Part shown: positions 1 through 64,000 of the stretch, piece after piece
How the letters are laid out: every line of letters starts with the position of its first letter
How positions within the stretch are numbered: the first letter of the stretch is position 1
Source of the DNA: Streptomyces luomodiensis
Lineage (GTDB): Bacteria; Actinomycetota; Actinomycetes; Streptomycetales; Streptomycetaceae
DNA: 64,000 nucleotides
Assembly: GCF_031679605.1 (NCBI RefSeq)
Contig: NZ_CP117522.1
Coordinates: 5,518,001 to 5,582,000 of the forward strand
Direction of reading: 5' to 3'
Notes under the pieces: generated by a model
What the model was told of the DNA's origin: nothing
Seen by the model: only the letters and a program-made list of their open reading frames with translations
Database searches by the model: none
Translations under genes and position numbers: made by a program

Positions 1-402
1 GCGACCATCTGCAACGACGTGGAATGGCCCACGTCCCTGTCCCGGTACACGCGGGATGTCGCCGCCAGCCGCAAGAGCCACCCGCTGACCGCCGGCATGC
101 CGGTGAACGTCACCCCCTGCGCGTTCTGGCACGACGCTCCGCGGGACAAGCCGGTGCGGATCACCGATCGGGGCCCGTCGAACGTTCTGCTGGTGCAGAA
201 CACCCGCGATGTGGCCACCCCGTACAGCGGGGCGCTCAACCTGCGGCGCGCCTTCGGCGACCGGGCCCGGATGGTCAGCGTGGACGCGATGGGGCACGGC
301 GCGGCCTATGCGGTGAACAACGGCAGCGCCTGCGCGGACCGGCGGGTGACGGACTTCCTGCTGACCGGTGCGCGGCCCAAGCACGATGTGCTGTGCCGCT
401 GA
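1..402 (+). CDS. alpha/beta hydrolase, TAP-like C-terminal part (5' truncated by window)
   Basis: The reading frame is open from the first base, so the gene begins upstream; only the last ~133 residues are visible. They resemble the C-terminal TAP-like domain of secreted tripeptidyl-aminopeptidase / proteinase-type alpha/beta hydrolases of Streptomyces. The segment NTRDVATPYSGA fits the strand bearing the catalytic Asp, and GHGAAYAVNNGSAC fits the loop bearing the catalytic His plus a conserved Cys. The nucleophile Ser and any signal peptide would lie outside the window. The gene ends convergently with argS across a strong hairpin. Substrate cannot be inferred. Confidence 0.8.
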   Translation, partial: ATICNDVEWPTSLSRYTRDVAASRKSHPLTAGMPVNVTPCAFWHDAPRDKPVRITDRGPSNVLLVQNTRDVATPYSGALNLRRAFGDRARMVSVDAMGHGAAYAVNNGSACADRRVTDFLLTGARPKHDVLCR

Positions 403-416
403 CGCCGAGGTACGCC

Positions 417-452
417 AAGCGCCCCGCCCCCTCTCGCGGGGGCGGGGCGCTT
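417..452. terminator. bidirectional hairpin terminator
   Basis: A perfect 14-bp inverted repeat (417-430 with 439-452) around an 8-nt loop lies between two convergent stop codons. It is symmetrical and has AA/TT ends, so it can serve both the hydrolase and argS. Confidence 0.8.
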
Positions 453-466
453 CGCATATGGAGGGC

Positions 467-2254
467 TCAGAGGCGCTCGGGGGTGCGGATGCCCAGCAGG
501 GTCATGCCCTGCCGCAGCGTCCGCGCCGTGATGTCGCACAGGAAGAGGCGGTTCTCCACCTGGGCCGGGCCGCCCTCCGCCTTCAGGACCGGGCACTGGT
601 CGTAGAAGGTCGTGTAGAGCGAGGCCAGCTGGTACAGATACCCGGCCAGCTTGTGCGGCTCGAACCCCGCGGCCACTTCCCGCAGCGTCTCCCCGAACTG
701 GTCGAGGTGCAGGCCCAGCGCCCGCTCGGCCGGGGCCAGCGGCAGCTCGGGGTGGGCCAGCGGCCGCTGGTCCTCCCCGGCGCGGCGCAGGATCGACTGG
801 ATCCGGGCGTACGCGTACTGGAGGTAGACCGAGGTGTCGCCGTTGAGCGAGACCATCTGGTCGAGGTCGAACTTGTAGTCACGCGACGCGGAGGTGGACA
901 GGTCCGCGTACTTCACCGCGCCGATGCCCACCTGGGCGCCGCGCTCGAGGATCTCCTCCTCGGTGAGGCCGAGCTTCTCGCTCTTCTCCCGGACCACGGC
1001 CGCCGCCCGCTCGGTCGCCTCGTCCAGCAGGTCCTCCAGCCGCACCGTCTCGCCCGCGCGGGTCTTGAACGGCTTGCCGTCCTTGCCCAGGACCGTGCCG
1101 AAGGCGAGCTGTACGGCGTGCACCCGGTCATTGAGCCAGCCGATCCGGCGGGCGGTCTCGAAGACCATCTTGAAGTGCAGCGACTGCCGGGCGTCCACGA
1201 CATACAGCAGGGTGTCGGCCTCCAGGTTTCCCACCCGGTCGCGGATCGCGGACAGGTCGGTGGCGGCATAGCCGAAGCCGCCGTCGGACTTCTGGACGAT
1301 CAGCGGCACCGGGTTGCCCTCGGGGCCCTTGATGTCGTCGAAGAAGACGCACAGGGCGCCCTCGGAGCGGACGGCGACGCCGGACTCCTCCAGCAGCCGG
1401 CAGGTCTCGGCCAGCATGTCGTTGTAACCCGACTCGCCGACCACGTCGGGGTCGTGGATCTCGATGTCGAGCTTGTCGAAGACCGAGTAGAAGTAGATCT
1501 TCGACTCGTCCACGAACTTCCGCCACAGGGCGATGGTCTCCTCGTCGCCCGCCTGGAGGTCCACCACCCGCCGCCGGGACCGCTCCTTGAAATCCGGGTC
1601 GGAGTCGAAGAGCGCCCGCGCCGCCTTGTAGAGCCGGTTCAGATTGGACATGGCCTCCTCACCGGAGGCGGCGTCCTTGTGGTCCAGCTCATGCGGGTGC
1701 TCGATCAGATACTGGATGAGCATCCCGAACTGGGTGCCCCAGTCGCCGATGTGGTGGCGGCGGATCACCTTCTCGCCCGCGAACTCCAGGATCCGCACCA
1801 CCGCGTCGCCGATCACCGCCGAGCGCAGATGGCCGACGTGCATCTCCTTGGCCACGTTCGGCTGGGCGTAGTCGATCACCGTGGTGCCGGGCGCCTGCGC
1901 GTACGGCACGCCGAGGCGGTCGTCGGCGGCGCGAGCGGCGAGGGTCGCGGTGATCGCGGAGTCGGCGATCGTGATGTTGAGGAAGCCGGGGCCGGAGACC
2001 TCGATGTCCGCGATCACCGGATCGGGGTCGGCCGAGGTGGCGGCGACCGGCAGGTGCGCCACCACCTTCGAGGCCAGCTCGCGGGGGTTTCCCTTGAGCT
2101 TCTTGGCCAGCGCCAGCATCCCGTTGGCCTGGAAATCGGCCCGGTCGCTTCGTCGCAGCAGCGGGTCCGCGGAGCCGGCCTCCGGCAGGGCGGCCGAGAG
2201 GGCGTCCGCGAGGCGCTGGTGGACCGAAGCGGCGAGAGAGGGGACCGAAGCCAT
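467..2254 (-). CDS. argS: arginine--tRNA ligase
   Basis: Class I aminoacyl-tRNA synthetase charging tRNA-Arg in the cytoplasm. The 595-residue product has the N-terminal Add-1 domain (about 1-110), the HIGH signature as HVGH (139-142) followed by LRSAVIGD, a long Rossmann/CP region, and the C-terminal DALR anticodon-binding domain rich in [12 protein letters not shown]. As usual for ArgRS the KMSKS loop is degenerate ([10 protein letters not shown]). The open frame extends upstream to 2401, but the ATG at 2254 begins the conserved [14 protein letters not shown] segment and avoids overlap with lysS, so it is preferred. It is divergent from lysS, a pairing common in Streptomyces. Confidence 0.97.
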
Positions 2255-2417
2255 GGGTGAGGTGCCATTCCGATAGTGGTGGTATGGGCAAACCCAGTAT
2301 TTCACGGCGGGTCCAACGCTTTTCCTGGCCTGTGGACAACCTGGGGGACCTGTGGGTAACTCCGGAGGAGCCCCTTCCGTCTGGGACAATGGGCGTGCCA
2401 TGACCGCAAGGAAGGAA

Positions 2418-4151
2418 GTGCCGACCGTGGCTCAGAGCACCGAGACCGACTGGGTCTCCCGATTCGCCGACGAGGTCATTGCCGAGGCGGAGCGCCGCGC
2501 CCCCGGCAAACCGATCGTCTGCGCCTCGGGCCTCAGCCCGTCCGGCCCGATCCACCTCGGCAATCTGCGCGAGGTCATGACCCCGCACCTGGTCGCCGAC
2601 GAGATCCGGCGCCGCGGCTATGAATGCGTCCACATCCTGTCCTGGGACGACTACGACCGGTATCGCAAGGTCCCGGCCGGTATCGACCCGTCCTGGTCCG
2701 AGCACATCGGCAAGCCGCTGACCTCGGTCCCCGCCCCGCCCGGATCCACGTACCCGAACTGGGCGGAGCACTTCAAGGCGCCGATGGTCGAGGCGCTGCG
2801 CCAGCTGGGCATCGAGTTCCACGGCATCAGCCAGACGGAGAAGTACACCTCGGGCGCGTACCGCGAGCAGATCCTGCACGCGATGCGCCACCGCCGGGAG
2901 ATCGACGCCGTCCTGGACCGGTACCGCACCAAGGACAAGCCGGGCGCGAAGAAGCCGGCCAAGCAGCAGCAGAAGCCGGTCGACGAGGCCGAGCTGGCCG
3001 CCGCCGAGGGCTCGGGCGCGGCCGCCGAGGACGACGGCAGCGCGGGCGCCGCGGGCTACTACCCGTACAAGCCGTACTGCTCGGTCTGCGAGCGCGATCT
3101 GACCACGGTGACCTCGTACGACGACGAGACCACCGAGCTGGCCTACACGTGCGTGTGCGGCCACGGCGAGACGGTCCTGCTCAGCGAGCACGACCGGGGC
3201 AAGCTGGTCTGGAAGGTCGACTGGCCGATGCGCTGGGCGTACGAGGGCGTGGTCTTCGAGCCCTCGGGCGTCGACCACTCCTCGCCGGGCTCGTCCTATG
3301 TGGTCGGCGGCCAGATCGTCCGCGAGGTCTTCGGCGGGCAGCAGCCCATCGGCCCGATGTACGCCTTCGTGGGCATCAGCGGCATGGCCAAGATGTCCTC
3401 CTCCAAGGGCGGTGTGCCCACCCCGGCCGACGCCCTGGAGATCATGGAGGCGCCGCTGCTGCGCTGGCTGTACGCCCGCCGCCGGCCCAACCAGTCCTTC
3501 AAGATCGCCTTCGACCAGGAGATCCAGCGGACCTACGACGAGTGGGACGCGCTGGAGCGGAAGATCACCGAGTCCACGGCCCAGCCCGCGGACGCGGCCG
3601 CGTACAGCCGTGCCACCCGCACCGCCGCGGGCGAGCTGCCGAGCACCCCGCGCCCGCTGCCGTACCGCACGCTGGCCTCGGTGGTCGACATCACCACCGG
3701 CCATGACGAGCAGACGCTGCGCATCCTCAGCGAGCTCGACCCCGACAACCCGGTGAAGTCCCTGGAGGAGACCCGGCCCCGGCTCGACAAGGCCGAGCGC
3801 TGGATCACCACCCAGGTCCCGGCCGACCAGCGCACCCGGGTCCGGGACGAGCCGGACGCGGAGCGGCTGGCCGCGCTGGGCGAGACCGAGCGGGAGTCGC
3901 TGCGGCTGCTGCTCGACGGCCTGGACGACCACTGGTCGCTGGACGGGCTCACCACGCTGGTCTACGGGGTGCCCAAGATCCAGGCCGGGCTGTCGCCGGA
4001 CGCCAAGCCGACGCCGGAGCTGAAGGTCGCCCAGCGGTCGTTCTTCGCGCTGCTCTACACCCTGCTGGTCGGGCGGGACACCGGCCCCCGGCTGCCCACG
4101 CTGCTGCTGGCGGTGGGGGCGGACCGGGTGCGCAAGCTGCTCGCGGCCTGA
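2418..4151 (+). CDS. lysS: lysine--tRNA ligase, class I type
   Basis: Charges tRNA-Lys. It is the archaeal/actinobacterial class I LysRS rather than the common class II enzyme: it has [13 protein letters not shown] with the HIGH motif as HLGN (46-49) and a KMSSSKGG signature starting near residue 325. A CSVC...CVCGH cluster in the middle suggests a metal-binding knob. The length of 577 residues is normal. The start is uncertain: GTG 2418 gives the family-typical N terminus [15 protein letters not shown] 2400 and GTG 2427 are alternatives around the AAGGAAGG element at 2408-2415. A Lys/Ala/Glu-rich insert (about residues 175-215) looks like a disordered linker. It is divergent from argS. Confidence 0.96.
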
Positions 4152-4167
4152 CCCTGCCGCTCCCGGG

Positions 4168-4202
4168 CGCCGGGCGGGTGGCCTCACGGCCTCCGCCCGG
4201 CG
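4168..4202. terminator. hairpin between convergent lysS and DUF2637 gene
   Basis: A 10-bp inverted repeat (4168-4177 with 4193-4202) encloses a second GGCC/GGCC pairing. It sits in the 76-bp gap between convergent stops and is probably a shared terminator. Confidence 0.6.
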
Positions 4203-4227
4203 TCCCGTTCCCGGTTCCTTACGTTCC

Positions 4228-5730
4228 TTACGGGATGGCTTCGGCTTCCCTCTCCAGGCGGACGCGCTCCTTGAAGTCATCGACGTATGCGGCCAGCTCG
4301 CTGTTGCTGAGGTCGTTCACGCCGTACGTCTCCCGCAGCCGCTGCCCGAACTGGTACGCCGAGGGGTACCGGCTGTGGTCGGCGAGGAACTGGCGGAAGG
4401 TGGCGTAGTAGACCTCCTCGCGCGGGACGTCGTCCGGCAGCTGGTTCAGCGGCTGCCCCGGCTGCTCCTCGTACGCGTACCGCTCGGGCTCGCGCTGTTC
4501 CGGTACGTACACGCCCTGCTGGCCTCCCACGCCCTCACCGCCGAGCGGTCGCACCCGGCCGCCGGGCCCGACCGGCACGGTCAGCTGATGCTGCTGGGCC
4601 TGCTGGGCCTGCTGAGACAGCTGGAGCTCGGACTGCGGCTCGGGCCGTTCCACCTGCTCCACGGCCTGCTGGTCCTGCTGCGGGTCCTGTGGCTCCTGCG
4701 GGGTCTGCTGCGGAGTCGGCTGCGGGGTCTGCTCGGGGTGGGCGGCGGCCGGCGCCGGGGTGAAGGGCACGGCGCTCCGGCCGTCATGGCCCTGTCCGGC
4801 GGGCTGCTGGTACACCGGCAGCGGCAGTGAGAGCGGCAGTTCCTGCGACTGGGGCTGCTGGGGCTGCTGCGGCGCGGCGGCGGGGCCGGTGCCGTTGACC
4901 CCGGCCGGGCCCCCGGGCGTGCCGTACGGGCCCGGCTGCGCCCCCGGATAGGCGCCCTGTGCCCCCGGCCCCGGATGGGCGCCCTGCGGCCCCGCCGCGT
5001 CCGCCGAGCCTTTCCGGCCCGAGGGAAGCGCGGCCGGCGACACCGCGGACGGCTCCAGACCGGCCGCCGCCAGCCCGGCCGGGGCGGTGTCCGCCAGCGG
5101 CACCCCGTAGCGCGCCAGCCGAAGCGGCATCAGGGACTCCACGGGCGCCTTACGGCGCCAGGACCGCCCGTAGCGGGCCCGCAGCCGGGCCTGGTAGACC
5201 AGCCGGTCCTGCTCCAGCCGGATGACCTCCTCGTAACTGCGCAGCTCCCACAGCTTCATCCGGCGCCACAGCCGGAAGGTGGGCACCGGCGCGAGCAGCC
5301 AGCGGGCGATGCGGACCGACTCCATGTGCCGGTCGGCGGTGATGTCGGCGATCCGGCCGACCGCGTGCCGGGCGGCCTCCACGGAGACGACGAAGAGGAT
5401 CGGGATCACGGCGTGCATCCCGACACCGACCGGGTCCGGCCAGGCGGCCGCGCCGTTGAAGGCGATGGTGGCCGCGGTCAGCAGCCAGGCGGTCTGGCGC
5501 AGCAGCGGGAAGGGGATGCGGATCCAGGTGAGCAGCAGATCCAGCGCGAGCAGGACCACGATCCCCGCGTCGATGCCGATCGGGAAGACATTGGCGAATG
5601 CGCCGAATCCCTTGTCGAGGGCGAGATCGCGCACCGCGGCGTAGGAACCGGCGAAGCCGATCCCGGCGATCACCACCGCCCCGGTGACGACCACCCCGGC
5701 CAGTATTCGGTGCATCCGTGTCAGTTGCAT
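4228..5730 (-). CDS. DUF2637 membrane protein with long Pro/Gln-rich tail
   Basis: About 500 residues. The N-terminal half has four predicted membrane segments (about 10-30, 47-68, 80-97, 105-120), as in the DUF2637 / SpdB-like family of Streptomyces. A conserved cytoplasmic segment follows (RIADITADRHMES...WRRMKLWELRSYEEVIRLEQDRL). Residues ~240-430 are low-complexity Pro, Gln and Gly, and a conserved C-terminal helical domain closes the protein (EEVYYATFRQFLADH, with YPSAYQFGQRLRETYGV). The frame opens at GTG 5775, but ATG 5730 (MQLTRMHR) fits the membrane topology and has GGTGG upstream. Some family members are linked to plasmid transfer or septation; the role of chromosomal copies is unknown. 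Confidence 0.8.
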   Translation of the reverse strand: MQLTRMHRILAGVVVTGAVVIAGIGFAGSYAAVRDLALDKGFGAFANVFPIGIDAGIVVLLALDLLLTWIRIPFPLLRQTAWLLTAATIAFNGAAAWPDPVGVGMHAVIPILFVVSVEAARHAVGRIADITADRHMESVRIARWLLAPVPTFRLWRRMKLWELRSYEEVIRLEQDRLVYQARLRARYGRSWRRKAPVESLMPLRLARYGVPLADTAPAGLAAAGLEPSAVSPAALPSGRKGSADAAGPQGAHPGPGAQGAYPGAQPGPYGTPGGPAGVNGTGPAAAPQQPQQPQSQELPLSLPLPVYQQPAGQGHDGRSAVPFTPAPAAAHPEQTPQPTPQQTPQEPQDPQQDQQAVEQVERPEPQSELQLSQQAQQAQQHQLTVPVGPGGRVRPLGGEGVGGQQGVYVPEQREPERYAYEEQPGQPLNQLPDDVPREEVYYATFRQFLADHSRYPSAYQFGQRLRETYGVNDLSNSELAAYVDDFKERVRLEREAEAIP

Positions 5731-5829
5731 CGCGGCCACCCGCGACCCCTCCCCGTCCTCGGCAACAGCCGCCACAGCGTCGCATACACGTCAAGGCCCG
5801 TGGGCGGGAAGGGGGTGCGTATCGGACGG

Positions 5830-6534
5830 TCAGGCGCCGCTCCCGGCGCCCTTCGCGACGGAGCCGACAACCTCCTTGGTGGCGGACTTGGCGTCCTTGA
5901 GCAGGTCGGCGGCGTCCGGCGTCTTGGCGGTCTCATAGCCGGCGCCGTCGTATTCGAGGGTGATGACGACATTGGCGGTGCGGGCCACGACCGTCTGGTC
6001 GCGGAAGTCGTCGCCGTCCTTCTTTTCCTTGGTGCTGACTGTGGTCGCCTCGTCGCCGATGCCCGCGACCTTCTCGGTCTTGGGGTCGGTCACCTTGCCG
6101 GCCGTGGCGGCCTTGCTCGCCTGCTGGGCGGCGTACTCCCCGGCGCGCCGGTCGCCGGAGCCGAGCTGCGCGTCGGAGTGGAACAGCTTGAGGGAGACGG
6201 TCAGCGAGCGGTAGTCGAACCCGTCCAGGCCGCTCCACAGGCAGCTGGCGGACGTGTTGGTGTCGGCCGAGGGAAGGGCCTTGCCCTTCTTGGCCTTCGC
6301 CTTGGGAACGATCTTGTCGATCGTCTTCCCGGAGAGCGTGGAGCACACATCGGGCAGCTTGCTGAACTTCGCGGCCGCGATGGTGGGTGAAGCGCTGGGC
6401 GAACTGGATCTCGCCGACCCCTCGGTGTTCTTCTTGTCCTCGCTGTCCGAGCCGGAGGAGCAGCCGGCGACGAGCACCACCGGTACGGTCGCGCAGGCGA
6501 GTATTCGGGCGAGTCGCGGGGCTGAACGGTGCAT
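5830..6534 (-). CDS. DUF3558-type lipoprotein
   Basis: A 234-residue exported lipoprotein. It has a short Arg-containing N terminus, a hydrophobic core and the lipobox LVAGC, then a Ser/Thr/Lys-rich linker and a globular domain resembling DUF3558 (VCSTLSGKTIDKIVPKA, then SCLWSGLDG, then GIGDEAT). ATG 6534 was chosen because it is preceded by GAAGGA at correct spacing and begins the signal peptide directly; the open frame extends 20 codons further without a site. It is followed upstream by a second lipoprotein of the same general design. Function is unknown; family members are abundant surface lipoproteins in actinomycetes. Confidence 0.8.
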   Translation of the reverse strand: MHRSAPRLARILACATVPVVLVAGCSSGSDSEDKKNTEGSARSSSPSASPTIAAAKFSKLPDVCSTLSGKTIDKIVPKAKAKKGKALPSADTNTSASCLWSGLDGFDYRSLTVSLKLFHSDAQLGSGDRRAGEYAAQQASKAATAGKVTDPKTEKVAGIGDEATTVSTKEKKDGDDFRDQTVVARTANVVITLEYDGAGYETAKTPDAADLLKDAKSATKEVVGSVAKGAGSGA

Positions 6535-6679
6535 GGGTCCTTCGCTCATTCTCTGTCGTTGGGCGGACGTACCGCCCGCGTCATTAGTCGGCACGGTACG
6601 CGGCCCATGCGCGGGCGTCCCAATTTCCGAGGTCTTCGCGGGTTATGGACGGGGTGTTCGCGAGGGTGGCGAGGGACCG

Positions 6680-7597
6680 CTATTCGTTGAGGCGACCGGT
6701 CAGTTCATCGGCCAAGTCCTGTGCGTTTTCCTGGAGTTCCTGGCTGCTGGGAATGTGCTTCTTGTCGGTCGCCCACTGGTCGTACTCAATGGTGGCAATC
6801 ACATTCGAGGACCGGAACACCAGCGTGATGTCGCGGTGGATCCCCGAGTCCTTGGTGATCAGCTGGTCGTTGAGAAAGGCGTCGTCACCGAGGTCGTCCA
6901 GCCGGCGCGGCGCGGTGTTCGCCGAGGCGGTGTCGCTTTGGTCACTTCCGCCGCTCGCATCGGACCCCGCCGACGGACTTCCGGGGCTCTTGTCGCCCTT
7001 GCCCCCGTTGTCTGCCTCATCTTCCTTGCCACCCTTGGGGCTTTTGCCGGGTTCGTCAGAGTTCGAACCGGGGGAGGAGGAGCCGTTGTCGCCTTCGCTC
7101 TGCGAGCTGGAGGAGGAGGACGAGGGGGTGTTCGTGGCGTCCGGGATGTGGGCGGCGGCGGCCTTCTTCTCGTAGGTCTCCGTGGCCTCGTCGTCATCGC
7201 TGACCGAGGGGTCGTACGAGACCACGCGCTGGAAGTCGATCGTCAGATAGCGCGTCCCGCTCGCCGTCTCCATCTTCCAGCGGCAGCCGTCCCGCCGGTC
7301 TATGTCATAGGTCACGGCGGCCTGGCCGTCATACGCCTTGTCGTCCTGGTCGGCGCCGGGCAGCAGGGTCTGGAGGGTTTTGCGGCTGACCGCGCCGCAT
7401 GCCTCGGGCAGGGTGCGATAACGGCCGGGCTCGGCCGAGACGGCCGTCCCGGAGTCGCCGGAGGCGCCGTTGTCCGTGCCGGGTGATGCATCGGAGCCGG
7501 TGCATCCGCCGATTCCCGCGGCGGCGAGCACGGTGATGAGCACGGCGACGGCCGGGGTGGCCCGCCGTCCGTACGCCCTTCGCTGCGCTGGCTGCAC
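6680..7597 (-). CDS. DUF3558-type lipoprotein with acidic/Ser-Gly-rich insert
   Basis: A 305-residue lipoprotein: basic n-region RRAYGRR, hydrophobic core, lipobox GIGGC, then a DUF3558-like pattern (EACGAVSRKTLQTLLPG, CRWKMET, LGDDAFLND, FRSSNVIATIEYD). It shares the overall plan and C-terminal pattern of the neighbouring lipoprotein and looks like a diverged duplicate, but a ~100-residue Ser/Gly/Asp/Glu low-complexity insert splits the domain. The start is GTG 7597 with GAAGGGA upstream; the upstream open frame is antisense to the rtcB leader. It is divergent from rtcB. Confidence 0.75.
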   Translation of the reverse strand: MQPAQRRAYGRRATPAVAVLITVLAAAGIGGCTGSDASPGTDNGASGDSGTAVSAEPGRYRTLPEACGAVSRKTLQTLLPGADQDDKAYDGQAAVTYDIDRRDGCRWKMETASGTRYLTIDFQRVVSYDPSVSDDDEATETYEKKAAAAHIPDATNTPSSSSSSSQSEGDNGSSSPGSNSDEPGKSPKGGKEDEADNGGKGDKSPGSPSAGSDASGGSDQSDTASANTAPRRLDDLGDDAFLNDQLITKDSGIHRDITLVFRSSNVIATIEYDQWATDKKHIPSSQELQENAQDLADELTGRLNE

Positions 7598-7760
7598 TGT
7601 CCGTGTCCCTTCGAGCGACGGAAAACTGCTTGCCGCCCGCAGGCGGTGGCTGGACACAATGTCTACCGCACGTACTGCCGTGCCTGCCGGTCGCCCGCCA
7701 TCTATGAGGCTTTGGCCCGGCTTTTGCGTTTTCTGTCTTTTACGGGGGAATGAGTACGTC

Positions 7761-8954
7761 ATGTCGTATGTCGAGGTGCCTGGTGCCCAGGTGCCGATCC
7801 GGATGTGGACCGACCCTTCGACGGTCGAGGGCGTGGCCATGCAGCAGCTGCGGAATGTCGCCACGCTGCCGTGGATCAAGGGCCTCGCCGTGATGCCGGA
7901 CGTGCACTACGGGAAGGGCGCCACGGTCGGCTCGGTGATCGCGATGGAGGGCGCGGTGTGCCCGGCGGCGGTCGGTGTGGACATCGGCTGCGGGATGTCG
8001 GCCGTCAAGACGTCGCTGACCGCCGACGACCTTCCGGGGGATCTCTCGCGGCTGCGGTCCCGGATCGAGCGGGCGATCCCGGTGGGGCGCGGGATGCACG
8101 ACGACCCGGTGGACCCGGCGCGGCTGCACGCGTTTCCGACGGCCGGGTGGGACGACTTCTGGAGCCGGTTCGGGGGAGTGGCCGAAGCGGTCAGGTTCCG
8201 TCAGGAGCGGGCCGTCAAGCAGATGGGTTCGCTCGGATCCGGTAACCACTTCATCGAGTTCTGTCTCGATGACGAGGGTTCGGTCTGGCTGATGCTGCAC
8301 TCCGGCTCCCGCAACATCGGTAAGGAGCTGGCCGAATACCACATCGGCGAGGCCCGGAGGCTGCCGCACAACCAGGACCTGATCGACCGCGACCTGGCCG
8401 TCTTCATCGCCGACACCCCGCAGATGGCGGCGTACCGGCACGATCTCTACTGGGCGCAGGAGTACGCGAAGTACAACCGCGCGATCATGATGGCGCTCTT
8501 CCAGGACGTGGTGCGCAAGGAGTTCGCCAAGGCCCGGCCGGTCTTCGAGCCTGTCATCAGCTGCCACCACAACTATGTCGCCGAGGAGCGCTACGAGGGC
8601 ATGGACCTCCTCGTGACCCGTAAGGGCGCCATCCGCGCGGGGAGCGGGGACTACGGGATCATCCCCGGCTCGATGGGCACCGGCTCGTACATCGTGCGGG
8701 GTCTGGGGAACGAGGCGTCGTTCAACTCGGCTTCGCACGGCGCGGGCCGGAAGATGAGCCGTAACGCGGCGAAGAAGCGCTTCTCCACCCGGGATCTGGA
8801 GGAGCAGACGCGGGGTGTGGAGTGCCGTAAGGACTCCGGCGTCGTGGACGAGATCCCGGGGGCGTACAAGCCGATCGAGAAGGTCATCGACCAGCAGCGG
8901 GACCTCGTCGAGGTGGTGGCGAGGCTCAAGCAGGTCGTCTGCGTGAAGGGCTAG
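7761..8954 (+). CDS. rtcB: RtcB family RNA ligase
   Basis: RtcB joins RNA 2',3'-cyclic phosphate or 3'-phosphate ends to 5'-OH ends using GTP and Mn2+ and acts in RNA repair. The 397-residue product carries the family signatures in order: DVHYGKGATVG, DIGCGM (74-79, metal-binding Asp and Cys), LGSGNHFIEF, LHSGSRNIG, CHHNYV, GTGSYIVRG, and SASHGAGRKMSR with the His that is guanylylated. It ends with the expected GVECRKDSGVVDEIPGAYKPI segment. No rtcA, rtcR or archease gene lies beside it. ATG 7761 is the first start that begins the conserved N terminus; GGGGG lies about 12 nt upstream. Confidence 0.95.
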   Translation: MSYVEVPGAQVPIRMWTDPSTVEGVAMQQLRNVATLPWIKGLAVMPDVHYGKGATVGSVIAMEGAVCPAAVGVDIGCGMSAVKTSLTADDLPGDLSRLRSRIERAIPVGRGMHDDPVDPARLHAFPTAGWDDFWSRFGGVAEAVRFRQERAVKQMGSLGSGNHFIEFCLDDEGSVWLMLHSGSRNIGKELAEYHIGEARRLPHNQDLIDRDLAVFIADTPQMAAYRHDLYWAQEYAKYNRAIMMALFQDVVRKEFAKARPVFEPVISCHHNYVAEERYEGMDLLVTRKGAIRAGSGDYGIIPGSMGTGSYIVRGLGNEASFNSASHGAGRKMSRNAAKKRFSTRDLEEQTRGVECRKDSGVVDEIPGAYKPIEKVIDQQRDLVEVVARLKQVVCVKG

Positions 8955-8971
8955 AAGACATGAAGGGCTGA

Positions 8972-9010
8972 CCGACCGGCCCCGCTCTTGTGGCGGGGCC
9001 GGCCGGTCGG
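8972..9010. terminator. GC-rich hairpin after rtcB
   Basis: An 8-bp perfect stem (8978-8985 with 8993-9000) is extended by CCGACC/GGTCGG arms across a small bulge. It lies between the convergent rtcB and SDR stops. Confidence 0.65.
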
Positions 9011-9028
9011 CCCTTGCCGTACCCGGAC

Positions 9029-9784
9029 TCAGCGCTCGCGGTGGACCTTGTGCTGCGCGGCCTGGGCCCGCGGGCGGATGACCATCATGTCGATGTTCAC
9101 ATGCGAGGGGCGGGTGACCGCCCACTCGACCGTGTCGGCCACGTCGTCGGCCGTCAGCGGCTCGGCCACGCCCTCGTAGACGGCCGCGGCCTGGGACTCG
9201 TCGCCGCGGTAGCGGTTCACCGCGAACTCGTCGGTCTTGACCATGCCCGGGGCGATCTCGATCACCCGCACCGGTTCCCCGCACAGCTCCAGACGCAGGG
9301 TGGCCGCGATCGCGTGGGCGCCGTGCTTGGCCGCCACGTAACCGCCGCCGCCCTCGTACGCCACATGGCCCGCCGTGGAGGACAGCACGACGATCGTGCC
9401 GTCACCGGAGGCGGTGAGGGCGGGCAGCAGCGCCTGGGTCACTTGCAGCACGCCCACCACGTTGACCTCGTACATCGCCCGCCAGTCGGCCGGGTCGGCG
9501 GTGGCGACGCTCTCTGTGCCGATCGCGCCGCCCGCGTTGTTCACCAGGACGTCGCAGCGGTCCAGGCCGGCGGCGAAGCTCTCCACGGCGGCACGGTCGG
9601 TGACGTCCAGGACGTACGCCTCGGCTTCGTGCCCCGCCTCGGTCAGCTCCGCGGCAAGCGCTTCCACGCGATCCTTACGGCGGGCGGCGAGGACGACGCG
9701 GAATCCGGCGGCCGCCAGACGGCGCGCGGTCGCGGCTCCGATCCCGCTGCTCGCGCCGGTGATGACTGCGGTACGGGTGGTCAT
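9029..9784 (-). CDS. SDR family NAD(P)-dependent oxidoreductase
   Basis: A classical short-chain dehydrogenase/reductase of 251 residues. The cofactor motif TGASSGIG lies near residues 8-15, followed by NNAG, a Ser in VVLSSTAGH and the catalytic YVAAKHG. After the basic LAARRKDR segment at the end of strand 2, NADP(H) preference is possible. The start is ATG 9784 with a near-consensus AGGAGG five bases upstream. It is related to YdfG/serine 3-dehydrogenase-type SDRs; the substrate cannot be told. It is divergent from the repeat-rich secreted protein. Confidence 0.92.
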   Translation of the reverse strand: MTTRTAVITGASSGIGAATARRLAAAGFRVVLAARRKDRVEALAAELTEAGHEAEAYVLDVTDRAAVESFAAGLDRCDVLVNNAGGAIGTESVATADPADWRAMYEVNVVGVLQVTQALLPALTASGDGTIVVLSSTAGHVAYEGGGGYVAAKHGAHAIAATLRLELCGEPVRVIEIAPGMVKTDEFAVNRYRGDESQAAAVYEGVAEPLTADDVADTVEWAVTRPSHVNIDMMVIRPRAQAAQHKVHRER

Positions 9785-9889
9785 CGACCCTCCTAAGACG
9801 ACGTGGCGCAGACGGTCCCGTGTGCGCGTGATCCATACGCAGGATATGACGGCCTGATTTACGTCCAACCGGGGGACTGAAGATAGGAA

Positions 9890-9959
9890 TCCGCTAAGCG
9901 GACTTGGGCTCGGGGAAGGGTGCACTGCGTCCGGCGCGGCGCCGGTAGTTGGAGCACCC
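9890..9959 (+). promoter_or_regulatory. structured 5' leader upstream of the repeat/PepSY gene
   Basis: The leader has a small hairpin TCCGC/GCGGA (9890-9894 with 9898-9902), then GGGTGC (9918-9923) pairing with GCACCC (9954-9959) around an inner stem CCGGCG/CGCCGG (9931-9936 with 9940-9945). AAGGAG follows before the ATG at 9984. The nested perfect stems suggest a structured leader RNA, but no known riboswitch consensus was recognised. Confidence 0.35.
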
Positions 9960-9983
9960 ATGCCCAAGGAGTGAATTCAGGTA

Positions 9984-11447
9984 ATGACCCAGCAGAACAG
10001 ATTCCTTCAGCGGTCTCGTCGTTCTTTCCGGCGTTGGGGCGTGGCCTCAGCGGGCGCCATCGCGGCGGCGGCTCTGGTCACCGGTGCTCCGGGAACCGCA
10101 TGGGCCGCGAGCAGCACCCCCGGTCCGCACACGGCCCCGAGCAACCCGTGCCACCAGGACCGGGCGCACGGTGACAACAAGGCGCACCAGGAGGACGGCC
10201 GCCACGACGAGAACAACGGCAAGGACGCTCACGGCCGCCAGGACGAGAAGGGTGGCAAGGACGCCCACGGTCGCCACGAGGAGAATGGCGGCAAGGACAC
10301 GCACGGCCGCCAGGACGAGAATGGCGGCAAGGACACGCACGGCCGCCAGGACGAGAATGGCGGCAAGGACACGCACGGCCGCCAGGACGAGAATGGCGGC
10401 AAGGACACGCACGGCCGCCAGGACGAGAATGGCGGCAAGGACACGCACGGCCGCCACGAGGAAAACAGCGGCAAGGACACCCACGGCCGTTACGACGAGA
10501 ACTCGCGCCAGGACGAGAACTCGCGCCAGGACGAGAACTCCCGTCAGGACGAGAACTCCCGTCAGGACGAGAACTCGCGCCAGGACGAGCACGGCAGCGA
10601 CGACGAGAACAGCCGTCGTGACGACAACGGGAGCCAGGAGGACAACGCGCGCCAGGAGAACAACGACCGGCGCGATGACCACGGGCGCAAGGACAGCGCC
10701 AACAGCTACTCCAAGAACCAGCAGTACGGGCACGGCTACCAGCAGCGGGGCGTGGCACTCGCCGAGCAGGCCGTCCAGCCGTACGAGGCGGCCGTTTCCG
10801 CCGCGATCTCCGAGGGCGGCCGTGCCGTCCGGCCCGTCAGCGCTCCCGTCCACCAGGACGACCAGGCGCGCCACGACCAGGAGCACCAGGAGCGCCGCGA
10901 CCAGGAGCGCCAGGAGCGCCACGACCAGGAGCGCCAGGAGCACAAGGAGCACAAGGAGTCCCAGCAGTCCAAGGCTCACCAGGACCAGAAGAAGAGGGGC
11001 CTGGTGACGATCGCCGAGGCGATCGAGATCGCCGAGTGCGAGGTCAGCGGCCAGGTCATCAGCGCTGAGCTGGAGGACTGCCCCGAGGACGACTCACAGC
11101 ACGAGGGCAAGGGCAAGCACCAGGACGAGCGCAAGCAGGACCGCAAGGACGACCACCGCAAGGACGACCACCGCAAGGACGACGACCGCAAGAACCGGCA
11201 CCAGCAGGAGGTCAAGCAGGTCTGGGTCGTGGAGGTCGAGTGTGACGGCACCGTCACGACGGTCTATATCGACCCGGAGACCGGCTGCGTCCTTGGCACG
11301 GAGCAGGAGCAGGACGACGACCACGGCAAGGGCGACCACGGCAAGGGCGACCACGGCAAGGGCGACCACGATAAGCACGGCAAGCAGAGCGGCTACGGCG
11401 ACCGTGAGGGCAAGGGCGGCTACGGCCGGTCGGCGGTCACCGCCTAG
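9984..11447 (+). CDS. secreted, highly charged repeat protein with split PepSY-like domain
   Basis: 487 residues. The N terminus SRRSFRRW plus a hydrophobic core ending AWA is a Tat-like signal peptide. Residues ~60-170 are 12-residue repeats of the [12 protein letters not shown] type, followed by six-residue SRQDEN repeats. A spacer with little charge follows ([17 protein letters not shown]), then more Gln/Glu/Arg/His-rich sequence. The C-terminal part reads as two halves of a PepSY fold: [24 protein letters not shown], and [27 protein letters not shown], split by a ~40-residue KDDHRK-rich insert. Four Cys sit in these halves, so disulfides are plausible. The tail has DHGKG repeats. PepSY domains often inhibit proteases or sense the envelope; the function here is unknown. 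It overlaps convergent ynfA by 11 nt. Confidence 0.8.
10202..10500 (+). repeat. in-frame 36-bp tandem repeat
   Basis: About eight 36-bp units (12 codons). Four consecutive units (Gln codons at 10311, 10347, 10383, 10419) are identical at DNA level; flanking units vary by a few bases. The near-perfect identity indicates recent expansion by slippage or recombination. Confidence 0.9.
10501..10590 (+). repeat. in-frame 18-bp tandem repeat
   Basis: Five 18-bp units encode SRQDEN-type hexapeptides. Serine and arginine codons alternate between tcgcgc and tcccgt, so the array is partly diverged. Confidence 0.85.
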
Positions 11448-11769
11448 GCATGTACATGATCACGGCGACGCCGGCCAGACAGATCAGCGCTCCGATGACA
11501 TCGAAGCGGTCTGGCCGGTAGCCGTCGGCGACCATGCCCCAGGCGAGCGATCCGGCGACGAAAACGCCGCCGTACGCCGCGAGGATGCGGCCGAACTCCG
11601 CGTCCGGCTGGAGCGTGGCCACGAAGCCGTAGGCGCCCAGGGCGATGAGCCCGGCGCCGATCCAGACCCATCCCCTGTGCTCACGCACGCCCTGCCAGAC
11701 GAGCCAGGCACCTCCGATCTCCAGGAGCGCGGCCACGGCGAACAGAGCGACGGAACGTGCGGTGAGCAT
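11437..11769 (-). CDS. YnfA family (UPF0060) small membrane protein
   Basis: A 110-residue hydrophobic protein with four predicted membrane helices matching YnfA/UPF0060: [20 protein letters not shown], then [38 protein letters not shown], and [24 protein letters not shown]. The family resembles small multidrug-resistance transporters in size and topology; some members are reported to export quaternary compounds, but physiology is unclear. The frame runs ATG 11769 to TAG 11437. The stop region overlaps the tail of the convergent repeat-protein gene by 11 nt, so the two genes cannot have separate terminators. Confidence 0.9.
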
Positions 11770-11883
11770 GGGGGAAGGGTACGGCCCTGCCGCGCGCGAA
11801 CGAGGGGCCTGCCCCCGGCGTTCAGCGCGGTGCTACGGCTCCGGCCGGCCAGGGCGTCCGCACCCGCGTGAGACGATCCGGCC

Positions 11884-12318
11884 TCACGGCCACACCAGGC
11901 AGTACGGCTGGTGCCCCGCCTCATGCAGCCGGTGGCTGAAGTCCTGCCATTCGTGCAGCAGTTGATACACCCTGAAGGCGTCCCGGGGGCCGCCGCGGTC
12001 GGGCACCGTGGACCAGATGAAGGCCGCGGCGCCCACGGCCTCCTCGCCCACGCCGCGCAGCGGATCGACGGCGGTCATCGGGAGTTTGACGACGGCGTAG
12101 TCCGGGTGGAGGACGACCAGTTCGAGCGGGGGCACCTTGTGGAGCGGGACGCCCTCGATGCCGGTGAGGACCATCGCCGCGACCGTCTCGGGCTTGATCT
12201 TGGTGAACATGCCGTGGCCGAGCTCATCGCCGCCGAGCTCCTCGGGGCGCATGGAGATGGGGACCCTGGCCGCGGTGGCGCCATCGGGCGCACCGAAGTA
12301 CTTGTAGGTCACCCCCAT
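11884..12318 (-). CDS. conserved actinobacterial protein of unknown function
   Basis: 144 residues starting [20 protein letters not shown], with no signal peptide or membrane segment. It has a mixed alpha/beta pattern ([24 protein letters not shown], then [25 protein letters not shown]) and codon use typical of the region, so it is likely a real soluble protein. The open frame extends 50 codons upstream; ATG 12318 was chosen because the upstream part is Arg/Gly-rich noise and GGGGG precedes this ATG. It is divergent from hemL. I do not recognise a family with a known function. Confidence 0.6.
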
Positions 12319-12558
12319 GCGGCCCCCGCTCCTGCCTGCTCTGCCCGCCTCGTCCCGCCGATGGCGTCCGGGCCGGGCACGCTCGGGGCCTCGGTCGTCA
12401 GTCCCTTCACCCAGTTCGCCACCGCGATGCATATCTCCACCCGACCACTCGCGGCCATCACCGCGCAACCCGATCTCTGTGAGAGAGACCCTCCCCCGCG
12501 CTCGGGCTGTGAAACGCCCGGCCGCAGGACTCCGTCGGCCTCTGACAACATGGCTTGC

Positions 12559-13866
12559 GTGAGCTATCCGTACGCAGCCCCAGTTTCGCAGACGCTTTTC
12601 GATCGCGCGGCCGCCGTGACGCCCGGGGGCGTGAACTCTCCGGTGCGGGCGTTCCGCGCCGTGGGAGGTACGCCCCGGTTCATGGTGTCCGGTGACGGTC
12701 CGTACCTCACCGACGCCGACGGTCGCGAGTACGTGGACCTCGTGTGCTCATGGGGGCCGATGATCCTCGGCCACTCCCATCCCGAGGTCACCGCGGCCGT
12801 GCAGGCCGCCGTCGCTCGCGGTACCTCGTTCGGTACGCCGGGCGAGGGCGAGGTCGAGCTCGCCGAGGAGATCGTGGCGCGGGTCGCCCCCGTCGAGCAG
12901 GTGCGCCTGGTGTCGTCCGGCACCGAGGCGACGATGTCGGCGATCCGGCTGGCCCGCGGGTTCACCGGACGCTCGAAGGTGATCAAGTTCGCCGGTTGCT
13001 ACCACGGGCATGTGGACGCCCTGCTGGCCGCGGCCGGGTCCGGGGTGGCGACCTTCGCGCTGCCGGACACTCCGGGGGTCACGGGGGCACAGGCGGGGGA
13101 GACCCTGGTGCTGCCGTACAACGACCTGGAGGCGGTCCGGGCGGCCTTCGCCGCACACCCAGGGGAGATCGCCTGTGTGATCACCGAGGCGTCACCGGGC
13201 AACATGGGCGTGGTGCCGCCGCTGCCCGGGTACAACGCGGGCCTCAAGCAGCTGTGCGCCGACCACGGCGCGCTCTACATCTCCGACGAGGTCATGACCG
13301 GCTTCCGGGTCTCCAAGGCCGGGTGGTACGGGCTGGACGGTGTCGAGCCGGACCTGATGACCTTCGGCAAGGTGATGGGCGGCGGCTTCCCGGCCGCGGC
13401 CTTCGGCGGGCGCGCGGACGTCATGGAGCGCCTGGCCCCGGCCGGGCCGGTCTACCAGGCGGGCACGCTCTCCGGGAACCCGGTCGCCACGGCCGCGGGC
13501 GTCGCGCAGCTGCGGCTGCTGGACGAGGCGGCGTACGCACAGGTCGACGCGGTCTCCGAGCGGCTGCGGGCGATGGTGACGGAGGCGCTGTCCAAGGAGG
13601 GCGTGGCGCACCGGGTGCAGAACGCGGGCAGCATGTTCTCGGTCTTCTTCACCGACGCCGAGGTCACCGACTACGAGCGGGCCAAGGCGCAGGAGGTGTT
13701 CCGGTTCACCGCCTTCTTCCACTCGATGCTGGCGCAGGGCGTCTACCTCCCGCCGTCCGCCTTCGAGACGTGGTTCGTCTCCACGGCGCATGACGAGCGG
13801 GCGCTGGAGCGGGTGGCGGCGGCTCTGCCGGGGGCGGCGCGGGCCGCCGCCGAGGCCACTGAATGA
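12559..13866 (+). CDS. hemL: glutamate-1-semialdehyde 2,1-aminomutase
   Basis: A PLP enzyme that converts glutamate-1-semialdehyde to 5-aminolevulinate in the C5 haem/corrinoid pathway. The 435-residue product has [54 protein letters not shown], the DEVMTGFR motif and [11 protein letters not shown] with the PLP-binding Lys at about residue 271. GTG 12559 gives the family-typical N terminus [19 protein letters not shown] 12550 is an in-frame alternative, and neither has a clear Shine-Dalgarno. The stop overlaps the next gene by 4 nt (ATGA), so the two are probably coupled. Haem supply fits the nearby cytochrome c maturation operon. Confidence 0.96.
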
Positions 13867-14561
13867 TGGATGACATGACACAGAGCGAGAACGACATCAC
13901 CGTCGTCCATGTGATGCGCCACGGCGAGGTGCACAACCCGGAGGGCGTGCTGTACGGCAGGCTGCCCGGCTATCACCTCTCCGACCTGGGGCGCCGGATG
14001 GCCGACCGGGTCGCCGAGCACCTCGCCGACCGTGACATCACCCATGTGGTCGCCTCCCCGCTGGAGCGGGCGCAGGAGACGGCGGCGCCGATCGCCAAGG
14101 CGCACGGCCTGGACGTGGCCTCGGACGAGCGGCTGATCGAGGCGGGGAACGTCTTCCAGGGCAAGACCTTCGGCGTTGGCGACGGCGCACTGCGCAAACC
14201 GGCCAACTGGCGCCATCTCACCAACCCCTTTCGCCCGTCCTGGGGGGAGCCCTACGTCGACCAGGTGGTGCGGATGATGGCGGCGCTGGGCCGGGCGCGG
14301 GACGCCGCGCGCGGGCACGAGGCGGTGTGTGTCAGCCATCAGCTGCCCATCTGGATCGTGCGCAGCTTCGTGGAGCGCCGGCGGCTGTGGCACGACCCGC
14401 GCAAGCGGCAGTGCACGCTGGCCAGCCTCACCAGCTTCACCTACCGCGGGGACAGGATCGTGTCGGTGGGCTACAGCGAACCGGCCTTTGATCTGGTCCC
14501 GGCCCATCTGCGCGCGGGCGCCCGGCCGGTGAAGGGGGCCGCCAAGGGCTACGGGGCATGA
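13863..14561 (+). CDS. histidine phosphatase family protein (phosphoglycerate mutase-like)
   Basis: 232 residues, starting within the hemL stop (ATGA overlap). It has the branch-1 histidine phosphatase signature [12 protein letters not shown] with phosphate-accepting His, the [14 protein letters not shown] segment with the second Arg/Glu pair, and [14 protein letters not shown] with the C-terminal catalytic His. It is likely a phosphatase rather than glycolytic phosphoglycerate mutase, as usual for such divergent members. Coupling to hemL is conserved in many Streptomyces genomes by my recollection, but the substrate is unknown. Confidence 0.88.
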
Positions 14562-14579
14562 CCGGCCCACGGCCGTGGC

Positions 14580-14655
14580 GCGTCTGAACGGACACGGTGC
14601 GTCTGAACGGCGCGCGGTGCCTCTGAACGGCGCGCGGTGCGTCTGAACGGCGCGT
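14580..14655. repeat. intergenic 20-bp tandem repeat
   Basis: Four copies of a decamer close to GTCTGAACGG recur at 14582, 14601, 14621 and 14641, spaced 19, 20 and 20 bp, with GGCGCGCG-like spacers. They lie just 3' of the phosphatase gene. Confidence 0.8.
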
Positions 14656-14802
14656 GACGGGGCGGCGAATGAGGGGGCGGAGGAAATGTCTCCACCGTGT
14701 AATTGACCTCGTTCCCGCGGAACCCCGCTATTCGCCTCGCCATCTCCAGGGTTGTCCGGACACCCCGGGCAATCGATACGGCGAGTGCGAATTGAGGACG
14801 TT

Positions 14803-15984
14803 ATGCGTGAGGTCAGCCGGAGGGGGATCCTCGGTCTTGGTGCGGGAGCGGCGGCGTCACTGGCCGTGGCCGGCTGCTCCTCCGGCTCGGGCACGCCGAA
14901 GCCGGCGAAGACGACCCAGGCGAAGCCGATCGGTGACGGCTCCACTTCGCATGGCGTGCGGCGGCCGGAGGCCCCGAAGCCGGAGCGGCTGGAGCGGGGG
15001 CAGAAGCCGCCGCAGTTCGTGGTCTTTTCCTGGGACGGCGCGGGAGAGGTCGGCAACGGTCTCTTCCCGCGGTTCCGCAAGCTCGCCGCAGACCACGGCG
15101 CGGCCATGACCTTCTTCCTCTCCGGTATCTACTGCCTTCCGGAGTCGAAGAAGTCGCTGTACCGGCCGCCGAACAATCCGGTGGGCGCCTCCGACATCGG
15201 TTATCTCACCGATGAGCACATCAAGGAGACGCTGCGCAACGTACGCGAGGCGTGGCTCGAGGGCCATGAGATCGGAACCCACTTCAACGGCCACTTCTGC
15301 TCCGGGAGCGGTTCGGTGGAGCACTGGACGCCCGCCCAGTGGAAGTCCGAGATCGAGCAGGCTGTGTCCTTTGTCACAGAGTGGCGGACGAATACCCGTT
15401 TCACCGATGTGGAACCGCTGCCGTTCGACTACCGCAAGGAGCTCATCGGCGGCCGCACCCCATGCCTGAAGGGCCAGAGCAATCTGCTGCCGACCGCCCG
15501 GGAACTCGGCTGGCGCTATGACGCCAGTTCGCCGGGCGGGCGCCAGGTGTGGCCGTCGAAGCAGCAGGGGATATGGGACTTCCCGCTGCAACAGATTCCC
15601 TTCCCGGGCCACTCCTTCGAGGTGCTCTCGATGGACTACAACATCCTGGCGAACCAGTCGCGGAATTCCACGAACGCCCCGCCCGCGAACTACCCGGGCT
15701 GGCGCAAGCAGGCCACCGACTCCTATCTGGCCGGTTTCCAGCGGGCGTATGAGACCAACCGCGCCCCGTTCTTCATCGGAAACCACTTCGAGCAGTGGAA
15801 CGGCGGAATCTACATGGACGCCGTCGAAGAAGCGCTCAAGCATATGGCCGACGAGAAGCGGAAGGACGTCCGGCTGGTCTCCTTCAAGCAGCTCACCGAT
15901 TGGCTGGACGCACAGGACCCCGCGGTCCTGGCCGACCTGCGCGGGCTCGACGTGGGCCAGGCGTGGAGCGCGAACGGCCGCTGA
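14803..15984 (+). CDS. Tat-type lipoprotein, polysaccharide deacetylase-like (NodB fold)
   Basis: 393 residues. The N terminus SRRGILGLGAGAAASLAVAGC combines a twin-arginine motif with a lipobox. A linker (about 25-60) precedes a NodB-like barrel: FVVFSWDGAGEVGNG at motif 1, MTFFLSGIY, GHEIGTHFNGH at motif 2 with the His-x3-His arrangement, and FFIGNHFEQW near the end. The motif 1 TFDDG of true deacetylases is altered to FSWDG, so catalytic competence is uncertain. GAGGA sits six bases before ATG 14803. It is a secreted cell-wall or exopolysaccharide modifying candidate placed just upstream of the cytochrome c maturation operon. Confidence 0.75.
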   Translation: MREVSRRGILGLGAGAAASLAVAGCSSGSGTPKPAKTTQAKPIGDGSTSHGVRRPEAPKPERLERGQKPPQFVVFSWDGAGEVGNGLFPRFRKLAADHGAAMTFFLSGIYCLPESKKSLYRPPNNPVGASDIGYLTDEHIKETLRNVREAWLEGHEIGTHFNGHFCSGSGSVEHWTPAQWKSEIEQAVSFVTEWRTNTRFTDVEPLPFDYRKELIGGRTPCLKGQSNLLPTARELGWRYDASSPGGRQVWPSKQQGIWDFPLQQIPFPGHSFEVLSMDYNILANQSRNSTNAPPANYPGWRKQATDSYLAGFQRAYETNRAPFFIGNHFEQWNGGIYMDAVEEALKHMADEKRKDVRLVSFKQLTDWLDAQDPAVLADLRGLDVGQAWSANGR

Positions 15985-16109
15985 GCCGCGCCGGGGACGG
16001 CGGGGCGGCGGGGGCCGTACGGCCCGCGGGCCCGGCGGGGTGCTCGGAGAGGGCGGTGAGGCCCCGGTGGGGTACCCGGAGGGGGGTGGCGAAGATCCGC
16101 AAAAGGGCC

Positions 16110-16127
16110 ATGCGAAACTTTTCACAT
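16110..16127. promoter_or_regulatory. Rex-like operator upstream of resA
   Basis: The 18-bp near-palindrome has right half TTCACAT intact and left half ATGCGAA with one mismatch to the Rex consensus TTGTGAA-N4-TTCACAA. It overlaps the resA start codon, where a redox repressor would block transcription or early elongation. Confidence 0.55.
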
Positions 16128-16743
16128 GAGTGCCTGCCGTGCCCCTCGGGGCCTCGCGACCCGTCGTCGCGCAACCGTGCTGGCCACCGGGGCCGCGGTT
16201 GCCGCGCTGTCCCTGACTGCCTGCAGCGGGGGCGGCACTTCGGGCGGCTCCGCCGACACCAAGTTCGTCCAGGGCAAGAGCGGTGTGGACACCGTCCCCG
16301 AGGGGGACCGCAAGGAGGCCCTCGAGCTCTCGGGGAAGACCCTGGAGGGCAAGCCGCTGGAGGTGGCGGACTACAAGGGCAAGGTCGTGGTCCTGAACGT
16401 CTGGGGTTCGTGGTGCGCCCCCTGTCGGGCCGAGGCGCCGAACCTGGCCAAGGTCGCCAAGGACACCAAGGCCAAGGGTGTGCAGTTCGTCGGGATCAAC
16501 ACCCGTGACTCCAACCGCGCCCCCGCGCTCAGCTTCGAGAAGGCATACGGCGTCGACTACCCGAGCCTGTACGACCCGATCGGGAAGCTCATGCTGCGCT
16601 TCCCCAAGGGCAGCCTCAACCCGCAGGCCATTCCGTCGACGATCGTCCTGGACCGGCAGGGCAGGATCGCGGCCCGCGCTCTGACGCCGCTCAGCGAGGA
16701 GCGCCTGCGCGAGATGCTGAACCCGCTGATCGCGGAGAAGTGA
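16126..16743 (+). CDS. resA: thiol-disulfide oxidoreductase, TlpA/ResA family lipoprotein
   Basis: Extracytoplasmic reductant that keeps apocytochrome c CXXCH thiols reduced in system II maturation. 205 residues: Arg-rich n-region, hydrophobic core and lipobox SLTAC, then a thioredoxin-like domain with the active site WCAPC (96-100; Cys97 and Cys100) and the cis-Pro region QAIPSTIVLDRQGR. There is no Shine-Dalgarno before ATG 16126, so the message may be leaderless or the start may differ. It leads the resA-ccdA-resB-ccsA operon, with six bases to ccdA. Confidence 0.95.
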   Translation: MSACRAPRGLATRRRATVLATGAAVAALSLTACSGGGTSGGSADTKFVQGKSGVDTVPEGDRKEALELSGKTLEGKPLEVADYKGKVVVLNVWGSWCAPCRAEAPNLAKVAKDTKAKGVQFVGINTRDSNRAPALSFEKAYGVDYPSLYDPIGKLMLRFPKGSLNPQAIPSTIVLDRQGRIAARALTPLSEERLREMLNPLIAEK

Positions 16744-16749
16744 CCTCTC

Positions 16750-17514
16750 GTGAGCACGCTGGCCGCCGCCACCGATCCCAACCAGACCGTCCTGACCGGG
16801 GCGCTGCTGCTGGCGCTTCCGGTCGCCCTGCTCGGCGGACTGGTCTCCTTCTTCTCCCCCTGTGTGCTGCCGCTGGTGCCCGGCTATATGTCGTATGTCA
16901 CCGGCGTCACGGGGACGGATCTCGCCGAGGCCAAGCGCGGCCGGATGGTCGCGGGCGCCTCGCTCTTCGTGCTCGGCTTCACCGCGGTCTTCGTCTCCGG
17001 GGGCGCGCTCTTCGGCAACTTCGGCTGGACGCTCCAGGAGCACAAGGAGACCATCTCCAAGATCCTCGGGGTCATCACGATCGTGATGGGTCTCGCCTTC
17101 ATGGGGCTGCTCAAGGGGTTCGGACAGCGGGAGTTCCGCTTCCACGTCAAGCCCACGCTGGGGCTTGCGGGGGCGCCGGTGCTGGGCGCCCTGTTCGGCG
17201 TCGGCTGGACTCCGTGCCTGGGGCCGACGCTCACCGCCGTCAACGCCCTGGCGTTCAATGAGGGGAGTGCGGCGCGCGGGGCGCTGCTCACCGCCGCGTA
17301 CTGCGTGGGGCTGGGGCTGCCGTTCGTGGTGGTCGCCGTGGCCTACCGCCGGGCGCTCGGTGCCTTCGGCTGGGTCAAGCGGCACTACCTGTGGGTGATG
17401 CGTGCCGGGGGCGGCATGCTCGTCGCCCTGGGGGTGCTGCTGCTCACAGGTGTCTGGGACACCATGATGGCCTCCATGCAGACCTGGGCTCAGGGCTTCA
17501 ACGTTGGGATCTGA
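16750..17514 (+). CDS. ccdA: cytochrome c biogenesis protein CcdA
   Basis: A polytopic membrane protein that carries electrons from cytoplasmic thioredoxin to ResA. 254 residues with about six hydrophobic segments. The redox cysteines are in FFSPCVLPLVPGYMSYVTG and VGWTPCLGPTLTAV, the hallmarks of CcdA/DsbD-beta. The start is GTG 16750. The stop is separated from the resB ATG by only three bases, supporting one transcript. Confidence 0.96.
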   Translation: MSTLAAATDPNQTVLTGALLLALPVALLGGLVSFFSPCVLPLVPGYMSYVTGVTGTDLAEAKRGRMVAGASLFVLGFTAVFVSGGALFGNFGWTLQEHKETISKILGVITIVMGLAFMGLLKGFGQREFRFHVKPTLGLAGAPVLGALFGVGWTPCLGPTLTAVNALAFNEGSAARGALLTAAYCVGLGLPFVVVAVAYRRALGAFGWVKRHYLWVMRAGGGMLVALGVLLLTGVWDTMMASMQTWAQGFNVGI

Positions 17515-17517
17515 TCG

Positions 17518-19287
17518 ATGTCCACCACCGATACCGACACCGCGGCCGGCGAGGAGGCCGGTACGGCGCCCGAGGGCGGCACCGCGCCCGAGGGCGGCGT
17601 GACCGCCGATGAGCGCGAGCTCGGCGCCGCGGGGTCGCAGCTGTCCACCGCCCCGGCCGAGGAGATCAACGTCCCCTCGCTGGGGCCGCTCGGCTGGGCC
17701 CGGTGGTTCTGGCGGCAGCTGACCTCGATGCGGGTCGCGCTGCTGCTGCTCCTGCTGCTCTCCCTCGCCACGATCCCCGGCTCCCTGATCCCGCAGACCA
17801 GCATCGACCAGCTCAAGGTGCAGGACTTCCAGGACCGGCACCCCACGCTCACGCCGATCTACGAGAAGCTCCAGCTGTTCCACGTCTACAGCTCGGTGTG
17901 GTTCTCGGCGATCTATCTGCTGCTGTTCATCTCCCTCATCGGCTGCATCGTGCCGCGCACCTGGCAGTTCATCGGCCAGCTGCGCGGCCGCCCGCCGGCC
18001 GCGCCGCGCCGGCTCACCCGGCTTCCCGCGTACACCACCTGGCGCAGCGAGGCCGAGCCGGAGCAGGTGCTCGATGCCGCCCGGAAGATCATGAAGGGGC
18101 GCCGCTTCCGCGTCCACGCCTCGGGCGACGCGGTGGCCGCGGAGAAGGGCTATCTGCGCGAGGTGGGCAATCTGCTCTTCCACATCGCGCTGATCGTGCT
18201 GCTGGTGTCCTTCGCCGCCGGCCAGCTGTGGAAGACCGAGGGCACCAGCCTGATCACCGAGGGCGGGGGCTTCTCCAACAGCCTCACCCAGTACGACGAC
18301 ATCAAGACCGGGCAGCTGTTCAACAGCGACGATCTTCCCCCCTTCGGCTTCCAGCTGGACCGCTTCACCGCGACCTATGAACGCAGCGGTCCGCAGATGC
18401 GCACCCCGCGCACCTTCCGTGCCGACATCACCTACTGGGACGGTGCGGACGGTGCCGCCCGCAAGACCTCCGTCAAGGTGAACGAGCCGCTGGAGATCTC
18501 GGGCTACAAGGTCTACCTCCTGAACCACGGCTACTCGCCGGTCGTCACCATCCGGGACGGCAAGGGCACCGTGGTGCACAAGGGCCCGGTGGTGGGGCTG
18601 CCGATCGACGGGGCCAACCTCACCGAGAGCATGGTCATCAAGGTCCCGGACTACCGGGACAAGAACGGCAAGAAGGATCAGATCGGCTTCCAGGGGCAGT
18701 TCCTGCCGACCTGGGTGCGCAGCCAGGGCATGTTCTCCGTCTTCCCGGCGCTGGACAACCCGACGCTGGTTCTGACCGCCTACCACGGCAGCCTCGGCGT
18801 CGACGGCGGTACGCCGCAGAGCGTGTACCAGCTGGACAAGTCGCGGATGAAGCAGTTCATGGAGTCCGACGGCAAGACCAAGTTCGCTCGGGCGCTCGCG
18901 GTCGGCGACACCATGAAGCTGCCGAACGGCGCCGGCACGCTGACGTTCGACGGCGTCAAGGAGTGGGCCAGCTTCCAGATCTCGCACAAGCCGGGTGACC
19001 AGGGGGCCCTCATCGGCGCCGTGGCCGCCCTGGTGGGTCTGGCCGGCTCCCTGTTCATCCAGCGCCGCCGGGTGTGGGTGCGCGCGGTGACGGGTGCCGA
19101 CGGCACCACCGTCGTCGAGATGGCGGGGCTCGGCCGCAGCGAGTACGCCAAGCTCCCCGAAGAACTCGCCGACCTGGCCGTCCGTCTGCAGACGGACGCA
19201 CCCCCGGCCCCGGAAGCGGACCCTGACCCGGAATCCGCATCCGCTACCGCAGATCCCGCAGATCCTGCCGAAGGAGCGCGCGCGTGA
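17518..19287 (+). CDS. resB: cytochrome c biogenesis protein ResB (Ccs1)
   Basis: Half of the system II haem handling / cytochrome c synthase complex with CcsA. 589 residues: an acidic/Ala-Gly N-terminal tail, membrane helices at TSMRVALLLLLLLSLATIPGS, SSVWFSAIYLLLFISLIGC and VGNLLFHIALIVLLVSFAAG, then a large extracytoplasmic domain (DDIKTGQLFNSDDLPPFGFQLD, and GYKVYLLNHGYSPVVTIRDG). A C-terminal helix follows (ALIGAVAALVGLAGSLFIQRR), and the Ala/Pro/Asp-rich tail is probably cytoplasmic. The stop overlaps the ccsA GTG by 4 nt. Confidence 0.95.
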   Translation: MSTTDTDTAAGEEAGTAPEGGTAPEGGVTADERELGAAGSQLSTAPAEEINVPSLGPLGWARWFWRQLTSMRVALLLLLLLSLATIPGSLIPQTSIDQLKVQDFQDRHPTLTPIYEKLQLFHVYSSVWFSAIYLLLFISLIGCIVPRTWQFIGQLRGRPPAAPRRLTRLPAYTTWRSEAEPEQVLDAARKIMKGRRFRVHASGDAVAAEKGYLREVGNLLFHIALIVLLVSFAAGQLWKTEGTSLITEGGGFSNSLTQYDDIKTGQLFNSDDLPPFGFQLDRFTATYERSGPQMRTPRTFRADITYWDGADGAARKTSVKVNEPLEISGYKVYLLNHGYSPVVTIRDGKGTVVHKGPVVGLPIDGANLTESMVIKVPDYRDKNGKKDQIGFQGQFLPTWVRSQGMFSVFPALDNPTLVLTAYHGSLGVDGGTPQSVYQLDKSRMKQFMESDGKTKFARALAVGDTMKLPNGAGTLTFDGVKEWASFQISHKPGDQGALIGAVAALVGLAGSLFIQRRRVWVRAVTGADGTTVVEMAGLGRSEYAKLPEELADLAVRLQTDAPPAPEADPDPESASATADPADPAEGARA

Positions 19288-20378
19288 AACTCGCCGCCGA
19301 AGTCAACGAGAACCTGGCTCATTACAGCAACGTGCTGATCTACTCGGCGATGGCGGTCTACACCCTCGCCTTCCTCGCGCATATCGCCGAGTGGGTGTTC
19401 GGCAGCCGCAGCGCCGTCGGCCGCACCGCGGCCGCGATCACCGCCGACGCCGAGGCCGCCCAGCGCGCCAAGGTGGCCGTGCGGGTCGGCGGGCAGGGCG
19501 GCGCCACCGCCGTACTGGAGCGCCCGAAGATCGTCACCCGCTCGGCGGCCGGCAGCCGTGACATCCCGGACGGGCCGGGTGCCGCGGGCGGCACCGAACA
19601 GGGCGATGTGTACGGCCGGATCGCGGTGGGCCTGACCGTACTGGCCTTCCTCTTTCATGCCGTGGGCGTCCTCTTCCGCGCGCTGTCGGTGCGGCGGGCC
19701 CCGTGGGGCAACATGTACGAGTTCTCCACGACCTTCGCCATGGTCGCGGTGGCCGCGTACCTCGTCCTGCTGGTGCTGAAGAAGAATGTGCGCTGGATCG
19801 GGCTGCCCCTCGTCACCACGGTCCTCCTCGACCTCGGTCTCGCCGTCTCTGTCTTGTACACCGCGAGCGACCAGTTGGTTCCGGCCCTGCACTCGTACTG
19901 GCTGTGGATCCACGTCAGCTGCGCGATCATCTCCGGTGCGGCGCTCTACATCGGGGCCGTCTCCACGCTGCTCTACCTCTTCCGGGACCGCTACGAGGCG
20001 CAGCTGGAGAACCCGGAGGGCAAGCAGTACGGCCGGTTCGCCAAGTCCGTGCTGGCGCGGGTGCCGTCGGCGGCGTCGCTGGACAAGTTCGCGTACCGCA
20101 TCAACGCCACGATCTTCCCGCTGTGGACCTTCACGATCATCGCGGGCGCGATCTGGGCCGAGGCGGCCTGGGGCCGCTACTGGGGCTGGGACCCCAAGGA
20201 GGTCTGGTCCTTCATCACCTGGGTCGCCTACGCCTGCTACCTGCACGCCCGCGCCACCGCAGGCTGGAAGGGCCGCAAGGCCGCCTACCTGGCGCTGTTC
20301 GCCTTCGGCTGCTACCTGTTCAACTACTACGGCGTCAACATCTTCATCACCGGCAAGCACTCCTACGCCGGGGTGTGA
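19284..20378 (+). CDS. ccsB: cytochrome c biogenesis protein CcsA/CcsB
   Basis: The haem-channel subunit of system II cytochrome c maturation. 364 residues and multi-spanning. The WWD-type haem motif reads WGWDPKEVW (300-308), with conserved histidines in neighbouring helices (LHSYWLWIHVSCAI, and YACYLHARA). An unusual ~80-residue soluble insert after the first helix is Ala/Val/Arg rich. GTG 19284 overlaps the resB stop. Bacterial nomenclature varies (ccsA in plants and Bacillus-style resC, ccsB in Streptomyces annotation). Confidence 0.95.
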   Translation: MKLAAEVNENLAHYSNVLIYSAMAVYTLAFLAHIAEWVFGSRSAVGRTAAAITADAEAAQRAKVAVRVGGQGGATAVLERPKIVTRSAAGSRDIPDGPGAAGGTEQGDVYGRIAVGLTVLAFLFHAVGVLFRALSVRRAPWGNMYEFSTTFAMVAVAAYLVLLVLKKNVRWIGLPLVTTVLLDLGLAVSVLYTASDQLVPALHSYWLWIHVSCAIISGAALYIGAVSTLLYLFRDRYEAQLENPEGKQYGRFAKSVLARVPSAASLDKFAYRINATIFPLWTFTIIAGAIWAEAAWGRYWGWDPKEVWSFITWVAYACYLHARATAGWKGRKAAYLALFAFGCYLFNYYGVNIFITGKHSYAGV

Positions 20379-20400
20379 CGACGCCGAAGTCCCATACCGC

Positions 20401-20453
20401 ACGCCGAGCGGCCGGTTCCTGTGCCATGGTCACAGGAACCGGCCGCTCGGCGT
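20401..20453. terminator. 23-bp perfect hairpin terminator
   Basis: Arms 20401-20423 and 20431-20453 are exact reverse complements around a 7-nt loop. It lies between the convergent ccs operon and the PLDc_N gene. Confidence 0.85.
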
Positions 20454-20493
20454 TACGGATGACGCGGACAGGTGCCGCTCGTCCGACCCGTCC

Positions 20494-20877
20494 TCAGGAC
20501 GCGGCCGGCGGCGGGGTGTCCTCGGGGCCGGAGCCGGGCCCCGAACCGGAACCCGAGCCGGGCTCCTCGTCGGCCGTCCCGCTCCCGTCGCCCTTACGGC
20601 CCTTGTCATTCAGGGACTTCAGGAACTCGGGGTTGTCGTCCGGTGCGACCCAGCCGCCCCCGCCCCCGGCCCCGCGCAGGCCACCGCCTCCGGGGAGGGC
20701 ACGGTCACGGCCCACGATCAGCCAGGAGATGGAGCCCACGACGGGGAACAGCAGGACGAGGATCGCCCAGAGAGGCTTGGGGATATAGCGGATGTCCTGC
20801 TCGTCGGTGGTGATGCAGTCGATGAACGCGTAGATGCTCAGTGCCAGCGGCACCAGGATCATCAGCACCCGGAGCAT
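20494..20877 (-). CDS. PLD nuclease N-terminal domain membrane protein
   Basis: 127 residues. Two membrane helices ([20 protein letters not shown], and [28 protein letters not shown]) match the PLDc_N domain found at the N terminus of cardiolipin-synthase-like proteins and also as a free-standing unit in actinomycetes. No HKD catalytic motif is present, so it is not itself a phospholipase. The tail is Gly/Ser/Pro/Glu-rich ([11 protein letters not shown]). GGGGGA precedes the ATG. Function is unknown. Confidence 0.85.
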
Positions 20878-20965
20878 GAGGCGATCCCCCTGCGTGTGGT
20901 GTTCGGGCCGGTGGCTCGGGCCCCAGTTACGGGACCAGGGTAGTGCGTACCGGATACTGGGGCGT

Positions 20966-22417
20966 ATGGCTTATGACGATCTTCGTTCCTTTCTGCGGGC
21001 GCTCGACAGGGAAGGCGACCTCAAGCGGGTCAAGGCCGAAGTCGATCCCTATCTGGAGGTCGGGGAGATCGTCGACAGGGTCAACAAGGCGGGCGGCCCC
21101 GCGCTGCTCTTCGAGAACGTCAAGGGCTCGGCGATGCCGCTGGCCATGAACGTCTTCGGCACCGACCGACGCCTCCTCAAGGCCCTTGGGCTCAGCTCCT
21201 ACGACGAGATCGCCGAGAAGATCGGCGGACTGGTCAAACCCGAGCTGCCGCAGGGGTTCGGCGGAATGCGTGAGGCGTTCGGGAAGCTCGGCTCGGTGGC
21301 CCACGTACCGCCGAAGAAGGTGAAGGAGGCGCCTGTCCAGGAGGTGGTGCGCACCGGCGAGGACGTCGATCTGGACGAGCTTCCGGCGCTGTTCACCTGG
21401 CCCGAGGACGGCGGGTCGTTCTTCAACCTCGGCCTCACCCACACCAAGCACCCCGAGACCGGGGTGCGCAACCTCGGCCTCTACCGCCTCCAGCGCCACG
21501 ACCGCCGCACCATCGGCATGCACTGGCAGATCCACAAGGACAGCCGCAACCACTACCAAGTGGCCGCCCGGCGCGGGGAGAAGCTGCCGGTGGCGATCGC
21601 CTTCGGCGCGCCGCCCGCCGTGACCTACGCCGCGACCGCGCCGCTGCCCGGCGACATCGACGAGTACCTCTTCGCGGGGTTCGTGCAGGGCCGGCGGGTG
21701 GAGATGGTCGACTGCAAGACGGTGCCGCTCCAGGTCCCGGCGGCCGCCGAGGTCGTCATCGAGGGCTGGCTGGAGCCGGGCGAGATGCTGCCGGAGGGGC
21801 CGTTCGGCGACCACACGGGCTTCTACACGCCCCAGGAGCCGTTCCCGGCGCTCACCATCGACTGTGTGACCATGCGGCGGCGGCCCCTGCTCCAGTCGAT
21901 CGTGGTGGGCCGTCCGCCGACCGAGGACGGACCGCTGGCGAGGGCGACCGAGCGGTTCTTCCTCCCGCTGCTCAAGATCATCATCCCGGACATCGTGGAC
22001 TACCACCTCCCCGAGTCCGGCGGATTCCACAACTGTGCGATCGTCTCGATCGACAAGAAGTACCCGAAGCACGCGCAGAAGGTGATGCACGCCATCTGGG
22101 GCGCCCACATGATGTCGCTCACCAAGCTGATCGTCGTGGTCGACGCCGACTGCGATGTGCACGATCTGCACGAGGTCTCCTGGCGCGCCCTCGGGAACAC
22201 CGACTACGCCCGCGACCTGACCGTGGTCGAAGGCCCCGTCGACCACCTCGACCACGCCTCGTACCAGCAGTTCTGGGGCGGCAAGGCGGGTATCGACGCC
22301 ACCGCGAAATGGCCCGAGGAGGGCTATACGCGCGACGGCGGATGGCCACGCATGGTGATGTCCGACCCGGATACCGCCGATCGGGTGACAAAGCGATGGA
22401 AGGAGTACGGGCTGTGA
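20966..22417 (+). CDS. mqnL: UbiD-family decarboxylase of the futalosine menaquinone pathway
   Basis: A prFMN-dependent decarboxylase expected to remove the carboxylate from the prenylated 1,4-dihydroxy-6-naphthoate intermediate. 483 residues with UbiD hallmarks: [23 protein letters not shown], the prFMN region [37 protein letters not shown] with the catalytic Glu/Asp region, and [21 protein letters not shown] 20966 was chosen over the longer frame; there is no strong Shine-Dalgarno, and a GGATAC-like -10 lies 11 bp upstream, so the message could be leaderless. It overlaps mqnP by 4 nt. Assignment to MqnL rather than UbiD rests on its neighbours. Confidence 0.9.
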
Positions 22418-23337
22418 GCGCCGATTCCGCGACCTCCGATCTCTTCGGCCCCGAACCGGCGCGGCCCGGACGGGTCCGCGCCTTTCTGCGGCTGGTGATG
22501 ATCGAGCACTCGGTCTTCGCGCTGCCCTTCGCCTACACCGCGGCGCTGACCGCGATGCAGCTGTGGGACGGCACCGTGCACTGGACGCGGCTGTTGCTGA
22601 TCACGATCGCCATGGTGGGCCTGCGCACCTTCGCGATGGCCTGCAACCGGATCATCGACCGCGAGATCGACGCCCGCAATCCGCGCACCGCCGGCCGTGA
22701 GCTGGTCACCGGCGCGATGTCGGTGCGCACCGCGTGGACCGGCGCGCTCATCGCGCTCGCCGTCTTCCTGGGCGCGGCGGGGCTGCTGGGGCCGCTGTGT
22801 CTGGTGCTGGCGCCGGTCGCGGTGGTGCCCATGGTGGTCTATCCGTACGGCAAGCGGTTCACCGACTTTCCGCACGCCATCCTGGGCCTGGCCCAGGCCA
22901 TCGGCCCGGTCGGCGCCTGGATCGGGGTCACCGGCGAGTGGTCGTGGGACGCGGTGATCCTCGGGCTCGCGATCGGCATCTGGATCGGCGGCTTCGACCT
23001 GATCTACGCCTGCCAGGACGTGGCGGCCGACCGGGCGCACGGGGTGCGGTCGGTGCCGGCCCGCTTCGGCATCGCGGGCGCGCTGTACGGGGCGCGGGTC
23101 TGCCATGTGGTCACCACGGCCCTGCTGGTCTGGTACGCGCTGGCCACCGACGCCGGGGCGTTCTTCTGGGTGGGGCTGGTGATCGTCGCGGCGGCGTTCG
23201 CGTACGAGCACACGATCGTGCGGCCGGGCGATCTGTCCCGGCTGAACCGTGCCTTCTTCACGGTCAACGGCTTCATCGGGATCGCCCTCTTCTGCTGTGC
23301 GCTGCTCGACCTCGTGGTGCGGGGCCTCGGCCTGTGA
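22414..23337 (+). CDS. mqnP: UbiA-family prenyltransferase of the futalosine menaquinone pathway
   Basis: A membrane enzyme that attaches the polyprenyl chain to the naphthoate ring. 307 residues and about eight helices, with the two Asp-rich Mg-diphosphate motifs NRIIDREID (78-86) and DLIYACQDVAAD (195-206). GTG 22414 overlaps the mqnL stop and has AAGGAG eight bases upstream. Position between UbiD and UbiX homologues matches the mqnL-mqnP-mqnM arrangement described for Streptomyces. The polyprenyl substrate may be made by the synthase at the right end of the window. Confidence 0.93.
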   Translation: MSADSATSDLFGPEPARPGRVRAFLRLVMIEHSVFALPFAYTAALTAMQLWDGTVHWTRLLLITIAMVGLRTFAMACNRIIDREIDARNPRTAGRELVTGAMSVRTAWTGALIALAVFLGAAGLLGPLCLVLAPVAVVPMVVYPYGKRFTDFPHAILGLAQAIGPVGAWIGVTGEWSWDAVILGLAIGIWIGGFDLIYACQDVAADRAHGVRSVPARFGIAGALYGARVCHVVTTALLVWYALATDAGAFFWVGLVIVAAAFAYEHTIVRPGDLSRLNRAFFTVNGFIGIALFCCALLDLVVRGLGL

Positions 23338-23361
23338 GACCCGCCGGATAGGCTCGGTGGT

Positions 23362-24093
23362 GTGGAGCCGCCGCACGAGCCTTACGGACCGCATGAGCCG
23401 TATGGGCCGCACGAAGAAGTGAGCCGGCGCCGTCCCTGGGTGGTCGGTGTGTCCGGTGCGTCCGGGACGCCGTATGCCGCCTCGGTGCTGCGCGCGCTGC
23501 TGGCGGCGGGGGAGGCCGTCGACCTGGTGGTCAGCCGGGCGTCACGGCTGACGCTGCTGGACGAGACGGGGATCGCGTTCCGGGACGCCCACTGGCGCGA
23601 GGATCTGCGTCGCTGGCTGGCGCGCGGTGCGGACGGCACGCCGGACGCCTTCGAGGTGCCCTCGGCGGTCGCCGATGTGCGCCACTGGGCGGCCGGGGAC
23701 CTGGCGGCCGGGCCGTCCTCCGGTTCGTACCCGACCAAGGGGATGCTGATCGTCCCGGCGAGCACCGCGTGTGTGGCCGGGGTGGCGCTCGGGCTGTCGA
23801 AGGATCTGCTCCAGCGGGCCGCGAGCGTCACGCTCAAGGAGCGGCGCACGCTCGTGGTGGCGGTGCGTGAGACGCCGCTGAACGGACAGACGCTGAAGGC
23901 TCTGGTGACGCTGGACGAGGCGGGCGCGGTGGTGCTGCCCGCCTCGCCGGCGTTCTACGCGGGGGCGACGCACATCCAGGATCTGGTGGACTTCGTCGCG
24001 GGGCGGGCGCTGGACGCGGCAGGGGTGCCGCACAAGCTGTACCGCCGGTGGGAGGGGGAACTCGGTGGGGACCGGGGTCGGGGAACGGCCTAG
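23362..24093 (+). CDS. mqnM: UbiX-family flavin prenyltransferase
   Basis: Makes prenylated FMN for the UbiD-type partner. 243 residues from GTG 23362: FMN-binding GVSGASGTPYAASVLRALL, VVSRASRLTLLDETG, PASTACVAGVALGLSKDLLQRAASVTLKERRTLVVAVRETPLN, and PASPAFYAGATHIQDLVDFVAGRALD. The N terminus contains the duplicated peptide EPYGPH; the two DNA copies differ mainly at third codon positions, which favours this upstream start over GTG 23419. It lies 24 bp after mqnP and converges with a small basic-protein gene. Confidence 0.93.
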   Translation: MEPPHEPYGPHEPYGPHEEVSRRRPWVVGVSGASGTPYAASVLRALLAAGEAVDLVVSRASRLTLLDETGIAFRDAHWREDLRRWLARGADGTPDAFEVPSAVADVRHWAAGDLAAGPSSGSYPTKGMLIVPASTACVAGVALGLSKDLLQRAASVTLKERRTLVVAVRETPLNGQTLKALVTLDEAGAVVLPASPAFYAGATHIQDLVDFVAGRALDAAGVPHKLYRRWEGELGGDRGRGTA

Positions 24094-24104
24094 GGTCTGT
24101 CGCC

Positions 24105-24281
24105 CTAGCGGGTCCAGCGCCGCCTGGTGCGTGCGGCGCGGGCCGCGACGACGGCCGCGCGGCGGGCCGCACGGGAGGCGGGCCGGTCGGTGGTACGGGC
24201 TGCACGCGAGCGGTTGGCCAGGTCCCGCAGCTCGAGCATGCGGGCCTCAAGACCCTCGATCGTGTACACGGTGAGTCTCAT
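24105..24281 (-). CDS. small basic protein (58 aa), unknown
   Basis: The reverse strand encodes MRLTVYTIEGLEARMLELRD followed by an Ala/Arg-rich C terminus ending TRRRWTR. AGGAG is immediately adjacent to ATG 24281, which is too close for that start; GTG 24272, in frame, has the same element 12 nt away and could be the true start. The N-terminal half looks amphipathic and the tail is strongly basic, so nucleic-acid or membrane contact is possible. It shares a divergent AT-rich promoter with the AsnC regulator and ends 11 bp from the mqnM stop. Confidence 0.55.
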   Translation of the reverse strand: MRLTVYTIEGLEARMLELRDLANRSRAARTTDRPASRAARRAAVVAARAARTRRRWTR

Positions 24282-24343
24282 CTCCTGAGGGATACAGGTC
24301 GATCGCCTAAAAGATTTACAGGGCTTGTGGCCCTGATGCCTTA

Positions 24344-24361
24344 GATTCTACATGTAATATC
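24344..24361. promoter_or_regulatory. 18-bp palindrome GAT-N2-TACATGTA-N2-ATC in divergent promoter
   Basis: An almost perfect dyad centred in the AT-rich gap between the small basic-protein gene and the asnC-type regulator, about 30 bp before the regulator start. Size and symmetry suit an Lrp/AsnC dimer, so autoregulation is plausible. Confidence 0.5.
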
Positions 24362-24390
24362 GCTCAAACTCTGAATAATGGAAGGCGTAC

Positions 24391-24858
24391 GTGCTTATGG
24401 ACGCGGTGGACAGGCAGCTCATCCAGGCCCTGCGGGAGAACGGCCGGGCCTCGTACGCGGAACTCGGCAGGCTGGTCGGCCTCTCCGGGCCCAGCGTCAC
24501 GGACCGGATCAACCGCCTGGAGGCCGCCGGAGTGATCACCGGCTATCGCGCGACCGTCGACGCCGCCTCGCTCGGACTCGGGGTCACCGCCCTGATCGGC
24601 ATTCAGCTCTCGGACGCCACCGACCACGAGGACGTGGCCCAGCGGCTGCGTGCGCTCGCCGAGATCGAGGACTGCTGGTTCATCGCGGGCGACGACTCCT
24701 ACATGCTCAAGGTGCGCGCCTCCGACGTGGACGGTCTGGAGCGGACCATCCGCCGGCTCTCCGGCACCAAGGGCGTCTCCCGCACCCGCAGCACGATCGT
24801 GCTCTCCACCAAGTGGGAGAACCGGGTCGGCGAACTTCCCGAGGACATCGAGGCGTAG
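24391..24858 (+). CDS. Lrp/AsnC family transcriptional regulator
   Basis: 155 residues. The N-terminal winged helix-turn-helix is DRQLIQALRENGRASYAELGRLVGLSGPSVTDRINRLEAAGVI. The C-terminal RAM/AsnC_trans_reg effector domain is LGVTALIGIQL, then AEIEDCWFIAGDDSYMLKVRASDVDGLERTIRRLS. GTG 24391 has GGAAGG six bases upstream; ATG 24397 is an alternative. It lies between mqnM and mqnE, 44 bp from the latter, so it may be co-transcribed with mqnE and may control menaquinone genes. The ligand is unknown. Confidence 0.93.
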   Translation: MLMDAVDRQLIQALRENGRASYAELGRLVGLSGPSVTDRINRLEAAGVITGYRATVDAASLGLGVTALIGIQLSDATDHEDVAQRLRALAEIEDCWFIAGDDSYMLKVRASDVDGLERTIRRLSGTKGVSRTRSTIVLSTKWENRVGELPEDIEA

Positions 24859-24902
24859 TCTCGGCGAAGGCTGACATCAGCAGACGTATGGGAGGTGACC
24901 GC

Positions 24903-26081
24903 GTGACGGCGACCACACACGACGCGGGTTTCAAACGGGAGTTGGAAGAGAAGGTCCGCGCGGGTGAGCGGCTCTCCCGGGAGGACGGCATCGCCCTCTA
25001 CGAGTCCGACGACCTGGCCTGGCTCGGCGGTCTCGCCCACGAGGTGCGCACCCGTAAGAACGGCGACGTCGTGCACTTCAACGTCAACCGTCACCTCAAC
25101 ATGACGAACGTGTGCACCGCGTCCTGCGCGTACTGCTCCTTCCAGCGCAAGCCCGGCGAGAAGGACGCGTACACGATGCGCATCGAGGAGGCCGTCCGCC
25201 TCGCCAAGGCGATGGAGAACGAGAACCTCACCGAGCTCCACATCGTCAACGGCCTGCACCCCACCCTCCCCTGGCGCTACTACCCGCGGTCGCTCAGGGC
25301 GCTCAAGGAGGCCCTTCCGCAGGTCTCGCTGAAGGCCTTCACCGCCACCGAGATCCACCACTTCGAGAAGATCTCCGGACTGTCCGCCTCCGAGATCCTC
25401 GACGAGCTGATCGACGCCGGGCTGGAGTCGCTCACCGGCGGCGGCGCCGAGATCTTCGACTGGGAGGTCCGGCAGCACATCGTCGACCACGAGACCCACT
25501 GGGAGGACTGGTCGCGCATCCACCGGCTCGCGCACGAGAAGGGCCTCAAGACCCCGTGCACGATGCTCTACGGACATATCGAGGAGCCCCGCCACCGGGT
25601 GGACCACGTGCTGCGGCTGCGTGAGCTCCAGGACGAGACCGGCGGCTTCCAGGTCTTCATCCCGCTGCGCTACCAGCACGACTTCGTGGACATGAAGGAC
25701 GGCAAGATCCGCAACCGGCTCCAGGCCCGCACCACCATGGCCACCGGCGCGGAGGCGCTGAAGACCTTCGCGGTCTCGCGGCTGCTGTTCGACAACGTGC
25801 CGCATGTGAAGGTCTTCTGGGTGATGCACGGCGTGCGGACCGCACAGCTCGCGCTCAACCACGGCGCGGACGACATGGACGGCTCGGTCGTCGAGTACAA
25901 GATCACCCACGACGCCGACAACTACGGGACGCCCAACAAGCTCACCCGTGACGATCTGCTCGAGCTGATCCAGGACGCCGGCTTCCGGCCGGTGGAGCGG
26001 AACACCCGCTACGAGATCATCCGCGAGTACCAGGGTCCGGACCCGGCCCGGCGCGAGGCCCCGCAGCCGATGCGGGTCTGA
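24903..26081 (+). CDS. mqnE: aminofutalosine synthase (radical SAM)
   Basis: Second step of the futalosine menaquinone pathway: adds an adenosyl radical to 3-[(1-carboxyvinyl)oxy]benzoate to give 6-amino-6-deoxyfutalosine. 392 residues with the radical-SAM 4Fe-4S motif CTASCAYC (Cys71, 75, 78), LHIVNGLHPTLPWRYYP, LTGGGAEIFDWEVR and the family-typical HETHWEDWSRIH. GTG 24903 has GGAGGTGA spaced normally. It is paralogous to MqnC at 36668 but carries MqnE-type signatures. It is probably transcribed with the AsnC gene. Confidence 0.95.
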   Translation: MTATTHDAGFKRELEEKVRAGERLSREDGIALYESDDLAWLGGLAHEVRTRKNGDVVHFNVNRHLNMTNVCTASCAYCSFQRKPGEKDAYTMRIEEAVRLAKAMENENLTELHIVNGLHPTLPWRYYPRSLRALKEALPQVSLKAFTATEIHHFEKISGLSASEILDELIDAGLESLTGGGAEIFDWEVRQHIVDHETHWEDWSRIHRLAHEKGLKTPCTMLYGHIEEPRHRVDHVLRLRELQDETGGFQVFIPLRYQHDFVDMKDGKIRNRLQARTTMATGAEALKTFAVSRLLFDNVPHVKVFWVMHGVRTAQLALNHGADDMDGSVVEYKITHDADNYGTPNKLTRDDLLELIQDAGFRPVERNTRYEIIREYQGPDPARREAPQPMRV

Positions 26082-26197
26082 CCCGTCCCGCCCGCCGCGG
26101 GTGTGGTCCGTCCCGCCCGCTGCGGGTCTGACCCGTCTCGCCCGCCGCGGGTGTGGCCCGCCCGCTGTGGGTATGGCCCGTCCCGCCCGCCGCCCGG
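26071..26197. repeat. degenerate 25-bp tandem repeat after mqnE
   Basis: Units start at 26082, 26107, 26132, 26157 (5-nt deletion) and 26177, each near CCCGTCCCGCCCGCCGCGGG. The last ten bases of mqnE match the unit's end, so the array probably expanded from the gene's 3' end. Confidence 0.8.
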
Positions 26198-26240
26198 CGG
26201 CCCGATGTCTGACGGCCGCCGAGCGGGGCACCCGGGGCCC

Positions 26241-26900
26241 ATGGCCGGTACGAAGAGCCCCGAGGACGCGTACACCGCCGCCCCCTTCGTCCCGGAGGGC
26301 GCCGACCTGGGCGCGCTCCGGGAGGCGGCGGCCGGATGCCACGGCTGCCCGCTGCACCGCGCCGCCACCCGCACGGTCTTCGGCGCCGGAGACCCGGCCG
26401 CCCGGGTCCTGCTCGTCGGCGAGCAGCCGGGCGACCAGGAGGACCGGCAGGGCAAGCCCTTCGTGGGCCCGGCGGGCAAGGTCCTCGACCGGGCCCTGGA
26501 CGAGGCCGGGATCGACCCGGACGAGACATACATCACCAACGCCGTCAAACACTTCAAGTTCACCCACGTCCCCGAACGCGGCAAGCGGCGCATCCACAAG
26601 CCGCCGAGCCTGCGCGAGATCTCCGCCTGCGGGCCGTGGCTCGAGGCCGAGGTGGAATTGATCGAGCCCGAGGTGATCGTGGCGCTCGGCGCCACGGCGG
26701 GGAAGGCGCTGCTGGGCCCGTCGTTCCGGGTGACCAAGCAGCGCGGGACGCGGCTGGAGAGCGACGCGTCGGGACCGGCGCGCGGTGGGCTGGTCGTCCC
26801 CACGATCCACCCGTCGGCGGTGCTGCGGGCCGATGACCGGGAGGCGGTCTACGGGGGCCTGGTGGCGGACCTGAGGGTCGCGGCGGAGGTGCTCGGCTAG
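26241..26900 (+). CDS. udgX: UdgX-type uracil-DNA binding/glycosylase protein
   Basis: 219 residues of the family 4/UdgX uracil-DNA glycosylase superfamily: CHGCPLHR (iron-sulfur Cys), GEQPGDQEDRQGKPFVGPAG as motif A, TNAVKHFKF, and VPTIHPSAVLRA at the C-terminal motif. The diagnostic insert KRRIHKPPS (115-119 for KRRIH) is the UdgX R-loop, whose His (about 119) forms a covalent bond to the deoxyribose after uracil removal in the Mycobacterium smegmatis protein. It therefore probably traps uracil sites irreversibly rather than turning over. ATG 26241 begins the family-like N terminus; ATG 26205 is an in-frame alternative. Confidence 0.9.
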   Translation: MAGTKSPEDAYTAAPFVPEGADLGALREAAAGCHGCPLHRAATRTVFGAGDPAARVLLVGEQPGDQEDRQGKPFVGPAGKVLDRALDEAGIDPDETYITNAVKHFKFTHVPERGKRRIHKPPSLREISACGPWLEAEVELIEPEVIVALGATAGKALLGPSFRVTKQRGTRLESDASGPARGGLVVPTIHPSAVLRADDREAVYGGLVADLRVAAEVLG

Positions 26901-26967
26901 CCGGCCACCGCCCCGTAAGGGGTTCGCGCGGCGAGGGCGCCGACCGCCCGTAGGTATCGTCGGCCGC

Positions 26968-27492
26968 ATGTCCCTGCGCTTCGAACTCGACCCCGAGACC
27001 ACCCCTGAGCTGCTCGACTCCATCTGCGCCCTGTGGGCCGACGTCTCGAACGCGGGGGGCGCCGTCGGCTTCCTGCCGCCCGTGGTCAAGGACGACGTAC
27101 GGCCCGATCTGCTCAAGCACCTCGCCGCGATGGCGGAGGGCCGCAGCCGCCTGCTCATCGGCCGCGACCAGGGCGGCGCGGTGGCCGCCACCGCCTTCTT
27201 CACCTTCAACACCCACCGGCTGATGCGCCACTGGTGCTGGCTCTACACCGTGATGGTGCACCCCTCCCACCAGGGCAAGGGGCAGGGCCGCGCCCTTATG
27301 GCCGCCGCCGAGGGCGCCGCCCGCGGTATGGACGGCATCCAGGGCATCCGGCTCACCTGCCGCGGCGGCACCGGGGCAAACCGCTTCTACGAGGCGTGCG
27401 GCTACAAGGAGGTCGGGCGGGTGCCCGAGGCGATCAGGGTCGCGGACGACGACTTCCGGGACGACGTCACCATGTGGCTGCCGCTGAATTGA
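26968..27492 (+). CDS. GNAT family N-acetyltransferase
   Basis: 174 residues. The C-terminal acetyl-CoA fold is clear: WCWLYTVMVHPSHQGKGQGRALMAAAEG contains the Q-x-x-G-x-G/A loop, and RGGTGANRFYEACGYKEVGRVPEAI is the typical last strand-helix. The N terminus (LDPETTPELLDSICALWADVSNAGGAVGFLPP) fits GNATs acting on small molecules. The substrate is unknown. It is 67 bp downstream of udgX in the same direction. Confidence 0.88.
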   Translation: MSLRFELDPETTPELLDSICALWADVSNAGGAVGFLPPVVKDDVRPDLLKHLAAMAEGRSRLLIGRDQGGAVAATAFFTFNTHRLMRHWCWLYTVMVHPSHQGKGQGRALMAAAEGAARGMDGIQGIRLTCRGGTGANRFYEACGYKEVGRVPEAIRVADDDFRDDVTMWLPLN

Positions 27493-27576
27493 TCGAAAAC
27501 CGGGCGTGGTTCACTGGGAGGACAGGTTTTCCCAGCGGAAGCCCCAGCAGAAGCCCCAGCAGAGAGAGGACGACTC

Positions 27577-27864
27577 GTGTCCTTCACGCCGAGCGCCGCG
27601 TTCCGCTACACCCTCATGCGCCTGGGCATCTTCGTCGGCTCCTTCCTGGCCATCTGGGCCCTGGTCTACTTCCGGGTGCTGCCCTCCGGCCTCGGCGACT
27701 CCAACCTCTTCTGGGTGGCGCTGCTCGCGCTGGTCGTCTCCGCGCCGCTCAGCTGGGTCATGCTGCGCAAGCCACGGGAGGCCATGGCCGTCCAGGTCGC
27801 CGAGAAGGTGGACCGCGCCAAGGAGCGGCTGGCCGCGAACCAGAGCCAGGAGGACGGCGTCTGA
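27577..27864 (+). CDS. DUF4229 small membrane protein
   Basis: 95 residues with two membrane helices (FRYTLMRLGIFVGSFLAIWALVYF, then NLFWVALLALVVSAPLSWVML) and a charged C-terminal helix (REAMAVQVAEKVDRAKERLAANQ), matching the actinobacterial DUF4229 family. The start is GTG 27577 with GAGAGGA upstream. In actinomycetes this family often lies near menaquinone genes, which fits this region, but its function is unknown. Confidence 0.85.
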   Translation: MSFTPSAAFRYTLMRLGIFVGSFLAIWALVYFRVLPSGLGDSNLFWVALLALVVSAPLSWVMLRKPREAMAVQVAEKVDRAKERLAANQSQEDGV

Positions 27865-27983
27865 CCGGCGCGGGGCTGTAACGCTCCTCACACCCCCGGC
27901 ACACCGCGCGGCGCCCCTTGTGTCAGCTTCCGCTGGCAGAAGGGGCGTTGATGCGTTTCCGTCCCTCAGAAGTCAAAGAAACC

Positions 27984-28000
27984 CTTTGGGTTCCCCAAAG
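27984..28000. promoter_or_regulatory. 17-bp perfect palindrome upstream of the leader peptide
   Basis: CTTTGGG at 27984-27990 and CCCAAAG at 27994-28000 flank three bases. It lies 23 bp before the leader-peptide ATG, in or beside the promoter, and is a candidate operator. Confidence 0.5.
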
Positions 28001-28022
28001 CGGCAGTGTTAACGTACTTGTC

Positions 28023-28127
28023 ATGAAGACAGCAGCCGCGCCCCTCATCTCCGCGAGCGTTCCGCTCGTGGCGCGCCTGCACATCGATCTTTGCCGCTGC
28101 CGGTCCGCGGCCTGTCGCCGCCGCTGA
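28023..28127 (+). CDS. cysteine-containing putative leader peptide (34 aa)
   Basis: The sequence starts MKTAAAPLIS and ends LHIDLCRCRSAACRRR. The R/L-HIDL-x-R-x-x-SA-x-C pattern is that of the short putative leader peptides found upstream of sulfur-assimilation and transport genes in actinomycetes. Three Cys codons (tgc, tgc, tgt) within 8 residues near the end could make ribosome progress depend on charged tRNA-Cys. The symporter start lies 84 bp downstream. This supports cysteine-responsive control and suggests the symporter carries cystine or a related compound. Confidence 0.65.
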   Translation: MKTAAAPLISASVPLVARLHIDLCRCRSAACRRR

Positions 28128-28211
28128 CCCACCTCAATGTGCAGCGGCCGGAGATCCCGTACGGACTCCTGGCTCTCTCCCCGCTCTCCTACCTCCCCCG
28201 GAGTGTGTCCG

Positions 28212-29537
28212 TTGTCGTCCGCCCTCAAGGCGGCCCCCCAGGGGCCGTCGTCCTTCCGCCTGCCCAAGGTGCCGTTCTGGGCCCAGATCCTGCTGGGGCT
28301 CGTCCTCGGCGTGGTGCTCGGCTGGATCGCCCGCAGCGGTGATGTCGGCTGGCTGGTCACCACGCTCGACAAGATCGGATCGATCTTCGTCCAGCTGCTG
28401 AAGCTCGCCGTCGCCCCGCTGGTGTTCTTCGCGATCCTGATCTCGATCACCAATCTGCGGAACGTCAACAACGCCGCCCGGCTGGCGACCCGCACCCTGC
28501 TGTGGTTCATGGCCACCTCGCTCATAGCCGTGGCCATCGGCCTCGCGATCGGCCTGGTCACCAACCCCGGCGCCGGCACCGACCTGACCCCCAAGGACGG
28601 TGCCAAGCCCGACCACGCGGGCTCCTGGCTGGACTTCCTCACCGGCATCGTGCCGACCGACGTCATCACGCCGTTCACCGAGCTGAACGTCCTCCAGATC
28701 GTCTTCATCGCCGCCGTCGCGGGCGTGGCCGCCCTCCAGCTCGGCGAGAAGGCCCAGCCCATCCTCACCCTGAGCCAGTCGGTGCTCGAACTGCTCCAGA
28801 AGGCCCTGTGGTGGGTCATCCGCCTCGCCCCGCTGGGCACCCTCGGCCTGATCGGCACCGCCATCGCCGACTACGGCTGGAACCTGATCGGCAAGTACGC
28901 GACCTTCACCGCCGACATCTACATCGGCTGCGCGCTGGTGATGTTCGGCGTCTACCCGCTGCTCCTCGCGACGGTCGCCAAGGTCAACCCCCTGAGCTTC
29001 TTCAAGGGCGCCTGGCCCGCCATCCAGCTCGCCTTCGTCTCCCGCTCCTCGGTCGGCACCATGCCGCTGACCCAGAAGGTCACCGAGCGCCTCGGCGTCC
29101 CCAAGGAGTACGCCTCCTTCGCGGTGCCCTTCGGCTCGACGACGAAGATGGACGGCTGCGCCTCGATCTACCCGGCGATCGCCGCGATCTTCATCGCCCA
29201 GATCTTCGACGTCCACCTCGGTGTCGGCGACTACCTCCTGATCGCCTTCGTCTCCGTGATCGGCTCCGCCGCCACCGCCGGCCTTACGGGTGCCACAGTC
29301 ATGCTGACCCTGACCCTCTCCACCCTGGGCCTCCCCCTGGAGGGCGTCGGCCTGCTGATGGCCATCGACCCGGTCCTGGACATGATGCGGACCGCCACCA
29401 ACGTGGCCGGGCAGTCGCTGATCCCGGTGATCGTCTCGGCCCGCGAGAAGATCCTCGACCGCGACGCCTACGCCCACGCCAGCGCGTCCCCGCTGGACGA
29501 CAGCGACGAGCCGGAGCCCCGACTGGCCGCCGCGTAA
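28212..29537 (+). CDS. DAACS family dicarboxylate/amino acid:cation symporter (possible cystine importer)
   Basis: 441 residues, sodium/proton:dicarboxylate symporter family (GltP/DctA/TcyP). It has typical hairpin and motif segments: AVAPLVFFAILISITNLRN, RSSVGTMPLTQKV near HP1, PFGSTTKMDGCASIYPAIAAIFIAQ, GSAATAGLTGATVMLTLTLSTLGLP as HP2, and IDPVLDMMRTATNVAGQSL with the conserved Asp/Arg. TTG 28212 is preferred, as GGAG lies eight bases upstream; GTG 28203 would sit on the Shine-Dalgarno. The cysteine-rich leader peptide suggests a cystine role, like Bacillus TcyP, but sequence alone cannot separate this from dicarboxylate or glutamate transport. Confidence 0.88.
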   Translation: MSSALKAAPQGPSSFRLPKVPFWAQILLGLVLGVVLGWIARSGDVGWLVTTLDKIGSIFVQLLKLAVAPLVFFAILISITNLRNVNNAARLATRTLLWFMATSLIAVAIGLAIGLVTNPGAGTDLTPKDGAKPDHAGSWLDFLTGIVPTDVITPFTELNVLQIVFIAAVAGVAALQLGEKAQPILTLSQSVLELLQKALWWVIRLAPLGTLGLIGTAIADYGWNLIGKYATFTADIYIGCALVMFGVYPLLLATVAKVNPLSFFKGAWPAIQLAFVSRSSVGTMPLTQKVTERLGVPKEYASFAVPFGSTTKMDGCASIYPAIAAIFIAQIFDVHLGVGDYLLIAFVSVIGSAATAGLTGATVMLTLTLSTLGLPLEGVGLLMAIDPVLDMMRTATNVAGQSLIPVIVSAREKILDRDAYAHASASPLDDSDEPEPRLAAA

Positions 29538-29553
29538 CGCGCCTACCGGCCGA

Positions 29554-29589
29554 CGGTGCCCCCGGACCCCTCGAGGTCCGGGGGCACCG
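29554..29589. terminator. 15-bp perfect bidirectional hairpin
   Basis: Arms 29554-29568 and 29575-29589 are exact complements around a six-base loop, between the convergent symporter and SMR genes. Confidence 0.8.
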
Positions 29590-29593
29590 CCGT

Positions 29594-29914
29594 TCACTCG
29601 CCTGCCGTGGCCTCCAGGCCCACGATGGCCACCACCAGCAGGAGCAGGAAGAAGACCCGGGCCGGGGTGACCGGTTCGTGGAAGAGGACCATGCCCAGCA
29701 GCGCGGTGCCGACCGCGCCGATGCCGACCCAGACGCCGTAGGCCGTGCCGATGGGCAGGCTCCGCACGGCCACGCTCAGCAGCCCCATGCTCACGATCAG
29801 ACCGGCGACGGTGATCACGCTGGGCCACAGCCGGGTGAAGCCGTCGCTCAGCTTCATGCCGATCGACCAGCAGATCTCGAACAGCCCGGCCGTGAGCAGC
29901 AGGACCCATGCCAT
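29594..29914 (-). CDS. gdx: SMR family transporter, guanidinium exporter (Gdx/SugE) type
   Basis: 106 residues, four helices. The first helix has the essential Glu (AGLFEICWSIGMKLSDGF); the Gdx-like features WSIGMK, SLPIGTAYGVWVGIGAVG and the closing LVVAIVGLEAT place it in the SugE/Gdx branch rather than EmrE. Gdx proteins exchange guanidinium for protons. GGAGGT lies six bases before ATG 29914. A guanidine-III-like aptamer directly upstream independently supports the substrate. It is convergent with the symporter. Confidence 0.9.
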   Translation of the reverse strand: MAWVLLLTAGLFEICWSIGMKLSDGFTRLWPSVITVAGLIVSMGLLSVAVRSLPIGTAYGVWVGIGAVGTALLGMVLFHEPVTPARVFFLLLLVVAIVGLEATAGE

Positions 29915-29948
29915 GACGGCACCTCCGTGAAGTCTCTCGTTACGGGGT

Positions 29949-29990
29949 GCGTCGTCTTTGCGGGTCCCGGTACGGCGCGTCTCGTCGGGT
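29949..29990 (-). ncRNA. guanidine-III (ykkC-III) riboswitch aptamer
   Basis: Read on the minus strand, the segment carries CCCGACGAG, GCGCCGTACCGGG and AAAGACGACGC in order. This closely matches my recollection of the Thermobifida fusca guanidine-III aptamer: CCGGACGAG, GCGCCGTACCCGG, AAGACGGCGC. P1 forms from CCCG/CGGG; the pseudoknot GCGCCGT with ACGACGC has one mismatch. It ends 35 nt before the gdx start. An upstream GTCGGG/CCCGAC pairing (to about 30000) could compete with P1. Confidence 0.8.
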
Positions 29991-30018
29991 GTTCCCGACC
30001 GTAGCAAACCCCGGCGCG

Positions 30019-31005
30019 TCAGGTGAGCGGGGCGGTGAGGAGGGGGAGGGCGCGGGTGAGTTCGCGTTCCCAGTAGGGCCAGGTGTGGGTGCCGGGGCCG
30101 TAGAGGTGGGCGGTGACGGCCAGGCCGTGGCCGCGGGCGCGGCGCAGGTAAGCGCGGGCCATCTCGCCGAGGCCGCGCTCCAGGCCGTCCTCGGGACGGT
30201 CCGGCGGGTCGAGGGGGCCCGGGGCGCCGTTGCCGCAGGCGAGGTAGAGCGGGTAGCCGCGGGGGAGCCGGGGGATGAGGGCGTACGGGTTGTGGGCGTC
30301 CCAGAGCGCGGACTGGGCGGCGGGGTCTCCCCACAGGCCCGCCGGGTCGGCGCCGTAGCCGGTAAGGATGTCCTGAACGCCGCTGGGGTCCGAGGTGGTG
30401 TGGATGACGCCGCTGAAGGAGGCCGCCGCGCGGAAGAGGCGGGGATGGCGGGCGGCGTAGCAGAGGGCGCCGAAGCCGCCCATGGACAGACCGGCGATCG
30501 CGCGGCGGCCGTTGGACCGTAAGGCGCGCTCCAGGAGGGGGCGCAGCTCGGCCAGGTGGAAGGTCTCCCAGGCGGGCGGGCCGTAGTGGCCGCCGTTCCA
30601 CCAGTTCGAGTAGAAGCCGACCGGGCCGCCCTCGGGGGAGACGATCAGGGCCGGGACGTCGGCGGTGATGCCCTCGACATCGGTGTTGAGGGTCCATGCC
30701 TCCCAGCCGGGGCCCGGGTCGCAGCAGCCGTGCAGGAGATAGAGGACGGGCCAGCGGCGGTGGGGGCTGCGGTCGTAGCCGGTGGGGAGGAGGACGCGGG
30801 CATGGCCCTCGCGGCCCAGGGCGGGGGAGTCGATGGTCAGGTCCAGGACGCGTTCGCTGACGCGGTCCGCGGCGAGCAGGCGCGCGCGGTCGGCCGTCCG
30901 GCGTCCGGCGAGGGCTTCCGGGGAACGGGCTTCCGCGGGGGCGGGGAGGAGCGGTACGGCGGCCAGCGCGGTCAGCGCGGTGACGGCTCGGCGGCGGTTC
31001 GGCAT
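30019..31005 (-). CDS. secreted esterase, alpha/beta hydrolase (esterase D / antigen-85-like)
   Basis: 328 residues. The N terminus MPNRRRAVTALTALAAVPLLPAPAEA is a signal peptide with an Arg-rich start. The body matches the putative esterase family: VLLPTGYDRS, WPVLYLLHGCCDP, nucleophile elbow GLSMGGFGALCYAARHP, and GTHTWPYWERELTRALPLL with the catalytic His. These enzymes cleave acyl esters and some are mycolyl- or S-formylglutathione-type. AAGGAG is nine bases before ATG 31005. It is divergent from a TetR regulator, which may control it. Confidence 0.88.
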   Translation of the reverse strand: MPNRRRAVTALTALAAVPLLPAPAEARSPEALAGRRTADRARLLAADRVSERVLDLTIDSPALGREGHARVLLPTGYDRSPHRRWPVLYLLHGCCDPGPGWEAWTLNTDVEGITADVPALIVSPEGGPVGFYSNWWNGGHYGPPAWETFHLAELRPLLERALRSNGRRAIAGLSMGGFGALCYAARHPRLFRAAASFSGVIHTTSDPSGVQDILTGYGADPAGLWGDPAAQSALWDAHNPYALIPRLPRGYPLYLACGNGAPGPLDPPDRPEDGLERGLGEMARAYLRRARGHGLAVTAHLYGPGTHTWPYWERELTRALPLLTAPLT

Positions 31006-31173
31006 CGTTCGTTCTCCTTCGCGGCGCTGCGTTGCGGAGCTGAACGGGGCACGGTGCGTGGTCAGTTGAAACTTTGATGTCGACGGGCGGCGGTGGCAAG
31101 GGCGCTGACGGCGGACCCACGTAGGCTTACCCGCGATATGTGTGCGGGGGCACGATCGAAGGGGGCGGCCTGC

Positions 31174-31842
31174 GTGGGCGGGGCGACGAGGAGCAAGCGC
31201 GTACCACGGGCGGTGCGGGAGCAGCAGATGCTGGACGCGGGGGTGCGGGCCTTCGCGCGCAGCGGCTACCAGAACGCCTCGATGGACGAGATCGCCGAGC
31301 TGGCCGGGGTCTCCAAACCGCTGGTCTACCTCTATCTCAACTCCAAGGAAGAGCTGTTCACGGCCTGCATACGGCGCGAGGCCGCGGCACTGGTGACCGC
31401 AGTGCGGGCCGCCGTGGAGCGGGACGCGTCCGCCGACCGGCAGTTGTGGAGCGGGCTGAGCGGCTTCTTCGCGCATACGGCCGAACATCCCGACGGATGG
31501 ACGCTGTTGCACCTCCAGGCGCGTACCCAGGGGCAGCCTTACGCGCGGGAAGTGGCCGCGATGCGGGCGGAGATCGTGGCGTTCGTGACGCAGCTGATCG
31601 GGGCGGCGGCGCGGGAGCACGCACGCGGGGCGGCGCGCCCTGGGACACTCGCGGGCACCGAGGTGGCCGGGCTCGCACACGCCCTGGTGGGCGCGGCCGA
31701 GTCGCTCGCGGACTGGGCGGGGGACAGGAGAGCGGGCGGTCCCTCGGCCAAGGAGGCCGCGGCCACCTTGATGAACTTCGCGTGGGCCGGGCTGGGCAAC
31801 CTCCTGCGCGGGCAGGAGTGGACGCCCGAAAGGATCGGCTGA
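31174..31842 (+). CDS. TetR/AcrR family transcriptional regulator
   Basis: 222 residues from GTG 31174. The N-terminal HTH is REQQMLDAGVRAFARSGYQNASMDEIAELAGVSKPLVYLYLNSKEELFTACI, a textbook TetR pattern with YLYLNSKEEL at helix 4. The ligand-binding half is Ala-rich and resembles SCO-type TetR proteins with a C-terminal WAGLGNLL segment. The open frame reaches 31093 and ATG 31138 is possible, but GAAGGGGG lies eight bases before 31174. It is divergent from the esterase and ends 29 bp from the convergent lipase stop. No operator was identified. Confidence 0.9.
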   Translation: MGGATRSKRVPRAVREQQMLDAGVRAFARSGYQNASMDEIAELAGVSKPLVYLYLNSKEELFTACIRREAAALVTAVRAAVERDASADRQLWSGLSGFFAHTAEHPDGWTLLHLQARTQGQPYAREVAAMRAEIVAFVTQLIGAAAREHARGAARPGTLAGTEVAGLAHALVGAAESLADWAGDRRAGGPSAKEAAATLMNFAWAGLGNLLRGQEWTPERIG

Positions 31843-31870
31843 CGCGCGGTCCGGCGGGGTGGGCGCGGCG

Positions 31871-33031
31871 TCAGGCGCAGGTGCCCCGCGTCGGCTCGTC
31901 CGCCAGCCGGGCGGCCAGCCAGTCCAGGGCGATCGGTATCCCGGCCAGCGCCGTGTCGACATGGTCGAGCGGATAGTGCCGCCACTCCACCGGTGCGCCC
32001 AGGGCGCACCATCGGTCCCGCAGCGCCGCGCCGACCTGGTACGGGATCAGTTCGTCCGCCACGCCCTGGTAGAGGTGGACGGGGCGGTCGGGGGAACGGG
32101 TGCCCAGAGAGGACTCGCGCAGCGCGAGTTGCCAGGCCGGGCCGGCCAGCGGGTCCCTTACGGTCACCTCGGACCTGTGCCGGAAGAGCCGGGCGACGGT
32201 GCTGAGGGGGACGCAGTTCCGCTTCATGAAGTCCACATGGCCGCGGCCCCGGTCGTTGAGGTACGAGTCGAGCCGCAGCTCGGGGAAGGCCGCGTCCTGT
32301 CCGGCGAGCGCCATAAGGGCGAGCCCGGCGCCGGCCCCGCCGTCGTTGTGGGCGAGCGTGGTGGGCAGATCGGCGGGCACGCCTCCGGCGACCGTGCCCT
32401 TCAGCCGCAGCTCGGGGGCGTACGAGGCGTGCAGCTCGGCGGCCCAGCCGGCCGCCTGGCCGCCCTGTGAGTAGCCCACGACGCCCACGGGCGCGTCGGG
32501 CGAGAGCCCGGCCCCGGGGAGGCGCTGGGCGGCGCGGGCCGCGTCCAGGACGGCATGGCCCGCGGACCGGCCGACCGTATACGTGTGGTCGCCCGGGGTG
32601 CCCAGGCCCTCGTAGTCGGTGACGGCGACGGCCCAGCCGCGGCGCAGTGCGAGGTGGATCAGCTGGGCCTCGCGCACGGTGCCCTGCGGGAACCGGCCGG
32701 ACACCGCGCAGCCGTCGGCGAGGCCGACGGCGCCGATGCCCCAGGTGACGAGCGGCCGGGGGCCCTGTCGGCGGTCGTCGGGGACGATGACCGTGCCGGA
32801 GACGACGTCGGGGCGGCCGGTGGCGGTGGTCGAGCGGTAGGCGATGCGCCAGGCCTTGGTCGCGGTCGCCACACCGGGCTGGGTGCGGAAGGCGGTGGGG
32901 GCCGAGCTGACGACGTCGCCCGGTCTGCCGCCGGCGTCGGCTCCGGTGGCCCGGGCGGCGGGCGGGGCAGGGGTCAGGGCCAGGACGGCGAGGGCGGCGA
33001 GGGCGGCGAGCACGGTGGTGTGGATGCGCAT
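31871..33031 (-). CDS. secreted lipase family protein (LIP type)
   Basis: 386 residues. The signal peptide MRIHTTVLAALAALAVLALT ends near ARA. The body matches secretory lipases (LIP family): VVSGTVIVPDD, LVTWGIGAVGLADGCA, GWAVAVTDYEGLGTPGDHTYTVG, nucleophile elbow GVVGYSQGGQAAGWAAEL, the acid region LYQGVADELIPY and DHVDTA with the catalytic His. Cys pairs are consistent with an extracellular enzyme. GGAAG precedes ATG 33031. It probably hydrolyses acyl esters outside the cell. Confidence 0.88.
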   Translation of the reverse strand: MRIHTTVLAALAALAVLALTPAPPAARATGADAGGRPGDVVSSAPTAFRTQPGVATATKAWRIAYRSTTATGRPDVVSGTVIVPDDRRQGPRPLVTWGIGAVGLADGCAVSGRFPQGTVREAQLIHLALRRGWAVAVTDYEGLGTPGDHTYTVGRSAGHAVLDAARAAQRLPGAGLSPDAPVGVVGYSQGGQAAGWAAELHASYAPELRLKGTVAGGVPADLPTTLAHNDGGAGAGLALMALAGQDAAFPELRLDSYLNDRGRGHVDFMKRNCVPLSTVARLFRHRSEVTVRDPLAGPAWQLALRESSLGTRSPDRPVHLYQGVADELIPYQVGAALRDRWCALGAPVEWRHYPLDHVDTALAGIPIALDWLAARLADEPTRGTCA

Positions 33032-33199
33032 ACGGCTCTTCCCGGTGGTTCCGCTGGAAGGGGGAGCGGATTGACGGGCCGTTACCGCTCGCCCCTCGGA
33101 CGACGGTAGCCCGATCGGGTGCATATGTCAGCGGTGCGTCGCCGAACGCGTACGGTGCGTGAGCGCCTTGTCGTCCTCCACGCCGCGGGCGCGAAAAGG

Positions 33200-33241
33200 C
33201 AGGAGCCCCGCTTCCCGGCGAGCGGGGAGCAGGGCTCCTTG
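33200..33241 (-). terminator. hairpin downstream of the cold-shock gene
   Basis: AGGAGCCC (33201-33208) pairs with GGGCTCCT (33232-33239), with an inner GC-rich pairing. It lies 16 bp beyond the csp stop and is probably its terminator. Confidence 0.65.
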
Positions 33242-33256
33242 GGTGGTGCTGCTGGA

Positions 33257-33460
33257 TCAGACGGCGCTGACGTTCTCCGCCTGCGGGCCCTTCGGGCCCT
33301 GGGTGACGTCGAAGGTCACGGCCTGGTTCTCCTCAAGAGAACGGAAGCCGCTCGCGTTGATCGCGGAGTAGTGAACGAAGACATCGGGGCCGCCGCCGTC
33401 CTGGGCGATGAAGCCGAAGCCCTTCTCGGCGTTGAACCACTTGACGGTTCCGGTAGCCAT
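33257..33460 (-). CDS. cold-shock protein (CspA family)
   Basis: 67 residues, a single OB-fold cold-shock domain: [20 protein letters not shown] with RNP1 (KGFGFI), DVFVHYSAI with RNP2, and [19 protein letters not shown]. It binds single-stranded RNA/DNA as an RNA chaperone. AAGGAGGG lies five bases before ATG 33460. An unusually long, A-rich leader with a 9-bp hairpin precedes it, as often for csp messages that are controlled post-transcriptionally. Confidence 0.96.
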
Positions 33461-34674
<1,214 letters not shown>

Positions 34675-34716
34675 CCTCCCGGAGACCATGGGCCTGCACC
34701 CTCCCGGAGACCATGG
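34675..34716. repeat. 17-bp direct repeat in kinase promoter region
   Basis: CCTCCCGGAGACCATGG occurs at 34675-34691 and again at 34700-34716 (25-bp spacing), directly after the mqnA stop and about 80 bp before the kinase start. Confidence 0.8.
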
Positions 34717-34793
34717 ACCTTCACATGGGCCTTCAGTGGACGGCGGGTACACCGCCTAAGCTGGACCGGCTCACGGAGGGGGAGGCAAACGCG

Positions 34794-36560
34794 ATGGATC
34801 CGCTGGGAGCGGACGACCCGCAGGTCATCGGCGCGTACCGGCTGCTGGGACGGCTCGGTTCGGGCGGTATGGGCCGGGTCTTCGTGGGACGCAGCGCGGG
34901 CGGGCGCACGGTCGCGGTCAAGGTCGTGCACGCCCATTTCGCGCTGGACGAGGAGTTCCGCGCCCGCTTCCGGCGCGAGGTCGACGCCGCGCGCCGGGTC
35001 GGCGGCGCCTTCACCGCACCAGTGCTCGACGCCGACCCGGAGGCACGCGTTCCGTGGGTGGCCACCGGCTATGTGGCGGGCCCCCCGCTCAGCCAGGCCG
35101 TGGCCGACGAGGGCCCGCTGCCCGAGTCGTCGGTGCGGGCCCTGGGCGCGGGGCTCGCGGAGGCGCTGGCCGCGGTGCACGCCCTCGGCCTGGTCCACCG
35201 CGACGTCAAACCCTCCAATGTGCTGCTCGCGCTCGACGGTCCGCGTCTGATCGACTTCGGTATCGCGCGCGCCACCGAGGGCACCGTGTCGCTGACCTCG
35301 ACCGGTGCCTCCATCGGCTCGCCCGGCTATATGGCGCCCGAGCAGATCCTGGGCGAGAACGTTGGCGGCCCCGCCGATGTCTTCTCCCTCGGCGCGGTGC
35401 TGGCGTACGCGGCGACCGGTGAGCCGCCGTTCCCGGGGGACAGCTCGGCCGCGCTGCTCTACAAGGTGGTGCACGACGAGCCCCGGTTCGGCCCTGAGCT
35501 GACCGGGGAGCTGCGCGATCTGGTGGCCGCGTGCCTCGCCAAGAGCCCGGCCGACCGCCCCACCCCCGAGCAGATCGTGCGGCGCCTCTCCCCGGCGGAC
35601 GGCGCCTCGGCGCTCGCCCGGCCGGGCTGGCTGCCGGGGGCGCTGGTCGAGCGGGTGGGCCGGCAGGTGGTGGAGCTGCTCGACCTGGAGGCGGAGACCG
35701 TGGCTCCGGCGGACGACGCCGAGCCGTCCGCCGAGGTCGCCCCGACCCCGCCGCCCACCCCCGCCCCGCCCCTGCTGGGCGCCTTCGGCCCGCCCGATCC
35801 GTCGTACGCGAACGGGCGCCCGCCCGAGCCGTCGTACGGGAACGGACCGCGGTCCGACCCGTCGTACGGGAACGGGCTGCCGTCCGAGCCGTCGTACGGG
35901 AACGGACTGCCCGCGAACGACCAGCCGGGCAGACCTCCGCTCCCCGCACCGCCGTCGTCGAAACCGGGCGGCCGCAGGGTCGCGCTCTCCGCCGCCGTCG
36001 GCGGTAAGAACCGACCCAAGGCGCTGAGCTGCACACTCGTGCTGTCCGTCGCGGGCGCGCTGGCCGTCGCGACGACCGCCGCCGTGCTCTTCAGCGTGCT
36101 GCCCGGCGACGACGGCGGCCATGACGACCAGAGCGCCGGCCGGACCCGCCCGTCCGCCACGGGAAAGGCGCCGGGGGACGGCGACACCGACACCGGTTCC
36201 GGGAGCGGCGCCGTGCCCAAGGCGTTCCTCGGCACCTGGCAGGGCGATCTGACCTCCGACTCGGGTATCCCCGTGGGCACCCTGACGATCACCTTCCGGC
36301 AGGGCCGCACGGGGCAGGACGTCGCCAGCGGCCGGGTCAAGCTGTCGGTGCTGCGCTGCGACAGCACCTGGAAGCTGGTCTCGGCGACACCGAAACAACT
36401 CCACCTGGACGCGCGCCTCAAGGGCTCCGAGCCCCAGCAGGGGTGCAGCGACGCCTCGACCGACGAGCAGTTCACCCTCACCTCCGACGACACGCTCAGC
36501 TACAAGGCGAAGGACAAGCAGGCGGGTGACCCCACGGGCACCCTTCGCAAGCTCAAATGA
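34794..36560 (+). CDS. membrane Ser/Thr protein kinase (PknB/Hanks type)
   Basis: 588 residues. The kinase domain (about 14-265) has GSGGMG (22-27), the ATP Lys in VAVKVV (43), catalytic HRDVKPSN (135-142), DFGIA and GSPGYMAPEQI. A Pro-rich juxtamembrane stretch follows, with repeated PSYGNG peptides encoded by a short DNA repeat at 35806-35912. One membrane helix (~414-437) leads to an extracytoplasmic domain (AFLGTWQGDLTSDSGIPVGTLTITF, then CDSTWKLVSATPKQLHLDARL). This resembles a lipocalin-like DUF4923/TIGR-type beta domain and has two Cys, possibly disulfide linked. ATG 34794 has GGAGG seven bases upstream. The signal sensed is unknown. Confidence 0.93.
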   Translation: MDPLGADDPQVIGAYRLLGRLGSGGMGRVFVGRSAGGRTVAVKVVHAHFALDEEFRARFRREVDAARRVGGAFTAPVLDADPEARVPWVATGYVAGPPLSQAVADEGPLPESSVRALGAGLAEALAAVHALGLVHRDVKPSNVLLALDGPRLIDFGIARATEGTVSLTSTGASIGSPGYMAPEQILGENVGGPADVFSLGAVLAYAATGEPPFPGDSSAALLYKVVHDEPRFGPELTGELRDLVAACLAKSPADRPTPEQIVRRLSPADGASALARPGWLPGALVERVGRQVVELLDLEAETVAPADDAEPSAEVAPTPPPTPAPPLLGAFGPPDPSYANGRPPEPSYGNGPRSDPSYGNGLPSEPSYGNGLPANDQPGRPPLPAPPSSKPGGRRVALSAAVGGKNRPKALSCTLVLSVAGALAVATTAAVLFSVLPGDDGGHDDQSAGRTRPSATGKAPGDGDTDTGSGSGAVPKAFLGTWQGDLTSDSGIPVGTLTITFRQGRTGQDVASGRVKLSVLRCDSTWKLVSATPKQLHLDARLKGSEPQQGCSDASTDEQFTLTSDDTLSYKAKDKQAGDPTGTLRKLK

Positions 36561-36667
36561 GCGCGGAGGCGGGGGCTCGGACGCGCGGGACACGTACTCG
36601 TACAGGCGTACAGGAGCTGGCGTACGCTGGGTCGGTCCACCCATAAACCTCCGAAAGGTACGCCCCG

Positions 36668-37867
36668 GTGTCCGCAAACGCAGAGGTGCAGGCAGTCCTC
36701 GACCGCGCCGCCGAGGGGGGCCGCATCACCCCGCAAGAGGCGCTCGACCTTTACCGCTCGGCTCCGCTGCACGCCCTGGGGGCCGCGGCCGACGCGGTCC
36801 GGCGCCGTCGCTACGCGGGCACCGAGCACATCGCGACGTACATCATCGAGCGGAACATCAACTACACCAACGTCTGCGTGACGGCCTGCAAGTTCTGCGC
36901 CTTCTACGCCGCGCCCAAGGACACCGACAAGGGCTGGACCCGCGATCTCGACGACATCCTGCGGCGCTGCGCGGAGACCGTCGAGCTGGGCGGCACCCAG
37001 ATCATGTTCCAGGGCGGCCACCACCCGGACTACGGCGTGGAGTACTACGAGAAGCACTTCTCGGCCATCAAGGCGGCGTTCCCGCAGCTGGTGATCCACT
37101 CGCTGGGGGCGTCCGAGGTCGAGCACATGTCGCGGATCTCGGGCGTCTCGGTCGAGGAGGCCATCCGCCGGATCCACGCGGCCGGGCTGGACTCCTTCGC
37201 GGGCGCCGGCGCCGAACTGCTGCCGGAGCGGCCGCGCAAGGCCATCGCACCGCTGAAGGAGTCCGGTGAGCGCTGGCTGGAGATCATGGAGACCGCCCAC
37301 AACCTGGGCGTGGAGTCCACCACCACCATGCTGATGGGCACCGGCGAGACCAACGCCGAGCGGATCGAGCACCTCCGCATGATCCGGGACGTGCAGGATC
37401 GCACCGGCGGCTTCCGCGCCTTCATCCCGTACACCTACCAGCCCGAGAACAACCATCTGAAGGGCCGCACGCAGGCGACCGTCTTCGAGTACCTGCGGAT
37501 GATCGCCATCGCCCGGCTCTTCCTCGACAACGTCGCCCATATCCAGGGTTCCTGGCTGACCGTCGGCAAGGAGGCCGGCCAGCTGGCGCTGCACTACGGG
37601 GCGGACGACCTCGGCTCGGTGATGCTGGAGGAGAACGTGGTCTCCTCGGCGGGCGCCCGCCACCGCTCCAACCGGATGGAGCTGCTCCATCTCATCCGCG
37701 CGGCCGGCCGGGTCCCCGCCCAGCGCGCGACGACGTACGAACACCTGGTGGTGCACGACGACCCGGCGAACGACCCGGTCGACGACCATGTCGTCTCGCA
37801 TCTGTCCTCGACCGCGATCGACGGTGGCACCGCCCACCCCGAGCTGACGGTGATCCAGGCGTCCTGA
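36668..37867 (+). CDS. mqnC: cyclic dehypoxanthinyl futalosine synthase (radical SAM)
   Basis: Converts dehypoxanthine futalosine to its cyclic form in the futalosine pathway. 399 residues: radical-SAM motif CVTACKFC (Cys70, 74, 77), LGGTQIMFQGGHHPDYGVEYYEKHF, SFAGAGAELLPERPRKAIAP, MLMGTGETNAERIEHL and FIPYTYQPENNHLKG. The GAGAELLPERPR segment separates it from MqnE. GTG 36668 has AAAGG upstream. The stop overlaps the next ATG by one base (TGATG). Confidence 0.96.
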   Translation: MSANAEVQAVLDRAAEGGRITPQEALDLYRSAPLHALGAAADAVRRRRYAGTEHIATYIIERNINYTNVCVTACKFCAFYAAPKDTDKGWTRDLDDILRRCAETVELGGTQIMFQGGHHPDYGVEYYEKHFSAIKAAFPQLVIHSLGASEVEHMSRISGVSVEEAIRRIHAAGLDSFAGAGAELLPERPRKAIAPLKESGERWLEIMETAHNLGVESTTTMLMGTGETNAERIEHLRMIRDVQDRTGGFRAFIPYTYQPENNHLKGRTQATVFEYLRMIAIARLFLDNVAHIQGSWLTVGKEAGQLALHYGADDLGSVMLEENVVSSAGARHRSNRMELLHLIRAAGRVPAQRATTYEHLVVHDDPANDPVDDHVVSHLSSTAIDGGTAHPELTVIQAS

Positions 37868-38316
37868 TGCTCACGCTCCACTCGGCGCCCGTCGTCCGGA
37901 CCACCACCGATGACGCGGCGCCGCTGCACGACGCGGCCGTCGCGGTCGACGGAGACCGCGTCGCGGCCATCGGCCCCCTGGACGAGCTGCGACGCGCCTA
38001 TCCGCGGGCCCGGGTGCGGGAGTGGCCCGGGGAGCTCGGCCCGGCCCTGGTCCACGAGGGCCCGGTGCCGGATGCGCCCAGCCCGCGGGAGCGGATCCAC
38101 GCCCTGCTGCGGCAGGGGGCGACCGCCGTCCTCGCGCGGCACCTCGGCGACCCCGAGCTGCGCGCGGCCGCCCACCGGGGCGGTATCGCCGTCCTGGACC
38201 GGCCGCGGCCGCCCGTCCTCGCCCCGGCGGGCCGCGCGGATCTGGCCGTCTTCGACGCGGACGGCGCCTGCCTGGCCACGGTGGTGGCGGGGCGGCTGGT
38301 GCACCGGCGCCGCTGA
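37867..38316 (+). CDS. imidazolonepropionase-like (amidohydrolase composite-domain) protein lacking the catalytic barrel
   Basis: 149 residues. The N-terminal half (LTLHSAPVVRTTTDDAAPLHDAAVAVDGDRVAAIGPLDELRRAYP) and the C-terminal half (GRADLAVFDADGACLATVVAGRLVHRR) match the beginning and end of metal-dependent amidohydrolases, the parts forming the small beta-sandwich. The HxH and downstream metal ligands of the TIM barrel are missing. It starts inside the mqnC stop, so it is translationally coupled. It could be a structural or binding protein for the pathway, or a decayed deaminase related to MqnX. Function is not known. Confidence 0.75.
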   Translation: MLTLHSAPVVRTTTDDAAPLHDAAVAVDGDRVAAIGPLDELRRAYPRARVREWPGELGPALVHEGPVPDAPSPRERIHALLRQGATAVLARHLGDPELRAAAHRGGIAVLDRPRPPVLAPAGRADLAVFDADGACLATVVAGRLVHRRR

Positions 38317-38370
38317 ACCCGGGCGGGCCCCAGGCGGGGGCGCGGGGCGCACGAGGTGAACAATGGGGGC

Positions 38371-39063
38371 GTGAGCCGAGCATCCCTGGACAAGCAGCCG
38401 CGTGAAGTCGCCGCCATGTTCGACGGCGTGGCGGCCAAATACGACCTCACCAATGATGTGCTGTCGCTCGGGCAGGCCCGGCTGTGGCGCAAGGCGGTCG
38501 CCCGCGCCGTGGACGCGCGCGCCGGTGAGCGGGTGCTCGACCTCGCCGCCGGTACGGGAACGTCCTCGCTGCCCTTCCGGACGGCGGGCGCCTACGTGGT
38601 GCCGTGCGACTTCTCGCTCGGGATGCTCCGGGAGGGCAAGAAGCGCCACCCGCGGCTGCCGCTGACGGCGGGCGACGCGACCCGGCTGCCCTTCGCGGAC
38701 GGGGTCTTCGACGCCGTCACGATCTCCTTCGGGCTGCGCAACGTCCAGGACACCGAAGGGGCGCTGCGCGAGATGCTGCGGGTGACCCGGCCCGGCGGAC
38801 GGCTCGTCATCTGCGAGTTCAGCCACCCGACATGGGAGCCGTTCCGCACGGTCTACACCGAGTACCTGATGCGCGCGCTGCCGCCGATCGCGAGGTCGGT
38901 CAGCAGCAACCCGGACGCGTACGTCTACCTCGCCGAGTCCATCCGCACCTGGCCCGACCAGCCCCGCCTCGCCGCCCGGCTGCGATCGGCCGGCTGGGAG
39001 CGGCCGGCCTGGCGCGACCTCACGAGCGGAGTGGTGGCCCTGCACCGGGCGTACAAGCCGTAA
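38371..39063 (+). CDS. menG: demethylmenaquinone methyltransferase
   Basis: SAM-dependent C-methylation of demethylmenaquinone, the last ring step. 230 residues of the UbiE/MenG family: [33 protein letters not shown] loop [41 protein letters not shown] and [21 protein letters not shown] 38371 begins the conserved [12 protein letters not shown] 38356 is an in-frame alternative five codons upstream. Transcription probably continues from mqnC. Confidence 0.95.
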
Positions 39064-39113
39064 GGCGGCCGTGGCTGCCGTAAGGCGGCCATGCGCGCCG
39101 TAAGGCGGCGGGG
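39061..39113. repeat. 20-bp tandem repeat at the menG 3' end
   Basis: TAAGGCGGC recurs at 39061, 39081 and 39101, exactly 20 bp apart, each preceded by GCCG or CCG. The first copy contains the menG stop codon. Confidence 0.8.
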
Positions 39114-39213
39114 GCGGCCCTTCGCGAGTGCCGGAACGCGCCCCCCATAGACTGCAACTGTCCAGTGCCCGGCGCGACCGGCACGCCGTTACCGAGGCAT
39201 GGGGAGACCCCGC

Positions 39214-40524
39214 GTGAGCGAGACCGCACCCACCGAGAGCGCGTCCTCCGGGATCTCGGAGCGCAGCGCCGATGTCATCGTCGTCGGCGCCGGGCCGGCC
39301 GGCTCCACCACCGCGTACCACCTCGCCAAGGCGGGGCTGGACGTGCTGCTGCTGGAGAAGACGGCCTTCCCGCGCGAGAAGGTGTGCGGTGACGGTCTGA
39401 CCCCGCGCGCCACCAAGCAGCTCGTGGCCATGGGCATCGACATCTCCGAGGAGGCGGGCTGGCTGCGCAACCGGGGCCTGCGGATCCTCGGCGGCGGGGT
39501 GCGGCTGCAGCTCGACTGGCCGGAGCTGGCCGCGTACCCGAACTACGGCCTGGTCCGTAAGCGCGACGACTTCGACGAGCAGCTGGCGCGGCAGGCACAG
39601 AAGGCCGGGGCGCGGCTGTACGAGCGCTGCAATGTGGGCGCCCCGATCGTCGACGAGCGGACCGGCCGGATCACCGGGGTCGAGGCGAAGCTGGGCGAGG
39701 AGAAGGCGCCCGTCAACTTCCACGCGCCGTTGGTCGTCGCCGCCGACGGCAACTCCACCCGGCTCTCGCTCGCCATGGGGCTGCACCGGCGCGAGGACCG
39801 GCCGATGGGCGTGGCCGTGCGGACGTACTTCACCTCGCCCCGCCATGACGACGACTATCTGGAGTCCTGGCTGGAGCTGTGGGACCGCCGGGGTCCCCAG
39901 GACCGGCTGCTGCCCGGCTACGGCTGGATCTTCGGCATGGGCGACGGCACGAGCAATGTGGGCCTCGGCGTCCTCAACACCTCCTCCTCCTTCAAGGAGC
40001 TCGACTGGCGCGAGATCCTCAAGGCGTGGTGCGCCTCGATGCCGGAGGACTGGGGCTACACCCCGGAGAACATGACCGGCCCGATCCGCGGCGCCGCGCT
40101 CCCGATGGCCTTCAACCGGCAGCCGCACTACACCCGCGGCCTGCTGCTCGTCGGTGACGCGGGCGGCATGGTCAACCCGTTCAACGGCGAGGGCATCGCC
40201 TATGCGATGGAATCCGGGCAGATCGCCGCGGACGTGATCGTCCAGGCCCATGCCCGCGCCACCGCCCCCCAGCGCGAACTGGCCCTCCAGCGCTACCCGA
40301 AGGTCCTCAAGGACACCTACGGCGGCTACTACACGCTGGGCCGGGCGTTCGTGAAGCTGATCGGCAACCCGAAGGTCATGAAGCTGGCGACGCAGCGCGG
40401 GCTGACGCATCCGATGCTGATGCGGTTCACCCTGAAACTGCTCGCGAACCTGACCGATCCGACCGGCGGCGACGCCATGGACCGCATCATCAACGCCCTC
40501 ACCAAGGTGGCCCCGCGGGCCTGA
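39214..40524 (+). CDS. menJ: geranylgeranyl reductase family protein, menaquinone side-chain reductase
   Basis: 436 residues. An FAD-dependent oxidoreductase: DVIVVGAGPAGSTTAYHLAKAGLDVLLLEK dinucleotide fold, CGDGLTPRATKQL, VVAADGNSTRLS, and LLLVGDAGGMVNPFNGEGIAYAMESGQ with the second FAD motif. Mycobacterial MenJ reduces one isoprene unit of MK-9; partly saturated MK-9 species are typical of Streptomyces, so the same role is likely. GTG 39214 has GGGGAGA upstream and is preferred over ATG 39199. Confidence 0.9.
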   Translation: MSETAPTESASSGISERSADVIVVGAGPAGSTTAYHLAKAGLDVLLLEKTAFPREKVCGDGLTPRATKQLVAMGIDISEEAGWLRNRGLRILGGGVRLQLDWPELAAYPNYGLVRKRDDFDEQLARQAQKAGARLYERCNVGAPIVDERTGRITGVEAKLGEEKAPVNFHAPLVVAADGNSTRLSLAMGLHRREDRPMGVAVRTYFTSPRHDDDYLESWLELWDRRGPQDRLLPGYGWIFGMGDGTSNVGLGVLNTSSSFKELDWREILKAWCASMPEDWGYTPENMTGPIRGAALPMAFNRQPHYTRGLLLVGDAGGMVNPFNGEGIAYAMESGQIAADVIVQAHARATAPQRELALQRYPKVLKDTYGGYYTLGRAFVKLIGNPKVMKLATQRGLTHPMLMRFTLKLLANLTDPTGGDAMDRIINALTKVAPRA

Positions 40525-40616
40525 GGGGGCCTGGGGGCCCGGCTGGGCCTTAAGAGGCCGGCTGACGGTCTGAGGGTCCCGCCCGCGCCCGACAGGCACG
40601 TCCGGCGGTCCGGGGG

Positions 40617-41399
40617 CTATGCGCCCGGCCCGCCGCTGGTGATGACGCCGAACGGTGCCCCGCCCACATCCGTCAGCCAGGCCATCCGGCCGACCCCCTC
40701 GGCCGACATGGCCGGCATCAGCACCGAACCGCCCAGATCCTGCCCCTTGGCGACCACCGCGTCGCAGTCCGCCACCTCGAAGTACGGCAGCCATTGCGGC
40801 GGTGTCGAACGCCCCTCCTGGAGCTGGGCGGCGCCGCCGAAGGCGCCCTCCCGGCCGGCGCCGGACGTCATCAGCACCGTGTACGCCCCGCCGGGGAAGG
40901 ACATCTCCTCGGTGTCCCAGCCGAAGACCTTGCGGTAGAAGGCCAGGTCCCTGGTGGGCTCGGGGGAGTGCAGCTCGGTCCAGCACAGGGTGCCCGGGTC
41001 GGTGACCGCGTCCAGCCCCACCGTCCTGCCGGGCTGCCAGACGGCGAAGCGGGCGCCGCCCGGGTCGGTGAACTGGGCCATCCGCCCCTCCTCGAAGACG
41101 TCGAACGGGGCCAGCCGCACCTTGCCGCCCGCCTGCTCGACGGTCTTCGCGGTCGCCTCGGCGTCAGGGGTGTGGAAGTACGGCGTCCAGGCGGGCCGTG
41201 ATCCCTCCTCGGTGAGCGGCCCGACGGCCGCGACGGTCTTGCGGTCCAGGGTGAAGAAGCCGTACCCGCCCGCCTCGGGGCCGGCCGACTCGAAGTGCCA
41301 GGCCATCAGTGAGCCGTAGAAGGCCGCGGCCGCTTCGATGTCGGAGGCGCCCAGATCGAGCCAGTTGGGGGCGCCGGGCACGTAGTCGGTGGTGAGCAT
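40617..41399 (-). CDS. VOC family protein (two glyoxalase-like domains)
   Basis: 260 residues built of two vicinal-oxygen-chelate repeats: NWLDLGASDIEAAAAFYGSLMAWHFE ... GGARFAVWQPG, then CWTELHSPEPTRDLAFYRKVFGWD ... GGAPFGVITSG. Metal-ligand positions of true glyoxalases are only partly present. Such proteins in Streptomyces are often annotated as hydroxylases, but the substrate is unknown. AAGGAG is seven bases before ATG 41399. It is convergent with menJ. Confidence 0.9.
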   Translation of the reverse strand: MLTTDYVPGAPNWLDLGASDIEAAAAFYGSLMAWHFESAGPEAGGYGFFTLDRKTVAAVGPLTEEGSRPAWTPYFHTPDAEATAKTVEQAGGKVRLAPFDVFEEGRMAQFTDPGGARFAVWQPGRTVGLDAVTDPGTLCWTELHSPEPTRDLAFYRKVFGWDTEEMSFPGGAYTVLMTSGAGREGAFGGAAQLQEGRSTPPQWLPYFEVADCDAVVAKGQDLGGSVLMPAMSAEGVGRMAWLTDVGGAPFGVITSGGPGA

Positions 41400-41638
41400 G
41401 GGGCGCTCCTTCGACGGTCGGGCGCGAAGGCGCACAAACTTCTCGAAGTCCTCGGATTACCTCATTACTCAGTCTGGCACCGGCCACCGACGGCCGCCGC
41501 CGGGCTCGACATGACGGCGCCACGGGCCGGTGGTGACAATGAAGGCAGGGGCGCCGTGCGCGCCAGCCGCGGCGACGCCGGATCGATCGGGCCCACAGGG
41601 CCGGCTCCGCCACCGGTGGGCCTGTCAGGAGGTACACC

Positions 41639-42058
41639 ATGACCAAGGCAGCGGACATCATGCACCCGGGCGCGCAGTGGATACCGGAGAACGAGACGGT
41701 GCTGCGGGCCGCCCAGCTGATGCGGGACCTGGAGGTGGGGGCCCTGCCGGTCAGCGACAGCAACGAGCGGCTGTGCGGCATCGTGACCGACCGCGACATC
41801 GTCATCGACTGCATCGCGGACAACTGCGACCCGTCCCAGACGCCGGTGAGCCGGCTCACCAAGGGCACCCCGCGCTGGATCCCCGCGGACGCCGATGTCA
41901 GGGACGTCCTGCGGGAGATGGAACAGCACAAGATCCGCAGGCTGCCGGTGATCGACAAGAACAAGCGGCTGGTCGGAATGATCTCCGAGGCGGATCTGGC
42001 CCATCACCTCAGCGACGACCTCCTCGGCGAGTTCGTGGAGAAGGTCTACGCGCAATAA
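41639..42058 (+). CDS. CBS-pair domain protein
   Basis: 139 residues consisting of two CBS motifs only: MTKAADIMHPGAQWIPENETVLRAAQLMRDLEVGALPVSD ... GIVTDRDIVIDC, then RWIPADADVRDVLREMEQHKIRRLPVID ... GMISEADLAHHL. Stand-alone CBS pairs bind adenosine nucleotides and regulate partners. AGGAGG precedes ATG 41639. It is divergent from the VOC gene across a 239-bp gap, with no obvious functional link. Confidence 0.93.
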   Translation: MTKAADIMHPGAQWIPENETVLRAAQLMRDLEVGALPVSDSNERLCGIVTDRDIVIDCIADNCDPSQTPVSRLTKGTPRWIPADADVRDVLREMEQHKIRRLPVIDKNKRLVGMISEADLAHHLSDDLLGEFVEKVYAQ

Positions 42059-42065
42059 GTCGTGA

Positions 42066-42094
42066 GGCCGCCGTCCGCGCTGGGGACGGCGGCC
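42066..42094. terminator. 11-bp perfect hairpin
   Basis: Arms 42066-42076 and 42084-42094 with a 7-nt loop, between the convergent CBS and NlpC/P60 genes. Confidence 0.75.
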
Positions 42095-42116
42095 CCATGA
42101 CGGGCGAAAGCCGTGC

Positions 42117-42163
42117 GGAACACGCTCGGCGAACGCCTTGTGGAACGCTCGGCGAGCGCCTTA
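42117..42163. repeat. imperfect direct repeat at the NlpC/P60 3' end
   Basis: Two adjacent copies of a GGAAC(AC)GCTCGGCGAACGCCTT element (from 42117 and 42142); the second copy includes the stop codon of the peptidase gene. Confidence 0.7.
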
Positions 42164-42976
42164 CAGGACGCGCACGGCCCCGGTGGGCATGTCGTAGTCC
42201 AGCGGGCGCTCGACGATGCCGGTGCTCGGGTTCTGGGCGCCGATGAACTTGCCGTCGCCGATGTAGACGCCGACGTGGTACGCGCTGCCCGCGCTGCCCC
42301 AGTAGAGCAGGTCGCCCGGCTGGAGGGAGTCCAGCGAGACCTGGGTGCCGGCGGTGGACTGGTCCTGGGAGACCCGCGGCAGGCTCACGCCGATCTGCTT
42401 GAAGGCGGCCTGGGTCAGCCCGGAGCAGTCGTAGGACGACGGACCGGTGGAGCCCATCACATACGCCTTGCCCAGCTGCGCCTTCAGGAAGCCGATCAGC
42501 GCGGCGACATTGCCCGAGGCGTTGCTGACACTGGCCGTGGACAGCGTGGTGCGCTCGGCGGACCGCGACGCCTTCGCCGCCTGGGCCTTCGCCTCGGCCG
42601 CGCGCTTGGCGGCCGCCTTACGGGCCGCCTCCCGGGCTTCCTTCGCCTTGCGGTCGGCCTCCGCCTTGGCCTTCTTGGCGGCGGTCTTGGCGTGCGCGGC
42701 TGCCTCGTCCTGCTGCGCCTGGAGCTCGTAGTCGGACGCGGCCTGCTGGGTGGCGTCGGCGGTCTGGGCGGCCGTGCTCGCCAGCGTGGCGCTGACGGTC
42801 GGCATCTCCACGGTCGAGTCGGCGGCAGCGGCGTTCGACTCCGTGGCGGAGGCGGGCACGGCGGCACCGGCCACCGCGAGGGTGAGGAAGCCACCGGTCA
42901 CCCCTGCGCGGAGTGCGCGTGTGGACGCGGCACGGCGGGGCTTCCGGTGGCTGGGTATGTGTGCGACTGGGGACAT
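42161..42976 (-). CDS. secreted NlpC/P60 (C40) peptidoglycan hydrolase
   Basis: 271 residues. The signal peptide has an Arg-rich n-region and a core ending PASA. A long Ala/Lys/Glu coiled coil (about 70-145; AAAHAKTAAKKAKAEADRKA) links to the C-terminal NlpC/P60 domain: GKAYVMGSTGPSSYDCSGL with catalytic Cys184, QPGDLLYWGSAGSAYHVGVYIGDG with the catalytic His, and a third polar residue near GAQNP. It cleaves stem-peptide bonds in cell-wall remodelling. An identical gene position beside nuoA is known from other Streptomyces. The 5' region is long and possibly regulatory. Confidence 0.93.
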   Translation of the reverse strand: MSPVAHIPSHRKPRRAASTRALRAGVTGGFLTLAVAGAAVPASATESNAAAADSTVEMPTVSATLASTAAQTADATQQAASDYELQAQQDEAAAHAKTAAKKAKAEADRKAKEAREAARKAAAKRAAEAKAQAAKASRSAERTTLSTASVSNASGNVAALIGFLKAQLGKAYVMGSTGPSSYDCSGLTQAAFKQIGVSLPRVSQDQSTAGTQVSLDSLQPGDLLYWGSAGSAYHVGVYIGDGKFIGAQNPSTGIVERPLDYDMPTGAVRVL

Positions 42977-43676
42977 AGGTCACTGGCTACCAGGGCCATT
43001 GGGCCCAGATCAACAAAAGTGGGGTCCGCCACATTTGGCGTGGACACGCTCAAAATCTGGGCTAAATGATCTTCATCGCACGGTCGGCCGGCATGCCCGA
43101 ATTTCTCGATCATGTGTCTACGCACGGCATTTGACGGCCATGCGGTGCCCGCGTGCGGCTTACCACTGATGCGGCCCGCGTACAAAGGATTCCCGTGAAT
43201 CCGAGATCCACAACCAGTTCGGGCGTGGGATACCTCACTCCCCCCGAACCCCTCCCGGCTCGCTCGTGAACGCGTGCGCGAACCGGTGATCAATCGGTGC
43301 CGGGACCAAGGTCACTCATGAGGATGGCGGCCAGATATCAGCTGACGCTGTCCATCGCAAATTTGCATGTATGTACCATGTCTTGGTAAGGGCGCGACGC
43401 GCTCACCTGTGATGACGTCTCCGAATGTCACGTCTCGTGGTCGTTCGGATGCTTCACGTACAAGATCGCCGCTCATCCGACTTCATGATCCTTCGTCAGG
43501 TGGTGGAGATCACAAAGACGTTGTCGTACCCCGTGTCGCAGATCACAGACCGACGGGCATAGGATGCAGGCGAAACGGGCTTGTGAACTGCCTCACATGT
43601 GCGCGATCTTCGTGGGGCGACGGCATGTCCGTGCGGTCCGCCAACCAGTCATCGTCGACTGAAGGGAGCGAGGACG
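42977..43676. other. 700-bp non-coding region between divergent NlpC/P60 gene and nuoA
   Basis: No supported gene. It is AT-richer than the flanks and holds both promoters. Near nuoA, TAGGAT (43560-43565) resembles a -10 and a Rex operator lies at 43581-43598. An inverted repeat GTTCGGG (about 43218-43224) with CCCGAAC (about 43243-43249) lies on the peptidase side. A c-di-AMP (ydaO-type) leader was looked for and its conserved blocks were not found. Confidence 0.6.
43581..43598. promoter_or_regulatory. Rex operator (ROP) upstream of nuoA
   Basis: The 18-mer TTGTGAACTGCCTCACAT is an inverted repeat TTGTGA-N6-TCACAT, matching the Streptomyces Rex consensus apart from the last base and one inner position. 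It lies about 80 bp before the nuoA start, just downstream of a TAGGAT -10-like element, where the NADH-sensing repressor would block nuo transcription. Confidence 0.75.
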
Positions 43677-44036
43677 GTGAACGCATACGCGCCCATCCTC
43701 GTACTGGGAGCCCTCGGGGCAGGATTTGCGATCTTCTCGGTGCTCATGGCCGCGATCATCGGCCCCAAGCGCTACAACCGGGCCAAGCTCGAAGCCTATG
43801 AGTGCGGCATCGAGCCGACTCCGCATCCGGCCGGCGGTGGGCGCTTCCCCATCAAGTACTACCTGACGGCGATGCTCTTCATCGTCTTCGACATCGAGAT
43901 CGTCTTTCTCTACCCCTGGGCCGTCACCTTCGACGCCCTCGGCCTGTTCGGGCTCGTGGAGATGCTCCTCTTCGTGCTCACCGTCTTCGTCGCCTACGCC
44001 TACGTATGGCGACGCGGCGGCCTGGAGTGGGACTAA
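43677..44036 (+). CDS. nuoA: NADH-quinone oxidoreductase subunit A
   Basis: 119 residues, three membrane helices of the complex I membrane arm: NAYAPILVLGALGAGFAIFSVLMAAIIGP, FPIKYYLTAMLFIVFDIEIVFLYPWAV and LVEMLLFVLTVFVAYAYVWRRG. The conserved loop YECGIEPTPHP with its Cys lies at the quinone site. GTG 43677 has AGGGAG at suitable spacing. It is the first gene of the nuoA-N operon, preceded by a Rex operator. Confidence 0.96.
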   Translation: MNAYAPILVLGALGAGFAIFSVLMAAIIGPKRYNRAKLEAYECGIEPTPHPAGGGRFPIKYYLTAMLFIVFDIEIVFLYPWAVTFDALGLFGLVEMLLFVLTVFVAYAYVWRRGGLEWD

Positions 44037-44068
44037 AGGGGCTCAAGAGGAGATAGGGGAAACATCGC

Positions 44069-44623
44069 ATGGGTATCGAAGAGAAACTGCCGAGCGGGTT
44101 CCTGCTCACCACCGTGGAACAGGCCGCCGGTCTGGCTCGCAAGTCCTCCGTCTTCCCGGCCACCTTCGGCCTGGCCTGCTGCGCCATCGAAATGATGACC
44201 ACCGGCGCCGGGCGCTATGACCTCGCGCGCTTCGGCATGGAGGTCTTCCGCGGCTCGCCCCGCCAGGCCGATCTGATGATCGTCGCCGGGCGCGTCAGCC
44301 AGAAGATGGCCCCGGTGCTGCGCCAGGTCTACGACCAGATGCCGAACCCGAAGTGGGTCATCTCCATGGGCGTCTGCGCCTCCTCCGGAGGCATGTTCAA
44401 CAACTACGCGATCGTCCAGGGCGTCGACCACATCGTCCCGGTCGACATCTATCTGCCCGGCTGTCCGCCGCGTCCCGAGATGCTCATGGACTCGATCCTC
44501 AAGCTGCACCAGAAGATCCGCGAGGAGAAGCTCGGCGTCAACCGCGAGCGTGCGGCCCGTGAGGCGGAGGAAGCGGCGCTGAAAGCGGTGCCGACGATCG
44601 AGATGAAGGGGCTGCTTCGGTGA
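44069..44623 (+). CDS. nuoB: NADH-quinone oxidoreductase subunit B
   Basis: 184 residues. Carries cluster N2, the last iron-sulfur centre before quinone: tandem Cys in [11 protein letters not shown] (37, 38), Cys103 in [10 protein letters not shown] and Cys132 in [12 protein letters not shown] 44069 has GGGGAA upstream. The C-terminal helix (about 148-184) is Glu/Ala/Lys-rich. The stop TGA lies inside the GTGA that starts the first of three repeated 31-codon frames, unlike the usual direct junction to nuoC. Confidence 0.97.
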
Positions 44624-44715
44624 GCGACGCGCACGAGGCCGCCGGGCCGCAGACGACGACGAAGGCCGCACCTCTGCGCCTCGTGGGCGGAGAAGCGAAC
44701 GGAGGGACACGGTGA
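44620..44715 (+). CDS. 31-aa micro-ORF, copy 1 of 3 (nuoB-nuoC spacer)
   Basis: GTG start overlapping the nuoB stop (GTGA), with GAAGGGG upstream. The peptide begins [20 protein letters not shown] and ends GGEANGGTR. There is no membrane segment, and the Thr/Ala/Gly composition suggests disorder. It ends in a TGA overlapping copy 2. Translation is plausible from its signals but unproven; it may serve only to pass ribosomes to nuoC. Confidence 0.4.
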
Positions 44716-44807
44716 GCGACGCGCACGAGGCCGCCGGGCCGCAGACGACGACGAAGGCCGCACCTCTGCGCCTCGTGGGCGGAGAAGCGAACGGAGGGAC
44801 ACGGTGA
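44712..44807 (+). CDS. 31-aa micro-ORF, copy 2 of 3
   Basis: Identical peptide to copy 1. GGAGGG (44701-44706), supplied by copy 1, lies five bases before GTG 44712, and the start overlaps copy 1's stop by 4 nt. The frame is shifted relative to copy 1, so the three copies cannot be read as one long protein. Confidence 0.4.
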
Positions 44808-44899
44808 GCGACGCGCACGAGGCCGCCGGGCCGCAGACGACGACGAAGGCCGCACCTCTGCGCCTCGTGGGCGGAGAAGCGAACGGAGGGACACGTTGA
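44804..44899 (+). CDS. 31-aa micro-ORF, copy 3 of 3
   Basis: The same peptide again, in a third frame. Its stop is the TGA of the TTGA overlap with the nuoC start. If the unit was originally single, this copy is probably the ancestral neighbour of nuoC. Confidence 0.4.
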
Positions 44900-45648
44900 C
44901 TGAGGCCAATGGGGTCAACGGACCCAACGGGGTCAACCCGGACCAGGACCTCAATGCCGAGAACCTCCCCGGTCGCCGCGGCGACCAGGGCGAGCCCATC
45001 CGCGTCCAGCGCGGCATGTTCGGCGCCAACAACGGCGGCGACACCACCGGCTACGGCGGGCTGGTGCGCCCCGTACGGCTGCCCGGCCAGGCCACCCGGC
45101 CGTACGGGGGCTGGTTCGACGAGGTCGCCGACGAACTCGAGGGCGCGCTCGAGGAGCAGTCGCTGCTCCCGGAGAACGCCATCGAGAAGACCGTCGTGGA
45201 CCGCGGTGAGCTGACCTTCCACATCGCCCGCGAGCACCTGCCGCGGGTCGCCCGGACCCTGCGCGACGACCCGGCGCTCCGCTTCGAACTGTGCACCGGC
45301 GTCAGCGGAGTGCACTTCCCCGGCGACAAGGGCCGTGAGCTGCACGCCGTCTACCACCTGCGGTCGATCACCCATAACCGGGTGATCCGGCTGGAGGTGA
45401 GCGCCCCCGACAGCGATCCGCACATCCCGTCGATCGTCGATGTCTATCCGACCAACGACTGGCACGAGCGCGAGACCTACGACTTCTTCGGCCTGATCTT
45501 CGACGGTCATCCCGCGCTGACGCGGATCATGATGCCCGACGACTGGCAGGGCTTCCCGCAACGCAAGGACTACCCGCTCGGCGGCATCCCCGTCGAGTAC
45601 AAGGGCGCCCAGATCCCGGCTCCGGACCAGCGGAGGTCGTACAGCTGA
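44896..45648 (+). CDS. nuoC: NADH-quinone oxidoreductase subunit C
   Basis: 250 residues. The first ~40 residues are Asn/Gly-rich ([18 protein letters not shown]). The 30-kDa subunit domain then includes [41 protein letters not shown], and the signature [17 protein letters not shown]. The start is TTG 44896, since GGAGGG lies five bases upstream and no ATG/GTG fits. The same position in the repeats holds GTG, so a single base distinguishes nuoC's start from the micro-ORF starts. The stop overlaps nuoD by one base. Confidence 0.94.
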
Positions 45649-46982
45649 TGACTGCCCCCCACGCAACCCCCTCGGCGTCCGCGCGCGAGACGACCGAAGG
45701 CACCGTCTACACCGTCACCGGCGGTGACTGGGACGAGGTCGTGGCCGCCACGGCGAAGGCCGACGACGAGCGGATCATCGTCAACATGGGTCCGCAGCAC
45801 CCCTCCACCCACGGGGTGCTCCGGCTGATCCTGGAGATCGACGGCGAGACGGTCACCGAGACCCGCTGCGGAATCGGTTATCTGCACACCGGAATCGAGA
45901 AGAACCTCGAATTCCGGAACTGGACGCAGGGCACCACCTTCGTGACGCGCATGGACTATCTGACGCCCTTCTACAACGAGGCGGTGTACTGCCTGGGCGT
46001 CGAGAAGCTGCTCGGCATCGAGGACCAGATCCCGGACCGGGCCTCGGTGATCCGGGTGCTGCTGATGGAGCTCAACCGGCTCTCCTCGCACCTGGTGGCC
46101 ATCGCCACCGGCGGTATGGAGCTCGGCGCGACCACGATCATGATCTACGGCTTCCGTGACCGCGAGATGATCCTGGACATCTACGAGCTGATCACCGGTC
46201 TGCGGATGAACCACGCGTACATCCGGCCCGGCGGTCTCGCGCAGGATCTGCCGCCGGGCACGGTCGACCAGATCCGGGCCTTCCTGAAGACGATGCGCAA
46301 GAACATGGCCGAGTACGACAAGCTGGCCACCGGGAACCCGATCTTCAAGGCACGGCTCCAGGACGTCGGCTATCTCGACCTCGCCGGCTGCATGGCGCTC
46401 GGCGTGACCGGTCCGATACTGCGGGCCACCGGACTCCCGCACGATCTGCGCAAGTCCGATCCGTACTGCGGCTATGAGACCTATGACTTCGAGGTGCCGA
46501 CCGCCGACACCTGCGATGCCTACGGCCGCTTCCTGATCCGGCTGGAGGAGATGCGCCAGTCGCTGCGGATCGTCGAGCAGTGCCTGGACCGGCTGGAACC
46601 GGGGCCGGTGATGGTCGCGGACAAGAAGATCGCCTGGCCCGCGCAGCTGGCGCTCGGTCCGGACGGCCTCGGCAACTCCCTGGACCACATCAAGAACATC
46701 ATGGGCACCTCGATGGAGGCCCTGATCCACCACTTCAAGCTGGTGACCGAGGGATTCCGGGTCCCGCCCGGACAGGTGTACGCGACGGTCGAGTCGCCCA
46801 AGGGCGAGCTGGGCGCACACATGGTCAGCGACGGCGGCACCCGCCCGTACCGCGTCCACTTCCGCGACCCGTCCTTCACCAATCTGCAGGCCGTGGCGGC
46901 GATGTGCGAGGGCGGCCAGGTCGCCGATGTGATCGTCGCCGTCGCATCCATCGACCCCGTGATGGGAGGAGTGGACCGGTGA
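45648..46982 (+). CDS. nuoD: NADH-quinone oxidoreductase subunit D
   Basis: 444 residues of the 49-kDa subunit lining the quinone pocket: [66 protein letters not shown] and [23 protein letters not shown] 45648 overlaps the nuoC stop (TGATG), and the stop overlaps nuoE (GTGA). Confidence 0.97.
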
Positions 46983-47812
46983 GTGCCGAAGTGCAGCTGG
47001 GAATGCCGGAGCTGCCTGCCCCCGACTACCCGGCCGAGGTGCGCGCCCGGCTCGAGGCGGACGCCCGGGAGGTGATCGCCCGCTACCCGGACAGCCGCAG
47101 CGCACTGCTGCCGCTGCTGCACCTGGTGCAGTCCGAGGAGGGCCATGTCACCCGGACCGGGATGCGGTTCTGCGCCGAGCTGCTGGACCTCACCACCGCC
47201 GAGGTCACCGCCGTGGCCACCTTCTACACGATGTACCGGCGCAAGCCCTCCGGCGACTACCAGGTGGGGGTGTGCACCAACACCCTGTGCGCGGTGATGG
47301 GCGGCGACGCGATCTTCGAGGAGCTGCAGAGCCACCTGGGGGTGGGCAACGGGGAGACCACCGAGGACGGCAAGGTCACCCTGGAGCACATCGAGTGCAA
47401 CGCGGCCTGCGACTACGCACCCGTGGTGATGGTCAACTGGGAGTTCTTCGACAACCAGACCGTCGAATCCGCCAAGCGGCTCGTCGACGATCTGCGGGCG
47501 GGCCGGACCGTCGAGCCGACCCGGGGCGCACCGCTGTGCACCTACAAGGAGACCGCCCGCATCCTGGCCGGCTTCCCCGACGCGCGGCCGGGCGCCGTCG
47601 AGGCCGGCGGCTCCGCGGGGCCCGCCTCGCTGGTCGGGCTGCGGCTGGCCAAGGGCGAGGCGGCACCCGGCCGGGTCGTCTCGCCGAGGTCCGCGGACGC
47701 CCCGCAGGACGAGGCACCGCCGACGCATCCCAGCTCGCACGACGCGCCGCAGCGGACCTCCGCCTCCGATCCGCATCACCCGGCCGGTCCGGTCGCCGAG
47801 GAGGGGGAGTGA
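46979..47812 (+). CDS. nuoE: NADH-quinone oxidoreductase subunit E
   Basis: 277 residues. The thioredoxin-like 24-kDa subunit binds a 2Fe-2S cluster through Cys99 and Cys104 (CTNTLC) and Cys140 and Cys144 (CNAAC). The core domain ends near residue 205 ([14 protein letters not shown]); a ~70-residue Ala/Pro/Glu/His-rich tail follows and is probably disordered. GTG 46979 has GGAGG eight bases upstream and overlaps the nuoD stop. The stop overlaps the nuoF ATG. Confidence 0.96.
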
Positions 47813-49194
47813 TGACCGTGACAACCGAGATCAATGGGCACAGCCCCGAGAAGCTGCTGGCACCCGTGCTCTCCGCGTTCTGGGACCAGCCGAACTCCTG
47901 GGCCCTGCGCACCTATCTGCGGCACGAGGGCTACGAGGGCATGCGCAAAGCCCTCGCCATGGACCCCGACGCGGTGATCGCGCTGGTGAAGGAGGCGGGT
48001 CTGCGCGGCCGCGGCGGCGCGGGCTTCCCCACCGGAATGAAGTGGCAGTTCATTCCGCAGGGCGATGGCAAGCCGCACTATCTCGTCGTCAACGCGGACG
48101 AGTCGGAACCGGGCACCTGCAAGGACATCCCTCTTCTCTACGCCAATCCGCACGCCCTCATCGAGGGCATGGTCATCGCCTGTCACGCCATCCGCTCCGA
48201 GCACGCCTTCATCTATCTGCGCGGCGAGGTCGTCCCCGTGCTGCGGCGGCTGCACGAGGCCGTTCGCGAGGCGTACGAGGCGGGCTACCTCGGCACCGCG
48301 GAGCGGCGACGGCAGAAGCTCGGGGTGGACGGACTTCCCGGTCTCGACATCACGGTGCACGCCGGCGCCGGCGCGTACATCTGTGGTGAGGAGACCGCAC
48401 TGCTGGACTCGCTGGAGGGACGCCGCGGCCAGCCCCGGCTGCGGCCTCCCTTCCCCGCGGTCGCCGGTCTGTACGCGTGCCCCACTGTCGTCAACAACGT
48501 CGAATCCATCGCCTCGGTTCCCTCGATCCTCAACAAGGGCAAGGAATGGTTCCGTTCGATGGGCAGCGAGAAGTCCCCGGGCTTCACGCTCTACTCCCTC
48601 TCCGGCCATGTGGCCAACCCCGGACAGTACGAGGGCCCGCTCGGGATCACCCTGCGCCAGCTGCTCGAGATGAGCGGCGGGATGCGCCCCGGCCACCGGC
48701 TGAAGTTCTGGACCCCGGGCGGCTCGTCCACCCCGCTGCTCACCGATGAGCACCTCGACGTCCCGCTGGACTACGAGGGCGTGGGCGCGGCCGGATCGAT
48801 GCTGGGCACCAAGGCGCTCCAGTGCTTCGACGAGACCACCTGCGTGGTGCGGGCCGTGACCCGCTGGACCGAGTTCTACGCGCATGAGTCCTGCGGCAAG
48901 TGCACACCCTGCCGCGAGGGCACGTACTGGCTGGTGCAGCTGTTGCGCGACATCGAGGCCGGCAAGGGACGCATGGACGACCTCGACAAGCTGGCGGACA
49001 TCGCCGACAACATCAACGGCAAGTCCTTCTGCGCCCTCGGCGACGGCGCGGCCAGCCCCATCTTCTCCTCGCTGAAGTACTTCCGCGCGGAGTACGAGCA
49101 GCACATCACCGGCGGAGGCTGTCCGTTCGACCCGGCCAAGTCCACCGCCTGGGCCGACCAGCCGCGCTCCACTCACCTGGGGGTGAACGCATGA
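47812..49194 (+). CDS. nuoF: NADH-quinone oxidoreductase subunit F
   Basis: 460 residues. The 51-kDa NADH-oxidising subunit: [15 protein letters not shown] binds [14 protein letters not shown] binds [22 protein letters not shown], and the N3 4Fe-4S motif [13 protein letters not shown] (Cys361, 364, 367 plus a later Cys). ATG 47812 overlaps the nuoE stop by one base. Confidence 0.97.
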
Positions 49195-51680
49195 CCGTGA
49201 CCACCAACGCACCCTCGTCGGGCGGGGAGGCGGCGGTGCCGCGCGAAGATCTGGTCTCCGTCACCATCGACGGGATCGAGATCTCCGTTCCCAAGGGGAC
49301 GCTGGTCATCCGGGCCGCCGAACTGCTCGGCATCGAGATCCCGCGGTTCTGCGACCATCCGCTCCTCGACCCGGCCGGCGCCTGCCGCCAGTGCATCGTC
49401 GAGGTGGAGGGCCAGCGCAAGCCGATGGCCTCCTGCACCATCACCTGCACCGACGGGATGGTGGTCAAGACACAGCTCACCTCGCCGGTGGCCGAGAAGG
49501 CGCAGCGCGGGGTGATGGAGCTGCTGCTGATCAACCATCCGCTGGACTGCCCGGTCTGTGACAAGGGCGGTGAATGCCCGCTACAGAACCAGGCGATGAG
49601 CACCGGTTCGGCGGAGAGCCGCTTCGAGGGGCGGAAGCGCACCTTCGCCAAGCCGGTCCCGATCTCGGCCCAGGTGCTGCTGGACCGCGAGCGCTGTGTG
49701 CTGTGCGCGCGCTGCACCCGCTTCTCCAACCAGATCGCGGGCGACCCGATGATCGAGCTGCTGGAGCGGGGCGCGCTCCAGCAGGTGGGCACCGGCGAGG
49801 GCGATCCGTTCGAGTCGTACTTCTCGGGCAACACCATCCAGATCTGCCCGGTGGGCGCCCTGACCTCGGCGGCGTACCGCTTCCGCTCCCGCCCCTTCGA
49901 CCTGGTCTCCTCGCCGAGCGTGTGCGAGCACTGCGCGGGCGGCTGCGCGACCCGCACCGACCACCGGCGCGGCAAGGTGATGCGGCGGCTGGCGGCGGAC
50001 GACCCCGAGGTCAACGAGGAGTGGATCTGCGACAAGGGCCGCTTCGGCTTCCGCTACGCGCAGCTTCCGGACCGGCTCACCACCCCGCTGGTGCGCGACC
50101 GCGCGACGGGGAAGCTGGAGCCGGCGAGCTGGCCCGAGGCGCTGGACGCGGCGGCCGCGGGGCTCGCGATGGCGCGCGGCCGCACCGGCGTGCTCACCGG
50201 CGGCCGGCTGACCGTCGAGGACGCCTACGCCTACGCGAAGTTCGCCCGGCTCGCCCTGGACACCAACGACATCGACTTCCGCGCCCGTACCCACACCGAC
50301 GAGGAAGCCGACTTCCTGGCCACCCATGTCGCGGGCCGGGGCCGTGATCTGGACGGCAGCGGACTCAGCTACACCACGCTGGAGCAGGCCCCGGCCGTCC
50401 TGCTGGTCGGTTTCGAGTCCGAGGAGGAGTCGCCCGGCGTCTTCCTGCGGCTGCGCAAGGCGTACCGCAAGCGCGGTCAGCGCACCTTCTCGCTGGCCAC
50501 CCACGCCACCCGGGGCCTGGAGAAGGCGGGCGGCACCCTGCTGCCGGCCGCCCCCGGCACCGAGACCGAGTGGCTGGACGCCATCGCGGGCCGCACCGGG
50601 CTGGACGAGAGCGGGGAGCGGGCCGCCGAGGCGCTGCGCCAGGAGGGCGCGGTGATCATCGTGGGCGAGCGGCTGGCGTCCGTGGCCGGCGGGCTGACCG
50701 CCGCTGTACGGGCCGCCGCCGCCACCGGGGCCACGCTCGCCTGGATTCCGCGCCGGGCCGGGGAGCGCGGCGCGATCGAGGCGGGCGCGCTCCCCGGGCT
50801 GCTGCCCGGCGGCCGCCCGGCCCACGATCCGCGGGCCCGCGAGGAGGTCTCCTCGGTCTGGGGGACCACCGATCTTCCGCACCAGGTGGGCCGGGACACC
50901 GGCCAGATCATCGAGGCCGCGGCGGTCGGCGGGCTGGGCGCGCTGCTGGTCGCGGGCGTCGAGGTCGGCGATCTGCCCGATCCGGCGCGGGCGCTGGAGG
51001 CGCTGGACGCGGTGGACTTCGTGGTCAGCCTGGAGCAGCGGCCCTCGGAGGTCACCGAGCGGGCCGATGTGGTGCTGCCGGTCGCGGCGGTCGTCGAGAA
51101 GTCCGGCACCTTCCTCAACTGGGAGGGACGGGCCCGGCCGTTCGAGGCGGCGCTCAAGCCCGACCAGATGACCCGCCGGCACACCCTCCCGGACGCCCGC
51201 GTGCTGCACATGCTGGCCGACGTGCTGGACACGCCCCTGAACCTGCCGGACGTCGAGGCGGTACGCGCCGAGATGACCCGGCTCGGCACCTGGCAGGGCC
51301 CGCGCGCCACCGGCTCGCGGGAGACTGGCGTGCCGCTGCCCCGGCCGGCCGAGGGCGAGGCGGTGCTCGCCGGCCACCGGCTGCTGCTCGACCAGGGCCG
51401 GCTCCAGGACGGCGATCCGGCGCTGGCCGGGACCCGCCACGCGGCGGTGGCCCGGCTCTCGGCGGCCACGGCGGTCGAGGCGGGCGTCGAGGACGGTCAG
51501 ACCGTCCGGGTCACCGGCCCGGCCGGCTCCGTCCAGCTGCCGCTGAGCGTCACCCCGATGCCCGACCGGGTGGTCTGGCTGCCGCTGGCCTCCGTCGGCG
51601 GCGGCGTCCAGCGCGATCTCGGGGCCCGCCCCGGCGATGTTGTCACGATCACTGCCCCCGCGACGGAGGTGACCCAGTGA
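49191..51680 (+). CDS. nuoG: NADH-quinone oxidoreductase subunit G
   Basis: 829 residues. The N terminus has the 2Fe-2S ferredoxin domain ([18 protein letters not shown]), the His-containing [14 protein letters not shown] 4Fe-4S motif, [13 protein letters not shown], and a further [11 protein letters not shown] cluster. The molybdopterin-oxidoreductase-like body follows, and the C-terminal ~90 residues form a molydopterin dinucleotide-binding-like domain ([16 protein letters not shown]). ATG 49191 overlaps the nuoF stop (ATGA). Confidence 0.96.
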
Positions 51681-53035
51681 GCTATCTCGCCGCAGAGGAC
51701 CTGTCGATGTTCGGCCGCGACCCGTGGTGGCTGATCCTGATCAAGGCCGTCTTCTGCTTCGCGTTCCTGATGCTGACGGTGCTCATTTCCATCGTCATGG
51801 AGCGCAAGGTGGTCGGCTGGATGCAGCTGCGCATCGGGCCCAACCGGCACGGCCCTTGGGGCATGCTCCAGTCCCTCGCGGACGGCGTGAAGCTGATGTT
51901 CAAGGAGGACGTGGTCGTCAAGGGCGCGGACAAGGTGGTCTACGTCCTGGCGCCGGTCGTCGCGGCCATCCCCGCCTTCATGGCGGTCGCGGTGATGCCG
52001 TTCGGCCCGTCCGGTGGCGAGATCTCGATCTTCGGCCACCGCACCGCGATGCAGCTGACCGACCTGCCGATCGCCGTCCTCTACATCCTGGCCACCGCCT
52101 CGGTGGGCATCTACGGCATCGTGCTGGCGGGCTGGTCCTCCGGATCGACGTATCCGCTCCTGGGCGGCCTGCGCTCCTGCGCCCAGATGATCAGCTACGA
52201 GATCGCGATGGGCCTCTCCTTCGCGGCCGTCTTCCTCTACTCCGGGTCGATGTCGACCTCGCAGATCGTCGAATCGCAGCACGACCGCTGGTACGCGGTG
52301 CTGTTGCCGGTCTCGTTCCTCATCTACATCGTCTCGATGATCGGTGAGACGAACCGGGCGCCCTTCGACATGCCGGAGTCCGAGGGCGACCTGGTGGGCG
52401 GCTTCAACACCGAGTACTCGTCGATCAAATTCGCGATGTTCATGCTCGCCGAGTACGTCAACATGGTCACCGTCTCGATGGTCGCCGTCACCCTCTTCCT
52501 CGGCGGCTGGCGGGCACCCTGGCCGATCAGCACCTTCTGGGAGGGCGCCAACCACGGCTGGTGGCCGATGCTGTGGTTCCTCGGCAAGGTCGTCGTATCG
52601 CTGTTCGTCTTCATCTGGGTGCGCGGCACGCTGCCGCGCGTCCGCTACGACCAGTTCATGAAGCTGGGCTGGAAGGTGCTCATCCCGATCTCGATGGTCT
52701 GGCTGATGCTGGTCGCCACCGTCCGGGCGCTGCGCAACGAGAACTACGACTACCAGGACATCGTGCTGTACGTGGGCGGCGCGGTGATCGCGCTGCTGCT
52801 GCTGTCCTTCGTGGTCGACTTCTTCCGCGACCGTTCGTCGGCGCAGGCCGAGGCCGGAGCGGAACCGGGACCGGAGCCCGCCTTCGATCCGATGGCGGGA
52901 GGTTTCCCGGTGCCGCCGCTGCCCGGCCAGACCTTGCCGCCCGTCCCCCGCCGACGTCCCCGCCGCGAGCGCGAGTTGATTGTCAGTGGTGGCACCGACA
53001 CTGTCAGTGACGGAAAGGAGGCCGACGGTGTCTGA
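51677..53035 (+). CDS. nuoH: NADH-quinone oxidoreductase subunit H
   Basis: 452 residues, about eight helices; the membrane subunit that closes the quinone chamber. Signatures: [85 protein letters not shown] and [20 protein letters not shown]. The cytoplasmic tail is long and Pro/Arg-rich (about 395-452). GTG 51677 overlaps the nuoG stop, and the 3' end overlaps nuoI by 8 nt. Confidence 0.97.
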
Positions 53036-53621
53036 CTTCCAGAACCCGGTGGCCGGCTTCGGCGTGACCTTCAAGGCCATGTTCAAGAAGCGGCTCACCG
53101 AGCAGTACCCAGAGCAGAAGAAGCCCACCGCGCCCCGCTTCCACGGACGCCACCAGCTCAACCGGCACCCGGACGGGCTGGAGAAGTGCGTCGGCTGTGA
53201 GCTGTGCGCCTGGGCCTGTCCGGCCGACGCGATCTATGTGGAGGGCGCGGACAACACCGACGAGGAGCGCTACTCCCCGGGCGAGCGCTACGGCCGCGTC
53301 TACCAGATCAACTACCTGCGCTGCATCCTGTGCGGCCTGTGCGTCGAGGCGTGCCCCACCCGGGCGCTGACCATGACCAATGAGTACGAGCTGGCCGACC
53401 GCAGCCGCGAATCGCTCATCTACACCAAGGAGGAACTGCTCGCCGGGCTCGAGGACGGGATGGTCGACTCCCCGCACGCCATGTACCCCGGCACGGACGA
53501 GCAGGACTACTACCGGGGTCTGGTCACCGAGGCCGCGCCCGGGACCACCCGGCAGACCGCGGCCGGCGAGGGCGAGACCCTGTCCGACCAGGCCGCGGGG
53601 AACGAGGAGGTGCAGGGATGA
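53028..53621 (+). CDS. nuoI: NADH-quinone oxidoreductase subunit I
   Basis: 197 residues. Two 4Fe-4S ferredoxin motifs for clusters N6a and N6b: [16 protein letters not shown] and [16 protein letters not shown]. The N terminus is amphipathic ([18 protein letters not shown]) and the C terminus is acidic. GTG 53028 has AAGGAGG seven bases upstream and overlaps the nuoH 3' end by 8 nt. The stop overlaps the nuoJ ATG. Confidence 0.97.
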
Positions 53622-54565
53622 GCGGCGCCCTGGCCGCGGCCTCCACCACCTCCACCGGTGAGGCCTTCCAGTTCTGGGTGCTCGGCACCGTCGCCGTGAT
53701 CGGCGCGCTGTGCACGATCCTGATGCGCAAGGCCGTGCACAGCGCCCTGTGCCTGGCGGGCACGATGATCGTCCTGGCGGTCTTCTACCTCGCCAACGGC
53801 GCGTACTTCCTGGGCGTCGTGCAGATCGTCGTCTACACCGGCGCGATCATGATGCTCTTCCTCTTCGTGGTGATGCTGGTCGGCGTCACCGCCGCCGACT
53901 CCCTCAAGGAGACCCTGAAGGGGCAGCGCTGGCTCGCCGCCCTCTGCGGGCTCGGCTTCGGCATCCTGCTGTGCGCCGGGATCGGCAATGCCTCGCTGAA
54001 GACGTGGAACGGCCTGGGCCAGGCCAACTCCGGCGGCAATGTGGAGGGCCTGGCGGCCCTGGTCTTCACCAAATACGTCTTCGCCTTCGAGATCACCGGC
54101 GCGCTGCTGATCACCGCGGCGGTCGGCGCGATGGTGCTGACCCACCGCGAGCGCACCGAGCGGGCCCGCACCCAGCGCGAGCAGTCCGAGGCGCGGGTGC
54201 GCACCGGCCGGAACGTCCCGCCGCTGCCCGCCCCCGGTGTCTACGCCCGGCACAACGCGGTGGACATCCCCGGTCTGCTGCCCGACGGCACCCCGTCCGA
54301 GCTGACCGTCAACGCGACGCTGCGCGGCCGCGGCCAGATCCGGGACGTCTCCCAGGAGTCGCTGGCCGAGCTGGCGGCGCTGGAGCAGCGCTCCCAGCGC
54401 TGGCTGGGCCGGACGGCCACGGGCGGCGGCAAGAGGGACGAGGACCGGGCGCGGGGGCGAAACGGCGAGAACACCGGGAACGGCGGGAACGCCGAGAACG
54501 CCGAGGACACAGAGACCACCGAGAACGCCGAGAACGCCGGGCATTCGAGGGGAGCCGCCAAGTGA
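53618..54565 (+). CDS. nuoJ: NADH-quinone oxidoreductase subunit J with long polar tail
   Basis: 315 residues. Five helices occupy the first ~180 residues ([59 protein letters not shown]). The remainder is a cytoplasmic tail including [30 protein letters not shown], conserved in actinobacteria, and a terminal Asn/Glu/Gly/Ala low-complexity stretch (NAENAEDTE) encoded by GAACGCCGAG-type repeats at about 54465-54545. ATG 53618 overlaps nuoI. Confidence 0.95.
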
Positions 54566-54861
54566 ATCCGGTCAACTACCTCTACCTGGCCGCCCTGTTG
54601 TTCACCATCGGTGCGGCCGGTGTCGTGATCAGGCGGAACGCGATCGTCCTCTTCATGTGCGTCGAGCTGATGCTGAACGCGTGCAACCTGGCGTTCGTCA
54701 CCTTCTCCCGGCTGCACGGCAATCTCGACGGCCAGATCATCGCCTTCTTCACGATGGTCGTCGCGGCGGCGGAGGTCGTGGTCGGCCTCGCGATCATCGT
54801 CACCGTCTTCCGCGCCCGCCACTCGGCCTCGGTCGACGACGCCAGCCTGATGAAGCTCTAG
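54562..54861 (+). CDS. nuoK: NADH-quinone oxidoreductase subunit K
   Basis: 99 residues, three helices; MrpC-like. It carries the conserved membrane glutamates in [18 protein letters not shown] and [22 protein letters not shown] 54562 overlaps the nuoJ stop (GTGA). Confidence 0.96.
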
Positions 54862-54877
54862 AAGGGGTCGCGTTCAA

Positions 54878-56818
54878 GTGGAGAACCTCATCGGATTGCT
54901 CGTCGCGGCGCCGCTGCTCGGCGCGGCCCTGCTGCTGTGCGGGGGGCGGCGGCTGGACGGCAAGGGCCATTACCTCGGCACGGTGCTCGCCGCGGCCTCC
55001 TTCGTGATCGGCGCGGTGCTCTTCGCCGAGATGCTCGGCCGCGGCGAGCACGACCGGGCCCTGCACAGCAAGGTCTTCAGCTGGATCCCGGTGGGCGGCT
55101 TCCGGGCGGACGTCGCCTTCCAGCTCGACCAGCTGTCGATGACCTTCGTGCTGCTGATCACCGGTGTGGGCACACTGATCCACATCTACTCGATCGGCTA
55201 TATGGAGCACGACGAGCGCCGCCGCCGCTTCTTCGGCTATCTCAATCTCTTCCTCGCGGCGATGCTGCTGCTCGTCCTCGCCGACAACTACCTGTTGCTG
55301 TACGTCGGCTGGGAGGGCGTCGGCCTCGCCTCCTACCTGCTCATCGGCTTCTGGCAGCACAAGCCCAGTGCGGCGACGGCGGCCAAGAAGGCGTTCATCG
55401 TCAACCGCGTCGGCGATATGGGCCTGTCGATCGCGATCATGCTGATGTTCACGACGTTCGGGACCTTCACCTTCGCCCCGGTGCTGACGGACGCGGACCA
55501 CGCGGGCGAGGGCAAGCTCACCGCGATCGGGCTGATGCTGCTGCTCGCCGCCTGCGGCAAGTCGGCCCAGGTGCCGCTGCAGTCCTGGCTCGGGGACGCG
55601 ATGGAGGGCCCGACCCCGGTCTCGGCCCTGATCCACGCGGCGACCATGGTGACCGCCGGGGTGTATCTGATCACCCGCTCCGGCGCGATCTTCGAGGGCG
55701 CACCGGACGCCCAGGTCGCGGTGGTCACGGTCGGCGCGGTCACGCTCCTCTTCGGTGCGATCGTCGGTTGCGCCAAGGACGACATCAAGAAGGCCCTGGC
55801 CGGGTCCACCATGTCGCAGATCGGCTACATGGTCCTGGCCGCCGGGCTCGGCCCGATCGGCTATGTCTTCGCGATCATGCACCTGGTGACCCACGGCTTC
55901 TTCAAGGCGGGGCTCTTCCTCGGCGCCGGATCGGTCATGCACGCCATGAACGACGAGGTCGACATGCGCAAGTACGGCGGCCTGCGGAGGTACATGCCGG
56001 TCACCTTCGTCACCTTCGGGCTCGGCTACCTCGCGATCATCGGCTTCCCGGGTCTGTCCGGCTTCTGGTCCAAGGACAAGATCATCGAGGCGGCGTTCGC
56101 CAAGGGCGGCACCGAGGGCTGGATCCTCGGCGGCGCGGCCCTGCTGGGTGCGGCCATCACCGCGTACTACATGACGCGGGTGATGCTGCTGACCTTCTTC
56201 GGCGAGAAGCGCTGGGGCACCACCCCGTCGCCCGACGAGCCCAGCGCCGAGCCCGCCGCCGAGTCGGCCGGGGCACATGCGGAACCGCATCCGCACGAGT
56301 CGCCGAAGTCCATGACCATCCCCATGATCGTGCTGGCCGTGGGATCGGTCTTCGCGGGCGGGCTGTTCAGCCTCAACGACTCGTTCCTGAAGTGGCTGGA
56401 GCCGGTCACCGGCCACAGCCACGGCGACTCCCCGCTCAGTGCCGCGGCGGTCACCGCCGGGACGATGGTCGTGCTGGCGATCGGTGTCGCGCTCGCCTGG
56501 GCGCAGTACGGACGCCGGCCGGTGCCGCGGACCGCCCCGCGCGGATCCCTGCTCACCCGGGCCGCCCGGCGCGATCTGCTCCAGGACGACTTCAACCATG
56601 TCGCGCTCGTCAAACCCGGCCAGTATCTGACCCGCGGTCTGGTCTATGTCGATCACAAGCTGGTCGACGGGGTGGTCAACGGCACCGCGGCCTCGGTCGG
56701 CGGACTCTCCGGCCGGCTGCGGAGGTTCCAGAACGGCTACGCCCGTACGTACGCGGTCTCGATGTTCGGCGGTGCGGCGGTGCTCATCGCCGCGACCCTG
56801 CTGATGAGGGCGGTCTGA
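54878..56818 (+). CDS. nuoL: NADH-quinone oxidoreductase subunit L
   Basis: 646 residues. An antiporter-like proton-pumping subunit with ~16 helices: [66 protein letters not shown] with the key Lys, and [19 protein letters not shown]. The C-terminal long lateral helix region is present. A His/Pro/Ser-rich loop near residues 450-475 is lineage specific. GTG 54878 lies 16 bp after nuoK. Confidence 0.96.
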
Positions 56819-56821
56819 GTC

Positions 56822-58486
56822 ATGTCATTTCCCCTGCTGACGGCCACGGCCGTGGTGCCCGCGCTCGGTGCGGTCGCCACCGCCGCCGTGCCCGCCGCCA
56901 AGCGCGCCGCCGCCAAATGGGTGGCGCTGGGCTTCTCGCTGGCCACGCTCGTCCTCGCGGCGATCGTGCTGGTCCGCTTCGATCCCGACGGCGGCCGCTT
57001 CCAGCTCACCGAGTCCCATGCCTGGATCAAGGACTTCGGGGTCCGCTACGTACTGGGCGTGGACGGGATCGCGGTCGCGCTGATCGCGCTCACCGCGGTG
57101 CTCATCCCCTTCATCATCCTGGCGGGCTGGCATGACGCCGATCCGCTCGAAGGCGCCCGCCCCAACCGCCGCTGGCGGCCCACCCAGGGCTTCTTCGCGC
57201 TGATCCTGCTGGTCGAGGCTATGGTGGTGATCTCCTTCGAGGCCACCGACGTCTTCCTCTTCTACATCTTCTTCGAAGCCATGCTGATCCCGATGTACTT
57301 CCTCATCGGGGGCTTCGGGGACCGGGCCGGGGGCCGCTCCGAGGAGGAGACGGCCACTCAGCGCTCCTACGCCGCGGTGAAGTTCCTGCTCTACAACCTC
57401 GCGGGCGGGCTGATCATGCTGGCCGCGGTGGTCGGGCTGTACGCGGTCACCGCCGATCACCTCGGCAGCGGCACCTTCTCGCTCCAGGAGATCGTCCAGG
57501 CACGAGCCGGCGGCCGGCTGGACATGTCGTCCAGTACCGAGCGGCTGCTGTTCCTCGGCTTCTTCTTCGCCTTCGCGGTGAAGGCGCCGCTGTGGCCGCT
57601 GCACACCTGGCTGCCCAACGCGATGGGGGAGTCCACCGCCCCGGTCGCCGTGCTGATCACCGCGGTCGTCGACAAGGTCGGCACCTTCGCGATGCTCCGC
57701 TTCTGCCTCCAGCTCTTCCCGGAGGCCAGCAAGTGGGCCACCCCGACGATCCTGGTCCTCGCGCTCATCAGCATCATCTACGGGGCGCTGCTGGCGATCG
57801 GCCAGCGGGACATCAAGCGGCTGATCGCCTACGCCTCGATCTCCCACTTCGGCTTCATCATCCTGGGCATCTTCGCGATGACCAGCCAGGGCCAGGGCGG
57901 CGCCACCCTCTACATGGTCAACCACGGCGTCTCCACGGCCGCGCTGATGCTGGTGGCCGGGTTCCTGATCACCCGGCGCGGCTCGCGGCTCATCGAGGAC
58001 TACGGCGGGGTGCAGAAGGTCGCCCCGGTGCTCGCCGGCACCTTCCTGATCGGCGGGCTCGCCACCCTCTCGCTGCCCGGACTGGCGCCGTTCATCAGCG
58101 AATTCCTGGTCCTGGTCGGCACGTTCAGCCGCTATCCGGCGTTCGGCGTCATCGCGACCGTCGGCATCGTGTTGGCGGCGCTGTACGTCCTGATCCTCTA
58201 CCAGCGCACCATGACCGGTCCGGTGAAGGCCGAGGTGCGGTCGATGCCCGATCTGCGGGCGCGTGAGCTGGTCGTGGTGGCCCCGCTCATCGCGCTGCTG
58301 ATCTTCCTCGGGGTCTATCCGAAGCCGCTGGCCGACATCGTCAACCCGGCGGTCGACCACACGCTGTCCGTGGTGGACAAGAAGGATCCCAAGCCCGATC
58401 ACCCGGTCACCGACGCGGGCTGGTTCCATTACAGCCCGGCGTCCGAGGGTGCTTCCCACGACGGTGCTTCCGGAGGTGCCAAGTGA
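56822..58486 (+). CDS. nuoM: NADH-quinone oxidoreductase subunit M
   Basis: 554 residues. An antiporter-like subunit: FEATDVFLFYIFFEAMLIPMYFLIGGFG with the conserved Glu, FAVKAPLWPLHTWLPNAMGESTAPVAVLITAVVDKVG with the Lys, and IAYASISHFGFIILGIFA. ATG 56822 lies three bases after the nuoL stop. The 3' end overlaps nuoN by 4 nt (GTGA). Confidence 0.97.
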   Translation: MSFPLLTATAVVPALGAVATAAVPAAKRAAAKWVALGFSLATLVLAAIVLVRFDPDGGRFQLTESHAWIKDFGVRYVLGVDGIAVALIALTAVLIPFIILAGWHDADPLEGARPNRRWRPTQGFFALILLVEAMVVISFEATDVFLFYIFFEAMLIPMYFLIGGFGDRAGGRSEEETATQRSYAAVKFLLYNLAGGLIMLAAVVGLYAVTADHLGSGTFSLQEIVQARAGGRLDMSSSTERLLFLGFFFAFAVKAPLWPLHTWLPNAMGESTAPVAVLITAVVDKVGTFAMLRFCLQLFPEASKWATPTILVLALISIIYGALLAIGQRDIKRLIAYASISHFGFIILGIFAMTSQGQGGATLYMVNHGVSTAALMLVAGFLITRRGSRLIEDYGGVQKVAPVLAGTFLIGGLATLSLPGLAPFISEFLVLVGTFSRYPAFGVIATVGIVLAALYVLILYQRTMTGPVKAEVRSMPDLRARELVVVAPLIALLIFLGVYPKPLADIVNPAVDHTLSVVDKKDPKPDHPVTDAGWFHYSPASEGASHDGASGGAK

Positions 58487-60135
58487 CTCACGCGGCCACT
58501 GTCCACAGCCTGTGGACAACAGCGGCGGCGGCCCCCGACAAGATCCCGTCGCCGGATATCGAATACGGCCAGCTGTCGCCCACGCTGATCGTGCTCGGCG
58601 CCGCGATCGTCGGCGTCCTGATCGAGGCGTTCCTTCCGCGCCGGCAGCGTTATGTCGCGCAGCTGTTCGTCTCCGTGGTCGCCCTGGCCGCGGCGTTCGC
58701 CGCGGTGATCGGCCTCGCCGCCGGCGACTACGGCACCAGCAAGTCCCGGGTCGCGGCCATGGGCGCGATCGCCGTCGACGGACCGGCGCTCTTCCTCCAG
58801 GGCACCATTCTCCTGGTCGCGCTGGTGGCGGTGTTCACCTTCGCCGAGCGGCGGCTGGACCCGGTGGCGCACGGCAACCGCGTCGACTCCTTCGCGGCGC
58901 AGGCCGCCGCCGTGCCCGGCGGCGACGCCGAAAAGGCCGCCGTCAAGGCCGGTTTCACCACCACCGAGGTCTTTCCGCTGGTCCTCTTCGCGGTCGGCGG
59001 CATGCTGGTCTTCCCGTCCGCCAATGACCTGCTGACGCTCTTCGTGGCGCTGGAGGTCTTCTCCCTGCCGCTGTACGTCCTGTGCGCGCTCGCCCGGCGC
59101 CAGCGCCTCCTGTCGCAGGAGGCCGCCGTCAAGTACTTCCTGCTGGGCGCCTTCTCCTCGGCGTTCCTGCTCTTCGGCATCGCCCTGCTGTACGGCTACG
59201 CGGGCACGGTCACCTACTCCGGGATCGCGGACGTCGTCGACGGCCAGGTCAGGAACGTCACCCCGGCGCTGGCCGGGACCATGGGCAATGACGCGCTGCT
59301 GCTGATCGGCGGGGCGATGCTGCTGATGGGGCTGCTGTTCAAGATCGGCGCGGTGCCGTTCCACATGTGGACCCCGGACGTCTACCAGGGCGCCCCCACC
59401 CCGGTGACCGGCTTCATGGCCGCCGCTACCAAGGTCGCGGCCTTCGGCGCGCTGCTGCGGTTGCTGTACGTGGTGCTGCCGGGGCTGCGCTGGGACTGGC
59501 GGCCGGTGATGTGGGGCGTCGCCATCGTCACCATGCTGGGCGGTGCGATCGTGGCCGTCACCCAGACCGATGTGAAGCGGCTGCTGGCGTACTCCTCGAT
59601 CGCCCATGCCGGGTTCATCCTGGCCGGTGTCATCGCCACCACGCCCGAAGGCATCTCCTCCGTCCTCTTCTACCTGGCCGCGTACTCCTTCGTGACCCTC
59701 GGCGCCTTCTCCGTGGTCACCCTGGTGCGGGACGCGGGCGGTGAGGCCACCCATCTGTCCAAGTGGGCCGGGCTCGGCCGCCGTTCGCCCCTGGTGGCCG
59801 CCGTCTTCGCGGTCTTCCTGCTGGCCTTCGCCGGTATCCCGCTGACCAGCGGCTTCGCCGGGAAGTTCGCGGTCTTCAAGGCGGCGGCCGACGGTGGGGC
59901 GGGCGCGCTGGTCGTGATCGGTGTGATCTCCTCGGCGATCGCCGCGTTCTTCTACATCCGGGTGATCGTGCTGATGTTCTTCAGCGAACCGCGCACGGAC
60001 GGCCCGTCCGTGGCGGTGCCGAGCCCGCTGACCTCGTCGGCCATCGCGATCGGTGTGGCGGTCACGGTGGTCCTGGGCGTCGCCCCGCAGTACTTCCTGG
60101 ACCTCGCGAGCCAGGCGGGGGTCTTCGTCCGGTAG
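58483..60135 (+). CDS. nuoN: NADH-quinone oxidoreductase subunit N
   Basis: 550 residues, the third antiporter-like subunit and last gene of the operon: TLFVALEVFSLPLYVLCALAR, FKIGAVPFHMWTPDVYQGAPTPVTGFMAAATKVAAF and LLAYSSIAHAGFILAGVIA. GTG 58483 overlaps the nuoM stop. A strong 23-bp hairpin follows, 36 bp after the stop. Confidence 0.97.
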   Translation: MTHAATVHSLWTTAAAAPDKIPSPDIEYGQLSPTLIVLGAAIVGVLIEAFLPRRQRYVAQLFVSVVALAAAFAAVIGLAAGDYGTSKSRVAAMGAIAVDGPALFLQGTILLVALVAVFTFAERRLDPVAHGNRVDSFAAQAAAVPGGDAEKAAVKAGFTTTEVFPLVLFAVGGMLVFPSANDLLTLFVALEVFSLPLYVLCALARRQRLLSQEAAVKYFLLGAFSSAFLLFGIALLYGYAGTVTYSGIADVVDGQVRNVTPALAGTMGNDALLLIGGAMLLMGLLFKIGAVPFHMWTPDVYQGAPTPVTGFMAAATKVAAFGALLRLLYVVLPGLRWDWRPVMWGVAIVTMLGGAIVAVTQTDVKRLLAYSSIAHAGFILAGVIATTPEGISSVLFYLAAYSFVTLGAFSVVTLVRDAGGEATHLSKWAGLGRRSPLVAAVFAVFLLAFAGIPLTSGFAGKFAVFKAAADGGAGALVVIGVISSAIAAFFYIRVIVLMFFSEPRTDGPSVAVPSPLTSSAIAIGVAVTVVLGVAPQYFLDLASQAGVFVR

Positions 60136-60171
60136 CGGATGGTCGACGGCGGATCCGGGACGCCCGGCGAT

Positions 60172-60222
60172 ACGGACGCCGCCGGCCGGCAGCCATGGGG
60201 GCTGCCGGCCGGCGGCGTCCGT
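60172..60222. terminator. 23-bp perfect hairpin terminator of the nuo operon
   Basis: Arms 60172-60194 and 60200-60222 are exact complements around five bases. It lies between nuoN and a convergent lipoprotein gene and can serve both. Confidence 0.88.
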
Positions 60223-60241
60223 GCGTCCGGGGTGCTTCGGA

Positions 60242-60757
60242 TCAGCCGGTCGGGAGGTCGGTCGGCAGATCGGTCGGGAGGTCGGTCGGGAGGCCGGAGG
60301 GGAGCGACGTCGGCATACCCGAGGGAAGATCGCTGGGCGAGGCCGCCTTGGTGAAGGTGTCGTTCTTGGCCAGCGCGTCCCAGTCGACGGTGAGGGTCTT
60401 GCCGTCCGCGCTGGTGGTGACCTTGCCCGCGCTGCGCTCGGTGTTGCCGTCGGCGCATTTGAGCATCAGCATCTTCCCGCCCATGTCGGTGTAGTCACCG
60501 GTGCAGGTGTGCTCGCCGGCGATCAGGACGGCCTTCTCTCCGCTGATGGACAGGATGACGGCCTCGTCGTCGGACTTCGCCACATAGGTGCCCGCGACCT
60601 TCCCGTCCGCGCCCCCCTCCGCCGGGGCGCTCGACGCGGAGGCGGACGCGGTGTCCTTGGACGTGTCCTTCTCGTCGTCGCCACCGTCACTGCCACATGC
60701 GGTCAGCAGCAGGGCGGCCGCCGCCACCGCACCGGCCATGCTCACTGCCTTCTTCAC
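60242..60757 (-). CDS. lipoprotein with C-terminal LPTD repeats
   Basis: 171 residues. Signal peptide MKKAVSMAGAVAAAALLLTAC with lipobox LLTAC, an acidic Ser/Asp/Ala-rich linker, then a compact beta-rich domain (GTYVAKSDDEAVILSISGEKAVLIAGEHTCTGDYTDMGGKMLMLKC) with two Cys likely forming a disulfide. The C terminus is a short repeat of LPTD/LPSG units, encoded by a 12-bp tandem repeat at 60243-60310. AGGAGGAGAACG precedes the ATG. Function is unknown. Confidence 0.85.
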   Translation of the reverse strand: MKKAVSMAGAVAAAALLLTACGSDGGDDEKDTSKDTASASASSAPAEGGADGKVAGTYVAKSDDEAVILSISGEKAVLIAGEHTCTGDYTDMGGKMLMLKCADGNTERSAGKVTTSADGKTLTVDWDALAKNDTFTKAASPSDLPSGMPTSLPSGLPTDLPTDLPTDLPTG

Positions 60758-60807
60758 GTTCTCCTCCTGGGTTGATAGGGCAGGAGCACGACAAATTAGC
60801 AGCCGGG

Positions 60808-62058
60808 TCAGGGCGTGGCCGGAACGACCTGACCGGTCACCTCGCCCAGGCCGATACGGGCCCCCTGCGGGCCCGGCGCCCAGGCCGTGATGGTCACTTC
60901 GTCGCCGTCCTCCAGGAAGGTCCGGGTGCCGTCGGGGAGGCGCAGGGGGTCGCGGCCTCCCCAGGTGAGTTCGAGGAGACAGCCGAGTTCGTCCGGGCGC
61001 GGACCGCTGACCGTGCCGGAGGCGAAGACGTCACCGGTGCGCAGCGAGGCGCCGTTCACCGTCAGGTGCGCGAGCTGCTGGGCCGCGGTCCAGTACATGG
61101 CGGAGAAGGGCGGGCGGGAGACGGTATGGCCGTTGAGGGCGACCTCGATGCGCAGATCGAGCCCGCCGGGCTCGGCGGCGCTGTCGTCGAGATAAGGGAG
61201 CAGCGGGACGTCGCGGGCGGGAGGGCTGGTACGGGCCGCGGCGAGGGCTTCCAGCGGGGTGACCCACGCGGCCAGCGAGGTGGCGAAGGACTTGCCGAGG
61301 AAGGGGCCGAGCGGGCGGTACTCCCACGCCTGGATGTCGCGTGCGGACCAGTCGTTGAGCAGACAGACGCCGAAGACATGGTCGTGGAACCCGGAGAGCG
61401 GCACCGGTGTATGAACAGTGGAAGGGGCGCCGACGACGAAGGCCACCTCCGCTTCGAAATCCAGGCGGAGGGAGGGCCCGAAGACCGGAGTGGGGGAGGA
61501 AGCGTGTGGTGCGGAGGTATCGGCCGGGGGCAGGTGCTGGCCCTGCGGGCGGACGATGGGCGTGCCCGAGACGAGGAGGGTGCCGGCCCGGCCGTGGTAG
61601 CCGATCGGCATGTGCTTCCAGTTGGGGCTGAGCACATCGCCGTCCGGGCGGAAGATCCTGCCCGCGTTGGTGGCGTGGTGCTCGCTCGCATAGAAGTCGG
61701 CGTAGTCGGCCACCTCGAAGGGGAGATGGAGCGCCACGGTGGCGAGGGGGTGCATCAGGGGCTCGACGGCCGGCCGGTGCACCGGGTCGGTGAGCCACTC
61801 GAGCACCTCGGCGCGGACGGCCCGCCAGACCGGGCGGCCCGCGGCCATCAGCGGGTTGAGGGTGTCGGCGGCCAGCAGTTCGGCGTGCGGAGAGGCGGTG
61901 GCGGCCGCGGCGGCCCCGGCGTCCAGCACATGGTCTCCGTAGCGCACCCCGATCTTCCGCAGATGGGGGGTGTCTGGCGGGGTGAAGACCCCATAGGGGA
62001 GGTTGTGCGGCCCGAAGGGGTCACCTTCGGGCAGGTCCAGCGGGGATCGCTGCGGCAT
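60808..62058 (-). CDS. fahA: fumarylacetoacetase
   Basis: Final enzyme of tyrosine/phenylalanine catabolism, splitting fumarylacetoacetate into fumarate and acetoacetate. 416 residues: N-terminal SH3-like domain (FGPHNLPYGVFTPP), then the catalytic FAH fold: DYADFYASEHHATNAGRIFRP with the catalytic His, WKHMPIGYHGRAGTLLVSG, LDFEAEVAFVVG with metal-binding Glu, GVCLLNDWSARDIQAWEYRPLGPFLGKSF with metal Asp, and FASGTVSGPRPDELGCLLELTWGG. ATG 62058 begins the conserved region; GAGG lies about ten bases upstream. Confidence 0.96.
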   Translation of the reverse strand: MPQRSPLDLPEGDPFGPHNLPYGVFTPPDTPHLRKIGVRYGDHVLDAGAAAAATASPHAELLAADTLNPLMAAGRPVWRAVRAEVLEWLTDPVHRPAVEPLMHPLATVALHLPFEVADYADFYASEHHATNAGRIFRPDGDVLSPNWKHMPIGYHGRAGTLLVSGTPIVRPQGQHLPPADTSAPHASSPTPVFGPSLRLDFEAEVAFVVGAPSTVHTPVPLSGFHDHVFGVCLLNDWSARDIQAWEYRPLGPFLGKSFATSLAAWVTPLEALAAARTSPPARDVPLLPYLDDSAAEPGGLDLRIEVALNGHTVSRPPFSAMYWTAAQQLAHLTVNGASLRTGDVFASGTVSGPRPDELGCLLELTWGGRDPLRLPDGTRTFLEDGDEVTITAWAPGPQGARIGLGEVTGQVVPATP

Positions 62059-62800
62059 CGGGGCTGCCTCGCCTTCTCCTCGGCACGGTGGGGGCGCGGG
62101 GGCGCAGGGCACACCCTAAGGTCCGGTCCGGGGCGAGCGGGGCGAGTGGGCGCCGGCTGCCCGCATCGGCCCGGGGGTATCCGGTCCGCGGGGTGCTGGG
62201 GCCCCAAGGGCGCCTGGAGGCTGAGGGACCGGTGCGCCGGGCGGGTGCGGGTCACCCAGGGGCGGCGGATCGGCCGGGTCACCGTGGGGGAGGACGGCCG
62301 GTGCTCACCCCGCGCGGGGACGGTCGGGCGGGTGAGCCGGCCGCCGACCATGTGCCGGCCGCCGCGGGCGACCGGAGGAGCGTCGCAGCGCTGGACTTCC
62401 CCAGCTCCGGACTCCGCTCGGAGCCGGTCGTCGGCGCCGGGGGCCCTGGCTCGACGCCGGGACGGCTCCTCGGTCCTCGGGCTCCGCGTCACCGGCCTGC
62501 CCGCGGCGGCGAGTTTCGGCCCGGTGGTGCGGTTCGTCCCCGGCACGGAGTACGCGTCGCCACGGCCGGCGGCGGCGGTGGTGGTCGGGCGCGGGTGATC
62601 GGTCGGCGGCCGTGGCATGAATGAACTGCTGCGATCGCGGTACTGCGATGTGAAGCGGCCGGTTTCGGGAGAGAGCGGTGAGAGGCGCACAAGGCGGGAA
62701 GGCGCCCACAGTGATCGATACCCGACCGGATACGCTGCCTGTTGGTGGAGGCAGCGACACATCGACATTCGCGTCATTCGTAGGCAGACAGGAGTACCCC
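62059..62800. other. 742-bp region without a supported gene
   Basis: It lies between the divergent fahA and the polyprenyl synthase. Overlapping open frames exist on both strands, but none has family-like sequence or a ribosome site, so they are treated as high-GC artefacts. The right end holds the synthase promoter region and a perfect 8-bp hairpin (62733-62740 with 62749-62756) about 45 bp before the start. Confidence 0.5.
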
Positions 62801-63811
62801 GTGAGCTTCGTCGGGCCCTTGGGGCTGAGCGTGCGGGACCGGACTCTGGAAGCCGACACCCAGGCCGGGCTGACGGCGGTCGAGGAGGGCCTGCTGGAGG
62901 CCACCAAGAGCGATGTCCCCTTCATCACCGAGGCCGCCCAGCATCTGGTGCGGGCCGGGGGGAAGCGTTTCCGGCCACTGCTGGTGCTGCTGGCCGCGCA
63001 GTTCGGTGACCCCCACGCACCCGGTGTGGTGCCCTCCGCCGTCGTCGTCGAACTCACCCATCTGGCGACCCTGTACCACGACGATGTGATGGACGAGGCC
63101 GAGGTGCGGCGCGGCGTCTCCAGCGCCAACGCCCGCTGGGGCAACTCGGTGGCGGTCCTCACCGGAGACTTCCTCTTCGCCCGTGCCTCGCACATCCTGG
63201 CCGATCTCGGCCCGGAGGCGGTGCGGATCCAGGCCGAGGCGTTCGAGCGGCTGGTGACCGGTCAGATCCTGGAGACGGCGGGTCCCCGCGACGGCCGGGA
63301 CCCGGTCGAGCACTACCTGGATGTGCTGGCCGGCAAGACGGGCTCGCTGATCGCCGTCTCCGGCCGGTTCGGCGCGATGATGTCGGGCGCCGACGAGACC
63401 ATCGTCAGCGTCCTCACCCAGTACGGTGAGCGGCTCGGCATGGCCTTCCAGCTCGCCGACGATGTGCTGGACATCGCCAGCGACAGCCATGAGTCCGGTA
63501 AGACCCCCGGCACCGATCTGCGCGAGGGCGTCGCCACCCTGCCCGTGCTCTATCTGCGGGCCCAGGCCGAGGCGACCGGCTCCGCCGAGGACCGCGAGCT
63601 GTGCGAGCTGCTCGCGGGCGACCTCACCGATGACGCGCGCCATGCCGAGGTGCTGCGGCGGCTGCGCGTCCATCCAGCGCTGGAGCAGGCCCGTCGGGTC
63701 ACCGTCCGCTACGCGGCGGAGGCGCGGTCGATGCTGGCACCGCTGCCCGACGGCCCGGCGAAGGCGGCCCTGGAGGGGCTGTGCGACGCGGTGGTCCACC
63801 GGGCGGGCTGA
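62801..63811 (+). CDS. polyprenyl diphosphate synthase
   Basis: A trans-isoprenyl diphosphate synthase that elongates allylic diphosphates with IPP, probably making the C45-class side chain for menaquinone. 336 residues: GGKRFRPLLVLLAAQFGD, first Asp-rich motif DDVMD (94-98), LTGDFLFARAS, second motif DDVLD (220-224), and GKTPGTDLREGVATLPVLYL. The small Ala-Thr residues upstream of DDVMD (THLATLYH) fit a long-chain enzyme. GTG 62801 has AGGAG seven bases upstream; the frame extends further up without a site. Chain length cannot be set from sequence alone. Confidence 0.94.
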   Translation: MSFVGPLGLSVRDRTLEADTQAGLTAVEEGLLEATKSDVPFITEAAQHLVRAGGKRFRPLLVLLAAQFGDPHAPGVVPSAVVVELTHLATLYHDDVMDEAEVRRGVSSANARWGNSVAVLTGDFLFARASHILADLGPEAVRIQAEAFERLVTGQILETAGPRDGRDPVEHYLDVLAGKTGSLIAVSGRFGAMMSGADETIVSVLTQYGERLGMAFQLADDVLDIASDSHESGKTPGTDLREGVATLPVLYLRAQAEATGSAEDRELCELLAGDLTDDARHAEVLRRLRVHPALEQARRVTVRYAAEARSMLAPLPDGPAKAALEGLCDAVVHRAG

Positions 63812-64000
63812 CGCCCAGGTGCCCACTCGGCGCTTCACGGCGCCTTCGCGGTGCCGATGCCTGGGCGGTTGTGCGCCCGGTCCCGGACTTCCGGTGGGGT
63901 GGCGTCATACCCGAGCACTACGCGCGGGTGATCCTGCGGGCTGACGCGCCACGGCGGTCGATTTGATGGGATGAAAAGACCACCACATGGCGGGATCGGG
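63812..64000. other. right-end region, no supported gene
   Basis: Nothing clear. ATG GCG GGA at 63987 could begin the next gene, but too little sequence is visible to judge. Confidence 0.3.

Follow-up and report, generated by a model that had tools for sequence, protein, structure and literature searches.

Three tandem copies of a probable MIRU-like Streptomyces repeat between nuoB and nuoC of Streptomyces luomodiensis

The window, a stretch of 64,000 nucleotides from Streptomyces luomodiensis, contains the forward-strand genes nuoB and nuoC (Pfam matches PF01058 and PF00329, respectively). An array of three base-identical units of 92 nt lies between them. The features of the locus, in window coordinates, are as follows.

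44069..44623, + strand: nuoB, open reading frame with Pfam match PF01058; its stop codon TGA (44621-44623) shares bases with the unit 1 GTG
44606..44611, + strand: AAGGGG, SD-like word in the 3' end of nuoB, read from the sequence; putative role
44618..44619, + strand: CG ahead of the first NTGA, apparently the left copy of a 2-bp duplication; the same CG recurs at 44894-44895
44620..44711, + strand: unit 1, 92 bp, with GTG start, 31 sense codons and a TGA overlapping the next GTG
44701..44706, + strand: GGAGGG, SD-like tail of unit 1
44712..44803, + strand: unit 2, identical
44793..44798, + strand: GGAGGG, SD-like tail of unit 2
44804..44895, + strand: unit 3, identical
44885..44890, + strand: GGAGGG, SD-like tail of unit 3, ahead of the nuoC TTG
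44894..44895, + strand: CG ahead of TTGA, apparently the right copy of that 2-bp duplication
44896..45648, + strand: nuoC, open reading frame with TTG start and Pfam match PF00329

The frame of a single unit is composed of GTG, 30 further codons and TGA. The four junctions of the array read GTGA, GTGA, GTGA and TTGA, each a 4-nt overlap of a stop and a start, and the first T of the last one is the first base of the nuoC start (44896). Inside each unit GGAGGG is followed by ACACG and then by the next start, so that the 3' end of the unit preceding that start reads GGAGGGACACG. An earlier sequence-only reading had described these GTG...TGA micro-ORFs, their tails and their overlaps accurately to the base, and the coupled stop/start architecture that it proposed is borne out by the junction sequences. 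The TRF score of the array (557) is the top one among the 36 TRF rows in the window. Elsewhere in the window, a long 36/18-bp tandem repeat of about 11.5 copies occupies 10195-10665 and is perhaps a repetitive coding region.

The unit is widespread within its genus. A search of its own genome with the unit DNA gave 19 matches, and R1, a profile of 17 units based on sequence alone, found 23 units at 13 loci (E<=2.8e-5). At E<=1e-5, matches were obtained in 148 of 392 Streptomyces genomes. At the same threshold 61 of 197 genomes matched in a sample of the order and 12 of 296 in a sample of the class, all of them Streptomyces, which is one of 6 genera in the former and one of 114 in the latter; the genomes outside Streptomyces in these two samples gave zero matches. 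Copies per genome are lower bounds, as 10 (genus), 21 (order) and 14 (class) candidates were scored per genome. In an initial set of 61 genomes, the top match from a genome other than Streptomyces (E 1.9e-4) was taken as chance. Mycobacteria were very probably among the class genomes searched, since the PE family occurs in 21 genomes of an equal-sized class sample (296 genomes), assuming that the draw was identical. The unit had no match in the plasmid and phage collections or in Rfam and Pfam, and no description of the repeat in Streptomyces was found among the matches listed from the open-access literature. The array between nuoB and nuoC is not a product of chance, given its recurrence at 13 loci of the genome and in 148 genomes of the genus, and the unit is a dispersed repeat rather than a nuo-specific complex I cassette. 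Between sites of one genome the identity of units reaches at most 0.95, hence most insertions look old. For 90 of 170 units the closest counterpart in another genome occupies the corresponding site (8.9 expected), which points to much vertical inheritance.

The placement of the repeat was evaluated in a main set of 120 arrays with 156 units, taken among the best-first matches listed, where weak or odd copies are under-sampled. This set omits the second views L160 and L205 and keeps L166, a partial, truncated repeat view of L208. In 98 of the 120 arrays both neighbours are chained: the first NTGA closes the upstream frame and the last stop overlaps the downstream start, with flanking frames of at least 50 codons required on each side, a lenient test in GC-rich DNA. 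Thirteen arrays are in frame with the next gene (nine left-coupled and fused, four fused only with no upstream frame closed), seven, whose head is degraded or whose left frame is not open, are coupled only on the right, and two, one of them the truncated view, show neither coupling nor fusion. A stricter filter of coding composition is passed on both sides by 85 arrays and failed by 35, whereas the remaining same-strand DTGA words of these loci (D = A, G or T) pass it in only 47 of 1079 cases. The right junctions tallied (n=99) are DTGA in 95 cases and CTGA in four. The excess of SD-like words is modest: they occur in 109 of 123 tails and in 70% of shuffled tails.

The flanks of the main set fall into 37 site clusters, and those of an enlarged fetched set (157 arrays, 223 units) into 47. 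From the ends of the encoded proteins, read by eye, we take these sites to include nuoB-nuoC, nuoD-nuoE, argC-argJ, gatA and its neighbour, purQ-purL, ribE-ribA, a trkA pair, a penicillin-binding protein and rodA, serS and a HAD hydrolase, and a two-component regulator and its kinase; the family names were tested by Pfam for nuoB, nuoC and one permease. The nuoB-nuoC junction was compared in 80 named relatives, a comparison that the sequence-only reading had put forward along with its view that the units were inserted there. The insertion is upheld, as the junction is empty in 76 of the 80. The remaining four have units. Four of the 80 relatives carry a unit about 2 kb further on, at a junction read by eye as nuoD-nuoE (L010:4075-4163, L015:4147-4216, L023:4042-4129 and L072:4084-4169, all from other species), and the repeat occurs at the same by-eye junction in L172, L201, L216, L223 and L225. 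Some genomes with a unit at nuoD-nuoE are empty at nuoB-nuoC.

Most coupled units (104 of 123) measure 92 or 95 bp and the others span 47 to 134 bp; since coupling is defined by frame, these lengths are 2 mod 3 by construction. The independent evidence for a frame rule is the spacing of unit heads and the scarcity of broken frames. The spacing was scored for 36 unit-to-unit steps from 22 tandem arrays: 26 steps are 2 mod 3, eight of which come from a single array, nine are 0 mod 3 and one is 1 mod 3; counted by array, the figures are 14, 7 and 1. The steps of 0 mod 3 measure 90, 93 or 114 nt and are read through in frame, and at an aroK-like gene such a spacing turns the units into an N-terminal extension. 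Units of 116 bp (L090:960-1191, L094:993-1108) consist of the 92 bp with an inner insertion of 24 nt, and consequently keep the frame rule. In Mycobacterium tuberculosis the units of VNTR3239 also differ by 24 bp (55 and 79 bp; PMC2734929), which is possibly a coincidence.

The number of units varies between close relatives. A same-species comparison genome (G384) was matched to Streptomyces sp. S465 (L009) by the coordinates and sequence of its nuo locus. Copy number differs between the window genome and S465 at 7 of 12 compared loci, a list that leaves out the weak locus 4287485 (E 2.8e-5). The copies in the window genome and S465, respectively, are 3 and 1 at nuo, 2 and 3 at gat, 3 and 1 at each of rod, GT and aro, 1 and 0 at ABC, and 2 and 0 at ser, where an element-like head is left at the start of the S465 gene; trk, rib, bgl, ppm and 7202468 have one copy in both genomes. 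The total for S465 is 12 units, consistent across two separate counts. The tandem expansion and strain-variable copy number foreseen in the sequence-only reading thus hold for the nuo array itself. Of the 157 distinct arrays in the enlarged fetched set, 39 have two to nine units. The nine-unit arrays, with spacings of 89 and 92, lie at L323 (G174:C772:9469-10266) and L173/L205 (G243:C226:9208-10032); nine is the highest copy number seen, found in these two genomes.

Empty counterparts of filled sites are common. The gat site is empty in 28 of 30 loci. The site next to an ABC permease is filled in the window genome and empty in S465 and six close relatives, where the junction reads GTGCCGGC followed directly by ATGAGTGCC; the net difference is 95 nt, and the unit is absent from all 12 comparison loci fetched. 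This distribution indicates a recent gain. Presence and absence at orthologous sites, by which the mobility of MIRU is judged, is found here as well and points to a mobile unit.

The sites also preserve a possible footprint of insertion. At 13 of 34 sites the final two bases of the last unit are the same as the two that precede NTGA in the left flank, where permutation predicts 5.7 (p 0.0012), with single-position agreement of 0.59 at -2 (0.38 expected) and 0.65 at -1 (0.37 expected). At nuo, the start context of nuoC reads CG-TTGA in L010 and L015, both empty at nuoB-nuoC, and the filled site reads CG-GTGA...CG-TTGA. The AAGGGG of nuoB, which precedes the nuoC start in empty relatives, precedes unit 1 in the window, and the tail of unit 3 now faces nuoC. 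Compared in this way, the junctions suggest that the unit enters immediately ahead of the start codon and that a short stretch is duplicated. On the other hand, 21 of the 34 sites do not agree at both bases, and the youngest insertion, at the ABC site, has no clean 2-bp duplication. Since the left G of GTGA seems to come from the element and the right D from the target, single-strand transposition of the HUH/Y1 type was weighed; it was set aside as a poor fit to two agreeing bases on both sides.

The interpretation that best joins the family, its filled and empty sites, the open chained frames, the varying copy number and the near-neutral change of the peptide, all of which are read directly from the genomes, is that the array most probably represents three tandem copies of a MIRU-like, translation-transparent mobile repeat of Streptomyces that inserts at start codons. 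The unit would insert directly upstream of a DTGA start, usually one that overlaps the preceding stop. Since the unit head is usually (A/G)TGAGC, the upstream gene would keep its stop there, overlapping the new start. The unit would then supply a start, about 31 open codons, an SD-like tail and an overlapping stop, and so relay the ribosome to the displaced gene; with the usual length of 92 nt, which is 2 mod 3, the stop of the unit would fall on the start of that gene. Ribosomes finishing nuoB may therefore restart on unit 1, then on units 2 and 3, and then on nuoC, presumably at little or modest cost to NuoC expression. The frame would act as a bridge, encoding a peptide with no visibly selected sequence. 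Tandem copies would be gained and lost, presumably through recombination or slippage, and wherever the added length is a multiple of three the result would be read-through or an N-terminal extension of the next protein. Movement itself is probably carried out by an enzyme.

The mycobacterial interspersed repetitive units (MIRU), reportedly described by Supply and colleagues in 1997 (cited in PMC12548453), are the closest parallel. A 2025 review presents MIRU as apparently mobile, inserted at start codons and carrying an inner ORF coupled at -4 spacing (PMC12548453). Other sources give 46-101 bp and, for M. tuberculosis H37Rv, 41 loci of which 12 vary (PMC3914561), or a length of 40-100 bp and a proposed role in differential translation (PMC2734929). 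The Streptomyces repeat resembles MIRU in size and dispersal (mostly 92 or 95 bp, 13 loci in the genome), in start-codon insertion with overlap coupling (both neighbours chained in 98 of 120 arrays) and in a tandem copy number that varies between strains. However, MIRU belong to mycobacteria, whereas the repeat matched one genus only at E<=1e-5, and some of its copies are fused in frame to the N-terminus of the next protein, with an apparent 2-bp duplication also seen. It is called MIRU-like, and not MIRU, because it occurs in another genus and MIRU were compared by description rather than by sequence alignment. A scan of two-component regulator loci in three PE-bearing genomes gave no recognisable unit. 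Tandem arrays were seen near response-regulator genes of PE-bearing genomes at L376:1105-1344 (56 bp x 4.3, 100% match) and L353:2264-2497 (105 bp x 2.3).

Two other kinds of element share some of these traits. REP, MITE and other small palindromic repeats are small, non-autonomous and dispersed, as is the Streptomyces repeat, but the latter has no inverted repeat at its termini (agreement at 3 of 12 terminal bases, the inverted pairs being internal), sits at start codons, is directional and has an open frame. The translation of short upstream ORFs has been proposed to deliver the ribosome to the coupled next gene (PMC12548453). The unit is similar in this respect; unlike such locus-specific leaders, it is a dispersed repeat of variable copy number.

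The frame is open in nearly all fetched copies and the head and tail of the unit are well conserved, as would be expected if it encoded a functional small protein, either of complex I, as the sequence-only reading had held possible, or of a more general kind. At the five best-sampled sites, however, pN/pS of the unit is 0.82, 0.94, 0.91, 0.76 and 1.06, against 0.28, 0.23, 0.05, 0.28 and 0.32 for the last 30 codons of the upstream genes. The downstream codons give 0.19 at an argJ-like site, the downstream rows being unaligned at most sites. In six smaller clusters the unit gives 0.90-2.83 and the upstream genes 0.07-1.22; three of them, with upstream values near or above 1, suggest a mixture of non-orthologous neighbours, and for this reason the smaller clusters were not relied on. 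The three codon positions are conserved to much the same degree (0.87, 0.84, 0.87), and Pfam gave no match. The peptide is near-neutral at the five best-sampled sites, where the purifying selection expected of a small-protein gene was not found, and what is conserved seems to be the DNA of the unit, not its peptide. A small protein is thus very improbable, and one specific to complex I was rejected on these ratios and on the 47 flank clusters, only two of which are recognised as nuo junctions. A structured RNA acting in cis between the genes is equally improbable. One of six folds (five units, one on both strands) reached z -2.4, the consensus shows two short recurring stems and the window unit holds an inner inverted pair of 12 nt, but the fold of the window unit has z -0.24 and the other folds 0.08 to 0.46. 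Moreover, the covariation term is -0.04 (17 sequences), a double change occurs in 1 of 13 pairs, and Rfam has no match up to E 1 across 44000-45700 of the window. RNA structure was rejected on the weak fold scores and the missing covariation.

The perfect identity of the three copies could also be produced by an assembly artefact. This is extremely unlikely and was rejected: the genome is one contig, multi-unit arrays are common elsewhere in the fetched set, and the gat, rod, GT and aro arrays of the same genome hold non-identical units. A different proposition, raised in the sequence-only reading as possible tuning of the NuoB:NuoC ratio, is that the array is an attenuator governed by copy number, in which ribosomes would be lost at each stop and restart, making the downstream-to-upstream protein ratio a function of array length and placing that length under selection. 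The difference in copy number within the species at 7 of 12 loci agrees with this, as does differential translation within an operon, one of the functions proposed for MIRU-VNTR (PMC2734929). On the other hand, the SD-like tail could limit ribosome loss and the sites show no visible common logic, and the proposition is regarded as possible but rather unlikely. More doubtful still is an extended version, in which the units would be micro-genes born in Streptomyces and convergent with MIRU, an enzyme would recognise the start (SD-like word and DTGA) and leave a 2-bp duplication, and copy number would be a heritable dial of protein ratios in core operons, by eye those for complex I, arginine, the cell wall and riboflavin.

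Translation-preserving repeats are known mainly as the MIRU typing markers of tuberculosis bacteria. With the MIRU-like mobile repeat as the preferred reading, the presence of a distinct family in apparent core operons of Streptomyces (148 of 392 genomes) makes it testable in safe laboratory strains whether such repeats are harmless passengers or dials of expression. The repeat also offers a marker for strain typing, and it carries a warning for annotation, as some N-terminal extensions and 31-aa frames would be repeat debris. As a minor observation on the same gene, nuoC of Streptomyces longwoodensis begins with a very long low-complexity stretch (L054:1578-2081), with no unit within it.
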